Program-made: the position numbers and the translations under genes | Assembly (NCBI RefSeq): GCF_902506575.1 | Contig: NZ_LR732544.1 | Coordinates: forward strand, 6,462,748-6,526,747 | Direction of reading: 5' to 3' | Origin: Streptomyces mexicanus | GTDB lineage: Bacteria; Actinomycetota; Actinomycetes; Streptomycetales; Streptomycetaceae | Length of the DNA: 64,000 nt | Notes under the pieces: generated by a model | Databases searched by the model: none | What the model saw: only the letters and a program-made list of their open reading frames with translations | What the model was told of the DNA's origin: nothing | In this document: positions 1 to 64,000 of the stretch, piece after piece | How the letters are laid out: every line of letters starts with the position of its first letter | Numbering within the stretch: the stretch's first letter is position 1

Positions 1-160
1 CGGGGCGGGGGGGGGGGGGGCGGGCGGGCGGGGGGCTGGCGCGCCGGGGGGGGGGGGGGGGGGGCGCCGGGGGTGGGCCGGTCCCGGCCCCTGCCCCCCC
101 GCGGCGTCCGCGGCCGGGGGGGGCGCCCCCGCCCGGTGGGGGGGGCGACGCCCGCCGGCG
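1..160. other. Poly-G low-complexity edge, probable artefact
   Basis: Long runs of G broken by a few C and single T or A bases fill the window edge. No codon structure is visible. The same texture returns at 10.12-10.25 kb. It resembles low-quality base calls rather than genomic sequence, although the true bases cannot be known from here. Confidence 0.6.
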
Positions 161-190
161 GTGGTGCGGGCCGTCAGGGCAGATGCGGGC

Positions 191-736
191 TCACTCGGCC
201 AGGGCGTCGGCGAGTTCCGTGGTGGCCCGGGCGACCTCGCCGTCCTCCTCGGCCAGCAGCGCGTGCAGCGCACCGCGCCGGGCCCGGACGGCCTGCCGCG
301 CCCGCCGCTCCCACACCACGGGATTCTCCCGGTGGTTGAGGAGCTTGGGGTAGACGGCCGCGACGGACTCCCACTGCCGGGCGTCGGCGATGCTCCTGAG
401 CAGCTGGATGATCTGCGGCCGGCAGGTCACCTGCGGCAGCTGGGCCAGCTCCCACAGGAACGGGACGGTGGCCGCGGTGGCCTGTTCCACCACGAAGCCG
501 TACTGGCAGATCCGGGTGCGCAGCTCCTCCAGCGCGGCCCGGGCGGCGTCGGCGTCGTCCCCGGCCAGGGTGCGCAGCAGCCGAGGGATGTCGGCGGCGG
601 AGCCGGTGGAGTCCCTGATCTCGCTCCAGGGCACCTGGTCCAGGGCCGTCAGTGGCGTCGCGGCGGCCCTGCCGCCCGAGGGAAGGGCGTTGCTGGCGCG
701 GTGTGTGCTCGGCTGCTCCGTCGGTGCGGTGCGCAT
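191..736 (-). CDS. Hypothetical protein, HEAT-repeat-like
   Basis: This encodes about 181 residues. I chose the ATG at 736 because the upstream in-frame extension to 868 is proline and arginine rich and looks like shadow. The body is helical, with regularly spaced motifs such as DIPRLLRTL, ATVPFLWELAQL and IIQLLRSIADA, which resembles HEAT or ARM repeats found in actinobacterial proteins of unknown role. No catalytic motif, signal peptide or membrane segment is visible. The 3' end abuts the poly-G edge, so its left neighbour is unknown. The gene runs divergently from the DUF397/helix-turn-helix pair. Function is not recognised. Confidence 0.7.
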   Translation of the reverse strand: MRTAPTEQPSTHRASNALPSGGRAAATPLTALDQVPWSEIRDSTGSAADIPRLLRTLAGDDADAARAALEELRTRICQYGFVVEQATAATVPFLWELAQLPQVTCRPQIIQLLRSIADARQWESVAAVYPKLLNHRENPVVWERRARQAVRARRGALHALLAEEDGEVARATTELADALAE

Positions 737-1078
737 GGCGTCGGGCCTTTCCGAGGCGGTCGTATGGGGGGACGGCGGTTCAGGCAGGGCATGCGGGTCG
801 GCGATCCGGCACCGGCCGTGCGGGCACCGCGTGGTGCGGACCCGCTGGTCACGGGCGGTGGGGCACACGGCATCGCTCCTGATGCCACGTCACCGACCGG
901 CGTCGCTATGGGGGTTGACGCCCTGGCTATTATCCACGCTGACAGCGTCCGCGTGCAATTGCAGGCGAAATTTCTCGTGAAAGTGCGCGGGACGGGGAAG
1001 AGTTCGGCCAGATGCGGCCGACCCCGTCGACAGACCGGGCGCGGCTCACGGCGGAACGTGAACAGCAAGGAGACTGCG
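737..1078. other. Divergent intergenic region
   Basis: This 342-base region between divergent genes is locally less GC-rich around 900-980. It contains TTGACG at 915-920, which could be a -35 element, and the 10-bp palindrome TGCAATTGCA at 954-963. It probably holds the promoter of the DUF397 gene and perhaps an operator for the helix-turn-helix protein encoded at 1419. No small ORF with a good ribosome site was seen. Confidence 0.35.
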
Positions 1079-1309
1079 GTGCCACCAGTGCAGAACGGAG
1101 TGCGGGCCAGCTCGTTGGACGCCCGCTGGATCAAGAGCAGGCACAGCAACGCCACGGGCAACTGCGTGGAGATCGCCGCCCTGGCCGGCGGTGGCATCGC
1201 GGTGCGCAACTCACGCGATCCCGACGGTCCCGCCCTGGTCTACACACCGGCGGAACTGGCGGCGTTCCTGGCGGGCGCCAAGGACGGCGAGTTCGACCAT
1301 CTGCTGTGA
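1079..1309 (+). CDS. DUF397 domain protein
   Basis: A 76-residue protein with the DUF397 signature: W-IKSRHSN, then NCVEIA, then VRNSRDPDGPALVYTPAELAAFL. The GTG at 1079 is preferred because AAGGAG lies at 1067-1072. Such small acidic proteins are found all over Streptomyces genomes next to a DUF5753 helix-turn-helix protein, which is the case here at 1419. In characterised examples (the WhiJ/AbaA-type and Scr1-like pairs) the small partner modulates the regulator's effect on development or antibiotic production. An antitoxin-like role is inferred from family only. Confidence 0.9.
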   Translation: MPPVQNGVRASSLDARWIKSRHSNATGNCVEIAALAGGGIAVRNSRDPDGPALVYTPAELAAFLAGAKDGEFDHLL

Positions 1310-1418
1310 ACCGGAAGGGACTTGGCGGCTTGGGACCTCTTCGGCGGACGACCGCACCCCGCCGCGGGAGGGTGCGATAGTGTAGGTCTCGAGTCTGCCG
1401 GTCCACTGGGGAGTCAGG

Positions 1419-2339
1419 ATGTCCGCCGAGCCGCATCGCCTCTCCCGTCTCGAACCGTATCTGGACCGGTCCGAGCCGGCCCCGACGCTGCTGAAGATGC
1501 TGGTCGGCGTCCAGTTGGCGGGCTTCCGCGAGGACGCCGGCATGTCCCAGGAGCAGGCGGCACGCGCACTCGGCTTCAGTGCCGCGAAACTCTCGCGCAT
1601 CGAGTCCGGCAAGGGCCGCCGCCCTCCCGCGGAGGGTGACGTCCGCGCCCTGCTGCGGCTGTACGGAACGGGCGAGCACGAGTGCTCGGTCATGCTGAAG
1701 CTGCTGCGGCGCGCGGGTGAGCCGGGCTGGTGGCAGCGCTACGACAAGCGGCTGATGCCCGAGTGGTTCGACCGGCTGGTCGGGCTGCAGGAGGCGGCCG
1801 AGGCGATCCGCACCTTCGAGATCCAGTACGTCCCCGGCCTGCTGCAGACCCCGGCGTACGCCCGGGCGGTGGTGGAGCGCGGCCTGCCGACCGCGTCCGC
1901 CGGCGAGGTCCAGCGGCGTGTGGAACTGCGCACCCGCCGCGCGCAGTTGCTGACGCGTCCCGACGCACCCCAGTTGTGGGCGGTCATCGACGAGTCGGTG
2001 CTGCTGCGAGTGCTGGGCAGCCGCGAGGTCATGCGGGAACAGCTGGAGCATCTCGTGCGGATGGCACAGCGCCCCCATGTGACGGTGCAGATCGTGCCGC
2101 TGGACGTGACCAACGCGTCCGCGCCCAACACCCCCATCACCTACCTGAGGTTCGGCGGTCTCGACCTGCCCGACGTGGTGTACCTGGAGCACATCCGCAG
2201 CGCCAACTTCCTCGAGGACCGCGACGAGACGGAGGAGTACCGGATCGCCCTGGACCGGCTGGCCGACGAGGCGCTGACTCCCCAGGAGTCGATCGAGTTG
2301 CTGCGCAGGACGACGAAGGAACGCTACGGAACCTCCTGA
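1419..2339 (+). CDS. XRE-family regulator with DUF5753 domain
   Basis: A 306-residue protein. Residues about 30-85 form a Cro/C1-type helix-turn-helix (QLAGFREDAGMSQEQAARAL followed by SAAKLSRIESGKGR). The remainder is the DUF5753 domain, with the family-typical FEIQYVPGLLQTPAYARAV and, near the C terminus, YLEHIRSANFLEDRDE. The ATG at 1419 is preceded by GGGGAG. It belongs to the WhiJ-like group and lies 109 bases after its usual DUF397 partner. It is a cytoplasmic DNA-binding protein whose target is probably the intergenic region at 737-1078 (inference). It converges on the methyltransferase gene through a shared terminator. Confidence 0.92.
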   Translation: MSAEPHRLSRLEPYLDRSEPAPTLLKMLVGVQLAGFREDAGMSQEQAARALGFSAAKLSRIESGKGRRPPAEGDVRALLRLYGTGEHECSVMLKLLRRAGEPGWWQRYDKRLMPEWFDRLVGLQEAAEAIRTFEIQYVPGLLQTPAYARAVVERGLPTASAGEVQRRVELRTRRAQLLTRPDAPQLWAVIDESVLLRVLGSREVMREQLEHLVRMAQRPHVTVQIVPLDVTNASAPNTPITYLRFGGLDLPDVVYLEHIRSANFLEDRDETEEYRIALDRLADEALTPQESIELLRRTTKERYGTS

Positions 2340-2377
2340 GCGCGCGCCTCCCGGCCGATCGAGGGTCGGCATCCCCG

Positions 2378-2422
2378 CGAGCGTCCCCGTGGACCACGGT
2401 CGGTGATCCGCGGGGACGTTCG
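2378..2422. terminator. Bidirectional hairpin terminator
   Basis: The 15-base arms at 2378-2392 and 2408-2422 are inverted repeats (CGAGCGTCCCCGTGG and its partner) with two mismatches that still allow G-U pairs and a 15-base loop. They sit between convergent genes. No T run follows, which is common in Streptomyces. Confidence 0.6.
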
Positions 2423-2460
2423 TCATCCGCAGCAGGCGGCGTACGTCCCGGCCCGTCCGG

Positions 2461-3279
2461 TCAGCGGACTATGCCTATGCCGCCGAACTCGATCCACTCC
2501 TGGGTGAGTTGACGGGGGGCCACCTCGCTGTCGGGCCGCCAGGTGGACACCTCCACCAGGCCGGGTTCGAGGATCTCCAGCCCCTCGAACCACTCGGCCA
2601 CGTCCTTCTCCTCACGGACCCGGCCCCAGTGGCCCTGAGTGGCCTGGGCCATGAAGTCGGTGACGAAGGCGCGCACCTCGGGGTCGTCGCTGACCAGTTG
2701 GCACATCAGCATGATGCTGCCGGGCACGAGCCGTTCGCGGACCCGCCGGACCACCGCGAGCGGACCGTCGGTGTCGCTGTCCGGGATGCAGTGGAACACC
2801 GAGTTGAACAACACGGCCACCGGCCGGGAGAAGTCGATCAGGCGCTGGGTGTCCGGGTGCGCGAAGATCTCGTCGGTGCTGCGCATGTCGGCGTGGATCA
2901 CCGCGGTGCGCTCGTCCTGCTGCAGCAGGGCCCGGCCGTGCACCAGCACCATGGGGTCGTTGTCGACGTAGACCACGTGTGTCTGCGGGTCGATGCGCTG
3001 GGCCACCTGGTGGACGTTGTCCTGGGTGGGCAGGCCGGAGCCGTGGTCGAGGAACTGCCGGATGCCGTACTCCTCGGCGATCGTCCTGACGGCCCGCTGC
3101 AGGAAGCGACGGTTGTTCAGGGCGAGCCGGCGAGTGCTCGGGACGACCTTGTCGAGTTCCTCGCAGGCCACGCGGTCCGCCGCGTAGTTGTCCTTGCCGC
3201 CGAGGTAATGGTCGTACATGCGCGCGGCGGTCGGCACATTCTCGTCGATCTTCGTGGACAGCTTGTTCTCCGTAGGCAT
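2461..3279 (-). CDS. S-adenosyl methyltransferase (DUF574 type)
   Basis: A 272-residue protein when started at the ATG at 3279; upstream in-frame sequence to 3420 is not convincing. It carries the family hallmarks: ARMYDHYLGGKDNYAADR near residues 19-36, a SAM-binding FLDHGSGLPTQDNVHQVA segment, VYVDNDPMVLVHGRALL, and a C-terminal half ending in EWIEFGGIGIVR. This family (PF04672) is abundant in Streptomyces and is predicted to fold as a Rossmann methyltransferase. Substrates are unknown, so no reaction can be assigned. It stands alone, convergent to the helix-turn-helix gene. Confidence 0.9.
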   Translation of the reverse strand: MPTENKLSTKIDENVPTAARMYDHYLGGKDNYAADRVACEELDKVVPSTRRLALNNRRFLQRAVRTIAEEYGIRQFLDHGSGLPTQDNVHQVAQRIDPQTHVVYVDNDPMVLVHGRALLQQDERTAVIHADMRSTDEIFAHPDTQRLIDFSRPVAVLFNSVFHCIPDSDTDGPLAVVRRVRERLVPGSIMLMCQLVSDDPEVRAFVTDFMAQATQGHWGRVREEKDVAEWFEGLEILEPGLVEVSTWRPDSEVAPRQLTQEWIEFGGIGIVR

Positions 3280-3517
3280 CGCTCCCCCAGATTCGCCGAA
3301 TCCACCGCGCCAACTGGGCCGGTGCGACAGAGCGTACATCCTACGGATCCCGTGGTCCGCCGAAACAGAGGGCGGAACGGCGACCACCGGGCGCACACGC
3401 CCCAAGTGCCCGATCGTCACGAATTCTTCACGCCGTGGAGTCCATCAAGCGCCCCGATATGAGTACTCGCCCAGTGCGCCGCAGAAGCCGTCGTCAAGAC
3501 CGGACCAGGGGGGCGCC

Positions 3518-3715
3518 GTGGTACTCGTCGCTGTTCTGTTGCTGCCGCTCATGGCCGTGCTGCTGCTCGTCATGGACCAGGTGGAACAACGTGTGTGCGC
3601 ACCGGGCCCGCGGCGGAGCCGGCACGCCGCCCGGCGGGCGCGCGCACGTCTGCGTCCGCGCCTGTTCCCGGGTGGTCGCCGGATGGTGAAAAGCCCCGCC
3701 TTAAAGGAGCCTTAA
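3518..3715 (+). CDS. Small membrane protein, unknown function
   Basis: A 65-residue ORF starting at GTG 3518 after a G-rich ribosome site (CCAGGGGGG). Residues 1-19 form one hydrophobic helix (VVLVAVLLLPLMAVLLLVMD), followed by an arginine-rich cytoplasmic tail with ARRARARLRPRLFPGGRR. This layout of a single membrane anchor plus a basic tail is common among short Streptomyces hypothetical proteins. It could be a small membrane-associated regulator, but nothing in the sequence says so. It lies between a divergent methyltransferase gene and the GH64 gene. Confidence 0.55.
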   Translation: MVLVAVLLLPLMAVLLLVMDQVEQRVCAPGPRRSRHAARRARARLRPRLFPGGRRMVKSPALKEP

Positions 3716-3845
3716 CGACTCGTTAAGCGTCACCGCGTCTTCGACCGGATTTGCGAACAAGCGCGGACGAAAAGGGATGCCGAGCCGCGGCGGCCCGTTG
3801 GCGAGGGCGGCGGCGCTGCGTAGCATTCGGGACCCGCACCGGTGG

Positions 3846-3859
3846 TGAGAGCGCTCTCA
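3846..3859. promoter_or_regulatory. LacI-type operator upstream of GH64
   Basis: TGAGAGCGCTCTCA is a perfect 14-bp palindrome 56 bases upstream of the glucanase ATG. It matches the shape of LacI-family sugar-regulator operators in Streptomyces (the CebR box is TGGGAGCGCTCCCA). Repression relieved by beta-glucan oligosaccharides is the likely logic; the regulator gene is not in this window. Confidence 0.75.
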
Positions 3860-3914
3860 GCGCTGCCGCCGGGCGTTCATTCCCCTTTGCCGAGCGCAAG
3901 GAGACACCCCCCAC

Positions 3915-5108
3915 ATGGCACCTCGTCATCAGCGCACCCTCGGTCGCAGGAAGTTCCTGGCCGCCCTCGGCGGCGCGGCGGTGGCGGCGCCCGTCGTCGC
4001 CGCGATCGCCCCGCACGCCCTGGCCGACCCCGCACGCACGTCCGCGGCGGCGGGCGGACTTCCGCTGGCGATCGTCAACAACAGCGGGTCCTTCGCCGAC
4101 GACTCCGTCCACGTGTACATCGTGGGCAACCAGGACGGGCGGCAGGTGCGGGTCACCCCCGACGGGACGCTCGCGCCGATCGCCGTCTCGGACAACGGCC
4201 CGGACGGCTTCACGGACTACGCGATACCCCTGGCGGGCGGCGGCCGGACCACGCTGTCCCTGCCGTACATGTCCGGCCGGATCTACGTGTCGCTGGGCCA
4301 GAAGCTCAAGCTGCGGGCCGTCACCGACGGCAACGGCAACCCCGCCCTGCAGTATCCGGCGGGCTGGGTGTCCTCGGACCCGAACTATCCGGTCCTGCAC
4401 GACTGCGCCGAGTTCACGTACAACGCCTCGGGCATGTTCTGCAACACCACCATGGTCGACATGTTCAGCGTGCCGCTGAGCATCCGCCTCACCGGCGCCC
4501 AGGACCAGACGACCGGCACCGTGCGCGACGGCGGGCGGGCCGCCGCCTTCGCCGCCGTGCGGCAGGCCGGGGAGTTCGCGGGGCTCGTCGTGGACGACAC
4601 CCGGATCATCGCCCCCGGGCACGGGCTGGACGCCGGGCTGTTCCCCAAGGACTACTTCGCCCCGTACATCGACGAGGTCTGGACCACCTACGCGGGCAAG
4701 GACCTCACCGTCACCACCGGTGCGGGCACCTTCACCGGCCGGGTGCGGGGCGGCAGGCTCACCTTCACCGGGCCGGCCCAGGTCGCCTTCGACAAGCCCT
4801 CCACCCGGGACGTGCTGTTCTGCGACGGCGCGCTGGCCGCGCCGAACGACGGGACGACCGGCCCCGTCGCCGCGGTGCTCGGCGCCGGGTTCAACCGTTC
4901 GACGCTGCTGTCCGCCGCCGCCCAGCCGGTGACCGACGCCTCCGCCTTCTACCGCACGGCGCTCACCAACCACTACGCCAAGGCCATGCACGCGGCGACC
5001 GCGGACGGCCGGGCCTACGGCTTCGCCTTCGACGACGTGGCGGGCTTCGCCTCCTACATCCAGGACTCGGCACCGACCGGCATCACCCTGACGCTCACGC
5101 CGTTCTAG
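3915..5108 (+). CDS. Secreted GH64 beta-1,3-glucanase
   Basis: A 397-residue exported enzyme. Residues 1-38 are a Tat-like signal, with RTLGRRKFLAALGG, a hydrophobic stretch and an ALA-type cleavage site. The mature part matches glycoside hydrolase family 64: LPLAIVNNSGSFADDSVHVYIVGNQ, then SLPYMSGRIYVSLGQ and the DGCAEFT-like DCAEFTYNASGMFCNTTMVDMFSVP segment. GH64 enzymes release laminaripentaose from beta-1,3-glucan of fungal walls outside the cell. No carbohydrate-binding module follows, so this is the catalytic domain only. A ribosome site (AAGGAGAC) precedes the ATG, and a 14-bp palindrome upstream suggests sugar-responsive repression. Confidence 0.9.
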   Translation: MAPRHQRTLGRRKFLAALGGAAVAAPVVAAIAPHALADPARTSAAAGGLPLAIVNNSGSFADDSVHVYIVGNQDGRQVRVTPDGTLAPIAVSDNGPDGFTDYAIPLAGGGRTTLSLPYMSGRIYVSLGQKLKLRAVTDGNGNPALQYPAGWVSSDPNYPVLHDCAEFTYNASGMFCNTTMVDMFSVPLSIRLTGAQDQTTGTVRDGGRAAAFAAVRQAGEFAGLVVDDTRIIAPGHGLDAGLFPKDYFAPYIDEVWTTYAGKDLTVTTGAGTFTGRVRGGRLTFTGPAQVAFDKPSTRDVLFCDGALAAPNDGTTGPVAAVLGAGFNRSTLLSAAAQPVTDASAFYRTALTNHYAKAMHAATADGRAYGFAFDDVAGFASYIQDSAPTGITLTLTPF

Positions 5109-5208
5109 GCACGGCGACGCCCACGCTCCTCCGGGCACGCCGACGCCCACACCTCTGCGGGCACGGCGTCGGCGTGCGCCGGGCGGGGCGGCGTAGCAGC
5201 GTGGTGGT

Positions 5209-6333
5209 GTGCGGAAGCTGCCTGGGCCCAGGGCGCGGCGGGATCCCGCCCGGCGTGGCTGGCTGCGGGGCGCCCCGCCGCCGCGTTGGGTACGGGTGCT
5301 GCCGGTGGCCCTGGCCGTCGTCGTGTGCGCGGTGACGCTGCTGAGCCCGGACCCCGTCGACATCGGCTTCCTGCTGGGCGCCATCCCGCCGCTGGCCGTG
5401 ATGTCGTACGGGCCGCTGGCGACCGCGCTCATGGGAGCCGTCGCGGTGGTCCTGCTGGCCGTGCCGGTGTTCCGGCTGGGCCATCCCGGCAATACCGACC
5501 TGGAGACCGTCTGCTTCGTCGCGGTCCTCAGCGTGGTCCTGGCATTCGTGCGCAGCCGCCGGGACACGCAGCTGGACCTGGAGCGCACGATCGCCGAGGC
5601 GGCGCAGCGCGCCGTCGTTCCGCCGCTGCCGCCGCGGGTCGGCCCGGTGCGCTGCGCCGGCCTGTACCGGGCGGCCCAGCGCGGCGCGCTGGTCGGCGGG
5701 GACTTCTTCGGCGTGCGGGCGAGCCCCTACGGTGTCCGCGCGGTCCTGGGCGACGTGCGGGGGCACGGCCTGGCGGCGGTGTCCACGGTCGCCGCGCTGC
5801 TCGGCAGCTTCCGGGAGGCGGTGCTGGACCGGCCGGATCTCACCGCGGTCGCGGCCGCCCTCGACCGCCGTCTGGTGGTGGACTCGGCCCAGGTGCGGCA
5901 CGCGGAGCTGTTCGCCACCGCGGCGCTGCTGGAGTTCGCCGGCGACGCGCGGTCGGTGCGCGTGGTGACGTGCGGGCATCCGCCGCCGGTCCTGCTGCGG
6001 GACGGGCGGGCCACCGAGATCGAGGTGGCGCCGTGGACGCCCCTGGGGCTCGGCCTGTCGGAGGGAGTGCCGCGCCAGGACGGCCGGCAGGTGGCGCTGC
6101 GGCCGGGCGATGTGCTGTTGCTGGCCTCCGACGGCGTCTTGGAGGCCAGGGACGCCCACGGCGCGTTCTATCCGCTGCTGGAGCGGCTGCCCCGCCTGGC
6201 CGACCGGGATCCGGCCGTCCTCGCCGACCGTGTCCTGGCCGATCTCCTCGCACACTGCGCGGGCGTGCGCGACGACGTCACCCTGCTCGTCCTCGCCCCC
6301 TGTCCGTCCTCGGGCCCGTCCACGGCTCCCTGA
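5209..6333 (+). CDS. Membrane-anchored SpoIIE-type PP2C phosphatase
   Basis: A 374-residue protein starting at a GTG. Residues about 28-120 contain four hydrophobic helices, followed by a short linker (RRDTQLDLERTIAEAAQRAVVPPLPPR) and a PP2C/SpoIIE phosphatase domain. Metal-binding motifs are visible: GGDFFG, LGDVRGHGLAAV, and ASDGVLEARD followed by RDDVTLLVLAP. The family dephosphorylates anti-sigma-factor antagonists, and Streptomyces has dozens of them. The domain acts in the cytoplasm, tethered to the membrane. The 100 bases upstream hold degenerate direct repeats of CACGGCGACGCCCAC type. It is convergent with the MFS gene, 12 bases apart. Confidence 0.88.
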   Translation: MRKLPGPRARRDPARRGWLRGAPPPRWVRVLPVALAVVVCAVTLLSPDPVDIGFLLGAIPPLAVMSYGPLATALMGAVAVVLLAVPVFRLGHPGNTDLETVCFVAVLSVVLAFVRSRRDTQLDLERTIAEAAQRAVVPPLPPRVGPVRCAGLYRAAQRGALVGGDFFGVRASPYGVRAVLGDVRGHGLAAVSTVAALLGSFREAVLDRPDLTAVAAALDRRLVVDSAQVRHAELFATAALLEFAGDARSVRVVTCGHPPPVLLRDGRATEIEVAPWTPLGLGLSEGVPRQDGRQVALRPGDVLLLASDGVLEARDAHGAFYPLLERLPRLADRDPAVLADRVLADLLAHCAGVRDDVTLLVLAPCPSSGPSTAP

Positions 6334-6345
6334 GCGCGGCCGGGG

Positions 6346-8055
6346 TCAGGCCGCCGGGGCGCAGGCCCCGGTGCAGAGGTCGTCGTGGGCGGGGGCCGCG
6401 CAGGGGACGGGTGCCGGCCGGGGGGACCCGGACCGCTGAGCGGGCACCGGCGGCACGGAGCCGACCGTGACCGGCTCGAACGTCACCGGTGCGGGCACGA
6501 CCGGATCGAACGTCACCGATGCGGGCACGACCGGCTCGGGCACGGCGGACTCGGCGGTGACCGGCCCGCCCGTCACCGGGGCGCCCGTCACCGGAGCGCC
6601 CGACACCGGCTCGACCGTCACCCGCTCGGTCGTGACCGGAGCGCCGGCGAGCAGCGGCCCGGGGGTGACCGGGACGACGGGAATCCGGGCCTCCCGATCG
6701 CGCCGCGCGCGGCGGTCGCGCAGCAGGGCGCCGCCGCCGATGGCGCCGGCGATGAGGCCGCCGCCCATGACCAGGGCGCCCCTGGCCCCGGCGACCTGCA
6801 TGAGCAGGCCCAGCAGCGGCGGGCCGACGAGGCTCCAGCCCGTGGAGGCGGTGCGCCACACGCCGAGGACCCGGCCGCGCAGGTGGGCCGGCGGGTCGGT
6901 CTGCAGGACCGTCGTACCGGCGGTGTCGGAGACCGATTCGATCACGGCCATCGGCGCGACGAGCAGCAACAGGATCCACAGGCTCGGGGACAGCCCGGCG
7001 GCGATCTGCAGCAGGGCACCGGTGGCGGCGAGCGCGCCGACCAGGCGCACCGAGGGGCTGCGCAGGCGGCCGGCCAGTACCGCGCCGGCCACGCCGCCCA
7101 CCGCCAGCACGGTGGAGACCGTACCGAAGGCCCCGGCGGCGCCGCCGAGCGGCCCGGTGACCAGCACCGCGAGGGTCAGGCCGTAGTTCCGGCCGAAGAC
7201 GCTGCTGAGCGCGGTGATCCCGGCCAGCGCCACGAGCCGTGGCCGGCGCAGGAAGAACCCGACGCCGTCGCGGGCGCCGGTACCGCGCCGCGCGGGTTTC
7301 GCGCCGCCGGGCAGCCCACCGCGCCCGTCGCCCGCCGCCCCCGGCCCGGCGGCGGGGTGCGGGCGCAGGAAGGGGATCACCGCGGCGACGGCGAGGAAGG
7401 ACACCCCGTTCGCGGCGTACGCCGCCGCCGGGCCCCACCAGCTGACCACCACCCCGGCCAGGGCGGTGCCGCCCACGCGTCCGGCGCCGCTGACCACGGA
7501 GCCGAGCGCGATCGAGGAGGGCACGTCCTTCGGTGGCACCAGGTCGTTGCCGAGCAGCGCGCAGGCGGGCGCGTCGACGGTGGCGATCAGGCCGGTCACG
7601 GCCGCGAGCGCCATGAGCACCGGGACGGTGAGGTGGCCGGTGACGACCAGCCCGGCGGTGAGGAAGCCGACCAGCGCGAGCAGGGCCTGGCTCACCGAGG
7701 CGGTGAGCCGGCGCGGCCAGGCGTCGACCGCGGCGCCGCCGGTCAGCCCGAGCAGCAGCCCGGGGGCGGCCTGCACGGACAGGGACAGGCCGGTCGCCGC
7801 GGCGGAGCCGGTCAGGTGCAGCATGAGCAGGTTCTGGGCGGTCAGCTGCATCCAGGTGCCGGCGTTGGAGACCAGGTTGGCCGCCGACCACAGGCGCATG
7901 TCGCGGTGGCGCAGCGCCCGCCACGGGGCACGGTCCTCGCCCGTCGCCGCCCGGCGGTCCGGCCGGCGGCCGGGGAGGCGGAGGGAGGGCAGGACCACGC
8001 GGCGCGGTGCGGTCGCGGGCACGGGGGCAGGAGGAGCTGAGCTGGGTGAGGCCAC
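6346..8055 (-). CDS. MFS exporter with repetitive C-terminal tail
   Basis: About 569 residues if started at GTG 8055; a GTG at 8175 would add 40 arginine-rich residues, and neither has a clear ribosome site. The core has about 12 membrane helices and MFS_3/enterobactin-exporter features: WRALRHRDMRLWSAANLVSN, GTWMQLTAQNLL, and the loop DAWPRRLTASVSQ. It probably exports a metabolite or drug. The last roughly 90 residues are a proline/valine/threonine repeat (PVTGAPVTGAPVTGGPVT) absent from typical members. It lies downstream of the PucR gene in the same direction but separated by a terminator. Confidence 0.82.
   Translation of the reverse strand: MASPSSAPPAPVPATAPRRVVLPSLRLPGRRPDRRAATGEDRAPWRALRHRDMRLWSAANLVSNAGTWMQLTAQNLLMLHLTGSAAATGLSLSVQAAPGLLLGLTGGAAVDAWPRRLTASVSQALLALVGFLTAGLVVTGHLTVPVLMALAAVTGLIATVDAPACALLGNDLVPPKDVPSSIALGSVVSGAGRVGGTALAGVVVSWWGPAAAYAANGVSFLAVAAVIPFLRPHPAAGPGAAGDGRGGLPGGAKPARRGTGARDGVGFFLRRPRLVALAGITALSSVFGRNYGLTLAVLVTGPLGGAAGAFGTVSTVLAVGGVAGAVLAGRLRSPSVRLVGALAATGALLQIAAGLSPSLWILLLLVAPMAVIESVSDTAGTTVLQTDPPAHLRGRVLGVWRTASTGWSLVGPPLLGLLMQVAGARGALVMGGGLIAGAIGGGALLRDRRARRDREARIPVVPVTPGPLLAGAPVTTERVTVEPVSGAPVTGAPVTGGPVTAESAVPEPVVPASVTFDPVVPAPVTFEPVTVGSVPPVPAQRSGSPRPAPVPCAAPAHDDLCTGACAPAA
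6460..6650. repeat. Degenerate tandem repeats in MFS 3' end
   Basis: Units such as GGCACGACCGGCTCGAACGT and CGCCCGTCACCGGGG recur with variation. They are translated on the minus strand as repeats of PVT, GAPVT and VPEPV in the transporter's C-terminal tail. Unit lengths stay multiples of three, so the frame is kept. Confidence 0.7.
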
Positions 8056-8498
8056 GAAAAGACGCTTTGCGTGAGAGACCGGACGGCGTTCCGTGCTGTG
8101 GCGCCGGCGGCGTCGGGCGGCTCGACGGTGAGGCGCGGCCGGGTACGGCGGCTGCCCGTCCTCCCGGACGGGCACAGCAGCTGCCCATCTTCACAGACGG
8201 CACGGGACGGTCGGTGCGCGCACCGGCCGCGGTCGGGCGCCGCGCGCGCCAACGGGCTTGCCCGGCAAGGAAGTCGGCGGTGCGGTGGTGTTGCTCACAG
8301 GGGCGGCGGTGGCCCGGGCGCACGAGGGCGCGGCTGTGATCCGCGTCCCAGGCGGGACCGGGCCCCCGCACCGGTCCCGCCTCCTTGGCGCGTCGAACCT
8401 ATGGGATCACGGTTGTGGCCGAAACCGTGCCGGTGCCCGTTCGGGCGGGCGCGGGACTCAGCTGTGCACAATCGCGTCCGCGTTGCCCGCGGTCGCCC
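8056..8498. other. Intergenic region, PucR to MFS
   Basis: A 443-base stretch holding two perfect hairpins: a strong one at 8351-8381 close to the PucR gene end and a 9-bp stem with a 4-base loop at 8153-8174 just upstream of the MFS gene. No convincing small ORF is seen. The MFS promoter should lie here but no clear boxes stand out. Confidence 0.4.
8351..8381 (-). terminator. Hairpin terminator after PucR gene
   Basis: GGCGGGACCGG at 8351-8361 pairs perfectly with CCGGTCCCGCC at 8371-8381 across a 9-base loop. It lies 118 bases past the PucR stop codon, with no T run, as often in Streptomyces. Confidence 0.6.
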
Positions 8499-10019
8499 TC
8501 ATTCGTCCGCGGCGACGGCCGGCGTCTCCAGGTCGCCGGCCGCCAGATGGGCCAGCACGACCTCGTACAGATCGCTGCCGGTGGCCAGGAGCCGGCGTTC
8601 GAGGACGGGTTCCACGCCCCGCGGGTGCCCCCGTACGGTCTGGGCGTGCACGCCGAGCATGTGTGCGGCGCGCTCGGCGTTGCCGTCGGCGGCGATCCAG
8701 GCCCGCAGGGTGCCGCGCAGGTCCCGCGGGTCCGCCGCCAGGCGCCCGAGGAGTTCGTGCGCCCAGGCGCGCAGGGCGGGAGCGGCGAGGAGGTCGCCGA
8801 ACCGGACGACGCCGTGCGGCCCGGCGGCCTCGGCGGATGCGGCGGGCCCGGCGGCCGTGGTGTCCAGGCCCGCCTGGGTGTTCAGCGCCAGGTGGACGGC
8901 GGCCCGGACGCTCAGCCGGGACAGGTCCGCGCCGAGCAGTCCGGCCGTCCGATCCATGCGGGCCCGCACGGTGTTCCGGCTCACCCCGAGGATCCGGGCG
9001 GCCCGGACCGCCGTGAACTCCAGGCCCAGCCGTGTGGTGCCGACCAGTTCGGCGCGGACGTGGTGGGGCAGGACGTCCAGCGGCCGCAACAGCCGGGCCG
9101 ACCAGGCGTACAGCGCCCCGGGGTCCATCAGCCGCTCGGGATGGGTGCGCTCGGCGTACACGGCCGTGCCGTCCGGGCGGCACCGGGCGAGCGCCAGGGC
9201 GCTCACGGCCTGCCCGTACGCCGTCGCGGTACGCGCGAGGCTCTGCCGGGTGCTGCCACCGAGGTAGGTGTGGGGCCGGCCGGCGACGAGCGAGCGCAGC
9301 GCCCGGCCGGTCGCCTCGGCGGGCGCGAGCACGATCACATGGCCGTCCTCCGCCGGGCAGCGCACGACGAGCGCCTGTTCGCCCGCGATGCCCAGGCTTT
9401 CCTCGGCCAGTCGCTCGCGGTCGTCGGGGCGGGTCTGCAGGACGTAGAGGTGCGCGGTGTCCGTGTCGAGCAGTCCGGGCCACAGGCCGGCGGCCACCCG
9501 GCGCGCCGAGACGGTGTCCTCCACCATCAGCAGTTGCAGGATCGCCAGCCGCAGGGCGGACGTGGCCTCCCGCAGCCGGCGCCCGGTCTCGCTGGTCTGC
9601 CGGGCGCGCAGCAGCAGTTCGACCACGGTCGCGGTGTGCGTGACCATCTCCGCGGTCTGCCGGTCGAAGGGGGTCGTGCGGGAGACGGCCAGCACGGCGA
9701 GCGGGGGCGAGTGCGGGCCTCCCACCCGCACCGCGCGCAGGTGGCGGCCTGCGTCCTCCAGCGCCGCGGAGGCCAGCCGGCCGGAGGTGACGTCCGCGAG
9801 CAGGGGGCCGTTCAGCGGGATCGGCCGGCCGGCGAGGCGGGCGCCGGTGGCGTCCAGGAGGCAGGCCGTGCCGTGCGTCGCGCCGGCCAGCCAGGACACC
9901 ACCCGGCGTACGTCCTGCCCCGCCGGCCGCAATTGCCCGAGAAGTTCCTCGGCCCAGGTCGTCGTCCGCCGCTGTTCCCGCTCCCGGGCTCCGGCGGCCC
10001 CGTGCTCTCGGCCGGCCAT
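8499..10019 (-). CDS. PucR-family transcriptional regulator
   Basis: A 506-residue cytoplasmic regulator. The N-terminal half resembles a sensory region (TACLLDATGARLAGRPIPLNGP). The centre has the GGDEF-like CdaR segment with HVIVLAPAE and GQAVSALALAR. The C terminus has the PucR helix-turn-helix, RAAHMLGVHAQTVRGHPRGVEPVL, in which the usual N in TVR-R is altered (GHPRG) but the fold looks preserved. Another helix-turn-helix-like stretch, AARILGVSRNTVRARMDRTAGLLG, occurs near residues 335-360. PucR proteins respond to nitrogen or aromatic compounds; the ligand here is unknown. It diverges from the acyl-CoA dehydrogenase gene across a poly-G stretch, and that gene may be its target. Confidence 0.85.
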   Translation of the reverse strand: MAGREHGAAGAREREQRRTTTWAEELLGQLRPAGQDVRRVVSWLAGATHGTACLLDATGARLAGRPIPLNGPLLADVTSGRLASAALEDAGRHLRAVRVGGPHSPPLAVLAVSRTTPFDRQTAEMVTHTATVVELLLRARQTSETGRRLREATSALRLAILQLLMVEDTVSARRVAAGLWPGLLDTDTAHLYVLQTRPDDRERLAEESLGIAGEQALVVRCPAEDGHVIVLAPAEATGRALRSLVAGRPHTYLGGSTRQSLARTATAYGQAVSALALARCRPDGTAVYAERTHPERLMDPGALYAWSARLLRPLDVLPHHVRAELVGTTRLGLEFTAVRAARILGVSRNTVRARMDRTAGLLGADLSRLSVRAAVHLALNTQAGLDTTAAGPAASAEAAGPHGVVRFGDLLAAPALRAWAHELLGRLAADPRDLRGTLRAWIAADGNAERAAHMLGVHAQTVRGHPRGVEPVLERRLLATGSDLYEVVLAHLAAGDLETPAVAADE

Positions 10020-10124
10020 GCGGGCCCTCTCCTCTTCCGTCTCGATCCGTCGTCGTCACCGCGCCGACCTCGGCGTTCGTCGGTCGGGGAACGTTACCAG
10101 CGGCGGTCGCGCACGGGCACGCGC

Positions 10125-10250
10125 GCCGGGGGGGGGGCGGTGCGGGGGGGCGGGGGAGGGGGGCGCGCCGGCGGGGGGACCGGGGGGGGGGGGGACGGCG
10201 GGCGGCGCCAGGCTGCCGTGGGGGGGGGGGGGGCCCCGGGGCGGGCCCGG
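10125..10250. other. Internal poly-G low-complexity tract
   Basis: Dense G runs with scattered C/A replace the expected promoter and ribosome site between the divergent PucR and acyl-CoA dehydrogenase genes. The start codon of the dehydrogenase (GTG 10277) has no ribosome site, as if the true sequence is missing. Probably low-quality sequence. Confidence 0.6.
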
Positions 10251-10276
10251 ATGGCGCTCGCCGCGGCGCGCACGAC

Positions 10277-11941
10277 GTGACCAACCAACCCCCGCCCCTG
10301 TCCCCGTACGACGCCTCCGCCGACCCGGCCCTGCTGGAGGGCCTGCGCCGGGAGGGCGCCGGGTGGGCCGAGGAGGACGTGCGGCGGCTCGGCGTGCTGG
10401 CCGGCAGCCCCGAGGTGCAGGAGTGGGCGGAGCAGGCCAACCGGCACGAGCCGGAGCTGCGCACCCACGACCGGTACGGCCACCGGATCGACGAGGTGGA
10501 CTTCCATCCGAGCTGGCACCACCTGATGCGGACGGCGGTCGCCGAGGGCCTGGCCGGCGCCCCCTGGGCGGACGGGCGGCCCGGCGCGCACGTCGCCCGC
10601 ACCGCGGGTGGCCTGGTGTGGGGGCACACGGACGCCGGGCACGGCTGTCCGACGTCGATGACGTACGCCGCCGTCCCCGCCCTGCGCGCGCAGCCGGACC
10701 TCGCCGCCGTCTACGAGCCCCTGCTGACCAGCCGGGTCTACGAGCCCGGCCTGCGGACGCCGACGGAGAAACCGGGCCTGCTGGCGGGCATGGGCATGAC
10801 CGAGAAGCAGGGCGGCTCGGACGTGCGGACCAACACCACGACGGCCACCCCGACCGCCGAGCCGGGCGTGTACACGCTGCGCGGCCACAAGTGGTTCACC
10901 TCCGCACCGATGTGCGACGTCTTCCTGGTGCTGGCCCAGGCACCGGGCGGCCTGTCGTGCTTCCTGGTGCCGCGCGTCCTGCCCGACGGCAGCCGCAACC
11001 CCTTCCGCATCCAGCGCCTGAAGGACAAGCTGGGCAACCGCTCCAACGCCTCCTGCGAGCCGGAGTTCGACGGGACCGTCGCCTGGCTGGTGGGACCCGA
11101 GGGGCGGGGGGTGAAGACCATCATCGAGATGGTCAACTGCACGCGCCTGGACTGCGTGATGATGTCGGCGGCGCTGATGCGCAAGACGCTGGTGGAGGCC
11201 GGCCACCACGCACGGCACCGGCGGGCCTTCCGCGCCCTGCTGGCCGACCAGCCGCTCATGCGCAACGTCCTGGCCGACCTCGCCCTGGAGTCCGAGGCCG
11301 CCACGACGCTGACCCTGCGGCTGGCCGGCGCGGCCGACCGGGCGGTGCGCGGAGACGCGGCGGAGGCGGCGTTCCGGCGGATCGCGACCGCGGTGGGCAA
11401 GTACTGGGTGACCAAGCGGGGCCCGGCGTTCACCGCGGAGGCGCTGGAGTGCCTGGGCGGCAACGGCTACGTGGAGGAGTCCGGCATGCCCCGGCACTCC
11501 CGCGAGGCGCCCCTGCTGTCGATCGGGGGGGGGTGGGGGAACGTCACCGCCCGGGCCGTGCGGCGGGCCCTGGCCCGCGAGCCGGGCACCGCGGAGGCGC
11601 TGTTCGCCGAGCTGGAGCTCGCCCGGGGCGCCGACGCCCGCCTGGACGCGGCCGTGACCCGCCTGAAGAACCAGTCGGCCGAGGCGTCCCCGCCGGCCGC
11701 GCGCCGCCTGGTGGAGCTGATGGCGCTCACCCTGCAGGCCTCGCTGCTGGTCCGGCACGCCCCGCCGTCCGTCGCCGCCCAGCCGGCTCGCGCAGAAGGC
11801 GTCGGCGACGGCCGGCGGCGCAGGGGACGAGGGTGGCGCCCGCCCCCGCCAGAACGCCGACGACCGCGGAGCGCGTCCGGGCCTCGGCGTGGGTGGCGGG
11901 TCGCGTCACCAGTCGGCCCCGGTCGTCGGCCCACACGGTGA
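10277..11941 (+). CDS. AidB-like acyl-CoA dehydrogenase, 3' end rearranged
   Basis: A flavoprotein of the AidB/DmdC-like acyl-CoA dehydrogenase group. Matching features are VDFHPSWHHLM, the FAD/substrate segment MGMTEKQGGSDVRTNTT, KWFTSAPMCDVFLVLAQ, RLKDKLGNRSNASCE and ALECLGGNGYVEESGMPR. E. coli AidB is linked to alkylation stress; Streptomyces members probably act in fatty acid or branched-chain degradation. Two abnormalities occur. The expected IWEGSGNV is read as IGGGWGNV in a G run at 11525-11540. After residue about 495 the usual C-terminal VADAFCASRLGGD is found on the opposite strand, so the last 60 residues are not native. Confidence 0.8.
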   Translation: MTNQPPPLSPYDASADPALLEGLRREGAGWAEEDVRRLGVLAGSPEVQEWAEQANRHEPELRTHDRYGHRIDEVDFHPSWHHLMRTAVAEGLAGAPWADGRPGAHVARTAGGLVWGHTDAGHGCPTSMTYAAVPALRAQPDLAAVYEPLLTSRVYEPGLRTPTEKPGLLAGMGMTEKQGGSDVRTNTTTATPTAEPGVYTLRGHKWFTSAPMCDVFLVLAQAPGGLSCFLVPRVLPDGSRNPFRIQRLKDKLGNRSNASCEPEFDGTVAWLVGPEGRGVKTIIEMVNCTRLDCVMMSAALMRKTLVEAGHHARHRRAFRALLADQPLMRNVLADLALESEAATTLTLRLAGAADRAVRGDAAEAAFRRIATAVGKYWVTKRGPAFTAEALECLGGNGYVEESGMPRHSREAPLLSIGGGWGNVTARAVRRALAREPGTAEALFAELELARGADARLDAAVTRLKNQSAEASPPAARRLVELMALTLQASLLVRHAPPSVAAQPARAEGVGDGRRRRGRGWRPPPPERRRPRSASGPRRGWRVASPVGPGRRPTR

Positions 11942-12305
11942 CCCGGGTGCCTGCCGCGCTGCCCGGCCGCACCCGGGCCCGGCCGGTGTGCGGGGAGCCG
12001 TCGGGCGCGCCCCAGCGCACCTTCGCCCAGACCTGCCCGTTCTGCCCCACGGCCGCCTCCGGGTCGGCGGTGGGCGGGCTGGGCGCCCGCTGCGTGACGA
12101 GAGCCGTCGTGGGCCGCCACGCGGTGCGCTGCCGGGCCAGTCCGTCCGCCGCCGAGCGGGCCGCCGTCCATCCGGCGACCACCCCGGCCAGCACGGTCAC
12201 CAGCCACACGCCGAGCACGACCCACGCCTCCACCACGTCGCAGCGGCGGCGGAGCGGACTGCGACGCCACCGCCACAGCCGGACCCGGGGACCACGGAAC
12301 CCCAT
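11727..12305 (-). CDS. Rv1733c-like two-TM membrane protein, C terminus doubtful
   Basis: A 192-residue protein starting at ATG 12305, preceded by AGGAGG nine bases upstream. It has two membrane helices, about residues 25-47 (VEAWVVLGVWLVTVLAGVVAGW) and 145-163 (SAVVGVLAGAGATLVPCAAG), flanking an extracellular domain with VWAKVRWGAPDGSPHTGRA and GTRVTVWADDRGRL. This is the layout of Rv1733c-like proteins, common in Streptomyces and of unknown function. The last 25 or so residues come from the rearranged segment shared with the convergent dehydrogenase and lack the family's usual tail, so the true stop is uncertain. Confidence 0.75.
   Translation of the reverse strand: MGFRGPRVRLWRWRRSPLRRRCDVVEAWVVLGVWLVTVLAGVVAGWTAARSAADGLARQRTAWRPTTALVTQRAPSPPTADPEAAVGQNGQVWAKVRWGAPDGSPHTGRARVRPGSAAGTRVTVWADDRGRLVTRPATHAEARTRSAVVGVLAGAGATLVPCAAGRRRRLLREPAGRRRTAGRAGPAARPAG
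11762..11818. other. Short local inversion between inverted repeats
   Basis: Reverse-strand bases 11771-11809 translate to VADAFCASRLGGD, which is the continuation expected on the forward strand after RHAPP of the dehydrogenase. The interval is bounded by CCGCCGTCCGTC (11762-11773) and GACGGCCGGCGG (11807-11818), inverted repeats matching at 11 of 12 positions. A template-switch inversion or an assembly error explains it. Confidence 0.65.
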
Positions 12306-12693
12306 CGACGGCTTCCTCCTCATCAGCGCACGTACGTGATGAACGCACGGACGTGATCGACGCACGGGCGTGCCCCACCTTGCTTTCCTGTGCCGACGCC
12401 CTTCTCGGCACTCGTCCGGTGCGCCGGACGCGCTCGTCGCCGCTCGCCCTGCACCGGACGGCCTCGTCGGCACTCGGGCCGGGTTCCCCCACCGGGCGCG
12501 CCCATGAGTGCCGTCGCCGTGTCCGGCCCCGCCGCCAGGCAGAAGAACGGCCCGCGCTCGCCGCCCCGTCGCCCCGACCAGGCCGTGCTACCTGCGACGA
12601 CGTCGCCGCAGGGGTGACTGTCAGTGGCGGGGTGCAAACTGGCCGGTGTCTGGACGAAGGCGTCCTGGACGCGATGTCGCGGAGGTGATCGGC
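12306..12693. other. Divergent intergenic region with direct repeats
   Basis: 388 bases between divergent genes. Degenerate repeats occur at 12330-12375 (GAACGCACGGACGTGATC and GACGCACGGGCGTG) and 12405-12480 (CTCGTCCGGTGCGCCGGACG and related). No coding potential beyond shadows was found; promoters for both flanking genes are presumably here. Confidence 0.4.
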
Positions 12694-13779
12694 ATGACCG
12701 AGGTACTGCTCGCCGTGGGCACCCGCAAGGGCCTGTTCATCGGGCGCCGGCGGGGCGGGGCCTGGGAGTTCGACGAGCGTCCCCACTTCAACGCCCAGGC
12801 CGTGTGTTCGGTCGCCATCGACACCCGCGGCACCGTGCCGCGCCTGCTGGCCGGCGGCGACAGCGCGCACTGGGGACCGTCCGTGTTCCACTCCGACGAC
12901 CTGGGCCGCACCTGGACCGAACCGGCCCGGCCCGCGGTCAAGTTCCCCAAGGACACCGGGGCCTCGCTGGAGCGGGTGTGGCAGCTGCACCCGGCGGCCG
13001 CGGAGCCCGACGTGGTCTACGCGGGTACGGAACCGGCCGCGCTCTACCGCTCGGAGGACCGCGGGGAGAGCTTCGAGCTGGTCCGACCCCTGTGGGAGCA
13101 CCCCACCCGGTCGAAGTGGGTGCCGGGCGGCGGCGGTGAGGGCCTGCACACGGTGATCACGGACCCGCGCGACCCCCGGGCCGTCACCGTCGCGGTGTCC
13201 ACCGCCGGGGTGTTCCGCACGGCCGACGGCGGCGCGAGCTGGTCGCCCTCCAACTCGGGGGTGTCGGCGGTGTTCCTGCCGGACCCGAACCCCGAGTTCG
13301 GCCAGTGCGTCCACAAGGTCGCACGGGACTCGGTCGACCTCGACCGGCTCTATCTGCAGAACCACTGGGGCGTGTACCGCAGCGACGACGGCGGCGCGCA
13401 CTGGACGGACATCGGCGAGGGCCTGCCGTCGACGTTCGGCTTCGCGGTCGCGGCGCATCCGCACCGGGGCGACACGGCCTACGTCTTCCCGATCAACGCC
13501 GACGCGGACCGGGTGCCCGCCGACCACCGCTGCCGCGTCTTCCGCACGGCGGACGCCGGCAAGAGCTGGGAGCCGCTCAGCTCCGGCCTGCCCCAGGAGG
13601 ACCACTACGGCACGGTGCTGCGGGACGCGTTGTGCACGGACGATGCGGACCCGGCGGGCGTCTACTTCGGCAACCGCAACGGCGAGCTGTACGCCTCCGC
13701 GGACGACGGCGACAGCTGGCAGCAGTTGGCCGCACACCTGCCGGACGTGCTGTGCGTCCGCGCGGCGGTGGTGGGATGA
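12694..13779 (+). CDS. BNR/Asp-box repeat beta-propeller protein
   Basis: A 361-residue protein with six Asp-box repeats of the form S/T-x-D-x-G-x-S/[58 protein letters not shown] and [11 protein letters not shown]. This pattern indicates a six-bladed propeller of the sialidase/WD40-YVTN-BNR class. No signal peptide and no sialidase catalytic residues are evident, so it is probably a cytoplasmic ligand-binding or unknown-activity protein. ATG 12694 is preceded by GGAGG. It stands alone, 236 bases before the uracil-DNA glycosylase gene; the gap is filled with imperfect repeats. Confidence 0.85.
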
Positions 13780-13799
13780 GCCTTCCGGCCCCTGCCCGG

Positions 13800-13920
13800 T
13801 CCGGACAGGGCGTCGCCGCCCGGTCCGGTCGGGCGTCATCACCCGGCCTGGGCAGGGTGACGCCGCCCGACCCGGGCAGGGCATCGTCACCCGGCCTGGA
13901 CGAGGCGTCGCGCGGCGGTC
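13800..13920. repeat. Degenerate intergenic repeats
   Basis: Imperfect units such as GGGCGTCATCACCCGGCCTG, CAGGGTGACGCCGCCCGACC and CAGGGCATCGTCACCCGGCC alternate upstream of the uracil-DNA glycosylase gene. No hairpin terminator or ORF is clear within them. Confidence 0.5.
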
Positions 13921-14015
13921 CGAACCGGCCGGTGCCCGCGCAGGTGCGGTCGTCTCCGGTCGGTATGCGGGCACCGCTTGATCGCCCGGCCGGGCGCGGC
14001 AGTAGGGTGACGCCC

Positions 14016-14693
14016 GTGGCACCACGACCCTTGCATGAAATCGTCGAACCGGGCTGGGCGAAGGCCCTGGAACCCGTGGCCGGACGGATCGCCGCGATGG
14101 GCGACTTCCTGCGCGCGGAGATCGCGGCGGGACGCACCTACCTCCCGGCCGGGCAGAACGTGCTGCGGGCCTTCCAGCAACCCTTCGACGAGGTACGGGT
14201 CCTGATCGTCGGCCAGGATCCGTATCCCACCCCGGGGCACGCCGTGGGCCTTTCCTTCTCGGTCGCGCCCGAGGTGCGTCCGCTGCCCGGCAGCCTGATC
14301 AACATCTTCCGCGAGCTGACCAGCGACCTGGGACTGCCCCAGCCGTCCAACGGCGACCTGACGCCCTGGACGAGGCAGGGCGTACTGCTGCTCAACAGGG
14401 CGCTGACCACCGCGCCGCGCAAGCCGGGAGCCCACCGCGGCAAGGGCTGGGAGGAGGTCACCGAGCAGGCGATACGCGCACTCGCGGCGCGCGGCAAGCC
14501 GCTGGTGTCGATCCTGTGGGGCCGCGACGCCCGCAACCTGCGCCCGCTGCTCGGCGACCTGCCGTCGGTGGAGTCGGCCCACCCCTCCCCCATGTCCGCC
14601 GACCGCGGGTTCTTCGGCTCGCGCCCCTTCAGTCGCGCCAACGACCTGCTGATCCGGCAGGGCGGCCAGCCGGTGGACTGGCGCCTGCCGTGA
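14016..14693 (+). CDS. ung: Family 1 uracil-DNA glycosylase
   Basis: A 225-residue enzyme that removes uracil from DNA, starting base-excision repair. Motif A is [18 protein letters not shown] near residues 65-82, with catalytic Asp68. Motif B is [18 protein letters not shown] near residue 190, whose His stabilises the leaving uracil. The usual His after GQDPY is Pro here, as in many actinobacterial paralogues. GTG 14016 is chosen for length and match to family starts ([13 protein letters not shown]). The stop overlaps the next gene's GTG by 4 bases, implying translational coupling. Confidence 0.95.
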
Positions 14694-15691
14694 CGGACCG
14701 GGTGGCCTCCGGCGCGGACCGGACGGCGGGATTCCTCGCCGTGGACTCCGGCGGCTCCGGGCTCCGGGTGGTGGTCGGCGTTCCCGGGCGCGGGCCGCTG
14801 GCGCAGCGGGCGTCCAAGGAGCCGGTGCGCACCGGCGCCCGGGGCATCGACCCCGAGCACCTGATGCGGCAACTGGTGCCCATGGTCGAGTCGTTGGCGG
14901 CCGAGACGGGGGTGGCGCGGCCGGTGACGGCCGCCGTGGGCGCCGCCGGTCTCGCCACCCTGGGCGACGCCCTGCGCGCCGAGCTGCCCGGCCTGCTGGC
15001 GCGCGAACTCGGCGTGCGGAGGGTCGCCCTGGCCGCCGACGCGGTCACCGCCTACGTCGGCGCGCTCGGCCCGCGGCCCGGGGCGGTGCTCGCCGCCGGT
15101 ACCGGCCTCATCGCCCTCGGCACCGACCTGACGCGGTGGCGCCGCGCGGACGGCTGGGGCCATCTGCTGGGCGACTGCGGCAGCGGCGCCTGGATCGGGC
15201 GGGCCGGGCTGGAGGCCGCGCTGCGCGCCCACGACGGGCGGGCGGGCGGCTCGGCGGCGCTGCTGGCCCGCGCCGAGGAGATGTTCGGGCCGATGCCGGA
15301 ACTGCCCGGCAAGCTGTATCCGCGCAGCGACCGCGCCGCCGTTCTGGCCTCCTTCGCGCCCCAGGTGGCCGCCTGCGCCTGCGACGACCCGGTCGCGGCG
15401 GGCGTGCCGCGCGCGGCTGCCCGGCGCATGGCCGGGTCGGCCGCCGCGGTCTGCCCGCCCACGGGCGAGCCGCTCATCGCGCTCACCGGCGGCCTGTTCA
15501 AGATGGGCGACCCTCTCCTCGCGCCGCTGAACGACGAGTTGGCGGCACGACTGCCGCGGGCGCGCCAGGTCGCCGCCGAGGGTGACCCGCTGCACGGCTC
15601 GGTGCGCATCGCGACCGACCTTGCCCGCGGCGCACTGGCCCTGCCGGCGGACGCCACGATGCTGTATCTCCCGCCGCCGTACGGCAGTTGA
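14690..15691 (+). CDS. N-acetylglucosamine kinase-like ATPase (BadF/BadG family)
   Basis: A 333-residue member of the ASKHA fold. The phosphate-1 motif is [16 protein letters not shown] near residue 12, the phosphate-2 loop is [12 protein letters not shown], and [25 protein letters not shown] is the family signature of N-acetylglucosamine kinases. It should phosphorylate an amino sugar in the cytoplasm with ATP, feeding peptidoglycan or chitin sugar recycling. The GTG start overlaps the uracil-DNA glycosylase stop by 4 bases, yet the two functions are unrelated. The exact sugar cannot be told from sequence. Confidence 0.88.
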
Positions 15692-15846
15692 CCGAGCCCG
15701 ATGGACGCGGGCGCGTATCCGTCCCGATGCCGCACATCCGCCGGTTTGCGATCAGCGAGTGACGCATCAGACAAAACCGGACGGATACCGTTCACCTGCA
15801 CCCTCCCCGAACAGCAGGGGCCCGAAAGCCAGTAACATGCGGCGCC

Positions 15847-16770
15847 ATGAGCTCCCCCACTGGGCCCGCGTCCGGCCTGCCAGTACGAATGCCGCGCCCC
15901 CGCCAGCCGGGACGGCACCGCCGCCCCGAACCGCTGGCTGCTCCCGAGGGCGCGCCCGCGCTCGTCCTCGCGGTGCCGGGCACGCCCGGCCCCGCCACGC
16001 GCAGCCTCGCCGAGGAGGTCGTGAGCATCGCCCGCTCCGAGCTGCCCGGTCTGGACGCCCAGATCGGGTATCTCGACGGGGACGGCTCGGAGTTCCCGAG
16101 CGTGCAGTCCGTGCTGGCGCACGCGGCCGACGAGCGCACCGCCCGCTACGAGCAGGCCCTGGCCGCCGGTGTGGAGGCCAAGGAGCCCGAGGGCCCGGTC
16201 GCCATCGTCGTGCCGCTGCGGGCCGGCCCGGACGGTGCGCTGCTGCGCCGGGTCCGCCAGGCCGTCATGGACAGCCGGGTCGCCGCCGAACTGACCGATG
16301 TGCTCGGCCCGCACCCGCTGCTCGCCGAGGCGCTGCACGTCCGCCTGTCCGAGGCCGGGCTGGCCCGCGCCGACCGGGCCCGCCTGTTCACCGTGGCGAC
16401 CGCGGCCGACGGCATCATCCTCGCCGCGGTCGGCGGCGAGGAGGCCGTGCAGGCGGCCGGGATCACCGGCATGCTGCTCGCCGCCCGCCTGGCCGTGCCG
16501 GTGATGGCCGCCGCCCTGGACGAGGAGGGCTCGATCGCGTCCGTCGCCGAGCAGCTGCGTTCGGCAGGTTCCCAGCAGCTCGCGCTGGCGCCGTACCTGA
16601 TCGGCCCGGAGATCGAGGCCGAGCTGGTCGAGCGGGCCGCCAAGGAGGCGGACTGCCCGGTCGCCGAGGCCCTCGGCGCCTACCCGGCGATCGGCAAGCT
16701 GGCGCTGGCCAAGTACACGACGGCGCTGGGCATCGCCCCGCAGCAGCCGCAGGGCGCGCCGGTCCGCTGA
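15847..16770 (+). CDS. CbiX/sirohydrochlorin chelatase-like protein
   Basis: A 307-residue protein with two CbiX-like halves. The first starts APALVLAVPGTPGPATRSLAEEVVS after a 35-residue proline/arginine-rich leader. The second begins near residue 180 (RLFTVATAADGIILAAVGGEEA) and includes ALAPYLIGPEIEAELVERA. Class II chelatases insert cobalt or ferrous iron into sirohydrochlorin using His residues, but the usual metal-binding H in the first strand (HGS) is replaced by PGT here. Chelatase activity is therefore doubtful and it may be a diverged paralogue. It is monocistronic, with a strong terminator downstream. Confidence 0.75.
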   Translation: MSSPTGPASGLPVRMPRPRQPGRHRRPEPLAAPEGAPALVLAVPGTPGPATRSLAEEVVSIARSELPGLDAQIGYLDGDGSEFPSVQSVLAHAADERTARYEQALAAGVEAKEPEGPVAIVVPLRAGPDGALLRRVRQAVMDSRVAAELTDVLGPHPLLAEALHVRLSEAGLARADRARLFTVATAADGIILAAVGGEEAVQAAGITGMLLAARLAVPVMAAALDEEGSIASVAEQLRSAGSQQLALAPYLIGPEIEAELVERAAKEADCPVAEALGAYPAIGKLALAKYTTALGIAPQQPQGAPVR

Positions 16771-16820
16771 CCCGCGCGACCCGCCCGTAGGGCGCCGTCG
16801 GGCTCTGCGCCGCAGGGCCC

Positions 16821-16868
16821 CGTACCGGCACAGCTCCGTACCGGCACAGCTCCGTACCGGCACAGCTC
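16821..16868. repeat. Tandem 16-bp repeat, three copies
   Basis: CGTACCGGCACAGCTC occurs three times head to tail without change, followed by a partial fourth unit. It sits between the chelatase-like gene and its terminator. Confidence 0.9.
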
Positions 16869-16892
16869 CGTACGGCCTCCCTGCACCCCTTG

Positions 16893-16936
16893 GAAGGGCC
16901 CGCCCCCGGATCATCTCGGTCGGGGGCGGGCCCTTC
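16893..16936. terminator. Strong bidirectional hairpin terminator
   Basis: GAAGGGCCCGCCCCCG at 16893-16908 pairs perfectly over 16 bp with 16921-16936 across a 12-base loop. It lies between the convergent chelatase-like and lactonase genes and can serve both. Confidence 0.9.
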
Positions 16937-17049
16937 GTCGTGCATGCGCTTCGTGCCGTGCTTCCTGCCACGCCTCGGACCGGAACGGGCTCGGCAGCGG
17001 GAACGGAGCGCGTGCAGAGCGGGTCCGGCACGGGTCCGGTCCGCCGGGC

Positions 17050-18087
17050 TCAGTCGAAGACCACGCAGGACGCCGCCGTCACCCCGACCGCCCCGGCCTG
17101 TTCCGGGAGTCCCGTCCGCGGGTCGACGGAGAACCAGGTCACGTCGCCGGAACGCTCGTTGGCGACGTACAGGAAGCCGTCGTACCAGGTCAGCGCCCGC
17201 GGCCAGTGGCCCCCGCACGGAACCGTCGCCATGCGCTCCAGCCGCTCCCCGTCCGCCGCGACGGCGAAGACGGTCAGCACGTCCTCGCCGCGCGTCGCGG
17301 TCCACACGAACCGCCCGTCGGGCGCGACGACGAGGCCCGACGGGTAGGCGTCGCCGGCGGGCGCGTCCGGCAGGACCGGTGTCTCGGCCAGGGACTGGAG
17401 CACGCCGGTCCGCGCGTCCCAGCGGCAGAGGGTGAGGGAGGGCGTCAGTTCGTTGACGACGCAGGCGTGCCGGCCGTCCGGGAGGAACGCCAGGTGGCGC
17501 GGACCGGAGCCGGGGCGCAGCGCGATCTCCCGGTGCAGCGTGAGCGAGCCGCCGGTCAGCGCGCACACCCGCACCGAGTCCGTGCCGAGGTCGACGCTGA
17601 CCACCCAGCGGCCGCTGGGGTCGGGCAGCACCTGGTGGGCGTGCGGGCCGCGCTGCCGCCGCTCGTGCGGGCCGGAACCGGTGTGCCGCAGCACGGCGGA
17701 GGGGGCGGACGCGAGGCGGCCGTCGGCGCGGACGGGGACGGCGCTCACGCTGCCCGAGCCGTAGTTGGCGGTCAGGACGTGTCCGCCGGCCAGGCTCAGA
17801 TGGGTGGGGCCGCTGCCGCCGACCCGCCCCGGGGGGCCGGTCAGCTCGACCGTCTCGCCCTTCACCCGGTAGGCGGCCACCGCGCCCTCGGCGGTCTCGC
17901 TGACCGCGTAGAGGGTGCCGCCGTCGGGCGACAGGGCCAGGTAGGACGGGTCGAGGACACCGTCCACGCTGCTCAGCAGGGTCAGTGCGCCGCCGCGTTC
18001 GGCCACGGCCGCGGTGACCACGCCGGGTCCTCCCGCCGCCGTGAACGACCCGATGAACGCCCGCCGCCTGCCGCCGCCCTCTGCCAC
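17050..18087 (-). CDS. Lactonase-family seven-bladed propeller protein
   Basis: A 345-residue protein of the 6-phosphogluconolactonase (Pgl/YbhE) family. Typical blade motifs include DPSYLALSPDGGTLYAVSE, GPTHLSLAGGHVLTANYGSGSVSA, HQVLPDPSGRWVVSVDLGTDSV, GPRHLAFLPDGRHACVVNEL and YPSGLVVAPDGRFVWTATR. It would hydrolyse 6-phosphogluconolactone in the pentose phosphate pathway or a related sugar lactone. There is no signal peptide: the start reads VAEGGGRRRAFIGSFTAAG from GTG 18087 behind GGAGAGGGG. It is a lone gene, convergent with the chelatase-like gene. Confidence 0.88.
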   Translation of the reverse strand: MAEGGGRRRAFIGSFTAAGGPGVVTAAVAERGGALTLLSSVDGVLDPSYLALSPDGGTLYAVSETAEGAVAAYRVKGETVELTGPPGRVGGSGPTHLSLAGGHVLTANYGSGSVSAVPVRADGRLASAPSAVLRHTGSGPHERRQRGPHAHQVLPDPSGRWVVSVDLGTDSVRVCALTGGSLTLHREIALRPGSGPRHLAFLPDGRHACVVNELTPSLTLCRWDARTGVLQSLAETPVLPDAPAGDAYPSGLVVAPDGRFVWTATRGEDVLTVFAVAADGERLERMATVPCGGHWPRALTWYDGFLYVANERSGDVTWFSVDPRTGLPEQAGAVGVTAASCVVFD

Positions 18088-18403
18088 CTGTGTCCCCTCT
18101 CCGTCGACCCGCTGGAGGTGACGCTAGCAGCCGGGCGAGCGGTCTAGACCAAGACGGCTGTGTCCCGGTGCCCGCCGGTCGGCACGGCGGGCACCGGCCT
18201 GCGGGAAACGGCCTACGGAAACGGCCGTCGGGAAGGGCCTTCGGGAATCGACCCGCGGGAACGGGCCGCAGACGGGCCTGGGACGATCACCCGGACGTGG
18301 CGAGCCGGACGTGCCGACCTCGACGTGCCGACCTCGCCGTGGCAAGCCGGAGGGGCCGACCCGGACAGGCCGACGCGGGCGTGCCGACCCCGACGTGCCG
18401 GGC
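18088..18403. other. Intergenic region with degenerate repeats
   Basis: 316 bases upstream of the lactonase gene and downstream of the FUSC gene. Between 18185 and 18410 there are drifting direct repeats (GGGAAACGGCC-, GACGTGCCGACCTCG- and GGCCGACGCGGGCGTGCCGA-like units). No ORF or clear terminator is seen. Confidence 0.4.
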
Positions 18404-19906
18404 TCAGGCCCCGACCAGGGGCGAGCCGGAGGACGCGCGCAGTGGCGCGGCCAGCTCCGCCAGCGCCCGCTCCAGGCCGTGCAGGTGGGCCAGCGCGGCC
18501 TCCTCGGCGGCCGGCCGGGCGGCGGCGGTGGCGGCGACCGGTTCGGCGTCCCCGCCCGTCAGCGCCTCCACCGCCGCCTGGACCCGCCAACAGGCCGCGG
18601 CCAGACGGGCGTCGTGCGAGGCCTCCGGATCGGCGGCGACGGCGGCCAGGCCGCGGATCTCGCGGGCGCAGTCGTCGAGCAGCGCCAGCACCTGCCGGGC
18701 GCGCCGCTTGCGGCCGAGCATCGGGTTCAGCGGGTGCACCAGCGGAGCGACGGACTGTCGCACCCGGGCAAGCAGCTGCTCCAGTTCGGCCACGCGGAGC
18801 GCCGGGTCGGCGTTCTGGTCCCCCGCGAGCCGGGCGGCGGCCTCGGCGGTGCAGGCGTGCACGCAGCGCAGCGCGCGCTGGATCCAGCCGTCGGTCACCG
18901 CGTGCGTGGTCACGGGCAGCACGAAGACCACGGCCAGCCAGGCGCCCAGCGCGCCGACGGCGGTCTCCGCGAGCCGGAGTGCCAGCAGGCCGGGGGTGAG
19001 GACGCCGAGGAGGCCGTAGAGCGACTCGGCCAGCAGCGTCACCCAGAGCATCATCCAGGTGTAGGAGACGGCGGCCGTGTAGAAGATGCCGAAGACGCAC
19101 ACGGCGACCAGGGCGGCGGTGGGCACGGCGACCCCGTGCAGCGGGACCACGAGAAGCACGCCGAGTCCGATGCCGAGCAGGGTGCCGAGCACCCGGCGGA
19201 AGCCGCGGACCAGGGTCTCCCCGCGCGAGGCGGTGTTCACGAAGACCCACCAGGTGGCGCCGACGGCCCAGTACCAGCGCTGTCCGGACACCAGCTGGCC
19301 CACCACCAGGGCGAAGCCGGAACCGGCGACCGCCTGGACGGCCTGCCGGGTGGTCACCCGGGCCAGTCCGGTGCCGCCGGGCGGCGCGGGCGCCGCCGGG
19401 GCCGGGGGCTGCCGGCGCTCGTAGCACCACAGCCCGAAGCGGACCGCGGCCGCGGTGAGCACCGCCAGGACGACGGCGGTGGCGAACTCGGGCAGCTGCC
19501 CGGGGGTGGCGTGCAGGAACTGCGCCACGAAGAAGGTCATGAACGCGAACACGCCGAGGCTGTGGCCGCGCGGTCCCCAGCGGCGCGCGTAGACGCCCGC
19601 GCCGACCACGGCCAGGAAGGCCAGGTCCCGGGCCACCGGGTGGTCGTGCAGTGCGGACGCGGCCGCGAGGACGGGCAGGCCGACGACGGGCAGCAGCGCG
19701 GTGGTCACCGCCTGGCCGCGCACCGTGCGGTCCGCGACGGTGAACAGGGCCAGCAGCGCGGCGAGCCCGCCGGTGACGGCGCCCGGAAGGGAGTGTCCGG
19801 CCAGCCCGCAGACGACGACCGCCAGGCCGATCCCGAGGACGGCCCGGGCCGCGAACCTCAGCCGCGCCCGGCCCGGATCCGGAGCCGTGAACACCCTCTT
19901 CAGCAC
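18404..19906 (-). CDS. FUSC-family membrane transporter
   Basis: A 500-residue inner-membrane protein. Two blocks of hydrophobic helices, about residues 20-170 and 230-350, flank a cytoplasmic loop, the layout of FUSC/aromatic acid exporter proteins. The signature WYWAVGATWWVFVNTASRGETLVRGFRRVLGT is the FUSC repeat motif. It probably exports aromatic acids or similar toxic compounds. The start is GTG 19906 behind a G-rich site. It is divergent from an Lrp-family regulator across a region with three CCATTGG boxes, so control by that regulator is likely. Confidence 0.88.
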   Translation of the reverse strand: MLKRVFTAPDPGRARLRFAARAVLGIGLAVVVCGLAGHSLPGAVTGGLAALLALFTVADRTVRGQAVTTALLPVVGLPVLAAASALHDHPVARDLAFLAVVGAGVYARRWGPRGHSLGVFAFMTFFVAQFLHATPGQLPEFATAVVLAVLTAAAVRFGLWCYERRQPPAPAAPAPPGGTGLARVTTRQAVQAVAGSGFALVVGQLVSGQRWYWAVGATWWVFVNTASRGETLVRGFRRVLGTLLGIGLGVLLVVPLHGVAVPTAALVAVCVFGIFYTAAVSYTWMMLWVTLLAESLYGLLGVLTPGLLALRLAETAVGALGAWLAVVFVLPVTTHAVTDGWIQRALRCVHACTAEAAARLAGDQNADPALRVAELEQLLARVRQSVAPLVHPLNPMLGRKRRARQVLALLDDCAREIRGLAAVAADPEASHDARLAAACWRVQAAVEALTGGDAEPVAATAAARPAAEEAALAHLHGLERALAELAAPLRASSGSPLVGA

Positions 19907-20104
19907 TGATTACCGCCCCCTTCTCAGGTTCTTCTCTCAGGTTCTTCGCCGACGGACTTCTTTTCGCCGACGACTTCTTCGCCGACGACGAACGCCGGAT
20001 GGCACACCGGCACGAAAAAGGCGCCGCGGTCCTCCGCAGCGCCATCGACCCCTCCATGACACATCATCCCGGCCGCTGGCTCAAGTGTTGCCCACATCAC
20101 TGGG

Positions 20105-20200
20105 CCATTGGTCCAGTGTCGCGGCCTACGAAAGGACCGGCAGCGAGCCATTGGACGAGGATCACCGGCACATCCAGGTCCCGGTCTGCTGAGCCATTGG
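20105..20200. promoter_or_regulatory. Three CCATTGG boxes, probable Lrp-type operator
   Basis: CCATTGG occurs at 20105-20111, 20148-20154 and 20194-20200, about 43-46 bases apart. Two copies extend to CCATTGGTCCAGT and CCATTGGTACAGT. They lie in the 337-base space between divergent FUSC and Lrp genes, the last only 44 bases before the regulator ATG. Spacing near four helical turns suits an Lrp octamer. The remaining sequence to 19907 shows no gene. Confidence 0.65.
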
Positions 20201-20243
20201 TACAGTCGGCGTCGTTCACCGACCCGGAGGAGGCCGGCCCGCC

Positions 20244-20720
20244 ATGGCCGTGGACGCGCTCGACACCCGCATCCTGCGGCTGCTCCTCGAACAGCCGCGC
20301 ACCAGCGTGCGTGAGTACGCCCGCATCCTCGGCGTGGCGCGCGGCACGCTCCAGGCCCGCCTGGACCGCCTGGAGCGGGACGGCGTGATCACCGGCACGG
20401 GCCCCGTCCTCTCCCCCGCCGCGCTCGGCCACCCGGTGCTGGCGTTCGTGCACATCGAGGTCACCCAGGGACACCTCGACGACGTCGGGGACGCGCTGGC
20501 CGGGGTGCCGGAGATCGTCGAGGCGTTCTCGATCACCGGCGGCGGTGATCTGCTCACCCGGGTCGTGGCGCGCGACAACGCCCATCTGGAGGACGTCATC
20601 CAGAAGCTGATCAGCCTGCCGGGCGTGGTCCGCACCCGCACCGAGGTGGCCCTGCGCGAACGCGTCCCGCACCGGCTGCTGCCGCTGGTGGAGTCGATCG
20701 GCCGTACGGCACCGGCGTGA
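20244..20720 (+). CDS. Lrp/AsnC-family regulator
   Basis: A 158-residue regulator. Residues 3-50 form the N-terminal winged helix-turn-helix (LDTRILRLLLEQPRTSVREY then GVARGTLQARLDRLERDGVI). A RAM ligand-binding domain follows, with VLAFVHIEVTQGHLDDVGD, EIVEAFSITGGGDLLTRVVA and GVVRTRTEVALRER. The ATG at 20244 has GGAGG upstream. It is divergent from FUSC and has three repeated CCATTGG boxes before it, so it probably represses itself and the exporter until an amino acid or aromatic effector binds (inference). Confidence 0.92.
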   Translation: MAVDALDTRILRLLLEQPRTSVREYARILGVARGTLQARLDRLERDGVITGTGPVLSPAALGHPVLAFVHIEVTQGHLDDVGDALAGVPEIVEAFSITGGGDLLTRVVARDNAHLEDVIQKLISLPGVVRTRTEVALRERVPHRLLPLVESIGRTAPA

Positions 20721-20933
20721 GCCGCCGCGGACGCCGGCGGACCGCGGCCGGGTGAGGGGCCGGCGGATCGGCGGCCCCGGTGGAGGAACGCGGCAGTGGG
20801 GTGAGAGCAACCGAGCGAGGCGGCGTGCCCGAGCGCCTCGGCCGTGACCGCAGCACTCCGGCGCGCCCAGCACCGCGGTGACCTCAGCGCCGCGATGCCT
20901 CAGCGCCCCCGCGCGCCCAGCGCCGAGATGCCC

Positions 20934-22910
20934 TCACTGCCCCGGCGCCTCCAGTGCCGCGCTGATCTCCGCCAGCCACACCTCGACCGGGCCGAGGCTG
21001 AGCAGCCCGCTGCCCGCGCCCGCCTGTTCCGCCGCGGCCGGCCGCAGCCGGGCGCGGGCCAGCTCCAGGGCGGGCCGGTCGCCGAACTCCAGGGCGAGTG
21101 CCGCGTCCAGGCAGCACAGGGCCTCGTACAGCAGGTCGGCGGGCGGCTCGGGCAGGGCGTCGCGGGCTGCCCGGGCCTCGGCGCGGCGGCCCGCGGCCAG
21201 CAGCGCGAAGGGCTCTGCCCAGGCGCGGTAGGGGCCCCAGTCCGCGGCCGGGTCGACGGCTCGGGCCGCTTCGGCCACCGCGTGGGGGCGGCCCCGCAGG
21301 CGCAGGCAGAGCAGTGCCAGCGGCACCAGCCCCCGGGTCAGGCCCGGCATGCCCGCGCCGTCGAGGAGCGCGGCGGCGGCCCGAACGGCGTCCTCGGTGC
21401 CGGTGCGCATCGCCCGGTACCAGCCGGTGAACACCGCCACCAGCGGGCGTTCGTGCCGTTCGCCGAGCCGGTCCGCGGCGGTGGCGTGCGCGTCCGCCGC
21501 CGCCTCGTCCCCGAGGGCGGCGCCGGCCTGCATCCGGATCAGGTGGCCGAGCACCTCGTAGCTGTCGAGCCCGTGGCGGCGGGAGAGGGCGACGATCTCG
21601 GTGCCGATCGCGTCGCGGCGGGCGGCGAGCCCGGCCCGTGCGCAGGACTGCATGAACCGGCCGTTGAGGGCGAAGGCGAGCAGCGCGGGGTCGTCGAGCC
21701 GGCGGGCGAGCGCCTCGGCCTCGGCCGCCGCCTCCGGGCCGCGCGGGGCGCGGGTGCCGCGCATCTCCAGGGCGGCGGCGGCCCGCAGCCGGCCGCGGGC
21801 GGCGGCGTGGCGTGTCCCGGCGGGCAGGGCGGCCAGCGTCCGCTCGGCCGCGGCGACGATCCACCGGGCCGCCCCCGGGGCGTCGCAGCGGGGCCAGACC
21901 GCGGGGACGTCGTAGGCGCCGATGACGCGGGCGGTGAGCCGGGCGTCGCCCAGTTCCTCGGCCGCGGCGACCACGGCAGTGCGCTGGTCGCGGGGGGCGG
22001 CCAGGCCCCCGCCGCCGGTCACGGCCAGTGCCCGCAGCAGCCCGACCGTCAACTCCAGGCGGGCGCGGGAGCCGGCACCGACGGCATGGTCGTACGCCTG
22101 CGCCGCGCGGTGCCACAGGCTCGCCGCGCCCGCCGCCTCCGCGGGGGCCTCCAGGGCGGGGCTCTGGGCCAGCACGTCCGCCTCCAGGCGGCGCAATGCC
22201 GGGCCCGGGTCCACGCCGAGCTGCTCCACGAGGGTGGTCCGGGCGCGGCGGAGCACGGCGAGGGCGTCGCCCTGCCGGCCCGCGCGGTACAGCGCGAGGG
22301 CGAGCAGCCGCCAGCCCTCCTCCCGCCACGGATGCTCGGTGACGTGCGCGTCGAGGTCGGGCACCGCCTGGTCGGGCCGGCCCAGGGCCAGCAGGGCGCC
22401 GGCCCGCTGCTCCTCGGCGCGCAGGCGCAGCTCAGTCAGCCGGGCGCGCTCGGCCCGGCTCCACGGCTCGTGGGCGAACTCGGCGTACGCGGGCCCGCGC
22501 CACCGGGCCAGGGCCGCCCGCAGGCGGTCGAGTGCCTGGCCCGGCGGCAGGCCGGCCGCCTCGGTCACGGCCGTCTCGAAACACCAGGCGTCCACGGCGT
22601 CCGGGGCGGCGCGCAGCGTGTAGCCCGGGCCGTCGGTGACCAGCAGGCGGGCGGGTGCGCGGGGCGGACGGTCCGGTTCCAGGGCACGGCGCAGGGCGGC
22701 CACGAAGGTCTGCACGGCGCCGACGGCTCCGGCGGGCGGCTCCGGCCACAGGTCGGCCACCAGCCGGGCGACGGGGACGACCCGGCGGCGGGCCACGAGC
22801 AGCCGGGCCAGCACGGCCCGGTGCCGCGGCCCCTTCAGGTCCAGCAGGCCGTCGTCGCGCTCGGCCGTCACCGGTCCGAGCACGCCGAACCGGACCTCGG
22901 CCGTGTCCAT
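20934..22910 (-). CDS. SARP/AfsR-like regulator with BTAD domain
   Basis: A 658-residue cytoplasmic regulator. Residues about 7-95 are an OmpR-like DNA-binding domain (LGPVTAERDDGLLDLKGPRH then VPVARLVADLWPEPPAGAVG). Residues about 100-250 are the bacterial transcriptional activator domain, with TAVTEAAGLPPGQALDRLRA and HPWREEGWRLLALALYRAGR. A 400-residue helical TPR-like region completes it. There is no NB-ARC ATPase, so it is a medium-size SARP, not a full AfsR. The ATG at 22910 has GGAGG upstream. It is divergent from an alpha/beta hydrolase, its most likely target; no biosynthetic cluster adjoins. Confidence 0.88.
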   Translation of the reverse strand: MDTAEVRFGVLGPVTAERDDGLLDLKGPRHRAVLARLLVARRRVVPVARLVADLWPEPPAGAVGAVQTFVAALRRALEPDRPPRAPARLLVTDGPGYTLRAAPDAVDAWCFETAVTEAAGLPPGQALDRLRAALARWRGPAYAEFAHEPWSRAERARLTELRLRAEEQRAGALLALGRPDQAVPDLDAHVTEHPWREEGWRLLALALYRAGRQGDALAVLRRARTTLVEQLGVDPGPALRRLEADVLAQSPALEAPAEAAGAASLWHRAAQAYDHAVGAGSRARLELTVGLLRALAVTGGGGLAAPRDQRTAVVAAAEELGDARLTARVIGAYDVPAVWPRCDAPGAARWIVAAAERTLAALPAGTRHAAARGRLRAAAALEMRGTRAPRGPEAAAEAEALARRLDDPALLAFALNGRFMQSCARAGLAARRDAIGTEIVALSRRHGLDSYEVLGHLIRMQAGAALGDEAAADAHATAADRLGERHERPLVAVFTGWYRAMRTGTEDAVRAAAALLDGAGMPGLTRGLVPLALLCLRLRGRPHAVAEAARAVDPAADWGPYRAWAEPFALLAAGRRAEARAARDALPEPPADLLYEALCCLDAALALEFGDRPALELARARLRPAAAEQAGAGSGLLSLGPVEVWLAEISAALEAPGQ

Positions 22911-23056
22911 GCCGCTGCTCCCTCCTGTGCCGCGTTCCCGTTCACCGGGTCCGCTGGGCGTGCTGATCGTCCGCTGATTCGGGCACGGCAGGCTCGGTGC
23001 GGGCCGACCGCTCCGACCGACCGGCCCGGATCGTGAACCGCTCGAAAGGACCGCCG

Positions 23057-23935
23057 ATGACCCTCACCCTTCCCGGTTTCGACCTGCGCCGTGTGCCCGT
23101 CGCCGACGGGGTGACGCTGACCGCCGCCGTCGGTGGCTCGGGCACGCCCGTGGTGCTGCTGCACGGCTTTCCGCAGACCCATCTGATGTGGCGGCCCGTG
23201 GCCGCCGACCTCGCCGCCGACCACACCGTCATCTGTCCCGACCTGCGAGGATACGGCGCCAGCGACAAACCGGCCGACGCGGACGGCACGGCGTACGCCA
23301 AGCGCACCATGGCCGCGGACGTGGTCGCGCTGGCCCGCGCGCTCGGCCACGAGCGGTTCGCCCTGGCGGGGCACGACCGCGGCGCGCTGGTGGCCTTCCG
23401 CGCGGGCCTGGACCACCCGCGGGCCGTCACGCATCTGGCGCTGCTCGACATCCTGCCCACGCTCGACATGTGGGACGTGCTGCACGGGGCCTCGGCCGCG
23501 GTCGCCTTCCCCCTGTACCTGATGACGCAGCCGCCGGGTCTGCCCGAGCGGATGATCGCCGCCGCGGCGGACGACTTCTTCGGGTTCTTCCTGGACGTCT
23601 GGACGAAGGACCCCGAGGCGCTGCCCGCCGACGTGCGCGCGGCCTACCTGGCCGCCTCGCGTGCGGCCGTGCCGTCGATCGTGGCGGACTACCGGGCGTC
23701 GGCGGGCATCGACGTCGCGCACGACCGGGCCGACCGGGACGCCGGTAAGCAGCTGTCCATGCCCGTCACCGTGCTGCAGCAGGACTGGGGCGCGGCCCTG
23801 GGCTACGACGCCGCCGCACTCTGGGGGGCCTGGGCGCCCGACCTGTGCCACACCACGGTCGGCTGCGGCCACTTCATGGCCGAGGAGGCCCCGAAGGAGG
23901 TGACGACGGCGCTGCGGCACCTGCTGCGGCGATGA
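23057..23935 (+). CDS. Alpha/beta hydrolase, haloacetate dehalogenase-like
   Basis: A 292-residue enzyme. The oxyanion motif is VVLLHGFPQTHLMWRPV. The nucleophile elbow is AGHDRGA with Asp107 in place of Ser, the mark of haloalkane/haloacetate dehalogenases and epoxide hydrolases. CPDLRGYGASDKPAD and a C-terminal GCGHFMAEEAP with the catalytic His complete the set. It likely hydrolyses a carbon-halogen or epoxide bond through an ester intermediate in the cytoplasm. ATG 23057 is chosen for AAAGGA upstream; a longer in-frame start exists at 22997. It is divergent from the SARP gene. Confidence 0.88.
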   Translation: MTLTLPGFDLRRVPVADGVTLTAAVGGSGTPVVLLHGFPQTHLMWRPVAADLAADHTVICPDLRGYGASDKPADADGTAYAKRTMAADVVALARALGHERFALAGHDRGALVAFRAGLDHPRAVTHLALLDILPTLDMWDVLHGASAAVAFPLYLMTQPPGLPERMIAAAADDFFGFFLDVWTKDPEALPADVRAAYLAASRAAVPSIVADYRASAGIDVAHDRADRDAGKQLSMPVTVLQQDWGAALGYDAAALWGAWAPDLCHTTVGCGHFMAEEAPKEVTTALRHLLRR

Positions 23936-23997
23936 GCGGGCCGGGGCGCGGGGGCACCTGTTCGCAGGGCCGTGCCCCGGGAGGCGGGCAGGACGGA

Positions 23998-24828
23998 CTA
24001 GCGGCGGCCGGTCCTGCCCCGCCGTGTGCCCTGGGCGCCCCGCGCCCCTCGGCCGCCCTTGCCACCCTGGGCGCCTTTGCCGCCCTGCGTGCCCTTGCCG
24101 CCCTTGGCGGTGCGGGAGCCGCCGGTGGTGCGGGAGGTTCCGCTCGCCGGCGCGCCGGCCGCGGACTTCCGGCGGGCGCCCCCGGCGGGCGCGTCCTGGG
24201 ACCGGTCCGCCGCCCGGGACCGTCCCCGGGTGCTGTTGACCGTACGGCCGCGGACGATCCCGATGAAGTCCTCGACGAGGTCGGTCGTCGCCTCCTCCGG
24301 CCACGCCAGCGCCACGCTGGACTGCGGGGCGTCGACGACCGGCCGGTAGGTGAGGTCGCGGCGGTGGTGGAGGCGGGCCAGCGACTGCGGGACGACGAGC
24401 AGGCCCACCCCGGCCGCCACCAGCTCCACGGCGTCCGCGGTGGTGGCCGGGCGTTCGAAGGCGGGCTCGCCGGGCGGCCGCTCCCAGCCGAGGACGTCGT
24501 CCAGGGGGTGGAAGACCACCTCGTCGGCCAGGTCCGCCAGGGACACCTCGTCGGCGGCCGTCACCAGGTGGTCCTTGGGGACGACGACGACCGTGGTCTC
24601 GGTGTAGAGCGGGATCGCGCTGAAGAACGTACGGTCCACCGGCAGCCGTACGACGCCCGCGTCCGCCGCGCCCTCGCGCAGCACCCCGCACGCGTCGGCG
24701 GCCGGGACCTGGACGAGGGTGAGCGGGACGTCGGGCAGGCGCTCGTTCCAGATCCGCATCCACTTTCCGGGCGTCACCCCGGGGACGTACGCGAGCCGGA
24801 AGGTGGGGGAGGTATCCGAGCCTGTCAC
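23998..24828 (-). CDS. LysR substrate-binding domain protein lacking DNA-binding domain
   Basis: A 276-residue protein. Residues 8-205 match the effector-binding domain of LysR regulators (FRLAYVPGVTPGKWMRIWNE, then ETTVVVVPKDHLV and GVGLLVVPQSLARLH). The winged helix that should precede it is absent, and there is no room for it. From residue 205 on, the tail is lysine/arginine/glycine-rich, with units like KGGKGTQGGKGAQGGKGGRG, resembling histone-like DNA- or RNA-binding tails. Its near neighbour is the divergent DUF5997 gene, an arrangement I recall from other Streptomyces. It may sense a ligand without classic operator binding. Confidence 0.82.
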   Translation of the reverse strand: MTGSDTSPTFRLAYVPGVTPGKWMRIWNERLPDVPLTLVQVPAADACGVLREGAADAGVVRLPVDRTFFSAIPLYTETTVVVVPKDHLVTAADEVSLADLADEVVFHPLDDVLGWERPPGEPAFERPATTADAVELVAAGVGLLVVPQSLARLHHRRDLTYRPVVDAPQSSVALAWPEEATTDLVEDFIGIVRGRTVNSTRGRSRAADRSQDAPAGGARRKSAAGAPASGTSRTTGGSRTAKGGKGTQGGKGAQGGKGGRGARGAQGTRRGRTGRR

Positions 24829-25008
24829 CCCGCCAGGTTACCCGGCCCGGCCGACCCCCTTCGCCGCCGGGCGTGCCCGGTCCGCGGTCGGTCGTGCCCG
24901 GTCCGCCGGTGGTCGTCGGCCGGTGGTCGTCGGCCGGTGGCCGTCCGCCGTGCGCCGGCTCGTCCCAGTGGTCGGGACCTCACCCGTACGGTCGATAGGC
25001 TGGACACC

Positions 25009-25455
25009 ATGAAGTCGCACCAGACCACCCAGACGATGAAGCCTGCCACCGCGGCGAAGAAGCTGGGTGTGTACCTGCCCGCCACGCCCGCCGAGTTCCA
25101 GGAGGGCGTCGTGACGCGTGCCGAGCTGAACGAGCTGCAGGCCGATCCGCCCGAGTGGCTGCGGGAGCTGCGACGCAACGGTCCCCACCCGCGTCCCGTG
25201 GTCGCGGCCAAGCTGGGCGTGTCCATCGCCGGCCTCGCGCGCGGCGGCGTCACCGAGGCGCTCACCACCGAGCAGATCGAGGCCCTGAAACAGCAGCGGC
25301 CCGAGTGGCTGGAGCAGGAGCGCGCCACGCAGGCCGAGGTCCGCAAGGAGGCGGCCCGCCTGAAGAAGCGGAACTCCGAGCGCGCCCAGCGTGCGTCCGA
25401 CCGTGCCGAGCGCGGCGCCGAGCACGCCGGGCACGGGGGTGCGCGACACTCCTGA
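25009..25455 (+). CDS. DUF5997 family protein
   Basis: A 148-residue helical protein. It begins at ATG 25009 or 25036 and contains PATAAKKLGVYLPATPAEFQ, FQEGVVTRAELNELQADPPE, VVAAKLGVSIAGLARGGVTE and a coiled C-terminal half rich in Glu, Arg and Lys (EVRKEAARLKKRNSERAQRA). This pattern fits DUF5997, a conserved actinobacterial family without known function. It has no signal or membrane segment. It is divergent from the LysR-domain protein, whose basic tail could contact the same partner. The upstream 180 bases include GGTGGTCGTCGGCC direct repeats. Confidence 0.85.
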   Translation: MKSHQTTQTMKPATAAKKLGVYLPATPAEFQEGVVTRAELNELQADPPEWLRELRRNGPHPRPVVAAKLGVSIAGLARGGVTEALTTEQIEALKQQRPEWLEQERATQAEVRKEAARLKKRNSERAQRASDRAERGAEHAGHGGARHS

Positions 25456-25499
25456 CACCGGAGATGAGCCGCTGACGCAGCACTCCCGATCCGCGCACG

Positions 25500-26260
25500 G
25501 TGTACGCGGAACTGCTGCTGGCCGAGGGAGACCACGACGCGGCGGCCCGGCTGCTGACGGACGTCGGCCGGTGGTTGGACGGGCGGGGAGTGGCGCACCC
25601 CCGCCCGGCGCCCGTGGCAGCTCCGGCTGGCGTGCGCGGCGGCCCCGACCGAACCGGAGCGGGCGGCGGAGCCGGCCCGGGAGGCGGTGCGGCGAGCGGG
25701 GGTTCGGCGCGGCGTCGGCGATCGGTCAGGCCCCGCACACGCTGGCCGAGGTGACCGGCGGGCCCGCCGCGCTGGGACTGTACGCGGAGGCGGTCGACCG
25801 CCTGGAACGCTCACCGGCCGCCTAGGAACTGGCCCGTGCGCTGGTCGGCCAGGGGGCATCCAGGACTCCGCCTGGCCCGGCGTTGTCCCGCACCGGCCGG
25901 GCGGAGGCGGCGGACCGGCTGTACCGGGGGCTGGAGACCTCGGTCCACTGCGGAGCGGAGGCCCTCGCCGACCGGGCCCGGGAGGCGCTGTCCGCCGCCG
26001 GTCTGCGTCCGCTGCCGCTGCGGTACGCGCAGACCGACACGCTCACCCCCCAGGAACGCAGGGCGGCCGAGGAGACGGCCCAGGGACACCCGGCGCCGGT
26101 GGTCGCCAAGGAACTCCACCTCACCGAGCGGGGAGTGCGGCAACTCCTCTCTCCGCGTACCGCGAGATCGGCACCGACGCCGCCGGGCTCGCCGAAGCCC
26201 TGGAGAGCTTCCCCGCCCCCGGTCGTTACCCGCGCGGGCGCGGGGGGCGTGCCGGTCAGG
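25500..26260 (+). pseudogene. Decayed LuxR-family regulator remnant
   Basis: Three frames together read a LuxR/MalT-like C-terminal region. The pieces are VYAELLLAEGDHDAAARLL, then WQLRLACAAAPTEPERAAEP, then GQAPHTLAEVTGGPAALGLY with an in-frame TAG, then AEAADRLYRGLETSVHCGAE, and finally the helix-turn-helix LTPQERRAAEETAQGHPAP with VVAKELHLTERGVRQLL. The closing AYREIGTDAAGLAEALE lies in yet another frame. At least three frameshifts and one stop are needed. The N-terminal ATPase part is missing, so this is a truncated, inactive copy of a large regulator. Confidence 0.8.
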
Positions 26261-26288
26261 CCGCGCGGGCCCGGGGCGGTGGTGCCGG

Positions 26289-27431
26289 TCAGGCCGCGCG
26301 GGTGCCGCCCCGTCCGGTGCGGTCGTGATGGATCGGGGTGGCCGCGCCGGTCAGGGGGACGCCGGTGCCTCCGCGCCGGGTGGCGACGATCTCCGCGGCG
26401 ATGGACACGGCGGTCTCCTCCGGGGTGCGGGCTCCCAGGTCGAGGCCGATCGGGGACCTGAGCCGGGACAGCGCCCGCTCGCCGAGGCCGGCCTCGCGCA
26501 GCCGCCGCTCGCGGTCGGCGTGGGTGCGGCGCGAGCCCATGGCGCCTACGAAGGCGACCGGCATGCGCAGCGCCTCTGTCAGCAGCGGTATGTCGAACTT
26601 GGCGTCGTGCGTGAGCACGCACAGCACCGTGCGCGCGTCGGTCGGGGTGCTCCGCAGATAGCGGTGCGGCCAGTCGACCACGACGTCGTCGGCCTCCGGG
26701 AAGCGTGCCCGGGTGGCGAAGACGGGACGGGCGTCGCACACGGTGACGTGGTAGCCGAGGAACTTGCCCGCCTTCACCAGCGCCGCGGTGAAGTCGACCG
26801 CCCCGAAGACGCTCATGCGGGGTGGCGGCACGTTCACCTCCACCAGCAGGGTCAGTCCGCCCGGGCAGTGTGATCCGTCCTCGGCGATCTCCACCGTGGC
26901 GGTGCGGCCGGCGTCCAGCAGGGCCCGCGCTTCGGCGGCCGCGGCACGGTCCAGGTCGGGGTGGCCGCCCAGGCCGCCCTCGCTGCTGCCGTCGGGCCGC
27001 ACCAGCAGCGCGGTGCCGAGCAGGTCGCCCGGGCCGCGCACGACCCGGGCGAGGGCCGCCGGCTCGCTGCGGGCGGCGGCCGACAGCGCCGCCCGCAGCA
27101 CCGTGCGTGCCGGTGCCTGCGCGCCGACCGGGGTCACCATGACCTCGATGACTCCACCGCAGGTCAGCCCGACCGCGAAGGCGTCCTCGTCGCTGTAGCC
27201 GAACCGCTCCACGACCGTGGTGCCGTCCTGGAGCGCCTGGACGCACAGGTCGTAGACCGCTCCTTCCACGCAGCCGCCGGAGACCGAGCCGATGACGGTG
27301 CCGTCGCTGTCGACGGCGAGGGCGGCGCCGAGATCCCGCGGTGCGCTGCCGCCGACGGAGACGACGGTGGCGACGGCGAAGTCCCGGCCCTCCTGCGTCC
27401 AGCGGTGCAGTTCCTCGGCGATGTCAAGCAT
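26289..27431 (-). CDS. XdhC-family molybdenum enzyme maturation factor (PaoD-like)
   Basis: A 380-residue protein. The N-terminal XdhC/CoxI domain has VATVVSVGGSAPRDLGAALA, GSVSGGCVEGAVYD and LTCGGVIEVMVTP. The C-terminal XdhC Rossmann domain has SVFGAVDFTAALVKAGKFLG, VDWPHRYL, VLTHDAKFDIPLLTEAL and VAFVGAMGSRRTHADRERRL. XdhC proteins bind and sulfurate molybdenum cofactor and load it into their hydroxylase. The ATG at 27431 overlaps the end of the large-subunit gene by 8 bases, so it is the last gene of the operon and surely serves that enzyme. Confidence 0.92.
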   Translation of the reverse strand: MLDIAEELHRWTQEGRDFAVATVVSVGGSAPRDLGAALAVDSDGTVIGSVSGGCVEGAVYDLCVQALQDGTTVVERFGYSDEDAFAVGLTCGGVIEVMVTPVGAQAPARTVLRAALSAAARSEPAALARVVRGPGDLLGTALLVRPDGSSEGGLGGHPDLDRAAAAEARALLDAGRTATVEIAEDGSHCPGGLTLLVEVNVPPPRMSVFGAVDFTAALVKAGKFLGYHVTVCDARPVFATRARFPEADDVVVDWPHRYLRSTPTDARTVLCVLTHDAKFDIPLLTEALRMPVAFVGAMGSRRTHADRERRLREAGLGERALSRLRSPIGLDLGARTPEETAVSIAAEIVATRRGGTGVPLTGAATPIHHDRTGRGGTRAA

Positions 27432-29562
27432 GCGGTACCTCTGCGGCGGCCTGCAGGACTCGGTCGGGCCGGATGGGCAGGTCGCGGTGGCGGACGCCGG
27501 TGGCGTGCCAGACGGCGTTGGCGATCGCCGCCGCGGCACCGACGATGCCGACCTCGCCGATGCCCTTGATCCCGACCGGGTCCTCCGGGTCGTGGTCGTC
27601 CACCCAGTCGGCTTCGACGAGTGGCACGTCGGCGTGCGTGGCGACGTGGTAGCCGGCGAGGTCGGGGCCGTACACACCGCCGCTGGCCCGGTCCCGGACG
27701 GCTTCCTCGTGCAGTGCCATCGAGATGCCCCAGATCATGCCGCCGACGAGCTGGCTGCGGGCGGTGAGCGGGTTGACGATGGTGCCGGCCGCGAAGATGC
27801 CGAGCATGCGGCGCACCCGTACCTCGCCGGTGGTGACGTCCACGGCGACCTCCGCGAACTGGGCACCGTAGGAGTGCCGTTCCTTGCCGGCGAGAGTGCC
27901 GAGGGCCTCGGTGGTGTCGGCCCGTACGGTCATGCCCTCGGGCGGGATGTCCGCGCCCAGCGCCAGCCGCTCGCGCAGTTCGGCGGCCGCGGCCCGCACC
28001 GCCCAGGCCCAGGAGCGGGTGCCCGTGGACCCGCCGGCGATCATGGCCGGTCCGAAGTCGCTGTCGCCGATCCGCATCCGGATGCGGTCCGGCGGGGCCT
28101 CCAGCGCGTCGGCGGCGATCAGGGTCAGCGCGGTGCGCGCGCCCGTCCCGATGTCGGCGGCGGCGATCCGCACGGTGTACGTGCCGTCCGCCTCCGCCGT
28201 GATGGTGGCGGTGGACGGGCCGGCTCCGGCGCTGAAGGAGGCGGCGGCGGTGCCGGTGCCCAGCAGCCAGCGTCCCTCACGGCGCACACCCGGGCGCGGG
28301 TCGCGGTCGGCCCAGCCGAACCTGCGGGCGCCCTCCCGGAAGCAGGCGGCCAGGTTGCGGCTGGCGAAGGGCAGTCCGGAGACCGGGCCGCGCTCGGGTT
28401 CGTTGCGCAGGCGCAGCTCGATCGGGTCCAGGCCGCACTTCTCGGCGAGTTCGTCGAGCGCGGACTCCAGCGCGAACGAGCCGGGTGCCTCGCCCGGGGC
28501 GCGCATGAACGTCGGTGTCGGGACGTTCAGCCGGACCAGGCGGTGGGCGGTGTGGTGGGCGTCGGCGTCGTACATCACCCGGGAGGGGGCGGTGCTGGAC
28601 TCGACGAACTCGTGCACCTGGGAGGTGAGGTTCAGGGACCGGTGCTCCAGGGCGCGCAGCCGGCCGTCGGCGTCCGCACCGAGCCGGACCCGCTGCGCCG
28701 TGGGGCGGCGGTAACCGGTCAGGGAGAACATCTGACGGCGGGTCATCACGACGCGGACGGGGCGCTGCAGTTCGGTGGCGGCCATCACGGCGGCCACCTG
28801 GTGGGCGCGCACGCCCTTGCTGCCGAAGCCGCCGCCGACGTGTTCGGAGCGGACCCGCACGGAGGCCGGGTCGAGCGAGAAGAGGTTGGCGAGTTCGCCG
28901 ACGACCCAGGTGGCGCCCTGGTTGGAGTCAACCACTTCGAGCCGGCCGCCGGCCCACAGGGCGGTCGCCGCGTGCGGCTCCATCATGCTGTGGTGCTCTT
29001 CGGGAGTGGTGTACTCCGCGTCGACGACGACGGCGGAGGCGGCGAGTTCGGCCTCCAGGTCGCCCTTCTCGGTCACGGCCGGCATGTGGCCGTCCGCCGG
29101 GTAGGTGTCCGTGCGCGCCGGGGAGAAGTCGATGTCGTGCGGTTCCTGCTCGTAGTGCACGACGAGCGATTCGGCGGCCTCACGGGCCTGTTCGGGGGTC
29201 TCGGCGACGACCAGCGCCACCGGCCAGCCCAGGTGCGGCACCCGGTCGTTCTGGAAGACGGCGCAGGTGGGGTCGGGTTTGCCCAGCATGCCGACGTAGT
29301 CGGTGTTCAGCCGGGGGGCGTTCTCGTGGTGCAGGACGGCGAGGACGCCCGGCATGGCGAGGACGGGGTCGGTGTCCAGGGACCGGATCCGGCCATGGGC
29401 GACGGTGGAGAGCACCAGCCAGCCGTGGGCGAGGTCGGCGAAGGGGATCTCGCCGGCGTAGCGGGCGGCCCCGGTGACCTTCTCGCGGCCCTCCACGCGG
29501 GTGTACGCGGTGCCGGTGGAGCCGCGGGCGGGAGTGCGGGTCCGAGTCGGGGTCGTGGTCAT
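27424..29562 (-). CDS. paoC: Molybdopterin-binding subunit of aldehyde/xanthine-type hydroxylase
   Basis: A 712-residue catalytic subunit. Molybdenum-binding features include GGGFGSKGVRAHQVAAVMAA, FMRAPGEAPGSFALESALDE, AADIGTGARTALTLIAADAL and near the end GIKGIGEVGIVG, whose Glu is the base that activates the metal-bound water. It oxidises an aldehyde or N-heterocycle and passes electrons to the FAD and iron-sulfur subunits. Partner gene features favour the PaoABC aldehyde oxidoreductase type. The ATG at 29562 overlaps the FAD gene stop by 4 bases. Confidence 0.93.
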   Translation of the reverse strand: MTTTPTRTRTPARGSTGTAYTRVEGREKVTGAARYAGEIPFADLAHGWLVLSTVAHGRIRSLDTDPVLAMPGVLAVLHHENAPRLNTDYVGMLGKPDPTCAVFQNDRVPHLGWPVALVVAETPEQAREAAESLVVHYEQEPHDIDFSPARTDTYPADGHMPAVTEKGDLEAELAASAVVVDAEYTTPEEHHSMMEPHAATALWAGGRLEVVDSNQGATWVVGELANLFSLDPASVRVRSEHVGGGFGSKGVRAHQVAAVMAATELQRPVRVVMTRRQMFSLTGYRRPTAQRVRLGADADGRLRALEHRSLNLTSQVHEFVESSTAPSRVMYDADAHHTAHRLVRLNVPTPTFMRAPGEAPGSFALESALDELAEKCGLDPIELRLRNEPERGPVSGLPFASRNLAACFREGARRFGWADRDPRPGVRREGRWLLGTGTAAASFSAGAGPSTATITAEADGTYTVRIAAADIGTGARTALTLIAADALEAPPDRIRMRIGDSDFGPAMIAGGSTGTRSWAWAVRAAAAELRERLALGADIPPEGMTVRADTTEALGTLAGKERHSYGAQFAEVAVDVTTGEVRVRRMLGIFAAGTIVNPLTARSQLVGGMIWGISMALHEEAVRDRASGGVYGPDLAGYHVATHADVPLVEADWVDDHDPEDPVGIKGIGEVGIVGAAAAIANAVWHATGVRHRDLPIRPDRVLQAAAEVPHA

Positions 29563-30547
29563 CGGGCGGCCTCCTCGGCGAGTTCGGTGAGCACGGCCAC
29601 CACGAGGTTGCGCATCAGGGTCACCTTGTATCCGTTGTCGGGCAGCGGTTTCGCCGCCGCGAGTTCGGCGTCCGCGGCGGCCGCGAAGGTGTCGGCGTCG
29701 GCCGGTGCCCCGGCCAGTGCCTGTTCGGCCGTCCGTGCCCGCCACGGGCGGGAGGCGACCGCGCCGAAGGCCAGGCGCACGTCGTGCACGACACCGTCGC
29801 GGACGTCGAGCGCGGCGGCGACCGACCCGATCGCGAACGCGTAGGAGGCGCGCTCGCGCACCTTGCGGTAGCGGGAGTGGGCGGCGACCGGCAGGGGCGG
29901 CAGGGTGACGCCGGTGATCAGCGCGCCGGCCGGCAGGGCCGTCCCCCGGTGCGGGGTGGCCCCGGCGGGCAGGTAGAAGTCGGCCCGCGGCAACCGGCCG
30001 GGCCCGCCCGCCGTTTCGTAGGTGACGACGGCGTCGAAGGCGGCCAGGGCCACGCCCATGTCGGAGGGGTGGACGGCCACGCAGTGCTCGGAGGCGCCCA
30101 GGATCGCGTGGTTGTGGTGCACGCCCTGGACGGCGGGGCAACCGCTGCCGGGGACGCGCTTGTTGCACGGCTGGCTCACGTCGGTGAAGTAGCCGCAGCG
30201 GGTGCGCTGCAGCAGGTTGCCGCCGACGGTGGCCATGTTGCGCAGCTGCCCGGAGGCTCCGGCGAGCACCGCCTGCGTCAACGCCGGGTAGCGGCGCCGG
30301 ACTTCGGGGTGGGCGGCCAGGTCGCTGTTGGTGACGGTCGCGCCGATGCGCAGGCCGCCGTCCTCGGTGGGCTCGATCCCGTCGAGCGGCAGCTCCCGGA
30401 CGTCGACGAGGCGGGTGGGCCGCTCGACGCCGGTCTTCATCAGGTCGACGAGATTGGTGCCGCCGCCGAGGAATCGGGCGTCGGGGTCGGCGCCCAGCAG
30501 TGCGACGGCGCCGGCGACGTCGTGCGCCCTGTGGTATCCGAACTCCC

Positions 30548-30551
<4 letters not shown>
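29559..30551 (-). CDS. paoB: FAD-binding subunit with extra 4Fe-4S motif
   Basis: A 330-residue subunit. FAD-binding motifs are DARFLGGGTNLVDLMKTGVE and MATVGGNLLQRTRC. Directly after comes the cysteine cluster RCGYF-x-PCNKRVPGSGCPA, which in E. coli PaoB holds a [4Fe-4S] cluster missing from ordinary xanthine dehydrogenases. This identifies the enzyme as a PaoABC-like aldehyde oxidoreductase. The C-terminal CO dehydrogenase flavoprotein domain follows with VRLAFGAVASRPWRA. It overlaps both neighbours by 4 bases (ATGA), giving tight coupling. Confidence 0.92.
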
Positions 30552-31171
<620 letters not shown>

Positions 31172-31321
31172 GATCAGCTTCTTTCGCGTATCCGGGGAAC
31201 ACGCCCAGGTCACAACGGGAATCGTCAGGACGTCGGAAGGAAGGGAAACAGACAGTCTGGACAAGAAAACGCACGGTACGTGGCGGAAAAGCACCACCCG
31301 CCACTATGGTGGACGCGAAGC

Positions 31322-31362
31322 GGACAGCTGTCCACTATCGCCAAAGTACCGGACAGCTGTCC
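31322..31362. promoter_or_regulatory. Twin palindromic operators for TetR/pao region
   Basis: GGACAGCTGTCC, a perfect 12-bp palindrome, occurs at 31322-31333 and again at 31351-31362, with centres 29 bases apart, in the 235-base gap between paoA and the TetR gene. A related half (ACAGTCTGGACA) is near 31252. The proximal copy lies 45 bases before the regulator start. They fit TetR dimer binding and negative autoregulation. Confidence 0.8.
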
Positions 31363-31406
31363 GCTTAGCAAGACCGGGTTCGGAGACGCGCCCGAAGGGA
31401 GGACCG

Positions 31407-31985
31407 GTGCCGGAGAAGAAGAGCGCTCCCCTGCGCTCGGACGCACAGCGCAACCGCGCCACCATCCTGGAAGTGGCCGTGGCCGAGCTGACCCGGTGCG
31501 CGGACACCCCGCTCAGCGTGATCGCCCGGAAGGCGGGCGTCGGGCAGGGCACGTTCTACCGCAACTTCCCCAACCGCGAGGCGCTCGTCCTGGAGGTCTA
31601 CCGCCACGAGATGCAGCAGGTCGCCGACAGCGCGGTCCGGTTGCTGGAGCACCGGGAGCCCGACGAGGCGCTGCGCGCGTGGATGGACGACCTGGCCCGG
31701 TTCGCCATGACCAAGGCCGGCCTGGCGGACGCGATCCGCCAGGCCACCAGCGCGCCCGGCAGCCCGGCCAAACCGGGCCCCGGGCCGGTGGCCGCCGCGG
31801 CGGAGCGCCTGCTGCGCGCCAACGAGGAGGCCGGGACCATCCGCCCCGGCGTGACGGCCGACGAGTTCATGCTCGCCATCGCCGGCCTGTGGCAGCTCGA
31901 CCCGCACGGCGACTGGCAGACGCGCGCGACGCGTCTGCTGGATCTCGTCATGGACGGCCTGCGCGCGGGAGCACCCGGACACTGA
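31407..31985 (+). CDS. TetR-family regulator
   Basis: A 192-residue repressor. Residues 10-58 form the TetR helix-turn-helix: SDAQRNRATILEVAVAELTR, then PLSVIARKAGVGQGTFYRNFPNRE. The C-terminal ligand domain is divergent, as usual. The GTG at 31407 is preceded by AAGGGAGG. It is divergent from the paoABCD-like operon, and twin palindromes lie between them, so it most likely represses that operon and itself until an aldehyde or related inducer binds (inference). Upstream in-frame ATG at 31170 would cover the operators and is rejected. Confidence 0.92.
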   Translation: MPEKKSAPLRSDAQRNRATILEVAVAELTRCADTPLSVIARKAGVGQGTFYRNFPNREALVLEVYRHEMQQVADSAVRLLEHREPDEALRAWMDDLARFAMTKAGLADAIRQATSAPGSPAKPGPGPVAAAAERLLRANEEAGTIRPGVTADEFMLAIAGLWQLDPHGDWQTRATRLLDLVMDGLRAGAPGH

Positions 31986-32310
31986 CGGCGCACGCCCCCG
32001 CGCCGACGCGACGGCGCACGCCTGTGACACCAGGGAGCCGACGGCGTGCGCTCCACCCCGGAGGCCTCCCGCGCACACCCTGACCCCTCCGGCGCACGCC
32101 TGCGCGCGGCAGGACGCCGACCGCGTACGCCCGCCACCGGCCCCAGGACACGTCGCGGGGCACGCGCCCCTGCCGCGCCCCACCGCCTCGGCCGCACGGA
32201 CGGCACTCCCCCACGGCCCACGGCCCCGTCCCCACCCGCCGCGCGAACGGCACACGCGCGGACGGAAAATCCGTCGACAGCGCCCGCGGCGGCGGGCAAG
32301 GTGTCCGACC
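31986..32310. other. Intergenic region with degenerate repeats
   Basis: 325 bases between the TetR and methyltransferase genes. ACGGCGCACGCC-type units recur from about 31986 to 32110 (ACTGACGGCGCACGCC, GCGACGGCGCACGCC, TCCGGCGCACGCC). No gene, hairpin with T run or promoter boxes could be supported. Confidence 0.4.
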
Positions 32311-33051
32311 GTGACAAGCAGTGAACTGTGGAGCCGAGAGACCGCCGAACGCTACGACGCCGAGGAGACGGAGCTGTCCTGCGCCGCCGTCCTCGAACCG
32401 ACCCTCGACTTCCTCGCCGCACTCGCCGGCAGCGGCCCGGCCCTGGAGTTCGCGATCGGCACCGGGCGCGTGGGCGTGCCGCTGCGGCGGCGCGGCGTGC
32501 CGGTGGCCGGCATCGAGCTGTCCGAGCACATGGCGGCGGTGCTGCGGCGCAAGATCGACGAGGACACGCTGCCGGTCACCATCGGCGACATGGCCACGAC
32601 CGTCGTGCCCGGCGAGTTCACCTTGGTGTACCTCGTCTACAACACGATCTCCAACCTGCTCACCCAGGACGAGCAGGTCGCGTGCTTCCGCAACGCGGCC
32701 CGCCACCTGCTGCCCGGCGGCCGGTTCGTGATCGAACTGAACGTGCCGCCCCTGCGTTTCCTGCCCCCGGGGCAGGTCGCGGTGCCGTTCGACGTCTCCG
32801 AGCGGCATCTCGGCTTCGACACCATCGACCCCGTCGAGCAGATCCTCGTCTCGCACCACTTCACGCGCGACGGGGACGACGGCCGCTACCGCCGCGAGGC
32901 CTCACGGCACCGGTACGCGTGGCCGGCGGAGCTGGACCTGATGGCCCGGCTGGCGGGTCTGGAGCTGGAACGACGCGTCGCCGACTGGGACGGGACGCCG
33001 TTCACCCAGGACGCCCGGAAGCACATCTCGGTGTGGCGCAAGCCGGCCTGA
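32311..33051 (+). CDS. Class I SAM-dependent methyltransferase
   Basis: A 246-residue Rossmann methyltransferase. Motif I is ALEFAIGTGRVGVPLRRRGV near residue 44, the acidic motif II is PVAGIELSEHMAAVLRRK, and a motif-III-like GDMATTVVPGEFTLVYLVYN follows. The post-motif HLLPGGRFVIELNVP is standard. The substrate is unknown. GTG 32311 is used because the conserved LWSRETAERYDAEE begins right after it. It is cytoplasmic and monocistronic, between the TetR gene and a sensor phosphatase. Confidence 0.88.
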   Translation: MTSSELWSRETAERYDAEETELSCAAVLEPTLDFLAALAGSGPALEFAIGTGRVGVPLRRRGVPVAGIELSEHMAAVLRRKIDEDTLPVTIGDMATTVVPGEFTLVYLVYNTISNLLTQDEQVACFRNAARHLLPGGRFVIELNVPPLRFLPPGQVAVPFDVSERHLGFDTIDPVEQILVSHHFTRDGDDGRYRREASRHRYAWPAELDLMARLAGLELERRVADWDGTPFTQDARKHISVWRKPA

Positions 33052-33263
33052 GGCGCACGGCGCTCCAGCCGGCGCCCCTTTCGGACGGTCCGTCCCCGGA
33101 CACTTCCGTTCTCCGCCCGGCCACTTCCGTTCGTGGGAGCCCGGTGCCGGGAGCAGCATGGAGGTGACGGCTCACGGCAGACACAGCCCTCGGCTCATGG
33201 CGCGCACAGCCTCGGCTCACGGCGGCGCAGCTCTCGGGCGGTCGTCACGGAGGGAGTCGGAGC

Positions 33264-35357
33264 ATGCGAGAGGACGAATCGCTGCGGGAGGCGGGGGACA
33301 GCGGCCGGGCGGGGCCGCTGCCGCCGGGAGGGCTGCTCGATCTGCTCAGCGTGTGCGCGGTGGTGCTGGACAGCAAGGGGCGGATCGTGTTCTGGAGCCC
33401 CCAGGCCAGCGAGGTGTTCGGCTACACCGCGGACGAGGCGCTGGGGCAGTACGCGGCCCGGCTGCTGGTCCACGAGGAGCACCGTGAGCTGGTGATGCGG
33501 CTGTTCGCCGAGGTGATGGGCACGGGCGCGAGCTGGGCCGGCGCGTTCCCCATCCGGCACAAGGACGGCAGTACCCGCCTGGTGGAGTTCCGCAACATGC
33601 GGTTGCTGGACGACCTCGGCGACGTCTACGCCCTGGGCATCGCCGCCGACCAGGCCACTTTGGAGCGGGTGGAGACCAAGCTGGCGCTGAGCGAGGGCCT
33701 GGTGTCGCAGTCGCCCATCGGGGTGGCGCTGCTGGACACGGAGCTGCGCTACCTGCTGGTCAATCCGGCGCTGGAACGCACCAACGGCGTACCCGCGGCC
33801 GACCACATCGGCCGCCGCCCGCGCGAGATCCTCTCGTTCTCCGGCATCGACACGATCGAGTCCGCTCTGCGGCAGGTCCTGGTGACGGGTACGCCGCTGC
33901 TGGACCAGTACATCGTGGGGCGCACCGCGGCCGATCCGGACCACGATCACGCCTGGTCGGTGTCGTACTACCGGCTCGAAGCGGCCAACGGGCGGGTGAT
34001 CGGCGTGGCGAACTCCGTCATCGACGTCACCGAACGGCACCGGGCGGCGACCGAGGCGGACCGGGCCCGGCGCCGTCTGGCGCTGATCGCCGACGCCTCG
34101 GCGCGGGTGGGGACCAGCCTGGCGGTCGAGCAGACGGCGCAGGAACTGGCGAACGTCGCGGTGCCCGTGCTGGCCGACATCGCGGCGGTCGACGTGCTGG
34201 ACGCCGTCCTGGCCTTCCGCCGCTCCTCCGGCGCGCACGACGGCCCGGAGTTGTTCCGCGGGCTGGCCGTGGCCACGGCCCACCCCTCCGAAGCCACCGC
34301 GGCCGCCCACACGGCCGGGCAGCTCGCCGCCTACGGGCCGGACCGGCTGCTCACCCGGTGCGTCCACACCGGGCGGCCGGTCGTCGTCGCGCACACCGGC
34401 CGGGAGGACCTGTTGCGCATCGCCCGTGACCGCGAGGCCGCGGAGGCCTTCGCCCGCGCCGGCGTCCACTCCTACCTCGCGGTGCCGCTGATCGCCCACA
34501 ACGAGGTGCTGGGCGCCTTCGACCTGCTGCGCACCCGCAATCCGCTGCCCTTCGACGAGGACGACGTGCTCCTGGCCTGCGAGCTGGCCAACCGGGCGGC
34601 GGTGGCCATCGACAACGCCCGCTGGCACGAGAGCGTGCGCAACTCCGCCGAGACCCTCCAGCGCAGCCTGCTGCCCGGCAGCCACCCGCGCCTCACCGGT
34701 CTCCAGGTCGCCTCGCTCTACCAGCCCGCCCAGTCCTCCTCCGAGGTCGGCGGCGACTGGTACGACGTCATCCCGCTGGCCGACGACAAGACCGCGCTGG
34801 TGGTCGGCGACGTGATGGGCAACGGCATCGACGCCGCCGCGGCCATGGGCCGCCTGCGCACCGCCACCTGCGCCTACGCCGACCTCGACCTGGCACCGCA
34901 CGAAGTCCTCCGGCACCTGGACAAGATCACCCGTGGTCTGGAGCACTACATCGCCACCTGCCTGTACGCCGTGTACGACCCGCACCAGCACCAGTGCCGC
35001 ATCGCCAACGCGGGACACCTGCCGCCGGTCCACATCCGCACCGGCCGATCCCCCGCCCTCCTCGACCTGCCCACCGGCACCCCCCTCGGCGTCGGCGGCG
35101 TCCCCTTCCGCACCGTCGCCTTCGCCCTGGACCCCGGCGACCGGCTCGTCCTCTACACCGACGGCCTCGTCGAAACCCGCCGGCACCCCATCGACGAACG
35201 CCTGGACACCCTGCTGCACACCCTCGACCAGCCGGCCCGCCCGCTGGAGGCCACCTGCCAGTGGCTCCTGGACGCCCTGCGCGACACCGACGACCACGAC
35301 GACGTCGCCCTGCTGATCGCACAGGCCCAGTCGGTCACGGCCGCCGACGCACGGTGA
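33264..35357 (+). CDS. PAS-PAS-GAF-SpoIIE phosphatase
   Basis: A 697-residue soluble signalling protein. PAS domain 1 is about residues 22-130 (AVVLDSKGRIVFWSPQASEV). PAS domain 2 is about 140-255 (GVALLDTELRYLLVNPALER). A GAF domain spans about 270-450 and a PP2C/SpoIIE domain 480-690, with EVGGDWYDVIPL, VVGDVMGNGIDAAAAMG, TDGLVETRRHPID and DDVALLI. Streptomyces phosphatases of this type act on anti-anti-sigma factors in response to signals such as redox state or small ligands. No kinase/anti-sigma HATPase domain is fused at the C terminus, unlike many relatives. No partner gene is adjacent. Confidence 0.92.
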   Translation: MREDESLREAGDSGRAGPLPPGGLLDLLSVCAVVLDSKGRIVFWSPQASEVFGYTADEALGQYAARLLVHEEHRELVMRLFAEVMGTGASWAGAFPIRHKDGSTRLVEFRNMRLLDDLGDVYALGIAADQATLERVETKLALSEGLVSQSPIGVALLDTELRYLLVNPALERTNGVPAADHIGRRPREILSFSGIDTIESALRQVLVTGTPLLDQYIVGRTAADPDHDHAWSVSYYRLEAANGRVIGVANSVIDVTERHRAATEADRARRRLALIADASARVGTSLAVEQTAQELANVAVPVLADIAAVDVLDAVLAFRRSSGAHDGPELFRGLAVATAHPSEATAAAHTAGQLAAYGPDRLLTRCVHTGRPVVVAHTGREDLLRIARDREAAEAFARAGVHSYLAVPLIAHNEVLGAFDLLRTRNPLPFDEDDVLLACELANRAAVAIDNARWHESVRNSAETLQRSLLPGSHPRLTGLQVASLYQPAQSSSEVGGDWYDVIPLADDKTALVVGDVMGNGIDAAAAMGRLRTATCAYADLDLAPHEVLRHLDKITRGLEHYIATCLYAVYDPHQHQCRIANAGHLPPVHIRTGRSPALLDLPTGTPLGVGGVPFRTVAFALDPGDRLVLYTDGLVETRRHPIDERLDTLLHTLDQPARPLEATCQWLLDALRDTDDHDDVALLIAQAQSVTAADAR

Positions 35358-35460
35358 ACTCCTCCCGCGCCCGGTGAACTCCTCCGCCCACGGCCCGTGA
35401 TCCGCCGCGCGCTCGACCGCCCGCCGCGCCCCATGATCCACCACGGGCCGCCGACCTGTG

Positions 35461-35545
35461 CTAGGCTGACGGAGTTGCAGTTGTGGTACCCATGAAACCT
35501 ATGTGCGCCTGACCGGATTGCTTCCCTCAGGCGCATTATTTGTTT
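35461..35545 (+). promoter_or_regulatory. Cold-shock gene promoter and leader hairpin
   Basis: A -10-like TAGGCT is near 35463. Downstream, TGCGCCTGA at 35504-35512 pairs perfectly with 35527-35535 across a 14-base loop, and is followed at once by TTATTTGTTTT. That is the shape of an intrinsic terminator inside the 5' leader of the cold-shock gene, 56 bases before its ATG. It may act as an attenuator or cold-responsive RNA switch. Confidence 0.6.
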
Positions 35546-35591
35546 TCCGGCATTCTCCGGATGGGGCCTCTGCCTACATAAGGAGCATGTC

Positions 35592-35795
35592 ATGGCACAG
35601 GGAACCGTGAAGTGGTTCAACGCCGAAAAGGGTTTCGGCTTCATCCAGCAGGACGGCGGCGGTCCCGACGTCTTCGCGCACTACTCGAACATCCAGACCC
35701 AGGGCTTCCGTGAGCTGCAGGAGGGCCAGCGGGTCTCCTTCGACGTCACGCAGGGCCAGAAGGGCCCGCAGGCGGAGAACATCGTCCCCGCCTGA
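35592..35795 (+). CDS. Cold-shock domain protein
   Basis: A 67-residue OB-fold RNA chaperone. RNP1 is KGFGFIQ and RNP2 is DVFAHYS, both intact, along with the start [18 protein letters not shown] that is standard for Csp proteins. It binds single-stranded RNA and DNA in the cytoplasm and melts secondary structure after cold shock. The ATG at 35592 has AAGGAG upstream. A long AT-richer leader with a hairpin precedes it. It is followed through a terminator by a DEAD-box helicase gene, the usual functional partner in cold adaptation. Confidence 0.97.
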
Positions 35796-35819
35796 TCGCC
35801 GGACGCGTATCCGCTCGCC

Positions 35820-35848
35820 GGGGTCCGCACCGTCGTGGTGCGGACCCC
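35820..35848 (+). terminator. Hairpin terminator between csp and helicase
   Basis: GGGGTCCGCACC at 35820-35831 pairs perfectly with 35837-35848 over 12 bp with a 5-base loop, followed by GGTTTGTGCTGT. It ends the csp transcript. Read-through could still supply the helicase, as no other promoter is obvious before 35883. Confidence 0.85.
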
Positions 35849-35882
35849 GGTTTGTGCTGTCTCCAGGAAGGTTGTCACCTGC

Positions 35883-37577
35883 ATGTCCCGCAGACCCCAG
35901 AAGCCGAACCGGCGCGCCTCATCCCCCCGACCGTCCGTGTCGTCGCCCAGGGAGTTCCGACTCCCGGAGAACACCACACCCGCGCTGGACCCCGTCGAGG
36001 ACTTCGCCGCTCTGCATCTGCCCGAGGGCCTGCTGAAGACACTCGCCGAGCAGGGTGTGACCACCCCTTTTCCCATCCAGGCTGCCACCCTGCCCAATTC
36101 GCTGGCCGGCCGGGACCTGCTGGGCCGGGGGCGCACCGGCTCGGGCAAGACCCTCGCGTTCGGACTCGCGCTGCTGGCCCGCACGGCCGGACTGCGCGCG
36201 CAGCCCAAGGCGCCGCTCGCCCTGGTGCTGGTGCCCACCCGTGAACTCGCCCAGCAGGTGACGGACGCGCTCACCCCCTACGCGACGGCGGTGGGCCTCC
36301 GGCTGACCACCGTGGTCGGCGGGCTGTCCCTCACCAAGCAGGCCGCTGCGCTGCGGCGGGGCGCCGAAGTGGTCGTGGCCAGCCCCGGTCGCCTCAACGA
36401 CCTCGTGGAGCGCGGCGACTGCGTCCTCGACAGCGTGCGCATCACGGTGCTGGACGAGGCCGACCAGATGACCGACATGGGTTTCCTGCCGCAGATCACC
36501 AAGCTGATCCAGCAGGTGCGGCCGGACGGACAGCGGATGCTGTTCTCGGCCACCTTGGACCACAACATCGACCGTCTGGTGCAGCGGTTCCTGTCCGACC
36601 CCGTGGTGCACTCCGTGGACCCGTCCGCGGGGGCGGTCAGCACCATGGAGCACCACGTCTTCCACCTCCTGGACGAGACCGACAAGAGGGCCGTCACCAC
36701 GCGGATCGCGGCCCGCGACGGCCGGGTCATCCTCTTCCTGGACACCAAGAGGTCCGCCGACCGGCTGGCCAAGCGGCTCCTGGCGGCCGGTGTCCGCGCG
36801 GCGGCCCTGCACGGCGGCCGCTCCCAGCCGCAGCGCAACCGCACCCTGGAACAGTTCAAGAACGGCCAGGTCACTGCCCTGGTGGCGACGAACGTCGCGG
36901 CGCGCGGCATCCACATCGACAACCTCGACCTCGTCGTCAACGTCGATCCCCCCACGGACCACAAGGACTACCTCCACCGCGGCGGTCGCACGGCCCGCGC
37001 CGGGGACTCCGGCAGCGTGGTCACGCTCGTGCTGCCCGAACAGAAGCGGGACGTCACCCGGCTCATGTCGGCCGCGGGTATCCGCCCCGTCACGGCCCGC
37101 GTCACGTCCAGTGACACCCACCTGGCCACCGTCACGGGCGCCCGTGAGCCTTCCGGGGTGCCCGTCACCATCGAGGTCCCCCAGCCGGCCGCACCGGAGG
37201 CTCCCCGCCGGGCCCGCTCCGCTGAGCCCGGCGGACGGTCCGGCCGCCGCCGCAGGGGCGGCGCGGCGGCCGGCCGTGGCGCCGGAACGGCGGGAGGACG
37301 GGGCGCGGAACGCCGGTCCACGACAGGAACGGCAGCGGCGAACGGCTCCTCCGCGACCGGCGACCGCGCTCCGGCACGCCGTGCGGGCACCCGGGGCACG
37401 ACGGAGGCCACGGCGGCGACCGGCACGCCCTCCGGCAGGGCCACGCGCGGCTCCGGCCGGCAGACGGCCCGCGGCTCCGGTCAGCAGACGGCGCGCGGCG
37501 GAGCCACGGGCGGCGCCGCCCGTACCGGCGGCCGGGACTCGGACCGCCGAGGCGGCCCCCGGGCTTCCGCCGGCTAG
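35883..37577 (+). CDS. DEAD-box RNA helicase with RGG-rich tail
   Basis: A 564-residue helicase. Motifs in order: FPIQAATLPNSLAGRDLLGR (Q motif), GRTGSGKT (I), PTRELAQQ (Ia), VLDEADQM (II), SATLD (III), ATNVAARGIHID (V) and HRGGRTARAG (VI). The last 130 residues are low-complexity Arg/Gly/Ala (RSGRRRRGGAAAGRGAGTAG), like the RNA-binding tails of cold-shock helicases. The ATG at 35883 is chosen over GTG 35835, which lies inside the terminator stem. Together with the upstream cold-shock gene it probably remodels RNA at low temperature. Confidence 0.93.
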   Translation: MSRRPQKPNRRASSPRPSVSSPREFRLPENTTPALDPVEDFAALHLPEGLLKTLAEQGVTTPFPIQAATLPNSLAGRDLLGRGRTGSGKTLAFGLALLARTAGLRAQPKAPLALVLVPTRELAQQVTDALTPYATAVGLRLTTVVGGLSLTKQAAALRRGAEVVVASPGRLNDLVERGDCVLDSVRITVLDEADQMTDMGFLPQITKLIQQVRPDGQRMLFSATLDHNIDRLVQRFLSDPVVHSVDPSAGAVSTMEHHVFHLLDETDKRAVTTRIAARDGRVILFLDTKRSADRLAKRLLAAGVRAAALHGGRSQPQRNRTLEQFKNGQVTALVATNVAARGIHIDNLDLVVNVDPPTDHKDYLHRGGRTARAGDSGSVVTLVLPEQKRDVTRLMSAAGIRPVTARVTSSDTHLATVTGAREPSGVPVTIEVPQPAAPEAPRRARSAEPGGRSGRRRRGGAAAGRGAGTAGGRGAERRSTTGTAAANGSSATGDRAPARRAGTRGTTEATAATGTPSGRATRGSGRQTARGSGQQTARGGATGGAARTGGRDSDRRGGPRASAG

Positions 37578-38117
37578 CGTCGCCGCGCGACTGCGGCCAC
37601 GGGCGGTGGCGGTCACCGCGGCCGCGGCCACGCATGTACCGGTCGCCGCGCCCCGCACCGTGGACCGACCGGCGGCCGGCCACGACCGGCATGCCCGGTC
37701 CGGGGCGGGCGGGGCGCGGGAACGTCACGACCGCGTGCCCTCGTGCCCTCCTGTCCTCGCCTCACGGCGGACGCCGCGACGATGGCTACGACGCCGGCGG
37801 CCATGCCGGAGTGTGGCCGCGCGTGCGAGGGCGGATCGCCGCGCCGAGCGGAACGTGAGGAACTGCTGCGCCGGTGGGTGGGCTAGCGGCTGCCACGGCT
37901 CCGACTGCACTGCGACTGTGCCTGCTCGGCCCCTGTCCGTACCTGTGCCGGCGGGTGCGATCGGCGGCGTCGGCTGGAACGCCGCCGCGTTGCGTGGCCC
38001 TCGCCACAGTTCGTCCGATTCGGGATGGATGAACGCCTATATGAGGTTTGAATGCTGTTGGTAGTCCTGTGGCGGTCAGCCCCAGGATTCGACGTACCAG
38101 TGGCATGGGAGAAGCGT
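37578..38117. other. Intergenic region, no gene seen
   Basis: A 540-base stretch. It is GC-rich to about 37900 with only shadow ORFs in all frames. It becomes more AT-rich near 38020-38060, where GCCTATATGAGG may contain a -10 box (TATATG) for the L,D-transpeptidase gene. No RNA gene or repeat was recognised. Confidence 0.35.
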
Positions 38118-39362
38118 TTGATCACGGCACGTACACGACGCACCGGGCTGATGGCCGGAGCTGGGGCCCTCGGCGGCGTTCTGGCACTCACCGCCCTCAG
38201 CGGTACCAGTAGTGCCGCCACCGGCGACACGAGCGGCACCGGCACCCGCCCGGCAGCGCAGGCGCCTGCGGCCAAGGCGCCCGCCCAGGACACATCGGAT
38301 GCCCGGATAAAGATCACGCCCGGGCAGGGTGCCTACGGCGTCGGGATCAACGCCCCCGTCGAGGTGACCGTCAGCGACGGCAAGCTCACCAAGGTGACCA
38401 TGACCGCCGTCGCGACCGGTACCGAGGTCCGGGGCACCCTGTCCGCGGACGGCACCTCCTGGCAGCCGACCGGCCCTCTGCAGCGGGCCACCAAGTACCA
38501 GATCGCCGCGGAGGCCCAGGACGCCCAGGGCCGCGCCACCGACGCGAACGCCACGATCACCACGGTCTCCCCGGCCAACGACTTCATCGGCCACGTCTCC
38601 CCCGAGAACGGCTCGACCGTCGGCGTGGGCATGCCGGTGTCGGTCACCTTCGCCAAGGCGATCGGTGACAAGGCCGCCGTGGAGTCGGAGTTCCAGGTCA
38701 GCTCCAGCAGCGGCCAGCAGGTCGTCGGCCACTGGTTCAACGATCACCGCCTGGACTTCCGCCCCCGCACCTACTGGAAGGCCGGCTCCACCGTCACCGT
38801 GAAGATGACCCTGCACGGCGTCCAGAAGACGGTCACCTTCACGATCGGCCGGAGCCAGATCAGCACGGTCGACGCCAAGACCAAGCAGATGACCGTCGTA
38901 CGGGACGGCAAGACGATCAGGACCATCCCGATCTCGTCCGGCAGCGAGGAGCACCCGACCTACAACGGCCGGATGGTCATCTCCGAGAAGTTCCAGCAGA
39001 CCCGCATGAACGCGGCGACGGTCGGTCTGACGAACAAGGACGGCACGCCGTCCTACAACATCGCGGCCGTGCCGCACGCCATGCGCCTGACCGACTCGGG
39101 CACGTTCATCCACGGCAACTACTGGGGCGCGCCGTCCGTCTTCGGCAACGTCAACACCAGCCACGGTTGCGTAGGCCTGCGGGACGTCAGGGGCGGTGGC
39201 GACGCCGAACAGCCCGCCGCGTGGTTCTTCGACAACTCGATGACCGGTGACGTCGTGATCGTCAAGAACTCCGCGGACAAGACCACGCTGGCGCCGGACA
39301 ACGGCCTCAGCGACTGGAACATGCCGTGGAGCCAGTGGGTCGCGGGCAGCGCGACCCACTGA
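38118..39362 (+). CDS. L,D-transpeptidase (YkuD) with Ig-like domains
   Basis: About 414 residues from TTG 38118 (GGGAGAAG just upstream); GTG 38100 is an alternative. The N terminus is an export signal (RTRRTGLMAGAGALGGVLALTALSG) without an evident lipobox. Then come Ig-like domains (ITPGQGAYGVGINAPVEVTV and SPENGSTVGVGMPVSVTF) and a C-terminal YkuD domain. In it, HGNYWGAP and NTSHGCVGLRDV supply the catalytic His and Cys. The enzyme makes 3-3 crosslinks in peptidoglycan outside the membrane, a major crosslink type in actinomycetes. It is intact and monocistronic. Confidence 0.93.
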   Translation: MITARTRRTGLMAGAGALGGVLALTALSGTSSAATGDTSGTGTRPAAQAPAAKAPAQDTSDARIKITPGQGAYGVGINAPVEVTVSDGKLTKVTMTAVATGTEVRGTLSADGTSWQPTGPLQRATKYQIAAEAQDAQGRATDANATITTVSPANDFIGHVSPENGSTVGVGMPVSVTFAKAIGDKAAVESEFQVSSSSGQQVVGHWFNDHRLDFRPRTYWKAGSTVTVKMTLHGVQKTVTFTIGRSQISTVDAKTKQMTVVRDGKTIRTIPISSGSEEHPTYNGRMVISEKFQQTRMNAATVGLTNKDGTPSYNIAAVPHAMRLTDSGTFIHGNYWGAPSVFGNVNTSHGCVGLRDVRGGGDAEQPAAWFFDNSMTGDVVIVKNSADKTTLAPDNGLSDWNMPWSQWVAGSATH

Positions 39363-39408
39363 CACCGCACGGCCTGACACCGTACGGCGCACTCGGGGTC
39401 GGCGGCGG

Positions 39409-39990
39409 CTACGGGGCGGTGGCGACGGACGGACGCGGGACGAGCGGCTCGGTGACCGGCTCCTCCGGGCCGCCCGCGGACGCCACCGCCTCCCACCGGC
39501 CGGGCGCGGGCTCCAGCCGGAGCATCGCCTGCTCCTCCGCGATGCCGGGAGCCGCCTGGTAGACCACCATCCGCTGGCCGCCCGTCCGGGCCCGGCGCAT
39601 CACCTCGTACGTCAGGGTGCATCCGGCCGACGTTCGGATGGCGGTACGACTTCTGCCGCCGCCGCGCTCACAGACGTCGTACCGCTCCCAGAGCCGTGCG
39701 AAATCCTTGGACTTCAACAGCAGCTCGCCCACCAGCGCCGTCAGTTCGGGGTCGGCCGGGTCGGCCCCGGCGATCGCCCGCAGATGGGCCACCGAGTGCG
39801 CGACCGTCTCCTCCCACGGCGCGTACAGCGTCCGGCCCACCGGGTGGAGAAAGAGGTACCGGGTCAGATTGCGCTGCTCCTCCGGCCAGTCCCACAGCCC
39901 CGGCAGCAGTCGCCGGCCCGGTGGGTTGGCGGCCAGCACGCGGTTGTGGCGGCTCACCACGTAGGCGGGCAGCGACGAGGAACGACCACC
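39409..39990 (-). pseudogene. Truncated MmyB-type regulator remnant
   Basis: The frame reads the ligand-binding domain of XRE/MmyB regulators: LPAYVVSRHNRVLAANPPGR, then WDWPEEQRNLTRYLFLHPVG and LLLKSKDFARLWERYDVCER. In the middle the family-typical RKSYRHPNVGRM is found in another frame, so two compensating indels near 39620-39660 scramble that part before LTYEVMRRARTGGQRMVVYQ resumes. The N-terminal helix-turn-helix is missing. Upstream of about 39990 the in-frame sequence is non-homologous alanine/arginine shadow of an opposite-strand fragment. It cannot bind DNA as it stands. Confidence 0.7.
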
Positions 39991-40024
39991 CGCGCCGCGC
40001 GCGCCCACCCCCACGGTCGCGCCC

Positions 40025-40210
40025 GTGGGCGCACCCAGCCCGACACCGGCGGCACCACGCGCGACCGCGGCCAAGGCCCTCTTCGGCACCCTGCTGGTCA
40101 GCGCGGGCGGCGGCTTCTCGCTCCCGGGCATGCGTCTCGGTCTCCTCGCCGTCGCCGCCGTCCTGGTCGTCACCGCCGCTCTCACCCGCTTCCTGCTGCG
40201 GCGCGACTGA
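40025..40210 (+). pseudogene. C-terminal fragment of a membrane transporter
   Basis: 61 codons end in LFGTLLVSAGGGFSLPGMRL and LGLLAVAAVLVVTAALTRFL then RRD and stop. Two hydrophobic segments resemble the last helices of a multi-spanning transporter of MFS (DHA2) type. No start or upstream domain exists: a truncated regulator occupies the sequence to the left on the other strand. The join at about 39990-40025 is probably a deletion or recombination scar. Confidence 0.4.
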
Positions 40211-40308
40211 GACGCTGCGGTGGCCGCCATAGTGCCGAAGCGCGCCGCCCAGATCGATGCCTCGCCCTGCGCCTGTCCCGCCTGTCCGGGCCGGCCGCGT
40301 CCTCGGCG

Positions 40309-41229
40309 TCAGTCCTCCGCGACCCGGATGATCGTCCTGCCGGCGACGCGCCGCTCCGGAGTGAAGGCGGCGACCGCCTCGTCCAGCGGTCGCACCGCGC
40401 CGACCCGCACCTGGAGCCGGCCCTCCCGGACCCGCCGGGCGAGGTCGGCAAGGCGCACGCGGTCGGGTTCCACGACGAAGAAGACCGCCCGTCCGTCGGC
40501 GGGCCGGACAGTGGGCGGCCGGGTGATCGTGACGAGTGTGCCGCCGGCCCGTACGAGTGCGGCCGAGCGGTCGAGGACGTCACCGCCGATCACGTCGAAC
40601 ACCACGTCGACCTCGCCGGCGTCCTCCAGCCGGTCGGCTTCCAGGTCCAGGAAGGCATGCGCGCCCAGCGCGAGGGCAGTGTCCCGGTCGGCGGCCCGGC
40701 CGGTGCCGATCACGCGGGCTCCCACCTGGTGCGCGAGCTGCACGGCGATCGAGCCGACGCCGCCGGCGGCGCCATGGATCAGGACGGTCTGGCCCGCCGC
40801 GATCCGGGCGTGGTCGAACAGGCCCTGCCAGGCCGTCAGTCCGGAGATCGGCAGCGCGGCCGCCACGGTGTGGTCGATGTCGGCGGGCAGCGGCGCGAGA
40901 TTGCGGGCCTCCACGGCGACGTACTCGGCCAGAGAGCCGTTGCGGGTCCAGTCGGTCAGTCCGAAGACCCGCTGGCCGATGGTGAGACCGGTGGGTCCGT
41001 ACCCCAGTTCCGTCACGACGCCGGAGACCTCGTGTCCGGGCACGCTGGGGGTGCGATCACGCCCCGCGCGGTCGGACCAGGTACCGGGCCAGTCCAGTTC
41101 TCCACGGGTGAAGCCGGCCGCGTGCACCCGCACCACCACGTCGTTCTCGGCGGCGTGGGGAGGGGGCAGCTCGCTCAGGGTCAGCCCGCTGACACCTGCC
41201 TGTCGGTCCTTGGCGACGATGGCTCGCAC
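40309..41229 (-). CDS. Zinc-independent MDR oxidoreductase (quinone reductase-like)
   Basis: A 306-residue NADP-dependent enzyme. The N-terminal GroES-like domain has VVVRVHAAGFTRGELDWPGTW and SVPGHEVSGVVTELGYG. The nucleotide-binding domain has VLIHGAAGGVGSIAVQLAHQ followed by VIGTGRAADRDTALALGAHA. The structural and catalytic zinc cysteines are absent, so it fits the quinone oxidoreductase subgroup. GTG 41229 has AGAGAGGAA upstream. It lies 83 bases after the HD-domain gene in the same direction, likely one transcription unit. The substrate is unknown. Confidence 0.88.
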   Translation of the reverse strand: MRAIVAKDRQAGVSGLTLSELPPPHAAENDVVVRVHAAGFTRGELDWPGTWSDRAGRDRTPSVPGHEVSGVVTELGYGPTGLTIGQRVFGLTDWTRNGSLAEYVAVEARNLAPLPADIDHTVAAALPISGLTAWQGLFDHARIAAGQTVLIHGAAGGVGSIAVQLAHQVGARVIGTGRAADRDTALALGAHAFLDLEADRLEDAGEVDVVFDVIGGDVLDRSAALVRAGGTLVTITRPPTVRPADGRAVFFVVEPDRVRLADLARRVREGRLQVRVGAVRPLDEAVAAFTPERRVAGRTIIRVAED

Positions 41230-41312
41230 GACGATTCCTCTCTCTGGCTGGTCTCTGGTCTCCGGCTCCGGCTGGTGTCCTTGCAGGCGGAGCCGGTCCT
41301 CCGTCCCCCGGG

Positions 41313-41951
41313 TCACTTCGGCCAGGGGGCGTCGAGAACGCGTTCCACCATGCTGGTGCGACGGAAACCGGGGACGAATTCCTCGAGGACGTCGGCGTTG
41401 ACGGTCCCGTAGGTGGTGTCGGGACGGTCCTTGAGCCCCTCGACGAACAGCTGCAGGAATTCCTTCTTGAAATCCCCGCGGGGATGCGCGGCGACGATGT
41501 CGTCCACCTGGCCGGGATCCAGCCGGTCCAGCCCCCAGCCGACCGCGTCGGTCAGCACGCCGTAGTGCGTGGCGGCCGCCTCCGCGCCCATCCGGCCGGG
41601 AATTCCCGGCGTCGTGTGGAGTGCGACGGCAGCCCAGACCACGTCGGCCGAGTTCTCCGGGAATCCGCGGTCGAGCAGGAACTTGCGCGCGTGGTCGGCG
41701 CCGTCCAGCTCGAAACGCTGCTCCGTGTCGGAGAACGGGGTCAAAAGGCCGGTGTCGTGGAACATCGCGGAGAGGTAGAGCAGCTCCGGATCGGGTTCGA
41801 GGCCGAGTGCTCGTGCGTGCAGGGTGCCGAAGAGGAAAACCCTCCGGGAGTGATGGAAGAGGAGGGGCCCGGTCGTTTCCTGCAGGACGTGCGTGGCGTC
41901 CGCCACGGCCGTCGTACGGGGAATGTCCACCCCTGCGATGGTGTCGGTCAT
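41313..41951 (-). CDS. HD-domain hydrolase, cyanamide hydratase-like
   Basis: A 212-residue metal-dependent HD protein. The metal ligands are visible in LFHHSRRVFLFG, MFHDTGLL and VALHTTPGIPG. The order H-HD-H and the length resemble the cyanamide hydratase/Ddi2 group in actinomycetes and fungi, though a phosphohydrolase role is equally possible. The ATG at 41951 gives the conserved start IPRTTAVADATHVLQETTGP. It is cytoplasmic and co-directional with the MDR oxidoreductase gene, so the two may detoxify one compound in series (inference). Confidence 0.82.
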   Translation of the reverse strand: MTDTIAGVDIPRTTAVADATHVLQETTGPLLFHHSRRVFLFGTLHARALGLEPDPELLYLSAMFHDTGLLTPFSDTEQRFELDGADHARKFLLDRGFPENSADVVWAAVALHTTPGIPGRMGAEAAATHYGVLTDAVGWGLDRLDPGQVDDIVAAHPRGDFKKEFLQLFVEGLKDRPDTTYGTVNADVLEEFVPGFRRTSMVERVLDAPWPK

Positions 41952-42179
41952 GATGTGGGCGCTTTCCGGTGCGTGGAGCCGAGCGGCCGAGGGCATCTCC
42001 CTCACCTTCAACGGTGCCGACCGCGTCATGCTCGGCGCCACCCGGCTCCGGCCGTGAACCACCTGGATACGGACATCCGCCATCCGCCGGCCGTCGGTGG
42101 CCCGGTAGGCCCCCGGGAGAGGGGCCGTCTTGAACCCGGCGGCACGAGGCCCCGGGTCAGGCCGTGCCCACGCCGTGGG

Positions 42180-42818
42180 TCAGGACGTCTGCGTCCTGTC
42201 GTCCAGCATCTTCTGCATCATCTGGACCTGGGCGTACTGGGTGGCCAGCATGTCGGTCGCCCACGTCTGTATCGTCTCGTCGGTCCCGTTGGTGAGCACC
42301 TCCGTCAGCATGCCGATCGCGCCGTTGTGGTGCTTGCTCATCAGCCGCAGGTACTGCACGTCGAAGGCGTTGCCCGTGGCCGCGCTCAACCGGTCGAGCT
42401 CCTCGGGGGTGGCCATCCCCATCATCTCGACCATCATCGGATCCCGCAGCATCTCCTCGTACGACTGCTGGGGGTCCGTCTTCTCCAGGCCGTTCCACTC
42501 CTGCCAGGACTGCATCATGTAGATCTCGAGGCCCTGCTCGACGTCGATCCGGTTGGCGAGCGCACGCACATCGCTGTCACTGGACCGCGACGGGGCCAGC
42601 CGGCTGAGGATGAGCGCCTGCTGGTGATGCGGGATCATCATGGCGACGAAGTCGGCATCGGCGTTGTTCGACTCGACCTGCGGGTTCGTCGACGCCGGGG
42701 CGGAGTCGGCCGCCGCGGCCACGGGTGTCTGCCCAGCCTCCGCGTCGGCGGACGTGGTTGCGGCGCCGAGCAGGCAGGCTGCTGTCAGCAGCGCACTTGC
42801 AACTCTGCGGTACCTCAT
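42180..42818 (-). CDS. Secreted DUF305 protein
   Basis: A 212-residue exported protein. The signal peptide is MRYRRVASALLTAACLLGAA with a SADA-type cleavage. The DUF305 domain is a ferritin-like bundle with a duplicated motif: DFVAMMIPHHQQALILSRLA and LRLMSKHHNGAIGMLTEVL, rich in Met and His. Such proteins often accompany copper handling. It lies in the same direction as, and 139 bases after, the secreted LVIVD protein gene, and may share its transcript. Metal binding is suggested by the residues, not shown. Confidence 0.9.
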   Translation of the reverse strand: MRYRRVASALLTAACLLGAATTSADAEAGQTPVAAAADSAPASTNPQVESNNADADFVAMMIPHHQQALILSRLAPSRSSDSDVRALANRIDVEQGLEIYMMQSWQEWNGLEKTDPQQSYEEMLRDPMMVEMMGMATPEELDRLSAATGNAFDVQYLRLMSKHHNGAIGMLTEVLTNGTDETIQTWATDMLATQYAQVQMMQKMLDDRTQTS

Positions 42819-42957
42819 GTGTGCCCCTGTTCCCTTCTGCCTCGCCGCGCGGCGCCCCTGGGAGCCGCCCACGCGGCGGGCCGAACGTGTGGCTTGCTGC
42901 ATGTGCGGGTACGGTGCGGCCCCGGCGGACGTGCCGCCCGCCGGGGCATGGGCGGAA

Positions 42958-44352
42958 TCAGGGCTTGTAGCTGTACTGGGTCTGCGCGTTCATGAAGTCC
43001 AGCCGGACCCGGTGGGCACTGTTCGGCGCTCCGGTGAGCTGGAGCACGTCCAGGCCCTTGGTGATGTCACTGGAGTAGATGCGGCCGTTGTACCAGTACG
43101 CCGACCAGGAGCCGCCGAGTTGCAAGGTCTCCTTGGACAGCGGGCCGCGCTCGAAGTAGCCGATCTCCTTCGGGTGGTCGGGGTCGGTGAAGTCGATGAC
43201 CGACACGCCGCCCTGGTACCAGGCCTGCACCATCATGTCGCGGTGCTTGGCCGGGATGAGCGAGCCGTTGTGGGCGACGCAGTTCTCCGTCTGCTGCTGC
43301 ATGCGCGGAATCTTGAAGTAGCTGCGGAACACCAGCCGACGGTTGTCGCCCTCGCCCTTGATGTCGTAGATGGCGTCGGCCCCGCGGTTCGGCCCGATCT
43401 GCTCGTTGCAGGTCGGCGCGCTGCCGCCCCCGAGCTCATCGGTGAAGACGACGCGGTTCCCGTCGTTCGTGAACGTCGCCGAGTGCCAGAAGGCGAAGTT
43501 CGCGTCGGTGGCGCTGGTGATCACGTACGGCTTGGTGGGATCCGAGATGTCGATCAGAGCACCTTCGCCCATGCAGGCGCCGGCGGCAAGATCCTTCTCG
43601 GGGAAGACCGTGATGTCGTGGCAGCCCGCGGTGGCGCCTGCGCCGCCGTCGGGGAAGAGCACGGGCGTGGCGACCACGGACGCGGAGTCCGGGTCGTCCA
43701 GGGGAACCTCGACGATCGAGATCGAGTCGTGCGGAGGCTGGCAGTGGGGGAACGCCGGGGACGGGCCGTACGACGAGATGTAGAGGTAGGCCGTGTCTTT
43801 GCCGTCAGCGGGAACGTACGTGTGCGTGTGGGAACCGCAGTCGGTCCGAACCGACTTCACGTACGTGGGGTTGCGCTTGTCGCTGATGTCGAAGATGCGG
43901 ATGCCTTCCCAGGCGTTCGGGTTGGCCGCGTTGGAGTTCGTGCTCGCACAGGACGGATCCGACTGCGGAGTGTCGACCGACACGAACAGCAGCTTGCCGT
44001 CCTCGGAGACGGTGGGGTCGCCCTGGCCGCCGTTGCACGCCGTCTGAGAGACGATCTCCGGCTTCTTGGGGTTCTTGATGTCGTAGATCGTGAACCCGGC
44101 GTAGGTGCCCTGAATGGCGTAGTCGCCGTAGAACGCCAGGTCGCTGTGCGTGGCATTGGCGAGCGGACCCTGCCTCGGTACGTTCGCCAGAGGCTTGATG
44201 TTCGCACTGTGCGATATTTCGTCGACGCCGAGGTCACGGTCTTGAGCAGTGGACGGGCCGGCCACCCCGAAGGACGTGACCACGAGTACGCCGGCGAGTA
44301 CCGCCGCCTTGAGTGCGCGGCGCGCTCTTCGCGCGAGTGTCGAGCCTTGCAA
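42958..44352 (-). CDS. Secreted LVIVD-repeat propeller protein
   Basis: 464 residues from a TTG at 44352. The AGGAGG at 44360-44365 lies inside the alternative GTG start at 44370, so the TTG is preferred. The signal peptide includes LKAAVLAGVLVVTSFGVAGP and STAQ. The body has repeated LVIVD-like strands: YAGFTIYDIKNPKKPEIVSQ, GIRIFDISDKRNPTYVKSV, ALIDISDPTKPYVITSATD and GVSVIDFTDPDHPKEIGYFE. Such extracellular propellers have no known enzymatic role. The gene heads a likely two-gene unit with DUF305. Its promoter region is AT-rich with a palindrome. Confidence 0.88.
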   Translation of the reverse strand: MQGSTLARRARRALKAAVLAGVLVVTSFGVAGPSTAQDRDLGVDEISHSANIKPLANVPRQGPLANATHSDLAFYGDYAIQGTYAGFTIYDIKNPKKPEIVSQTACNGGQGDPTVSEDGKLLFVSVDTPQSDPSCASTNSNAANPNAWEGIRIFDISDKRNPTYVKSVRTDCGSHTHTYVPADGKDTAYLYISSYGPSPAFPHCQPPHDSISIVEVPLDDPDSASVVATPVLFPDGGAGATAGCHDITVFPEKDLAAGACMGEGALIDISDPTKPYVITSATDANFAFWHSATFTNDGNRVVFTDELGGGSAPTCNEQIGPNRGADAIYDIKGEGDNRRLVFRSYFKIPRMQQQTENCVAHNGSLIPAKHRDMMVQAWYQGGVSVIDFTDPDHPKEIGYFERGPLSKETLQLGGSWSAYWYNGRIYSSDITKGLDVLQLTGAPNSAHRVRLDFMNAQTQYSYKP

Positions 44353-44384
44353 CGCAGGGCCTCCTGTCACAGTGCGTCACGGAC

Positions 44385-44440
44385 CCATGCAATATAGTAG
44401 GCTTGTCATGATCACATCTAGTCATGCTCATGACATACGC
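44385..44440 (-). promoter_or_regulatory. AT-rich promoter and palindrome of the LVIVD gene
   Basis: On the minus strand a TATATT -10-like box lies near 44393. Upstream, GTCATG-CT-CATGAC at 44421-44434 is a perfect 6-bp inverted repeat with a 2-base centre, and another TCATGA lies near 44406. Together these look like a regulator site overlapping the -35 region. Confidence 0.5.
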
Positions 44441-45059
44441 GCGCAACTCGCGCCTCCTGCCTACAGGTTGACACGACCGGCGGCGCGGAACCGGGAAAGC
44501 CGCAGCTCACCCTTCCCGAGCAGCTGGGCCGGGGTCCGGCGAGTGGCGACGATGTCGTCGGCGGCCGTGTACGAGTCCGCGTTCCCGGGCCGGAGGAGGG
44601 CTCCCACCGCGGCGCCGGCATCGCCCGGACCGTGGCCCGGCGAAACCCGTCAGAGGGTGGCAGCAGATGCGGCGGCTGCCAGCGCGTCCCTACCCCGGGG
44701 CTCAGCTGATGACGTTGCGAGTTTGCGCGGGACAGCCGCCGGACGTCAGGCCAAGAAGCTCAGCCGCACCTGACGGTTCGGGTTGTCCTTGTTGGTGTCC
44801 ACCAAACTCCGTCAAGGCACCCCAATGATACCGAGTCATCACAAGAGATCGATCATGGCCTGGCGGGGTCGAGAGGGCCCGGAAGGGCTCAGCCGCGACG
44901 TTAGCGGCGGCCTGTCAACCAGAGCGGACATATCAGGCATACCGGATGAGGCCGATCATCGCTGCACGGTCGTGAGGCTCGTTCGCTATTGTCCCAGTTG
45001 GCTTCCCGTCCACAACATGGACTGTGGGAGGACCTAGGCGGACAGCAGGGGGATGCGGT
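44441..45059. other. Intergenic region at island edge
   Basis: 619 bases between the LVIVD gene and the zinc-finger gene. GC-rich pieces to 44770 give only shadow ORFs; 44780-45000 is more AT-rich. No tRNA, integrase site or direct repeat that could serve as an attachment site was recognised. The promoter of the zinc-finger gene presumably lies near 44960-45040. Confidence 0.35.
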
Positions 45060-46118
45060 GTGCTGAGCGAGAACGACGTCCTGAGCGCTGTACGGCAACA
45101 TGTCCAGGAGCAAGCGGGAACGTCCAAACTGAGACCGCCGGACACGGTAGAGATCACCTGGCTCTCCCTCCTGGAGGGTGAGACCGTGCGATGCATCGAG
45201 ACCCGGGAGGAAAGCCAGCAGGAGCACTACGGCTCCATCGATCTGTCGAACCGGCCGGTGTACGACGTCCTGAGCAAATACCACGTGGCGCCACCGAAAA
45301 GCCCAGAAGAAAGACTCACGCTGAAGCTGGTGCGACGCGGAACGCGGGCTGATAAGTCGTGTTCGTGCAGCAACGGCAAGGTGCCCTGTCCCCGCTGCAG
45401 CGGCCGGGGCGATCTTCCCTGTGAGGAGCTGATGATCTGCCCGGCCTGCCGCGGTGTGGACTCCTGTCTGCGCTGCGACGGCACCGGAAACAAGATCCGG
45501 CAGCTCCCCGAGGACCGCAGCCCGGTAGACGAACGTGGTCTGTGCCGACGCTGCGGGGAGCGGGACGCCGCATGTGCCACCTGCCATGGCAGGCGCCGTG
45601 TCACCTGCTCCCAGTGCGGCGGCAGAGGACAGCGCAGCTGCCCCGACTGTAACCACACCGGAACACAGGACCACACAGAATGCAGAGGCGCCGGCCGAAT
45701 CGTGACGTGGACTGAGGGCACCATCTCCCGGGCGCCGAAAAAGGACACGGTGCGGGAGCCTGAGACAGGCGTGCCAAATCGGGTTCGCAAAGCAGCTCGT
45801 GAAAGTGGCCACTGGCACCCGATGCATCTGAACGACGACCACCCCGTGCCCGCAGACGTAACGAGCGAGTTCCGCCGCGCCGTACAACCGTACCTGACAC
45901 CGGCCAAAGGTGAGATCGCGCGGCAGGCCACGTTCAAGCACCTGAAACTGGCCCGCGCAGTAGCACCGCAGCACCCGCACCGTGTCTACTACGTCGTACC
46001 GACGACCAGTTCACCCAGAGTGGTCGTCCTGTCCTCGCCACAGCGTCTCCGGCGGATCGCCGCAGTGGTTCTCGGAGCCCTCGTGGTACTGATCACGCTC
46101 GTACGACTGTTGTCGTAA
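45060..46118 (+). CDS. DnaJ-type zinc-finger membrane protein without J domain
   Basis: A 352-residue protein from GTG 45060 (CAGGGGG upstream). Residues about 100-215 hold at least four CxxCxG-type units: CPRCSGRGDLPC, CPACRGVDSCLRCDGTG, CATCHGRRRVTCSQCGGRG and CPDCNHTGT. These resemble the DnaJ cysteine-rich domain, extended. There is no J domain (no HPD). The N-terminal 100 residues are mixed alpha-beta, and residues about 330-350 form a C-terminal membrane anchor (IAAVVLGALVVLITLVRLL). The broken zinc-ribbon Hsp70 gene lies 0.9 kb to the right on the other strand, suggesting a chaperone pair split by an IS3 element. Confidence 0.8.
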   Translation: MLSENDVLSAVRQHVQEQAGTSKLRPPDTVEITWLSLLEGETVRCIETREESQQEHYGSIDLSNRPVYDVLSKYHVAPPKSPEERLTLKLVRRGTRADKSCSCSNGKVPCPRCSGRGDLPCEELMICPACRGVDSCLRCDGTGNKIRQLPEDRSPVDERGLCRRCGERDAACATCHGRRRVTCSQCGGRGQRSCPDCNHTGTQDHTECRGAGRIVTWTEGTISRAPKKDTVREPETGVPNRVRKAARESGHWHPMHLNDDHPVPADVTSEFRRAVQPYLTPAKGEIARQATFKHLKLARAVAPQHPHRVYYVVPTTSSPRVVVLSSPQRLRRIAAVVLGALVVLITLVRLLS

Positions 46119-46446
46119 CCCTTGCATGAGCAAGCGCCGGCCAAGGTGTGCGCCGCGAAAGCGCTGACACCGTCAAGCAGACCCGCGCATGCTGAGCGCC
46201 CGGTACCCCGTCGTGATTCTGGCCATCTCGTCTGCTTCCTTGCCTTCCGCCTTATCGGGCGAGGACGTCGAGCCCGGTACGACATCCGTCGATGGGTCGT
46301 CAGGGCCAAGCGCTTGCTCACGGGTAGGTGACGACGAACCGCCAGTGGGGCGGCTGGTGCGCCGAGCGCGCCGATCTTCGCGTGGGATCGGTTACGACCC
46401 GCTGTCCCGTGGAGGGATTCTCTCAGCGTCCTTGGCAGGGCAGACG
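46119..46446. other. Gap between zinc-finger gene and IS3 remnant
   Basis: 328 bases in which no gene, hairpin terminator or clear IS end could be supported. Short ORFs on both strands have no ribosome site or family match. Confidence 0.3.
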
Positions 46447-47035
46447 CTACGGTGCGAGGGCGTGTCCTTGCTCGTGTCGCTGCCTGATTTCCAGCGGGGT
46501 GAGGTAGCCCCAGTGAGGGTGGTTTCCGCAGCCGCCTGCGGTTGTAGAAGGTCTCGTTGAAGGCAAAGATCTCAACGCGGTCGGTGGCCCGGTCGGGCCA
46601 GCGGCGGGTGCCGATCTCTTCCTTCAGCACCGCGAAGAAGGACTCGGCGGTGTTGTCGAAGCAGGACCCCGTGTGTCCCATGCTCTGTCGCAGCCCCAGC
46701 CTGCACAGTTCACGGCGGAGTTCCTTGGATGTGTGCTCGCTGCCGCGGTCGGAGTGTGCGATGCAGCCGGGCCGGAGCCGGCCGCGGCCGGCGGCCATCG
46801 CCAGCGCGTCGACGACCAGGCTCGCCCGGTGGGGTCGGCCATCAAGTAGCCGACGATCTCGCGAGTGGCCTGGTCGCCAGGTAGAGCCAGCCCTAGTCGG
46901 TGGAGATGAACGTGATGTCGCCGGCCAACCGCGTGCCGGGCTCAGAGGCGGTGAAGTCGCGGCCGAGCAGGTCGGCCGCAGGCACAGCCCTCTTCGCCGG
47001 ACGGGTCAGGCCCCGGCGCCTGCGCCGGCTCGTCA
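46447..47035 (-). pseudogene. IS3-family transposase OrfB remnant
   Basis: Frames on the minus strand read the end of an IS3 integrase-type transposase: DFTASEPGTRLAGDITFIST, then a TAG, GWLYLA, REIVGYLMAD, then CIAHSDRGSEHTSKELRREL with GSCFDNTAESFFAVLKEEIG, and in another frame NHPHWGYLTPLEIRQRHEQG before the stop at 46447. The two Asp and the Glu of the DDE triad are recognisable, but one stop and at least three frameshifts break it. The 5' third and OrfA are missing, replaced at 47036 by the Hsp70 pseudogene end. Confidence 0.85.
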
Positions 47036-49006
47036 CGCCATCTTCCGTGGATGCACGGTCTTGCGCTCCGGGGGGCTGAACTCGTCCAGCGCCCGGCGCA
47101 CGTCCTGATAGAGGTCGGTGATGCGGGACTTGGCCGCGTCTGCGCCCGCGAAGTCCCCTCGGCGCACGGCTTCCGTCAGTCCGTCGCCGGCCTGCTGGAT
47201 GCGCTGTTGGAGCGCGGCGTTCACTCCGTTGTGCGAGGCGAAACTCAGGGCGTTCATTACCCGGAACAAGTCCGTACCGAGCCGGTGCCGAATGCTCATC
47301 ACCTCATCAGCGATTTTGTGCCCGCGCTCGAAGTCTGCAGCCTGACGCGCCACTTCGATGTCGGTGCGGTGACGCCGCATCGCTTCCAGATCCTCCTGGG
47401 GCATCAGGTCGGCCACGTGCTCCGGGTAGCGGTACGAGAGGGCCGAAGCCCAGCGGATGTTCTGCTGACGTTCCAGCAGTACATCCGCCTCGTCTAGGAG
47501 CGTGTCCAAGGAGCGTCCGGGTGCCTCGCCCCGGACAACCTGCTCCAGCACGGTCGCCGTCTCGGCCAGGACCGCCTTCTCCGCCTGCGTGAGCTCGTGG
47601 CGCCAGTCGGGCAGGAACTTCTGGAACCGATCGTGTGCCTCCCGCGCCCGCCGGCGGAATTCCGGGGGGCATCGGGTTGCGCCGAAAGGCGGCTGCACTG
47701 AACGAGGCCCCGTCGAGCCGGGTCTCCACATGGATCGACCGGTCGTGGTCGAGTGCGCGGCGATGGTGAGCACCTTCGTACCCGCGGTTCCGTCAATCAT
47801 CTCGTATAGGGCGACACCGCAGAGGTCGTTGCGGTCGGCGGGCTGGAGGTCACCTTCGTGCGAGAGCGATCTCCAGCATGTCCCCCGGGTTGGCGGTGAC
47901 CTGGAAATCGTGCCGGACGGGCTGTTCCGTGGGGTAGCGGGTGTTTGCCTCGATCAGTATTTCCAATGTGCCGTCACTTGTGCGGACGCCGATGGGGCGG
48001 GGCGTCACGTCGGACGGTGCGGCGACAGGCAGTTCCGCATCGCAATAGGAGCACGAAGCAAGGCCCGGCTGATTCACGAGCGCGCACTTCGGACACTTCA
48101 GGCCGCCGCCACCGCGCAGCTCGGCTCCGCACAGCTCGCACTCCAGCACCTTGGGGTCGTTCCCCTCCGCGCACTCTCCGCAGACAACCGGGGGTGGCGT
48201 CGGCCGTTCCGCGGCGAGCCCGGTGAGGTCGGAGGCGCAGACGGGACACTCCCCCGTGCCCTCGGGAGCGGGCGTGGCACGTCGGGCACTCCACCGTCGG
48301 GGCGCCCACCAGCGGGACGGCGCACTCGGGGCACGCGCCAGCGTCCAGAGAGCACGCCGCGCGGCATCCGGGGCATTCCAGTTCCTGGACGAGCGCCGAC
48401 TGGACGGCCGCGCCCAGTGCTACGCACGTCATGGGGTCCACGTTCATGCGTAGCTTCTCGCGGCCGAAGACCTCCGCCAGCCGCTCCCGCACTAGCGGGA
48501 TGGCGCTCGATCCGCCCACTAGGAGGACCTGGTCCATGTCCTCCGGGCGCAGCGATGCCCCGGCCACGGTGCTCAGGGTCAGACGGACGGTCTCCTCGAT
48601 CCTGTCAGAGATGAGAGCCTCGAACTCCTTGCGGTCCACGGTCTCCGAGACGACCACGCCGGAAGCACCGAGTGGCGAGACGATCACCTCGGTCGAGGAC
48701 TCCGCCGACAGCTTGATCTTGGCGCGCTCCGTCGCCTTGCGGATCTTCGCGGCGTCGCCCGGCAGCGCTTCGTACTCGGCATCGCGCGCTTCGAGGAGCT
48801 CCTGGAGGCGACCGGCCAGACAGCTGTCGAAGTCCGTACCGCCGAGCAGGTTGTCGCCGCCGACGCCGAGCACGTCCAGCACGCCCGGCATCAGGGTGAG
48901 GATGGAGACGTCGAAGGTGCCCCCCCAGGTCGTAGACGAGGACGGTTGCGGGGTCCTCTTCCACTACCCGTCCGAGGCCGTAGGCCGTGTATCGAAAGTG
49001 GATCTT
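47033..49006 (-). pseudogene. Zinc-ribbon Hsp70-family chaperone pseudogene
   Basis: Minus-strand pieces in different frames add up to one Hsp70-like gene. They are AYGLGRVVEEDPATVLVYDL, then after a frameshift in a C7 run (48909-48916) MPGVLDVLGVGGDNLLGG, VLLVGGSSAIPLVRERLAEV (ATPase adenosine motif) and cysteine ribbons (LECPGCRAACSLDAGACPEC). A shift near 48265 leads to CELCGAELRGGGGLKCPKCA and SYCDAELPVAAPSDVTPRPI, and another near 47862 to the helical C terminus. The first ATPase half is gone, cut by an IS5 element at about 49007. It once joined Hsp70 to double zinc ribbons. Confidence 0.82.
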
Positions 49007-49918
49007 GAGCGCTGGATGATCACGGTTCATGGGTCGAGGAGATCTTACGGACGAGCAGTGGGCGGTGTTGGAGCCGTTGCTGCCGAAAGGAACGAAGGCG
49101 GGGCGGCCGCCGGTCTGGCCGCGACGGCGGCTGATCGACGGCATACGGTTTCGGGTCCGGACCGGTGTTCCGTGGCGGGACGTGCCTGTCGAGTATGGGC
49201 CGTGGGACCGGGTCTACGAATCTGTTCCGCCGATGGCAGCGAGACGGCACCTGGCACGGCATCCTGACCCGACCCCAGTCCCTGGCCGATGTGCAGGGTG
49301 CGATCACGTGGGACCTGGACGTCGACTCCACGGTCTGTCGCGCCCATCAGCATGCGGCCGGGGCCCGTAAGCAGGGCGGCCTGCGAAAGGAACCACCGGG
49401 CGGCATCTTCACTGAGCCCCGTGATCACGGGCTGGGCCGCTCGCGCGGTGGGTTCACCACCAAGCTGCATCTCGCCGTCGAGCAGGGCGAAAAACCCATG
49501 TCGATCGTGGTGACGGCAGGACAGCACGGAGACGCGCCGCAGTTCGAACCCGTGCTGGAAAAGGTCCGCGTGCCCCGCATCGGGCCGGGCCGACCACGCG
49601 TCCGCCCCGACCGCGTCCGGGCCGACAAGGCATATGCCTCCCGAAAGAACCGCGCCTACCTCCGCCGGCGCGGGATCCGCTGCACCATCCCCGGCAAGGC
49701 CGACCAGGCGCGCAACCGCAGGAAGCGAGGCTCTCACGGTGGCCGGCCACCGCATTTCGACCCGGTCGATTACCGCGAGCGTCATGCGGTCGAGTGCGGG
49801 ATCAACCGCCTCAAGAGACACCGCGCCGTCGCCACCCGGTACGACAAACTCGCGGTCCGCTACGAGGCCACTGTCCTCGTAGCGGCCATCAACGAGTGGC
49901 TGTGATCGGCACGCTTCG
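49007..49918 (+). mobile_element. IS5-family insertion sequence
   Basis: The element encloses a frameshifted IS5-type transposase gene. Possible imperfect terminal inverted repeats are GAGCGCTGGATGATCAC at 49007-49023 and GTGATCGGCACGCTTC at 49903-49918; boundaries are approximate. The left side interrupts the Hsp70 pseudogene. The right side abuts a truncated IS481. Confidence 0.6.
49029..49905 (+). pseudogene. IS5-family transposase, frameshifted
   Basis: The first frame reads [40 protein letters not shown] and [18 protein letters not shown]. An extra T near 49221 shifts it, and the second frame continues as [72 protein letters not shown] and [20 protein letters not shown] to the stop. The DDE residues are all present, so only the shift inactivates it, unless the element uses programmed frameshifting at this point, which lacks a slippery heptamer. 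Confidence 0.85.
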
Positions 49919-49929
49919 CCCGCGGCAGT

Positions 49930-50025
49930 TCAGAGATCGATGCCCAAGCCGGCCAGGAGCTCCTGGAACAGATCCTCCACGAACGGATCGGACCGCTTCG
50001 ACAGGACATCGGCGATCGCCTTCGG
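49930..50025 (-). pseudogene. Unassigned C-terminal gene fragment
   Basis: Reads VPKAIADVLSKRSDPFVEDL then FQELLAGLGIDL and stop. It is helical with good codon bias and is sandwiched between the IS5 end and the cut IS481. It is not part of either transposase. No family was recognised. Confidence 0.35.
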
Positions 50026-50032
50026 AACGGGA

Positions 50033-50731
50033 GCGGGGGCTGATGCCCAGTTGGTGGCAGGTCTGGCGCCAGGTGGTCTTGGTGTAGGCCCAGGCATTGT
50101 CGGTCAGGACCCGTTCGATGGTGATGCCGTGGGTGGCGAACCAGGCGGTGGCGCGGGTGAGGAAGCCGGCGCAGGTGGCGGCGGTCTCGTCGGGCAGGTC
50201 TTCGGTGTAGGCGAGGCGGGTGTGGTCGTCCAGGGCGGTGTGCAGGTAGGCGTAGCCGGTACCGGTCCGGTTGCGTCGGCCTTCGGGGCGGCCCTGGGTG
50301 CGGTGCCCGCCGCCGTCAGGGATGCGGCCGAGTTTCTTGACGTCGATGTGGACCAGTTCGCCGGGCCGGGAGCGCTCGTAGCAGCGGACCGGCTCGCCGG
50401 TGGCCCGGTCACAGGCGGCCAGAGCGGGCAGACCGTGCCGGACGAGGATGCGGTGGGCGGTGGACGCGGCGATACCGCACCGGGTGGCCAGGCGCACCAC
50501 CTGGGTCTCGATCGCGGGCGGGGTACGGCGCGGCTGGTGGTGCGGGCGGCTGGAGCGGTCCTGCATCCCGGCCTCGCCGAGTTGCCGGTAGCGGCCGGCC
50601 CAGCGTGCGGCGGTGGTGTGACTGACCTGGAAGCGTTCCGCGGCCCTCCGCAGCGGCCAGCCGTCGTCCACGACACACCGGGCCAGACGCAGCCTGCCGG
50701 TCGGGGTCAGCGGGGCATTACGGTGGGACAC
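50033..50731 (-). pseudogene. IS481-family transposase, 3' truncated
   Basis: About 233 codons from GTG 50731 (VSHRNAPLTPTGRLRLARCV). The N-terminal helix-turn-helix is AAERFQVSHTTAARWAGRYR. The catalytic core has ELVHIDVKKLGRIPDGGGHR with the first Asp and TIERVLTDNAWAYTKTTWRQ with the second. Homology stops after TCHQLGISPR, where members normally continue to NGKVERFHRT with the catalytic Glu. In-frame readthrough to 49889 is unrelated. The loss of the 3' third makes it inactive. Confidence 0.88.
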
Positions 50732-50845
50732 GAGGGCCTCCTGAGTACCGGTCGTAGAGTCGCAATCCACACCGAACCCAGAAGGCCCTCACCGGTTCAA
50801 GCACCCAGCACGCGTGTCACCAACGTCCCGGGACAGCACACCTAG

Positions 50846-50960
50846 TACCGGCACACCCTGGCCATACTCGCCCACGGCGTGCTGGCCGCACTCACAGCCC
50901 AGGCCACCACCTCGCTGACTTCGACCAGGGCCCGGCGCAGATGTTCCACCTGGGCGGGCC
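50846..50960 (+). pseudogene. Possible IS701-type transposase C-terminal scrap
   Basis: Reads YRHTLAILAHGVLAALTAQA, similar to the end of IS701-type transposases (RY-TLAMLAHAFLA). Nothing upstream continues the gene. Weak, short match. Confidence 0.35.
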
Positions 50961-51129
50961 GCTCGGCGGCGAAAAGAGCCGCGGCGGCCTGGAGCAGTGC
51001 CCGGGCGTGACCGCGGACGGCGGCGTTTACTCGGGGTCGGGGGGCAGGGCGGGTGAGAAGGCGGGAAGGTACGAGCAAGGTACCGGGGCTGCGGAGGTGT
51101 CCGGCAGCGCGTTCGGCGACCTTGTCGGC

Positions 51130-51375
51130 GCCTTCCTGGCCCGGAGTGTGCGCGGATTGCGCGTGAGGAGTACGCCTTGTCCGCCGAGACCACCCCTGGC
51201 CTGGCGCGGGACCGCCGGCGTCGGCGCGGAACACGCAGACGTGCCATCACCTGCGTGAAAGCGGGTGCATCGCCGGCCTGTCCGGCGGTCAGATGAAAGG
51301 CCAGGGGTCCGCAGCTGCCGTCGGCGGCGAGGTGGATCTTCGTGGTCAGTCCGCCGCGGGACCGGCGACGGCCCG
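51130..51375 (-). pseudogene. IS5-family transposase internal fragment
   Basis: Reads AGRRRSRGGLTTKIHLAADG, LAFHLTAGQAGDAPAFTQVM and GVVSADKAYSSRAIRAH, the catalytic middle of an IS5-type transposase with its second Asp. Both ends are lost. It meets another IS5 fragment head to head at about 51372. Confidence 0.75.
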
Positions 51376-51460
51376 CCAAGCTGCACGCGGACAAGGGCTA
51401 CGACTACGACCACCTGCGCCGCTGGCTATGCAAGCGAGGCATCCGGACCCCGGCCGCCCC
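51372..51460 (+). pseudogene. IS5-family transposase fragment, opposite strand
   Basis: Reads AKLHADKGYDYDHLRRWLCK then RGIRTPAA. This is the segment around the second catalytic Asp of another IS5-type transposase. It directly adjoins the end of the caspase gene at 51462. Confidence 0.7.
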
Positions 51461-51461
51461 C

Positions 51462-53918
51462 TCAGAAGACCGCGCCGGTGGAGTCCCTCTTCCACAGCCG
51501 GATGCGGTCGTCCGTGCACCCGGCGGCGATGGTGAGTCCGTCGGACGCGATCGCGGTCCCGGACACCCGGAAGCCGGTCGAGGCCCCCCACGGCATGAAG
51601 GGCACGGGGAGGGCACGGCTGCGCCCGGTGCCCATGTCGACCAGCCGCACCGTTCCCTCCTGGCCCAGGACGAGGGTTCCCTGCCAAGCCGACAAGGTGT
51701 CGGCGTAGAGGGAATCCACCTGGAGGGCGGCGACGGGCTTCCGGGTGGCCCAGTCCCACAGACGCAGTTTCCCGGAGCTGTTCATGCAGTAGAGGGTCCT
51801 GCCCTGGTTCCCGTATCCCAGAGACTTGACCTCTCCCGTGCGGAAGACGGCGACGACGCCACCCGTCCTGATGTCCCAGATGCGCACGGTGCCGTCGTCT
51901 CCGGCGCTGATCACCGTGTTGCCGTCCGGTCCGAACAGGACCGCGTCGACGCTGCTCTCGGGGCCTTTGAGGGTGGCCGTGGCCTTCCGGGTGACGGCGT
52001 TCCACAGCCGGAGGGTGCCGTCCAGGCATCCGGTGACGAGGTACCCGCCCGAGCCACTCCAGGCACAGGAGGTGACGGCGCCGGAATGACCAGCCAGCGA
52101 GCCTTGCAGGCGGCCGGTCCGCACGTCCCACAGCAGCAGTCGCCGGTGGTCGCCCGCGGGGTCGCCGGGGCCGGCGGCCACATAGCCGTTCAGACGCGCC
52201 CAGGAGGTGGTGATGACGACCGGATCTCTGCTGTCGTTCACGTCCCAGCAGCGCAACGTCTCACCGTCGCAGCTGACCACGGTGTAGTCGTCGGCGAACC
52301 TCACCGACTCGATCTCCGACTCGTGACCGGTGAACGTACGGGTGTTGTGGTGGGTGTGCGGGTCCCAGACCCGAACGCTCTTGTCGTCGCCGCCGCTGGC
52401 GAGCAGCGTGCCGTTCGCGTTGAAGCGGACACACACGACGTCGTCGGTGTGGCCGGTGAGAGCGGCAGGGGTGTTCCGACGGTCGAGGTATTCCGCGGAC
52501 GCCACCGTGGCCGCGGTGAGGGCCAGGAACACGAGCGCGCTGCGGCGACGCGGGGCGCGATAGGACTCGCCGGGGTCGGCCGCGGAGTCGGCGGCGGGGC
52601 CGGTCTGTGACGCCGACGGGGCCGACGCGGTCGTGCCCGGCGGCGCGAACCGCTTGCGCTCCACCCGGATGCCGACGGGCGCGTACGCCCGCAGCGCCGC
52701 GAGCAACTCGTCCGTGGGCAGGCGGAAGGTGCCGAGGTGCCAGGCGTACCCGCCGTCGTTCGGCAGTGGGTGGACCTCGTTGTTCAGCTCCGTATCCGGC
52801 CGCAACCGGATCACGAGGTGCGCCGCGGCCGACAGCCGGCCGGGAGGCGACTCCGGCTCGACCAGCGTCAGCCGGGCGATGTCCTCCCAGGCCCGCTGGT
52901 GCACCCCCTTCCGGCCCTCCGCCGACAGGCCGTCGGCGTCGACCACCAGCCGGCGCCAGTACGAGGTGACGATGCTGCCGTACCCCAGCCAGAAGACGAA
53001 CAGCCCTGCCGCGGCCGCCACGGTCGCCGGGTAGCGCAGGACGTCCCAAGCCAGCACCCAGGCGAGGGCGAAGGCGAGCACGGCGAGCAGCAGGCACGCG
53101 CCGACGTTTCCCTTCGTGATCTGCGCGGGACGGACGATGTCGAACGACGCCTCGCCCTGGGGCCGCTCTCTGACGTGCCGGCGCTCGGCCACCGGACCGC
53201 GCACCAAGGCCAGGTGCCTGGCGGCTCCGACCGAGCGGCACTGGGGGCGGGGCAGTCCGAGTCCGGCCAGTTCCCGGTCGACGTACTCGTGGATGCCGTC
53301 CAGGGTCAGCGGTTCCGGAACGCTCAGCGCCCGCAGCAGAGCCCCGGTGAAGGCGGTGTACGCGGATCCGGCGGGCGCGTGGGAGGGAGCCGTGGCGGTC
53401 GTGGAGGTGAGGACGTAGGTACCTGTCATGTCGAGCTGCCCCGACACCAGGCTGTCGGGCTGAGCCATCGCCGACACGGCACGGCCGGAGAAGCAGCAGT
53501 CCAGCAGCAGGACACGGGCCTGGGCCCTGGCCCGCCCGATGTTCCTCTTCAGCAGTTCCATGGGCACCGCGGAGAAACCGGTGTGTTCCGGATCGGTGGT
53601 GCGCAGCGCCAGGTGCAGCAGCCCGTCGTCGTCGAGCACCCCGTGTCCGGCGTAGTACACCAGCAGCAGGCTGTCCGCCTCCCGGACGGCCCAGGCCAGG
53701 GCCGCTCCGACAGCGGCCTGGTCACTGGCGTCGAGCAGCACCCGGCAATGGTCTGGTTCGTCCAGGAGGCCGACGTCCGGATCGGTGAGCGCGCGTTCGA
53801 GGGACTCCAGGTTCTTCGCCACGGCGTCGATGCCGGGAAGACCGCTGTTGTCGTAGTGCGCGGTGCCGATCAGCAGTACACGGGTGGTGGACCGGTCCGG
53901 GAACCAGGGACCGCTCAT
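51462..53918 (-). CDS. Caspase-family protease with membrane helices and WD40 propeller
   Basis: An 818-residue multidomain protein. Residues 10-240 are a peptidase C14 (caspase) domain: VLLIGTAHYDNSGLPGIDAV, catalytic His92 in LLVYYAGHGVLDD and Cys142 in LLLDCCFSGRAV. Two membrane helices follow (about 272-292 and 299-320), then a PH-like cytoplasmic region (RLVVDADGLSAEG), a third helix near 470-490 and a WD40 propeller from about 500 (GHTDDVVCVRFNANGTLLAS, ASGGDDKSVRVWD, TGCLDGTLRLWNAVT). Its start overlaps the EACC1 gene by 4 bases. Such actinobacterial caspases are predicted effectors of conflict systems that kill the infected cell; the propeller would sense or scaffold. Confidence 0.93.
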   Translation of the reverse strand: MSGPWFPDRSTTRVLLIGTAHYDNSGLPGIDAVAKNLESLERALTDPDVGLLDEPDHCRVLLDASDQAAVGAALAWAVREADSLLLVYYAGHGVLDDDGLLHLALRTTDPEHTGFSAVPMELLKRNIGRARAQARVLLLDCCFSGRAVSAMAQPDSLVSGQLDMTGTYVLTSTTATAPSHAPAGSAYTAFTGALLRALSVPEPLTLDGIHEYVDRELAGLGLPRPQCRSVGAARHLALVRGPVAERRHVRERPQGEASFDIVRPAQITKGNVGACLLLAVLAFALAWVLAWDVLRYPATVAAAAGLFVFWLGYGSIVTSYWRRLVVDADGLSAEGRKGVHQRAWEDIARLTLVEPESPPGRLSAAAHLVIRLRPDTELNNEVHPLPNDGGYAWHLGTFRLPTDELLAALRAYAPVGIRVERKRFAPPGTTASAPSASQTGPAADSAADPGESYRAPRRRSALVFLALTAATVASAEYLDRRNTPAALTGHTDDVVCVRFNANGTLLASGGDDKSVRVWDPHTHHNTRTFTGHESEIESVRFADDYTVVSCDGETLRCWDVNDSRDPVVITTSWARLNGYVAAGPGDPAGDHRRLLLWDVRTGRLQGSLAGHSGAVTSCAWSGSGGYLVTGCLDGTLRLWNAVTRKATATLKGPESSVDAVLFGPDGNTVISAGDDGTVRIWDIRTGGVVAVFRTGEVKSLGYGNQGRTLYCMNSSGKLRLWDWATRKPVAALQVDSLYADTLSAWQGTLVLGQEGTVRLVDMGTGRSRALPVPFMPWGASTGFRVSGTAIASDGLTIAAGCTDDRIRLWKRDSTGAVF

Positions 53919-54301
53919 GCGTCCCGTCCGTGGCCGGCGTCGAGAAGGCTGGTCACCTCACGCACCACGGCTTGGGGATCGGCGGCTCTGCGCACGTCCA
54001 CGGTGACCTCCCGGCCCTCCGGCGAACGGACGGTGACCGTGATGTCGGCGCGCCGGCCGGCCAGCCAGGTCGCCAGCGACTGCGCCAGCACCGCTCCGGC
54101 ACCGCCGGAACCTAGCGCCACGACCAAGACGTCGAGAACGCCTCCCATGTCCCCAGGCGTCGGTGCGGTCCTCCGCCACCGCAGCCGGCCGCGTAACGCG
54201 TCCTCGGCCGCGAGCCAGTCCCGCAGCGACCGGGACTGTGCCTCGGCGCCGGCGCCGCTCACCGACAGCCCGACCTCTGTCGCCCCTGCAGAACCCGCCA
54301 T
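53915..54301 (-). CDS. EACC1-type effector-associated small protein
   Basis: A 128-residue protein from ATG 54301. It has a short polar start (SGAGAEAQSRSLRDWLAAED), one hydrophobic helix of about 20 residues (GGVLDVLVVALGSGGAGAVL) and a conserved tail, LATWLAGRRADITVTVRSPE followed by VTVDVRRAADPQAVVREVTS. This layout matches the effector-associated constant component EACC1 described for caspase- and peptidase-containing conflict systems in actinobacteria. Its stop overlaps the caspase ATG by 4 bases, so both are made together. It likely anchors or activates the caspase. Confidence 0.88.
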   Translation of the reverse strand: MAGSAGATEVGLSVSGAGAEAQSRSLRDWLAAEDALRGRLRWRRTAPTPGDMGGVLDVLVVALGSGGAGAVLAQSLATWLAGRRADITVTVRSPEGREVTVDVRRAADPQAVVREVTSLLDAGHGRDA

Positions 54302-54357
54302 CCGCCTCCCCCGTCCCCCGACCAGCACGCGAGCAGGATCCCCTGCGCCACTCACAT

Positions 54358-54363
54358 ATCTTA
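54358..54363 (-). promoter_or_regulatory. Putative -10 box of the EACC1-caspase operon
   Basis: TAAGAT on the minus strand, in a small AT-rich patch 57 bases before the EACC1 ATG. No good -35 is visible, as often in Streptomyces. Confidence 0.4.
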
Positions 54364-54421
54364 CCGTCACGCGACCGGGACGCTCCGCCGAACGGGGTAC
54401 GGCTCGCGCCCCGGCCTGCCG

Positions 54422-54765
54422 TCAGCCGCCGGCACCGCCCTCCTCCAGAGCCGTCAGGGCCGGGCCAGGACGATGTCCTCGGCATGCGGGACCGGTGGAC
54501 GGCTCCTCGGGGAAGTGGCACGCGGTCAGGGTGGCCCTCGTGATTACCGGAGAGCCGGACCAGCGGCGGTTCCTCGGCCGCGCACCTGTCCTGCGCCTTC
54601 CAGCAGCGGGTGCGGAAGCGGCAGCCGGAGGGCGGGTCGATCGGTGACGGGACGTCACCGGCCAGCCGGATCCGCTGGCGACGCGGCGCCTGCGCGTCCC
54701 CGGTGAGGCCGACCTCGGGCACGGCGGACAGCAGGGCGTGGGCGATAGCCTCCACCGAGCACCCG
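54422..54765 (-). pseudogene. C-terminal remnant of a peptide ABC transporter ATPase
   Basis: Minus strand reads HALLSAVPEVGLTGDAQAPR, RIRLAGDVPSPIDPPSGCRF and RTRCWKAQDRCAAEEPPLVR, then in a second frame TLTACHFPEEPSTGP to the stop. This is the oligopeptide-transporter C-terminal domain of DppF/OppF ATPases. The nucleotide-binding domain is gone and one frameshift lies near 54535. Confidence 0.85.
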
Positions 54766-55042
54766 CCCTGGCTCCGTCTTCTGCACCACGGTCCCCTCCC
54801 GTGCGGCTGAAGATGTCGTACCCGCCCGTCCCACGCCGGCAAGCCCCCGGCCACCGGTTTCACCGTTTCTGGCACGAAGGGTGAGTGGGAGACAGCACTG
54901 CATGCGCGTCGAAGCCGGTGAATCCCCGGGCGCCGCAGCGCGTGTGCGTGCCATCCTGGTCGGCTGGCCTGCATACGGAGCAGGCTCAGAAAAGGGCATG
55001 CCCATGGGCACCTCCATCAAGTACGCCCCTTGAACCTCCGCC

Positions 55043-55426
55043 ATGGTCACCGCGGTTGCCGACGTGCTCGCCGCCACGGACGACGGCCTGAGCAGCCGGG
55101 AGATCGGTCACCTGCTGGCCCGGACGGGCGTTGCTGACGCTGAGGGCTCGAACAAGCGCGAGAGGCCGGCCCGTGCGCTGCTGATGCGGCAGGACCGTGA
55201 CCAGGCGTCGAACTGCGTGATCAGGTTCATCAGCGAGGCGATGGCTCCGGTGCTGTACACGCAGCAGCCCGAGGTGTTCTCCCGGCGCCGCGACGACCTC
55301 AACGAGGTCCTGGTCCACGTCGGCCTGCAGGTCAACGAGGAAGGCAAGGTGGCTCGCGGGTCGGTGGCAGGCACGCCCGCCACCGTACGAGGTGTCAGCG
55401 CCTTGCCGTGCAGCGGACCCGCCTGA
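55043..55426 (+). CDS. TIGR02391-like protein, truncated
   Basis: 127 residues: a helical start (AVADVLAATDDGLSSREIGH), then a stretch recalling TIGR02391 proteins: NCVIRFISEAMAPVLYTQQP then EVFSRRRDDLNEVLVHVGLQ and VNEEGKVARG. That family, often found in defence or mobile contexts, normally continues about 150 residues further, but this frame ends in unrelated ATVRGVSALPCSGPA. It is likely a 5' fragment of a longer gene. The ATG at 55043 lacks a clear ribosome site. Low certainty on family. Confidence 0.5.
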   Translation: MVTAVADVLAATDDGLSSREIGHLLARTGVADAEGSNKRERPARALLMRQDRDQASNCVIRFISEAMAPVLYTQQPEVFSRRRDDLNEVLVHVGLQVNEEGKVARGSVAGTPATVRGVSALPCSGPA

Positions 55427-55480
55427 GTGAACCTCCTGCATGGTCATAACGCCGACGTGGACCCGCCCGTCCTGGCAGGT

Positions 55481-55702
55481 ATGGGATCGATCAACGAAAC
55501 GCATCTGGCGGAGCCGGGGCTGGTCGTCGTGGAGGTCGCGGCCGCCGACGAGGAGATGGCGTTCGCGTTCCAGAACGCGCTCGCCGCACGGTGGGCAACC
55601 GCGACAGTCGAGCGCACTACCCGGGATCCTGGCGAGCCGGGCGTGCGGCTGCGCTGCTACCTCGACCTACGCCAGGCCCTCCCGGATGGTCACGCGTTGT
55701 AG
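55481..55702 (+). CDS. DUF6207 family protein
   Basis: A 73-residue protein, MGSINETHLAEPGLVVVEVA followed by AADEEMAFAFQNALAARWAT and RLRCYLDLRQALPDGHAL. The pattern is that of DUF6207, a small alpha-beta family frequent in Streptomyces and of unknown role. The ATG at 55481 fits the family start; a longer frame from 55427 is not homologous. It is intact although its neighbours are fragments. Confidence 0.8.
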   Translation: MGSINETHLAEPGLVVVEVAAADEEMAFAFQNALAARWATATVERTTRDPGEPGVRLRCYLDLRQALPDGHAL

Positions 55703-55758
55703 ACCGCTCGGGGGCACCAGCGCGCGGTGGGCGGCCTGAACCGCGTAGATGTGGCGGT

Positions 55759-55868
55759 GTGGCACTGACCCCTCCCCTGGAGCCGATGCTCGCCGAGGCA
55801 CGGCGTGTGCTGCCGCCGGACGGGGCGCTGCCCGGTGGGCTGGTCATGGAACCCAAGGCCGACGGTTC
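55759..55868 (+). pseudogene. N-terminal scrap of ATP-dependent DNA ligase
   Basis: Begins at a GTG and reads LTPPLEPMLAEARRVLPPDG, GALPGGLVMEPKADG, ending exactly at the adenylation Lys motif (EPKADG), where relatives continue FRALL. The break coincides with a hairpin at 55872. Only about 36 codons survive. Confidence 0.75.
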
Positions 55869-55871
55869 ACC

Positions 55872-55889
55872 AGACACGAGAGTGTGTCT
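55872..55889. repeat. Inverted repeat at ligase/recombinase junction
   Basis: AGACAC and GTGTCT flank GAGAGT. The repeat lies exactly where ligase homology ends and 80 bases before the recombinase frame, so it may mark the end of an integrated element. Confidence 0.4.
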
Positions 55890-55972
55890 CACCGTTTGTC
55901 CTTCATTAGGGTGGCCTTCACCTCCTACAGGCTGCTGCCCAGCTGCATTGCGGGTGGCTTCGCGGAGGTTTG

Positions 55973-57430
55973 GTGCTGCTCTTCTTCACCGACCGGCGCA
56001 AGGTCTGGAAGGTCGGCCAGGTCGCAGGGCTCGATCAGGGCGAATTGACGGCGCTCCTGGAGCGGCGCCGGGTACCTGATGGGATGCCGGTACTGCTCGA
56101 TGAGGCGATACGCCCGGTGGAACCGTTGTGCTCCTGGTTTCGCCGTCTGGCGATGGAGCGCATGGCACCCAAGACGATGAAGGCGTACGCGCACACCGCC
56201 CTGATGCTGCTGAACTTCCTGCACAAGTGGGACCAGGACCTTCGCTCCGCGACCGAGCAGGACATCAGGGACTTCGAGGCGTGGCGTCGCGCAGACGGCC
56301 GGACCACCGTCGAGGACTCCATCTGGGATCGTGACTCCGCGGCGATCGGCCGCCTCTACGCCTACCTCGTGGAGATCGGCTACGTCGCCGCCCGGCCGTG
56401 GAGGCTGGTGCGGGGCAGGACCTCGCTGGGCAGCAGGATGTCGCACGAGGTCCGGGTGCGGCACATGGAGCTGGAGCAGTACCTGTTCTGTCGCGATGTC
56501 AGGTTTGGCAGCCTGTTGCCAACTGCCGAGTTGGACGAGCCGTTTCGTGGGTGTAGTCCGCAGCGCAACCCGCGGCGAGCGAGCTCGCGCTGCTGACCGG
56601 CATGCGGATTGAGGAGTGGTCGACGCTGCTGCTGCCGGAGCTCGGTCTCGAAGGCGGCCGACGGCCCGGCGACCTGGGATGTCGACCTAGCCGAATGCGC
56701 GAAGGGACGGCGGCCGCGCTCCGTCTACGTCCCTGCCGGTGCCATGGCGATGCTCGGACCATACCTGCTGATCGAGCGCCCGGAAATCGTGGCTGCCGCG
56801 CAGCGCAGGCTGCGGCGGCGTCAGCGCGAGCTGTTCGTCGTGGACCGGTTGGAGGCCGAGGGCACCCGAGTGCGCGGTGTTCTGGACGGCGTCACGATCA
56901 CGCAGTCGGTCAAGATACTCAAGCCGGAGTTGCGCCGGATTGCGGTGATGGAGACGGGCGACGGTTTGGATCCGCCGGCGCTGCTGGTGGGGCGGGGCGG
57001 GCTGATACTCACGCTGTCCGGTTGGGACCGGGGGCGGTTGCGGGCGTGGGAGCGCATGAAGCAGTGGGCCGGGCATGGGCGGGCGCCGGTGATGCCGCGC
57101 TGCTGCTGGGTCTTCCACGACTTCCGGCACACCTTCGCGTTGCGGCTGCTGATGTTCCAGACCCGCGAGGCCCTGCGCGACGCGGCAGCCCAGCGGTTGC
57201 CGATGGCCACGTTGCTGGATCACATGACCGGCAACCCGTTGCTGGTCGTCCAGCGGCGGCTCGGTCATGCCAGCCCTGCCACGACCTACCGGTACGTGCG
57301 CTACCTCAAGGATCCGATGCGGGAGGTCGATGAAGCCTTCCGGGGGTGGACTGCGGCGGGCGGTGCCTCCTACGTCACGATCGCCCGTCACGCGCTGGAG
57401 CTGGAGGAGGCCCGTGCCGCGCAGGGGTGA
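55973..57430 (+). pseudogene. Tyrosine recombinase, doubly frameshifted
   Basis: The first frame has a core-binding domain: RRLAMERMAPKTMKAYAHTA, LMLLNFLHKWDQDLRSATEQ. It shifts near 56560 into ELALLTGMRIEEWSTLLLPE (catalytic Arg) and shifts back near 56660 to continue with VFHDFRHTFALRLLMFQ (His and Arg) and QRRLGHASPATTYRYVRYLK (His and nucleophile Tyr). All catalytic residues survive, and the two shifts compensate. It reads about 480 codons. Its end overlaps the next recombinase start, as in multi-recombinase elements. The start codon is uncertain; GTG 55973 is given. Confidence 0.8.
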
Positions 57431-57930
57431 GTACACCGAGATCGACTATCACGAGCCGGTCCGGCCGACGGCCGTGGCCCGGGTCGGTGTGCGGTCGGTG
57501 GCCGCGAGCGAGACGAACGGGCAGCAGGCCGTGGTGAGTGTGAATCCGGGTGTGTTCGAGTGCGCGGGGCTGGCGGCGGAGTTGGCGGACGAGTGGGTGG
57601 AGCTGGTGCAGGCCGCTGGTTTCAGCGCGGCAACATTCGCACGTACCGGCAGGCGATTCGGGACTTCTGCGCGCACGTTGACGCTTCGGTGCCGCAGGCC
57701 CGAGCAGCGTCCCTGGCGGGGACGGACCCTGATCTGCACGTGGCGGTGACGCAGTGGCTGCGGGTGCTGCCCGTCCGGTACCGGGCGGGTTCGCGCACGC
57801 CGGGCTGGCTGGCCAGTCGCCTGCGGATCCTCATTGGCCGGCGCATCGCCCACCCGCAGCGGGCGGTCGACTCCCGGTTGGACGGCTGGGTGGGCGGTGC
57901 ACTGGGGCTTCGCCGCGGCCAGACCCAGCA
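57414..57930 (+). pseudogene. Second recombinase of a RIT-like set, truncated
   Basis: Starts at GTG 57414, 4 bases after GGAGGAGG and overlapping the previous stop by 17 bases. It reads PRRGEYTEIDYHEPVRPTAV, then VNPGVFECAGLAAELADEWV; a base is missing near 57634, after which NIRTYRQAIRDFCAHVDASV, AVTQWLRVLPVRYRAGSRTP and LDGWVGGALGLRRGQTQ follow. It then joins an IS5 fragment. Overlapping recombinases in a row are typical of recombinase-in-trio elements; the catalytic part of this one is lost. Confidence 0.65.
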
Positions 57931-57935
57931 AGTGG

Positions 57936-58151
57936 CTGCGACGCAGGCAGATCGTCCCGTGCATCGCCCGCCGCGGCATCGAGTCGTCCGGCCGCCTGGG
58001 CCGGCACCGCTGGATGATCGAACGCCCCATGTCATGGCTCACCGGCTGTCGCCGCCTGCCCCGCCGCTACGAACGCAGAGCCGACCACTTTCTCGCCTTC
58101 GTCGGCATCGCCTGCACCCTCATCTGCTACCGCAGAGCCGTTCAGGCCTAG
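57936..58151 (+). pseudogene. IS5-family transposase C-terminal fragment
   Basis: Reads VPCIARRGIESSGRLGRHRW, MIERPMSWLTGCRRLPRRYE and LAFVGIACTLICYRRAV to a TAG. This is the end of an IS5-type transposase with its catalytic Glu (WMIER). It truncates the second recombinase. Its stop overlaps the convergent small gene. Confidence 0.85.
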
Positions 58152-58501
58152 GACTTGGCCCAATAGATCATACGTTCGTGAGGGCCCAAGGCGGCCGCCT
58201 CCGGCGCACCCACCATCACGCGCGGTTCGATCAGCGGGGCGTCTGGATGGAGAAATGCCTCCAGGTCGCCGATCGCATCGGCGATGTCTTCGTCAATCTC
58301 GGCGGTATGGCGACGTACCCAGAAGGAGAGCAACACTCGTCCCTCTTCGAGGGTAACGGCTACCGCGACTACATCGGATGAGATCAGCCCTAGCAGGGCC
58401 TGTACCGCAGTGAGGGCAATGCCGTTGACGCGCTCAAGCTCGGGGTCTGCCATGCCGACGCATCCTGCCTGGTCTTCGAGCAATCGCGCCAACTGAGGCA
58501 T
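58148..58501 (-). CDS. Small acidic protein, possibly immunity-type
   Basis: 117 residues, or about 101 if started at the Met of VGMADPELERVNGIALTAVQ. It contains LLGLISSDVVAVAVTLEEGR, VLLSFWVRRHTAEIDEDIAD and PRVMVGAPEAA, a short alpha-beta, acidic, soluble protein. No family was recognised. Size, acidity and place beside toxin- and transposon-related pieces resemble immunity proteins of polymorphic toxins (inference). It lies directly left of an IS whose target TA is at 58506. Confidence 0.6.
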   Translation of the reverse strand: MPQLARLLEDQAGCVGMADPELERVNGIALTAVQALLGLISSDVVAVAVTLEEGRVLLSFWVRRHTAEIDEDIADAIGDLEAFLHPDAPLIEPRVMVGAPEAAALGPHERMIYWAKS

Positions 58502-58507
58502 CGTCTA

Positions 58508-59373
58508 AGACCGTGTCCTATGTGGTGATCGCTCGTTGGGTTGTACATGGGGCGGGGTACGTGGAGTTGGATTGTTCCGGACGGGCTGTGGGAGATCGCC
58601 GAGCCGCTGATCCCACCGTCGAAGGTGCGGCCACAGGGCGGGGGAACGCAGGACACGCCTGATGAGACGCTGTTCGCGGCGATCATCTACGTGCTGGTCA
58701 GCGGTTGTGCCTGGCGGGCCCTCCCACCGTGTTTCGGGATATCGAAGTCGACCGCGCACCGCCGGTTCCTGATCTGGTCGCGGGCCAGCGTGTGGGGCCG
58801 GCTGCACGAAGCGGTGCTGCACCGACTCGATGACGCCGACCTCATCGACGTCTCGCGCGTGGTCCTCGACTCCGCTCACGTGCGTGCTGAAAAAGGGGCG
58901 AACTCACAGGTCCCAGCCCCGTGGACCGGGGCAAGCCGGGTTCCAAGATGCACGTCCTGCCGGACGCGAACGGACTGCCCCTGGTCGTCGGTGTCTCGGC
59001 CGCCAACACCCACGACAGCGAAGCGCTGAAGCCCACGGTCGAGGGTCACCAAACGAGACACGACCCCCACCGCGGCCGCCACTTCAAGCCTCAGCGCCTG
59101 CACGCCGACAAGCGTATGACGTCCCCCACCTGCGGAAATGGTTACGCGGCAAACACATCGGCGTGCGCATCGCCCGCAAAGGCATCGAGTCCAGCGAACG
59201 CCTGGGCCGCCGTCGTTGGGTGATCGAGCGGACGATCTCCTGGCTGTCCGGCTACCGCAGGCTCAGCCCCCGATACGAGCGCGATCCCCGCAACTACCTG
59301 GCATTTCTTGGCCTCGCCGCCGCCCTGTGCTGCTACAAGCGTCTCATTCGCCTCACCACATGGGACACGGTCT
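58508..59373 (+). mobile_element. IS5-family element with intact ends and TA duplication
   Basis: Ends are AGACCGTGTCCTATGTGGTG and, inverted, AGACCGTGTCCCATGTGGTG, matching at 19 of 20 positions. TA flanks both sides (58506-58507 and 59374-59375), the expected target duplication. The 866-base element carries one transposase region. It sits at the 3' end of the HNH nuclease remnant. Confidence 0.9.
58541..59366 (+). pseudogene. IS5 transposase with -1 slippery site and one deletion
   Basis: OrfA reads WSWIVPDGLWEIAEPLIPPS, SGCAWRALPPCFGISKSTAH and DLIDVSRVVLDSAHVRAEKG. At A5-G4 (58890-58898) a -1 shift gives GELTGPSPVDRGKPGSKMHV and LPLVVGVSAANTHDSEALKP, as in IS5 members that use programmed frameshifting. 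A second shift, a lost G near 59110 (DK-RM instead of DKAYD), has no such site; after it AYDVPHLRKWLRGKHIGVRI and RRRWVIERTISWLSGYRRLS continue. The latter deletion probably inactivates it. Confidence 0.82.
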
Positions 59374-59375
59374 TA

Positions 59376-59619
59376 GCGGGTCTTGTCGCCCACCCAGTCA
59401 GCCACGTACTGGCACTGGTAGCCGGCCATCAACGGCAGCTCGGGAAAAAGCTCGCCCACCTTCGAGCGGTTCGAGGTCGAGACCGCGATCAGCGCCCGGT
59501 CGTCCACCCAGCGAGGTCATTGGCGCAGGCATCCCGCTCCGCCTCACTCCAACCGCACTGCACCCGAGCACCAGGAATCCGAGACTCCCCACCTCTGTCG
59601 CAGGGCGCTCCGACACCTG
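59376..59619 (-). pseudogene. HNH nuclease (DUF1524-like) C-terminal remnant
   Basis: Minus strand reads RVQCGWSEAERDACANDLAG and, one base shifted, VDDRALIAVSTSNRSKVGEL then AGYQCQYVADWVGDKTR to TAA. The order W-x-A-F/C-AND, A-S-NRSK and Y-C-YA-W matches the end of secreted or phage-type HNH nucleases. The stop is made by the IS insertion at TA. The catalytic HNH core upstream is absent. Confidence 0.55.
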
Positions 59620-59624
59620 AGAGA

Positions 59625-59939
59625 CTACGGTTCTTGACGTGGCTCGAAATCGGCTCCAACGAAGTAAAGATACCCGTGGGACGCGATCGCGAATTCAGCC
59701 GCAGCCGCAAGCTTTCGCACAGTGCTGTTCCTCTTGTCAACAGGCAGCTGATTCAGTTCGGCCACAAACTGAATCAGCTGGATCTCGTTGAACATGGTGT
59801 CGCCGTAGCGGTTCACCGCGCGCAGAATGCTTCCCTCGGGCGCCGCTTCACACAAAGCAAGAAAGGCCTCTTTCCGGTCTTCGTGAGTCTTGGCCATGCG
59901 CTCGTGATTCTGGTCCTCTATGTATACGACAAGGGGCAT
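59625..59939 (-). CDS. Small protein, GDTMFNE family, copy 2
   Basis: 104 residues from ATG 59939 (AGAGGAAGAAG upstream). It reads VYIEDQNHERMAKTHEDRKE, FLALCEAAPEGSILRAVNRY, GDTMFNEIQLIQFVAELNQL and SHGYLYFVGADFEP. It is paralogous to the next gene upstream in its operon, sharing FL-LC-APE-S-LR-V---GDTMFNE-Q and HGYLY--G. Soluble, helical, acidic. I do not recognise a named family. Tandem duplication after a toxin-like tail suggests immunity proteins (inference). Confidence 0.75.
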   Translation of the reverse strand: MPLVVYIEDQNHERMAKTHEDRKEAFLALCEAAPEGSILRAVNRYGDTMFNEIQLIQFVAELNQLPVDKRNSTVRKLAAAAEFAIASHGYLYFVGADFEPRQEP

Positions 59940-60033
59940 ATGAGTCTTCTTCCTCTGAAGCGCTAGGTCGTCATGCTCAGTATGAGACGGGAAGACGGGG
60001 TGGAACAAAGTCCACCCCGTCCAGGTATGAGCG

Positions 60034-60321
60034 TCAGTCCCCTGAAATGTACAAATACCCATGGCAGGAGGATGCCTGCAACGCCAGCTCCGTGACGCGT
60101 CGGATCACTGGTAGCCGGCTGGCCTCAGGAATCCTGGTCAGCTCATCCACTAGGCGACGACACTGCAGCTCATTGAACATCGTGTCACCGATCGCCTGCA
60201 CCCCTCGCAGGACGCTGCTCTCGGGTGCCTCCCGGCACAAAGACAGGAAACTCTGATTGAGGTCGTCCCCAACCTTTTCAGAGATACGCTCATGTAGGCT
60301 GTTCTGCAGGTGGATTTCCAT
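60034..60321 (-). CDS. Small protein, GDTMFNE family, copy 1
   Basis: 95 residues from ATG 60321 (GGAAGGAA four bases upstream). It reads MEIHLQNSLHERISEKVGDD, FLSLCREAPESSVLRGVQAI, GDTMFNELQCRRLVDELTRI and SSCHGYLYISGD. It begins 14 bases after the stop of an upstream coding fragment and is followed 94 bases later by its paralogue, making an operon. It is soluble, with no signal or membrane segment. Function unknown; the arrangement resembles polymorphic toxin immunity cassettes. Confidence 0.75.
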   Translation of the reverse strand: MEIHLQNSLHERISEKVGDDLNQSFLSLCREAPESSVLRGVQAIGDTMFNELQCRRLVDELTRIPEASRLPVIRRVTELALQASSCHGYLYISGD

Positions 60322-60335
60322 TCAGTTCCTTCCGC

Positions 60336-60560
60336 TCACCCGATCGGATCAATCGGCTTCTCGACCGGATACATTGTGCGGACGCTTCCCCACTTGTCCT
60401 GTGACAGCAGGAACCAGGAGGTCGGCTTCTTGCCGTTCTGTTCGGAGGTCCGACCGATCAGGCGCCCAGCGTCGACGATCCGCTCAGCGGCTTCCCCAAG
60501 GCCGGATACGCCAGGAAGCCGAGCGGCCACGGCGGTTTCCGTCCCAAGCCCATGCCGGGC
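60336..60560 (-). pseudogene. C-terminal fragment upstream of the small-protein pair
   Basis: The frame ends LGEAAERIVDAGRLIGRTSE, NGKKPTSWFLLSQDKWGSVR, TMYPVEKPIDPIG and stop at 60336. Codon bias holds to about 60560; further upstream the frame looks like shadow. Its close coupling with the following gene suggests the tail of a larger protein, perhaps a toxin. No catalytic motif was recognised. Confidence 0.45.
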
Positions 60561-60787
60561 CTGGCGAAGCGCATTAAGGGGCGGTCCGTGTGTCAGCACC
60601 ACGTGGCACAGGACCCGCCGCCTTGCCGAGCCCTCCGGGCACGACGAGTGGCTCGCTCCGCGCTCGCCGAGCCTGTACACGGTCGGAAGTGTCGGTGCCG
60701 CCCTACCGGGTCGGTGGGGCCCTCTCAGTAGTTGACCAGGGCGACTATCGTGTGGCTGGTACTGCTGGGGGGCAGGATACGACAGGG

Positions 60788-63700
60788 GTGGGGACATTGA
60801 GCGGACCTACAGCGTTTGAGGGTGAAGGCTCGGGAGTATCGAGCGGGGTGCCCGTCGATGACGACATGATGCGGCTGCGGTACAGCCCATGGGGGGATGT
60901 GGACGCTGCCCGCGAGCTGGTAGGTGACGTACCGGAAATTCTCTACGACATCCAGGAGGCCGCGGACCGGCTTGGTCTGCCGCACATGCGTCGGCTTCCG
61001 GCGGCCGCGCTCCCGGAGGGCCGCACCCTGCCGTCCGGGCTGTACGTGTTCCAGTCGAGGAGACCGTCCGGTGTCGCTTCCGCCGCACTCGTGCTGAGCG
61101 GCGGCGGCACCTCGGTTCCGCCCGAGCACAAGCGGCTTCGAGACGTCGACGACGACCACATGCTGCACCGCGCCCTGATGTTCTACCGGGATTGGAGGGA
61201 GAGCGCGCGCAGTGGCGCGTCGGCTGCTCCTGCCGCTTACGCGGTGGGAGACGTCGTACGCGTGGCGGCTCGGGAAGGGGTCTTCACCGTCACGGGTGTG
61301 CGTGCGGTGCGCGGGGCCGGCCATCAGTACACGCTGCGGGGTCCCGACCGGCGGCCGATCAAGGTCTTCGAGAACGCCCTCGAGGCCGTCGACGACATGT
61401 CCGACGAGCCGGAGGACTGGATCCGCAGCACTCCTGTTTCGGCCGCGGACACGGCGTTGCGGTTGACGCTAGCCAAGCTCAGCACGCCCCTCACCGACAC
61501 GGTGTACTCGTTCCAGTCGAGCCGGACGGTCTTCCGGCCGTACCAGTTCCGCCCGGTGCTCAAGCTGATGAACTCCGACCGCCAGCGGCTGCTGATCGCC
61601 GATGAGGTGGGTCTGGGCAAGACCATTGAGGCCGGGCTGATCTGGAACGAGCTGGAGCAGCGTACCCATTTGGCACGCACGACGGAGCGGCGCGCTGCCC
61701 TTCACTTCCGTGGACTGGTGGTCTGTCCGGCCGCGCTGGTGCACAAGTGGCGCGACGAGATGAGCCAGCGCTTCGACCGGCAGCTGCGTGTCCTCGACAA
61801 CGAGGGGATGGAGGAGCTCCTGTCGTTGTTGCGCCGGGGTGAGGACGAGCAGCCCTTCGCGGGGGTGGTTTCGCTGGAGCGGTTGCGGCGTGCGGGTCAG
61901 CTCACCGAGCTCGCCGAGCTCCACCCCCGCTTCGACCTGGTGATCGTCGACGAGGCCCACTACGTACGCAATGCGGCCAGCCGGAGCCACGCCGCGGTCA
62001 GTCAGCTGGCGGACTGGGCCGATGCCCTGATCTTCCTCTCGGCGACCCCGCTGAACCTCGGCAATCAGGACCTGTACACCCTCGTCCACCTGCTCGACCC
62101 GAGCGCGTTCCCCGATCCTCGCGTCTTCGAGAGCCAACTGGAGCCCAATGGGCATCTGAACGATGTCGCCGCCCGTCTCGCGCAGGGTGCGGGAGGCACC
62201 CCGGGTGGAGCGAAGACGCTTCTGCCGGTCCTGAAGCGTGTCAATCGGTCGCGGTTCGGGCAGCTGGTCGCCAGGCGACCGGAGTACAAGCGTCTCCAGC
62301 GGATCCTCGACACTTCGGACCCGCTGTCGGCGCGGCAGCTGTCCGAGGCCAGGAGGTGCATCGCGGACCTCAATGCCTTGGCCGACATCGTGACCCGCAC
62401 CCGGAAGGCGGACACTCCCGACGCGAAGGCGGTGCGGCAGCCCGAGGACGTACGGGTCCAGTGGACTGCGCAGGAGCGCGAGTTCTACGACCGGCTGCAC
62501 GCCTGGTGCCTGCAGCGGGCCGCTCGCAGTGGCACGGCGGCGGGGTTCGCCGCGCAGATGTGGCTCCGGCAGGCCGCGAGTTGCATCCCCGCCATGCAGC
62601 AGCGTCTGCGGGAACGCTTCCAGGAGAAGGCCGCCGACCTCGAGGTCGAAGAGGAGCTGCTGCTGGACGACGACACCGAGAGCGACATCGCGGCGGAGGA
62701 CGTCGCCCGGGCGGCCGACGACGAGGCCGAGCAGTTGGCGCGTCGTCTGCCCGAGCTCCTCAGGCCGCTGCCCGACACGAAGTTCGACGCCTTCGTCGCC
62801 ATGCTGAGGGACGCCCGGGCCAAGGGACTTCGGCAGGCCATGGTGTTCTCCTTCTTCACCCGCACCCTGGAGTACTTGGCCGGCAGGCTCGGCGAAGAGT
62901 TCCGTGTGCGGGTCATGCACGGCGGCGTGCCGCAGGAGGAACGCACCTGCATCATGGCGGACTTCCGGGCCGGGCGCTTCGATCTGCTCCTGGTGAGCGA
63001 GGTCGGCAGCGAGGGCCTGGACTTCGAGTTCTGCAACGTGCTGGTCAACTACGACCTGCCGTGGAACCCGATGCGGGTGGAGCAGCGCATCGGTCGTCTC
63101 GACCGGTTCGGACAGAAGCATGAGAAGATCTTCATCTTCAATATGCAGGTGCCGGGCACCATCGAGACCGACATCTTCCAGCGCCTGTACCAACGAATCG
63201 GCGTCTTCCAGTCCTCCATCGGAGAGCTCGAGCCGATCCTGCGCGGCAGCCTCCGCAACCTGCAGCGCGTCGTGCTGGATCCCAGTCTCAGCCCGCAGGA
63301 GCGCCGCCGTCAGATCGAGCGGATCGAGGTCGCCCGGGTGGACCGTGAGAAGGACATCCGGACCCTGGAAAAGGCCAGGGAGGTGCTCACCGGTCTGGAC
63401 GATCTCCTCGTCGAGGGTTTCGACGAGGAGAGCCCCGGCCGCGGCCGCTATCTCGGTCCCAAGGAACTGCGCGGACTGGTGGAGGCGTTCCTCGAGGAAA
63501 CCGGATACGGCAAGGTGCGGCAGGTCGCGGGCGCCGAGGACCTGGTGGACATCACCGGCAGCGCAGAGCTGCGCAAGACCATGTACGAGGCCAGCAACGC
63601 GGGAGCCTTCCCGTTCCCCAGGGGCAGTGACCTGATGGCTCGGGTGGGGGGCGGGCAGCAGGTGCTGCGTGCCTGTTTCACCTCCCGTACGAGCACGGAG

Positions 63701-64000
63701 ACGGGCGCGCCGCTGCTGAGCGTGCGGCATCCCCTGGTGCGTACCGCCCACTGGTGGTTCGCGGAGCACGAGGAACGGCTCGGCCGCTACGGCCGGGTGC
63801 GGGTGCCGGGGCTTCCTCCGGGTTCCCGCTACCTGGTGCAGGTCACCCTCGCCCGCGTGGACGGTGCCCGTCCGCGCCGCGAGCTGTGGACCACCACCCT
63901 CGACACCGCCACCGGCAGGGAGGTGCTGGAGGTGGGGTCCGCGTTGCTGACCGCCCTTGCCGCCGGTGACCTTGAGGACGTGCCGCAGGCCTTGCCGGCC
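60788..64000 (+). CDS. SNF2-type helicase, 3' end outside window
   Basis: 1071 codons and still open at the edge. The start is uncertain: GTG 60788 is chosen for CAGGA upstream; GTG 60752 and TTG 60797 are alternatives. The first 260 residues are a family-specific region (RYSPWGDVDAARELVGDVPE, YAVGDVVRVAAREGVFTVTG). Helicase motifs follow: LLIADEVGLGKTIEAGLIWN (I, about 271), LVIVDEAHYVRN (II), LSATPLNL (III), SEVGSEGLDFEFCNVLVNYD (V, about 737) and RVEQRIGRLDRFGQKHEKIF (VI). This RapA/HepA-like architecture is typical of defence-operon helicases such as DrmD of DISARM. It remodels or translocates on DNA. Neighbours to the right are needed to name the system. Confidence 0.88.
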   Translation, partial: MGTLSGPTAFEGEGSGVSSGVPVDDDMMRLRYSPWGDVDAARELVGDVPEILYDIQEAADRLGLPHMRRLPAAALPEGRTLPSGLYVFQSRRPSGVASAALVLSGGGTSVPPEHKRLRDVDDDHMLHRALMFYRDWRESARSGASAAPAAYAVGDVVRVAAREGVFTVTGVRAVRGAGHQYTLRGPDRRPIKVFENALEAVDDMSDEPEDWIRSTPVSAADTALRLTLAKLSTPLTDTVYSFQSSRTVFRPYQFRPVLKLMNSDRQRLLIADEVGLGKTIEAGLIWNELEQRTHLARTTERRAALHFRGLVVCPAALVHKWRDEMSQRFDRQLRVLDNEGMEELLSLLRRGEDEQPFAGVVSLERLRRAGQLTELAELHPRFDLVIVDEAHYVRNAASRSHAAVSQLADWADALIFLSATPLNLGNQDLYTLVHLLDPSAFPDPRVFESQLEPNGHLNDVAARLAQGAGGTPGGAKTLLPVLKRVNRSRFGQLVARRPEYKRLQRILDTSDPLSARQLSEARRCIADLNALADIVTRTRKADTPDAKAVRQPEDVRVQWTAQEREFYDRLHAWCLQRAARSGTAAGFAAQMWLRQAASCIPAMQQRLRERFQEKAADLEVEEELLLDDDTESDIAAEDVARAADDEAEQLARRLPELLRPLPDTKFDAFVAMLRDARAKGLRQAMVFSFFTRTLEYLAGRLGEEFRVRVMHGGVPQEERTCIMADFRAGRFDLLLVSEVGSEGLDFEFCNVLVNYDLPWNPMRVEQRIGRLDRFGQKHEKIFIFNMQVPGTIETDIFQRLYQRIGVFQSSIGELEPILRGSLRNLQRVVLDPSLSPQERRRQIERIEVARVDREKDIRTLEKAREVLTGLDDLLVEGFDEESPGRGRYLGPKELRGLVEAFLEETGYGKVRQVAGAEDLVDITGSAELRKTMYEASNAGAFPFPRGSDLMARVGGGQQVLRACFTSRTSTETGAPLLSVRHPLVRTAHWWFAEHEERLGRYGRVRVPGLPPGSRYLVQVTLARVDGARPRRELWTTTLDTATGREVLEVGSALLTALAAGDLEDVPQALPA

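Follow-up and report, generated by a model that had tools for sequence, protein, structure and literature searches.

Our data indicate that the SNF2/RapA-like helicase gene at the right edge of the window (the 64,000-nucleotide stretch of Streptomyces mexicanus DNA analysed here) lies beside genes for an Hsp70-like ATPase and a GrpE-like coiled-coil protein. We give about an even chance to the reading that the three genes form one module, in which a DNA translocase and the tail-to-tail Hsp70-like/GrpE-like pair would stop the transcription or replication of an invader; such a module is possibly anti-phage and possibly undescribed. We hypothesized that the motor would track along DNA of foreign origin, from a phage or a plasmid, or engage a polymerase stalled on such DNA, and that the Hsp70-like ATPase and the GrpE-like nucleotide-exchange factor would remodel or pull apart the complexes met, such as a polymerase or a replisome, with the outcome that the invader's transcription or replication would be halted. 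In a variant of this mechanism, the Hsp70/GrpE-like pair would gate the motor. DnaK, DnaJ, and GrpE act on the replication machinery of phage lambda, which is a precedent for chaperones there. We infer joint action from the synteny of the trio, whose genes are convergent rather than carried on one transcript, and defence and disassembly would be further steps from the observed parts, families, and synteny.

The window (G000:C17:6462748-6526747) lies on the same contig as the downstream stretch that we read beyond its edge (L006). The helicase frame is open from 60590 or 60788 to the end of the window and closes at L006:4575, which extrapolates to window position 64327. The start codon is uncertain, with candidates at 60590, 60788, and 60866/60869, and the length given in Table 1 is counted from 60788. 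Pfam SNF2-rel_dom and Helicase_C match the protein with 80 and 86 bits, respectively, both well above their cut-offs, and the motifs ADEVGLGKT, DEAH, SATP, and QRIGRLDRFGQ, identified by eye, are whole; the intact SNF2/RapA-like ATPase that an earlier note on this DNA placed at 60788 is thus borne out. By sequence, the best relative of solved structure is RapA (E 5e-37), which also provides the first five Foldseek matches of an AlphaFold model of the window part of the helicase (best E 5.8e-29), at TM-scores of just 0.33-0.45 by query length. The mean pLDDT of this model is 74, with residues 1-126 below 50. From its family, the protein is predicted to be an ATP-driven SNF2/RapA-type double-stranded DNA translocase. 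The same note described the N-terminal region as private over 260 residues. We found that this description fits about residues 1-145, which align weakly and with four relatives only (from the same phylum or from Actinomycetota), and that it fails for residues ~150-245, which align with the N-terminal part of the wider clade. Residues 30-151 had matches in 2 other genomes among 150 searched, one of which carries an internal stop. Upstream of the helicase lie ORF fragments that resemble transposases and integrases by eye only.

Table 1. Features of the proposed module. Plain positions are those of the window; an L006 position equals the window position minus 59752.
Feature	Position	Strand	Remark
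SNF2/RapA-like helicase gene, intact	60788..64000, then 327 bases beyond the window (= L006:1036-4575)	+	1179 aa
Helicase N-terminal extension, about residues 1-145	60788..61222	+	aligns weakly, only with four relatives
Hsp70-like gene, 561 aa	L006:4580-6265, wholly beyond the window edge	-	Pfam HSP70
GrpE-like coiled-coil gene, 797 aa	L006:6336-8729, wholly beyond the window edge	-	C-terminus compared with GrpE

The stops of the helicase gene and the Hsp70-like gene are 4 bases apart on opposite strands, and the coiled-coil gene precedes the Hsp70-like gene, 70 bases upstream of its start. The Hsp70-like protein matches PF00012 with 63.9 bits (cut-off 20.6) over profile positions 62-370 of 599 only and contains nucleotide-binding motifs, as judged by eye from an alignment, while its NCBIfam HscA/DnaK matches are far under their cut-offs. 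The C-terminus of the coiled-coil protein has 36% identity over 128 amino acids with the coiled-coil protein of G304, a genome from another family of the same class (E 1e-10 in a two-sequence comparison; z 16.8 versus shuffles), and the N-termini of the two proteins have no similarity (z -0.1). When a two-sequence profile of the C-termini was compared with all PDB chains, GrpE ranked first (3a6m, E 1.4e-4) and second (8gb3, E 0.018). Since Pfam reported no GrpE match in the coiled-coil protein, we refer to it as GrpE-like rather than as GrpE. No nuclease was recognised in the three-gene module, nor was a J-domain partner noticed. Beyond the coiled-coil gene are an RNase H-like fragment, a 185-aa gene, and a vWA gene, which were considered as parts of the module and set aside, having no phmmer homologue in the G304 stretches examined. 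A vWA homologue lies 4 kb upstream of the gene pair at a related locus, L050, which we take as chance since vWA genes are common. From ~12 kb downstream the genes are mainly metabolic or regulatory (e.g., alpha/beta hydrolase, asparagine synthase, glyceraldehyde-3-phosphate dehydrogenase, a GH127 enzyme, a sigma factor, and ClpP).

The helicase is an accessory gene with a very patchy distribution. It was matched in 4 of 297 family genomes at E 1e-30 and in 5 of 396 phylum genomes at E 1e-50, its own genome included in each count, and the other three family matches are SNF2 proteins with 32-35% identity over the core that lie outside the helicase clade. We found that G304 contains a helicase gene, a convergent Hsp70 gene, and a coiled-coil gene, which are ordered and oriented as they are here. 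Its helicase is 43% (tblastn) or 42% (alignment) identical to that of the window and its Hsp70 is 37% (tblastn) or 36% (alignment) identical, and its helicase and Hsp70 frames overlap by 8 bases. A class-wide search with the Hsp70-like protein (394 genomes, E 1e-25) matched its own genome and G304 only, and the convergent Hsp70/GrpE form was found in two genomes only. In G337, a helicase (31%) and an Hsp70 (30%) lie on separate contigs, and we left them out as a pair. Plasmid searches gave matches in 104 records for the helicase, one weak match for the Hsp70-like protein, and none for the coiled-coil protein. A search of viral contigs with two short peptide patterns taken from the Hsp70-like protein yielded 35 stretches, none of them a relative.

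We next widened the comparison with an alignment of the helicase, used as the query after a single-protein scan of genome contigs gave no match. In a scan of 84,980 species, each represented by a single genome, we kept 80 loci of 568 relatives, which together with 8 plasmid loci (of the 104 matching records) and 3 loci from family genomes gave 91 loci. Three duplicate loci (L009-L011) and five copies of the locus in the window itself had been removed before this count. Loci whose helicase scored > 270 bits to that of the window are referred to here as close (n=33), and the other 58 as lower-scoring. Among the matches listed, 31 of the 33 close loci contain a gene for a chaperone-type ATPase <= 1.5 kb from the helicase, Hsp70/actin-like in 18 and sacsin/Hsp90-like in 13. 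The partner profiles were built from the partners of the close loci, so that this fraction is a description of them. The lower-scoring loci give a more independent count: again among the matches listed, 4 of 58 contain such a partner, and in all four the helicase frame is fragmentary. In the tree described below, three of these four (L057, L070, and L075) belong to the clade; L077 was too short for the tree. The remaining two close loci, from Mycobacterium (L032) and Agrococcus (L061), contain a UvrD-like gene instead, among the matches listed. The UvrD-like gene is directly downstream of the helicase in L032, L061, and G551 (Pfam UvrD was tested for L061 and G551) and is thereby found, among the matches listed, in three of the four nearest relatives of the window helicase.

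The assignment of the sacsin/Hsp90-like partners is based on Pfam SACS for three members scanned, on TmtA-like matches in PADLOC (TmtA being taken as Tiamat) for two scanned, and on matches to a profile for each of the 13, including three contig-edge fragments. The Hsp70/actin-like partners bear the nucleotide-binding motifs of that superfamily, and by sequence they matched Hsp70 structures and, more weakly, MreB and actin (best E 3.8e-5). Their best match by fold is also Hsp70: for the L050 partner, whose model has a mean pLDDT of 71.6 and TM-scores of just 0.37-0.47 by query length, all 50 Foldseek matches listed are Hsp70-family structures or complexes containing one. We then built a quick tree of 65 rows, which contains several long branches and many rows whose composition is odd. 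It places the partnered helicases in a single 40-row clade (support 100), which includes L125, whose contig ends inside the helicase. Partner type tracks this tree, with 5 changes compared to a mean of 32.5 when shuffled. Within it, the window helicase groups with that of G304 and the three UvrD-linked helicases (support 100) and with G304 alone (support 90).

A broader reading, which we consider possible but on balance doubt, is that the whole clade represents a defence class in which a RapA/DrmD-like SNF2 motor works with an exchangeable chaperone ATPase (Hsp70-like with a GrpE-like factor, Hsp70/actin-like, or sacsin/Hsp90-like) and would disassemble complexes on invader DNA rather than cut it. 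The Hsp70 of the window scored 48 bits against a profile of the clade's Hsp70/actin-like partners, while of eight DnaK-like proteins from the window genome and its family four scored 19-25 bits and four had no match; the profile match of the window Hsp70 to the clade partners was 97.7% over 219 columns. Pfam HSP70 scored 64 bits on the window protein versus no match in any of the four clade Hsp70/actin-like partners scanned. Judged from these comparisons, the window Hsp70 would be at most a distant relative of the Hsp70/actin-like partners of other clade members, and it is possible that an Hsp70 was recruited beside the helicase independently and that the pairing has arisen more than once.

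Several loci have defence-type neighbours. The module of G304 adjoins PglX-like, BrxL-like, and GmrSD-like genes, and in L047 the helicase and its Hsp70-like partner are followed by a PglX-like methylase. Among the plasmid relatives, HamA and HEPN genes are near L027, Cas genes near L014, and a type I R subunit near L015. This setting supports a role in defence, short of proof.

The earlier note had taken the helicase as the likely opening gene of a helicase-based defence operon, with DISARM class 1 as its example of such a system. The general idea has fared better: the SNF2 helicase may well belong to a genetic-conflict module. As the head of a DISARM class 1 operon it was rejected: its immediate downstream neighbours run on the opposite strand, NCBIfam DrmD (NF038317) gave 315 bits against a cut-off of 610, and none of the 24 ORFs tested with Pfam, out of 30 listed in 34 kb downstream (the other six being short or partly masked), matched a DNA methylase, DUF1998, phospholipase D, or a further helicase (DrmA). 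A looser version, in which the helicase is DrmD of a DISARM class 1 or near restriction system whose other genes were rearranged or lost, appears highly improbable to us. It gains from DrmD PDLC02623 being the best PADLOC model for the helicase, aligning with its SNF2 core and much of its length (435 bits, no cut-off shown), from the methylase of L047, and from an MZB match somewhere in the genomes or records of 7 of 29 relatives (the 33 minus L033, L038, L040, and L043), 45 kb from the helicase in L025 and, if the contig is the same, maybe ~18 kb in L069. However, the other 22 of these 29 have no MZB match, one DrmB-like query had no match at E 1e-4 in the close loci examined, the nearest MZB/DUF1998 (PF09369) match on the window's contig is ~0.9 Mb from the helicase, and convergent chaperone genes stand where DISARM partners would be. 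PDLC02623 also gives 1027 bits on the L014 helicase, whose surroundings have no annotated DISARM gene, and high scores of this PADLOC model on such helicases call for caution. Thus, the DISARM reading of the locus is largely refuted. The MZB match 0.9 Mb away has in its vicinity a 981-aa SNF2 protein, which scores 1666 bits against DpdE.

Two other explanations dispense with a joint defence module. One is that the locus contains two neighbouring accessory units that are independent of each other, a RapA/DrmD-like helicase on its own and a stress or conflict unit of the Hsp70/GrpE-like kind, as would fit the convergence of the helicase and Hsp70 genes, which precludes a shared transcript, the UvrD-like gene that adjoins the other three close relatives of the helicase in place of an Hsp70, and the close Hsp70 relative being that of G304 only. 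We judge this unlikely, since G304 retains the tail-to-tail trio, with identities of 36-43%, and chaperone-type partners recur across the helicase clade. The other is a transcription-recycling or stress factor with no part in defence, in which the RapA-like motor would free stalled host RNA polymerase and the chaperone pair would rescue the polymerase. RapA being the closest solved relative by both sequence and fold favours this, and HelD is known to act on RNA polymerase; the UvrD-like partner in three relatives carries what we take, by eye, to be a HelD-like motif, which we counted on the same side. Yet a distribution this patchy and the defence-type neighbours of several loci are unlike a housekeeping function, and the UvrD-like protein of L061 is weakly GajB-like in PADLOC (43 bits), and we regard this explanation as quite unlikely.

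In the titles and opening lines of abstracts in the open-licence literature, we found no description of a RapA/DrmD-like motor paired with an Hsp70 or sacsin partner. Several prokaryotic conflict systems contain an SNF2 motor, and several contain a chaperone ATPase. The pairing of a motor with its own Hsp70 and exchange factor suggests immunity by machine disassembly, a mode that, to our knowledge, is not known for bacteria, and the module is a compact three-gene cassette, open to test. Compared to RapA, its nearest solved structure, the helicase reaches 181 of the 576 bits of the RapA equivalog NF003426 (PRK04914), has an extra N-terminal extension, and is an accessory gene. BREX-related helicases such as BrxHII are of the SNF2 family too, and in the available excerpts they are described with a RapA-like architecture and an N-terminal TUDOR domain (PMC12839542); those systems, by the same excerpts, contain methylase and ATPase genes, whereas the partners here are Hsp70- and GrpE-like. 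The PADLOC BrxHI and BrxHII models gave 174 and 163 bits on the helicase, respectively. CoCoNuT type IV restriction systems, in the portions of the account available, likewise bring together coiled-coil proteins and an Hsp70-like ATPase, joined in some types by a vWA gene (PMC11090510), but they are built on the McrB GTPase and McrC, neither of which was found at the helicase locus (0 of the 24 downstream ORFs tested with Pfam); SWI2/SNF2 appears, within those portions, only in legend lists of domains of associated systems. GAP1-N2 systems, as far as the excerpted text goes, share Hsp70 plus the exchange factor GrpE in predicted conflict loci, mostly of actinobacteria and firmicutes, but they are GTPase-centred, and SWI2/SNF2 is there a CglI-like effector helicase (PMC7159879). 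TmtA, absent from the window's locus, is matched by two scanned sacsin/Hsp90-like partners of the 13 (253 and 184 bits), and in those two loci it adjoins an SNF2 helicase.

The PADLOC DrmD model (PDLC02623) gave 1027 bits to the helicase of a plasmid relative (L014) whose partner is an Hsp70-like gene, and the surroundings of this helicase contained no annotated DISARM gene. Annotation pipelines may be misled by the DrmD label of this model. The genome of the window contains DpdE (1666 bits, nearly full-length match) and a DrmB-like protein (234 bits), which form a defence locus separate from the helicase module and approximately 0.9 Mb away from it.

Further genes were found beside helicase relatives. 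In L047, the helicase and its Hsp70-like partner are directly followed by a PglX-like methylase, a hint that the pair may also exist in a restriction-modification form. In the Mycobacterium locus (L032), a 1250-aa ORF follows the helicase and a UvrD-like gene. Another genome of the window's family contains a piece with 43% identity over 68 residues to the helicase N-terminal extension (L113). Since no helicase was seen by eye to continue in the same frame, this piece looks like a decayed copy.

Beyond the window edge (L006), a weak ribonuclease H-like gene or fragment, scoring below the Pfam cut-off of 25.8 bits, lies immediately 5' of the GrpE-like gene; no homologue was found in the stretches of G304, a genome of another family with the same helicase/Hsp70/coil trio. 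Upstream of the helicase, two neighbouring small ORFs without a match in Pfam, PADLOC or NCBIfam are clear mutual paralogues (phmmer E about 1e-19) and are perhaps immunity- or antitoxin-like.

Coordinates of the features discussed
Feature	Location	Strand	Remark
Helicase scored by DrmD model	L014:11974-15099		
DpdE and DrmB-like proteins	L129 (G000:C17:5603500-5623499)		
PglX-like methylase	L047:14930-18436		
1250-aa ORF	L032:15235-18987		Mycobacterium sp. 1245111.1
N-terminal extension-like piece	L113 (G023:C99:1-2240)		
Ribonuclease H-like gene or fragment	L006:8839-9321	minus	Pfam RNase_H, 22 bits
Small ORF	window 59625-60062	minus	about 100 aa
Small ORF	window 60034-60321	minus	about 100 aa
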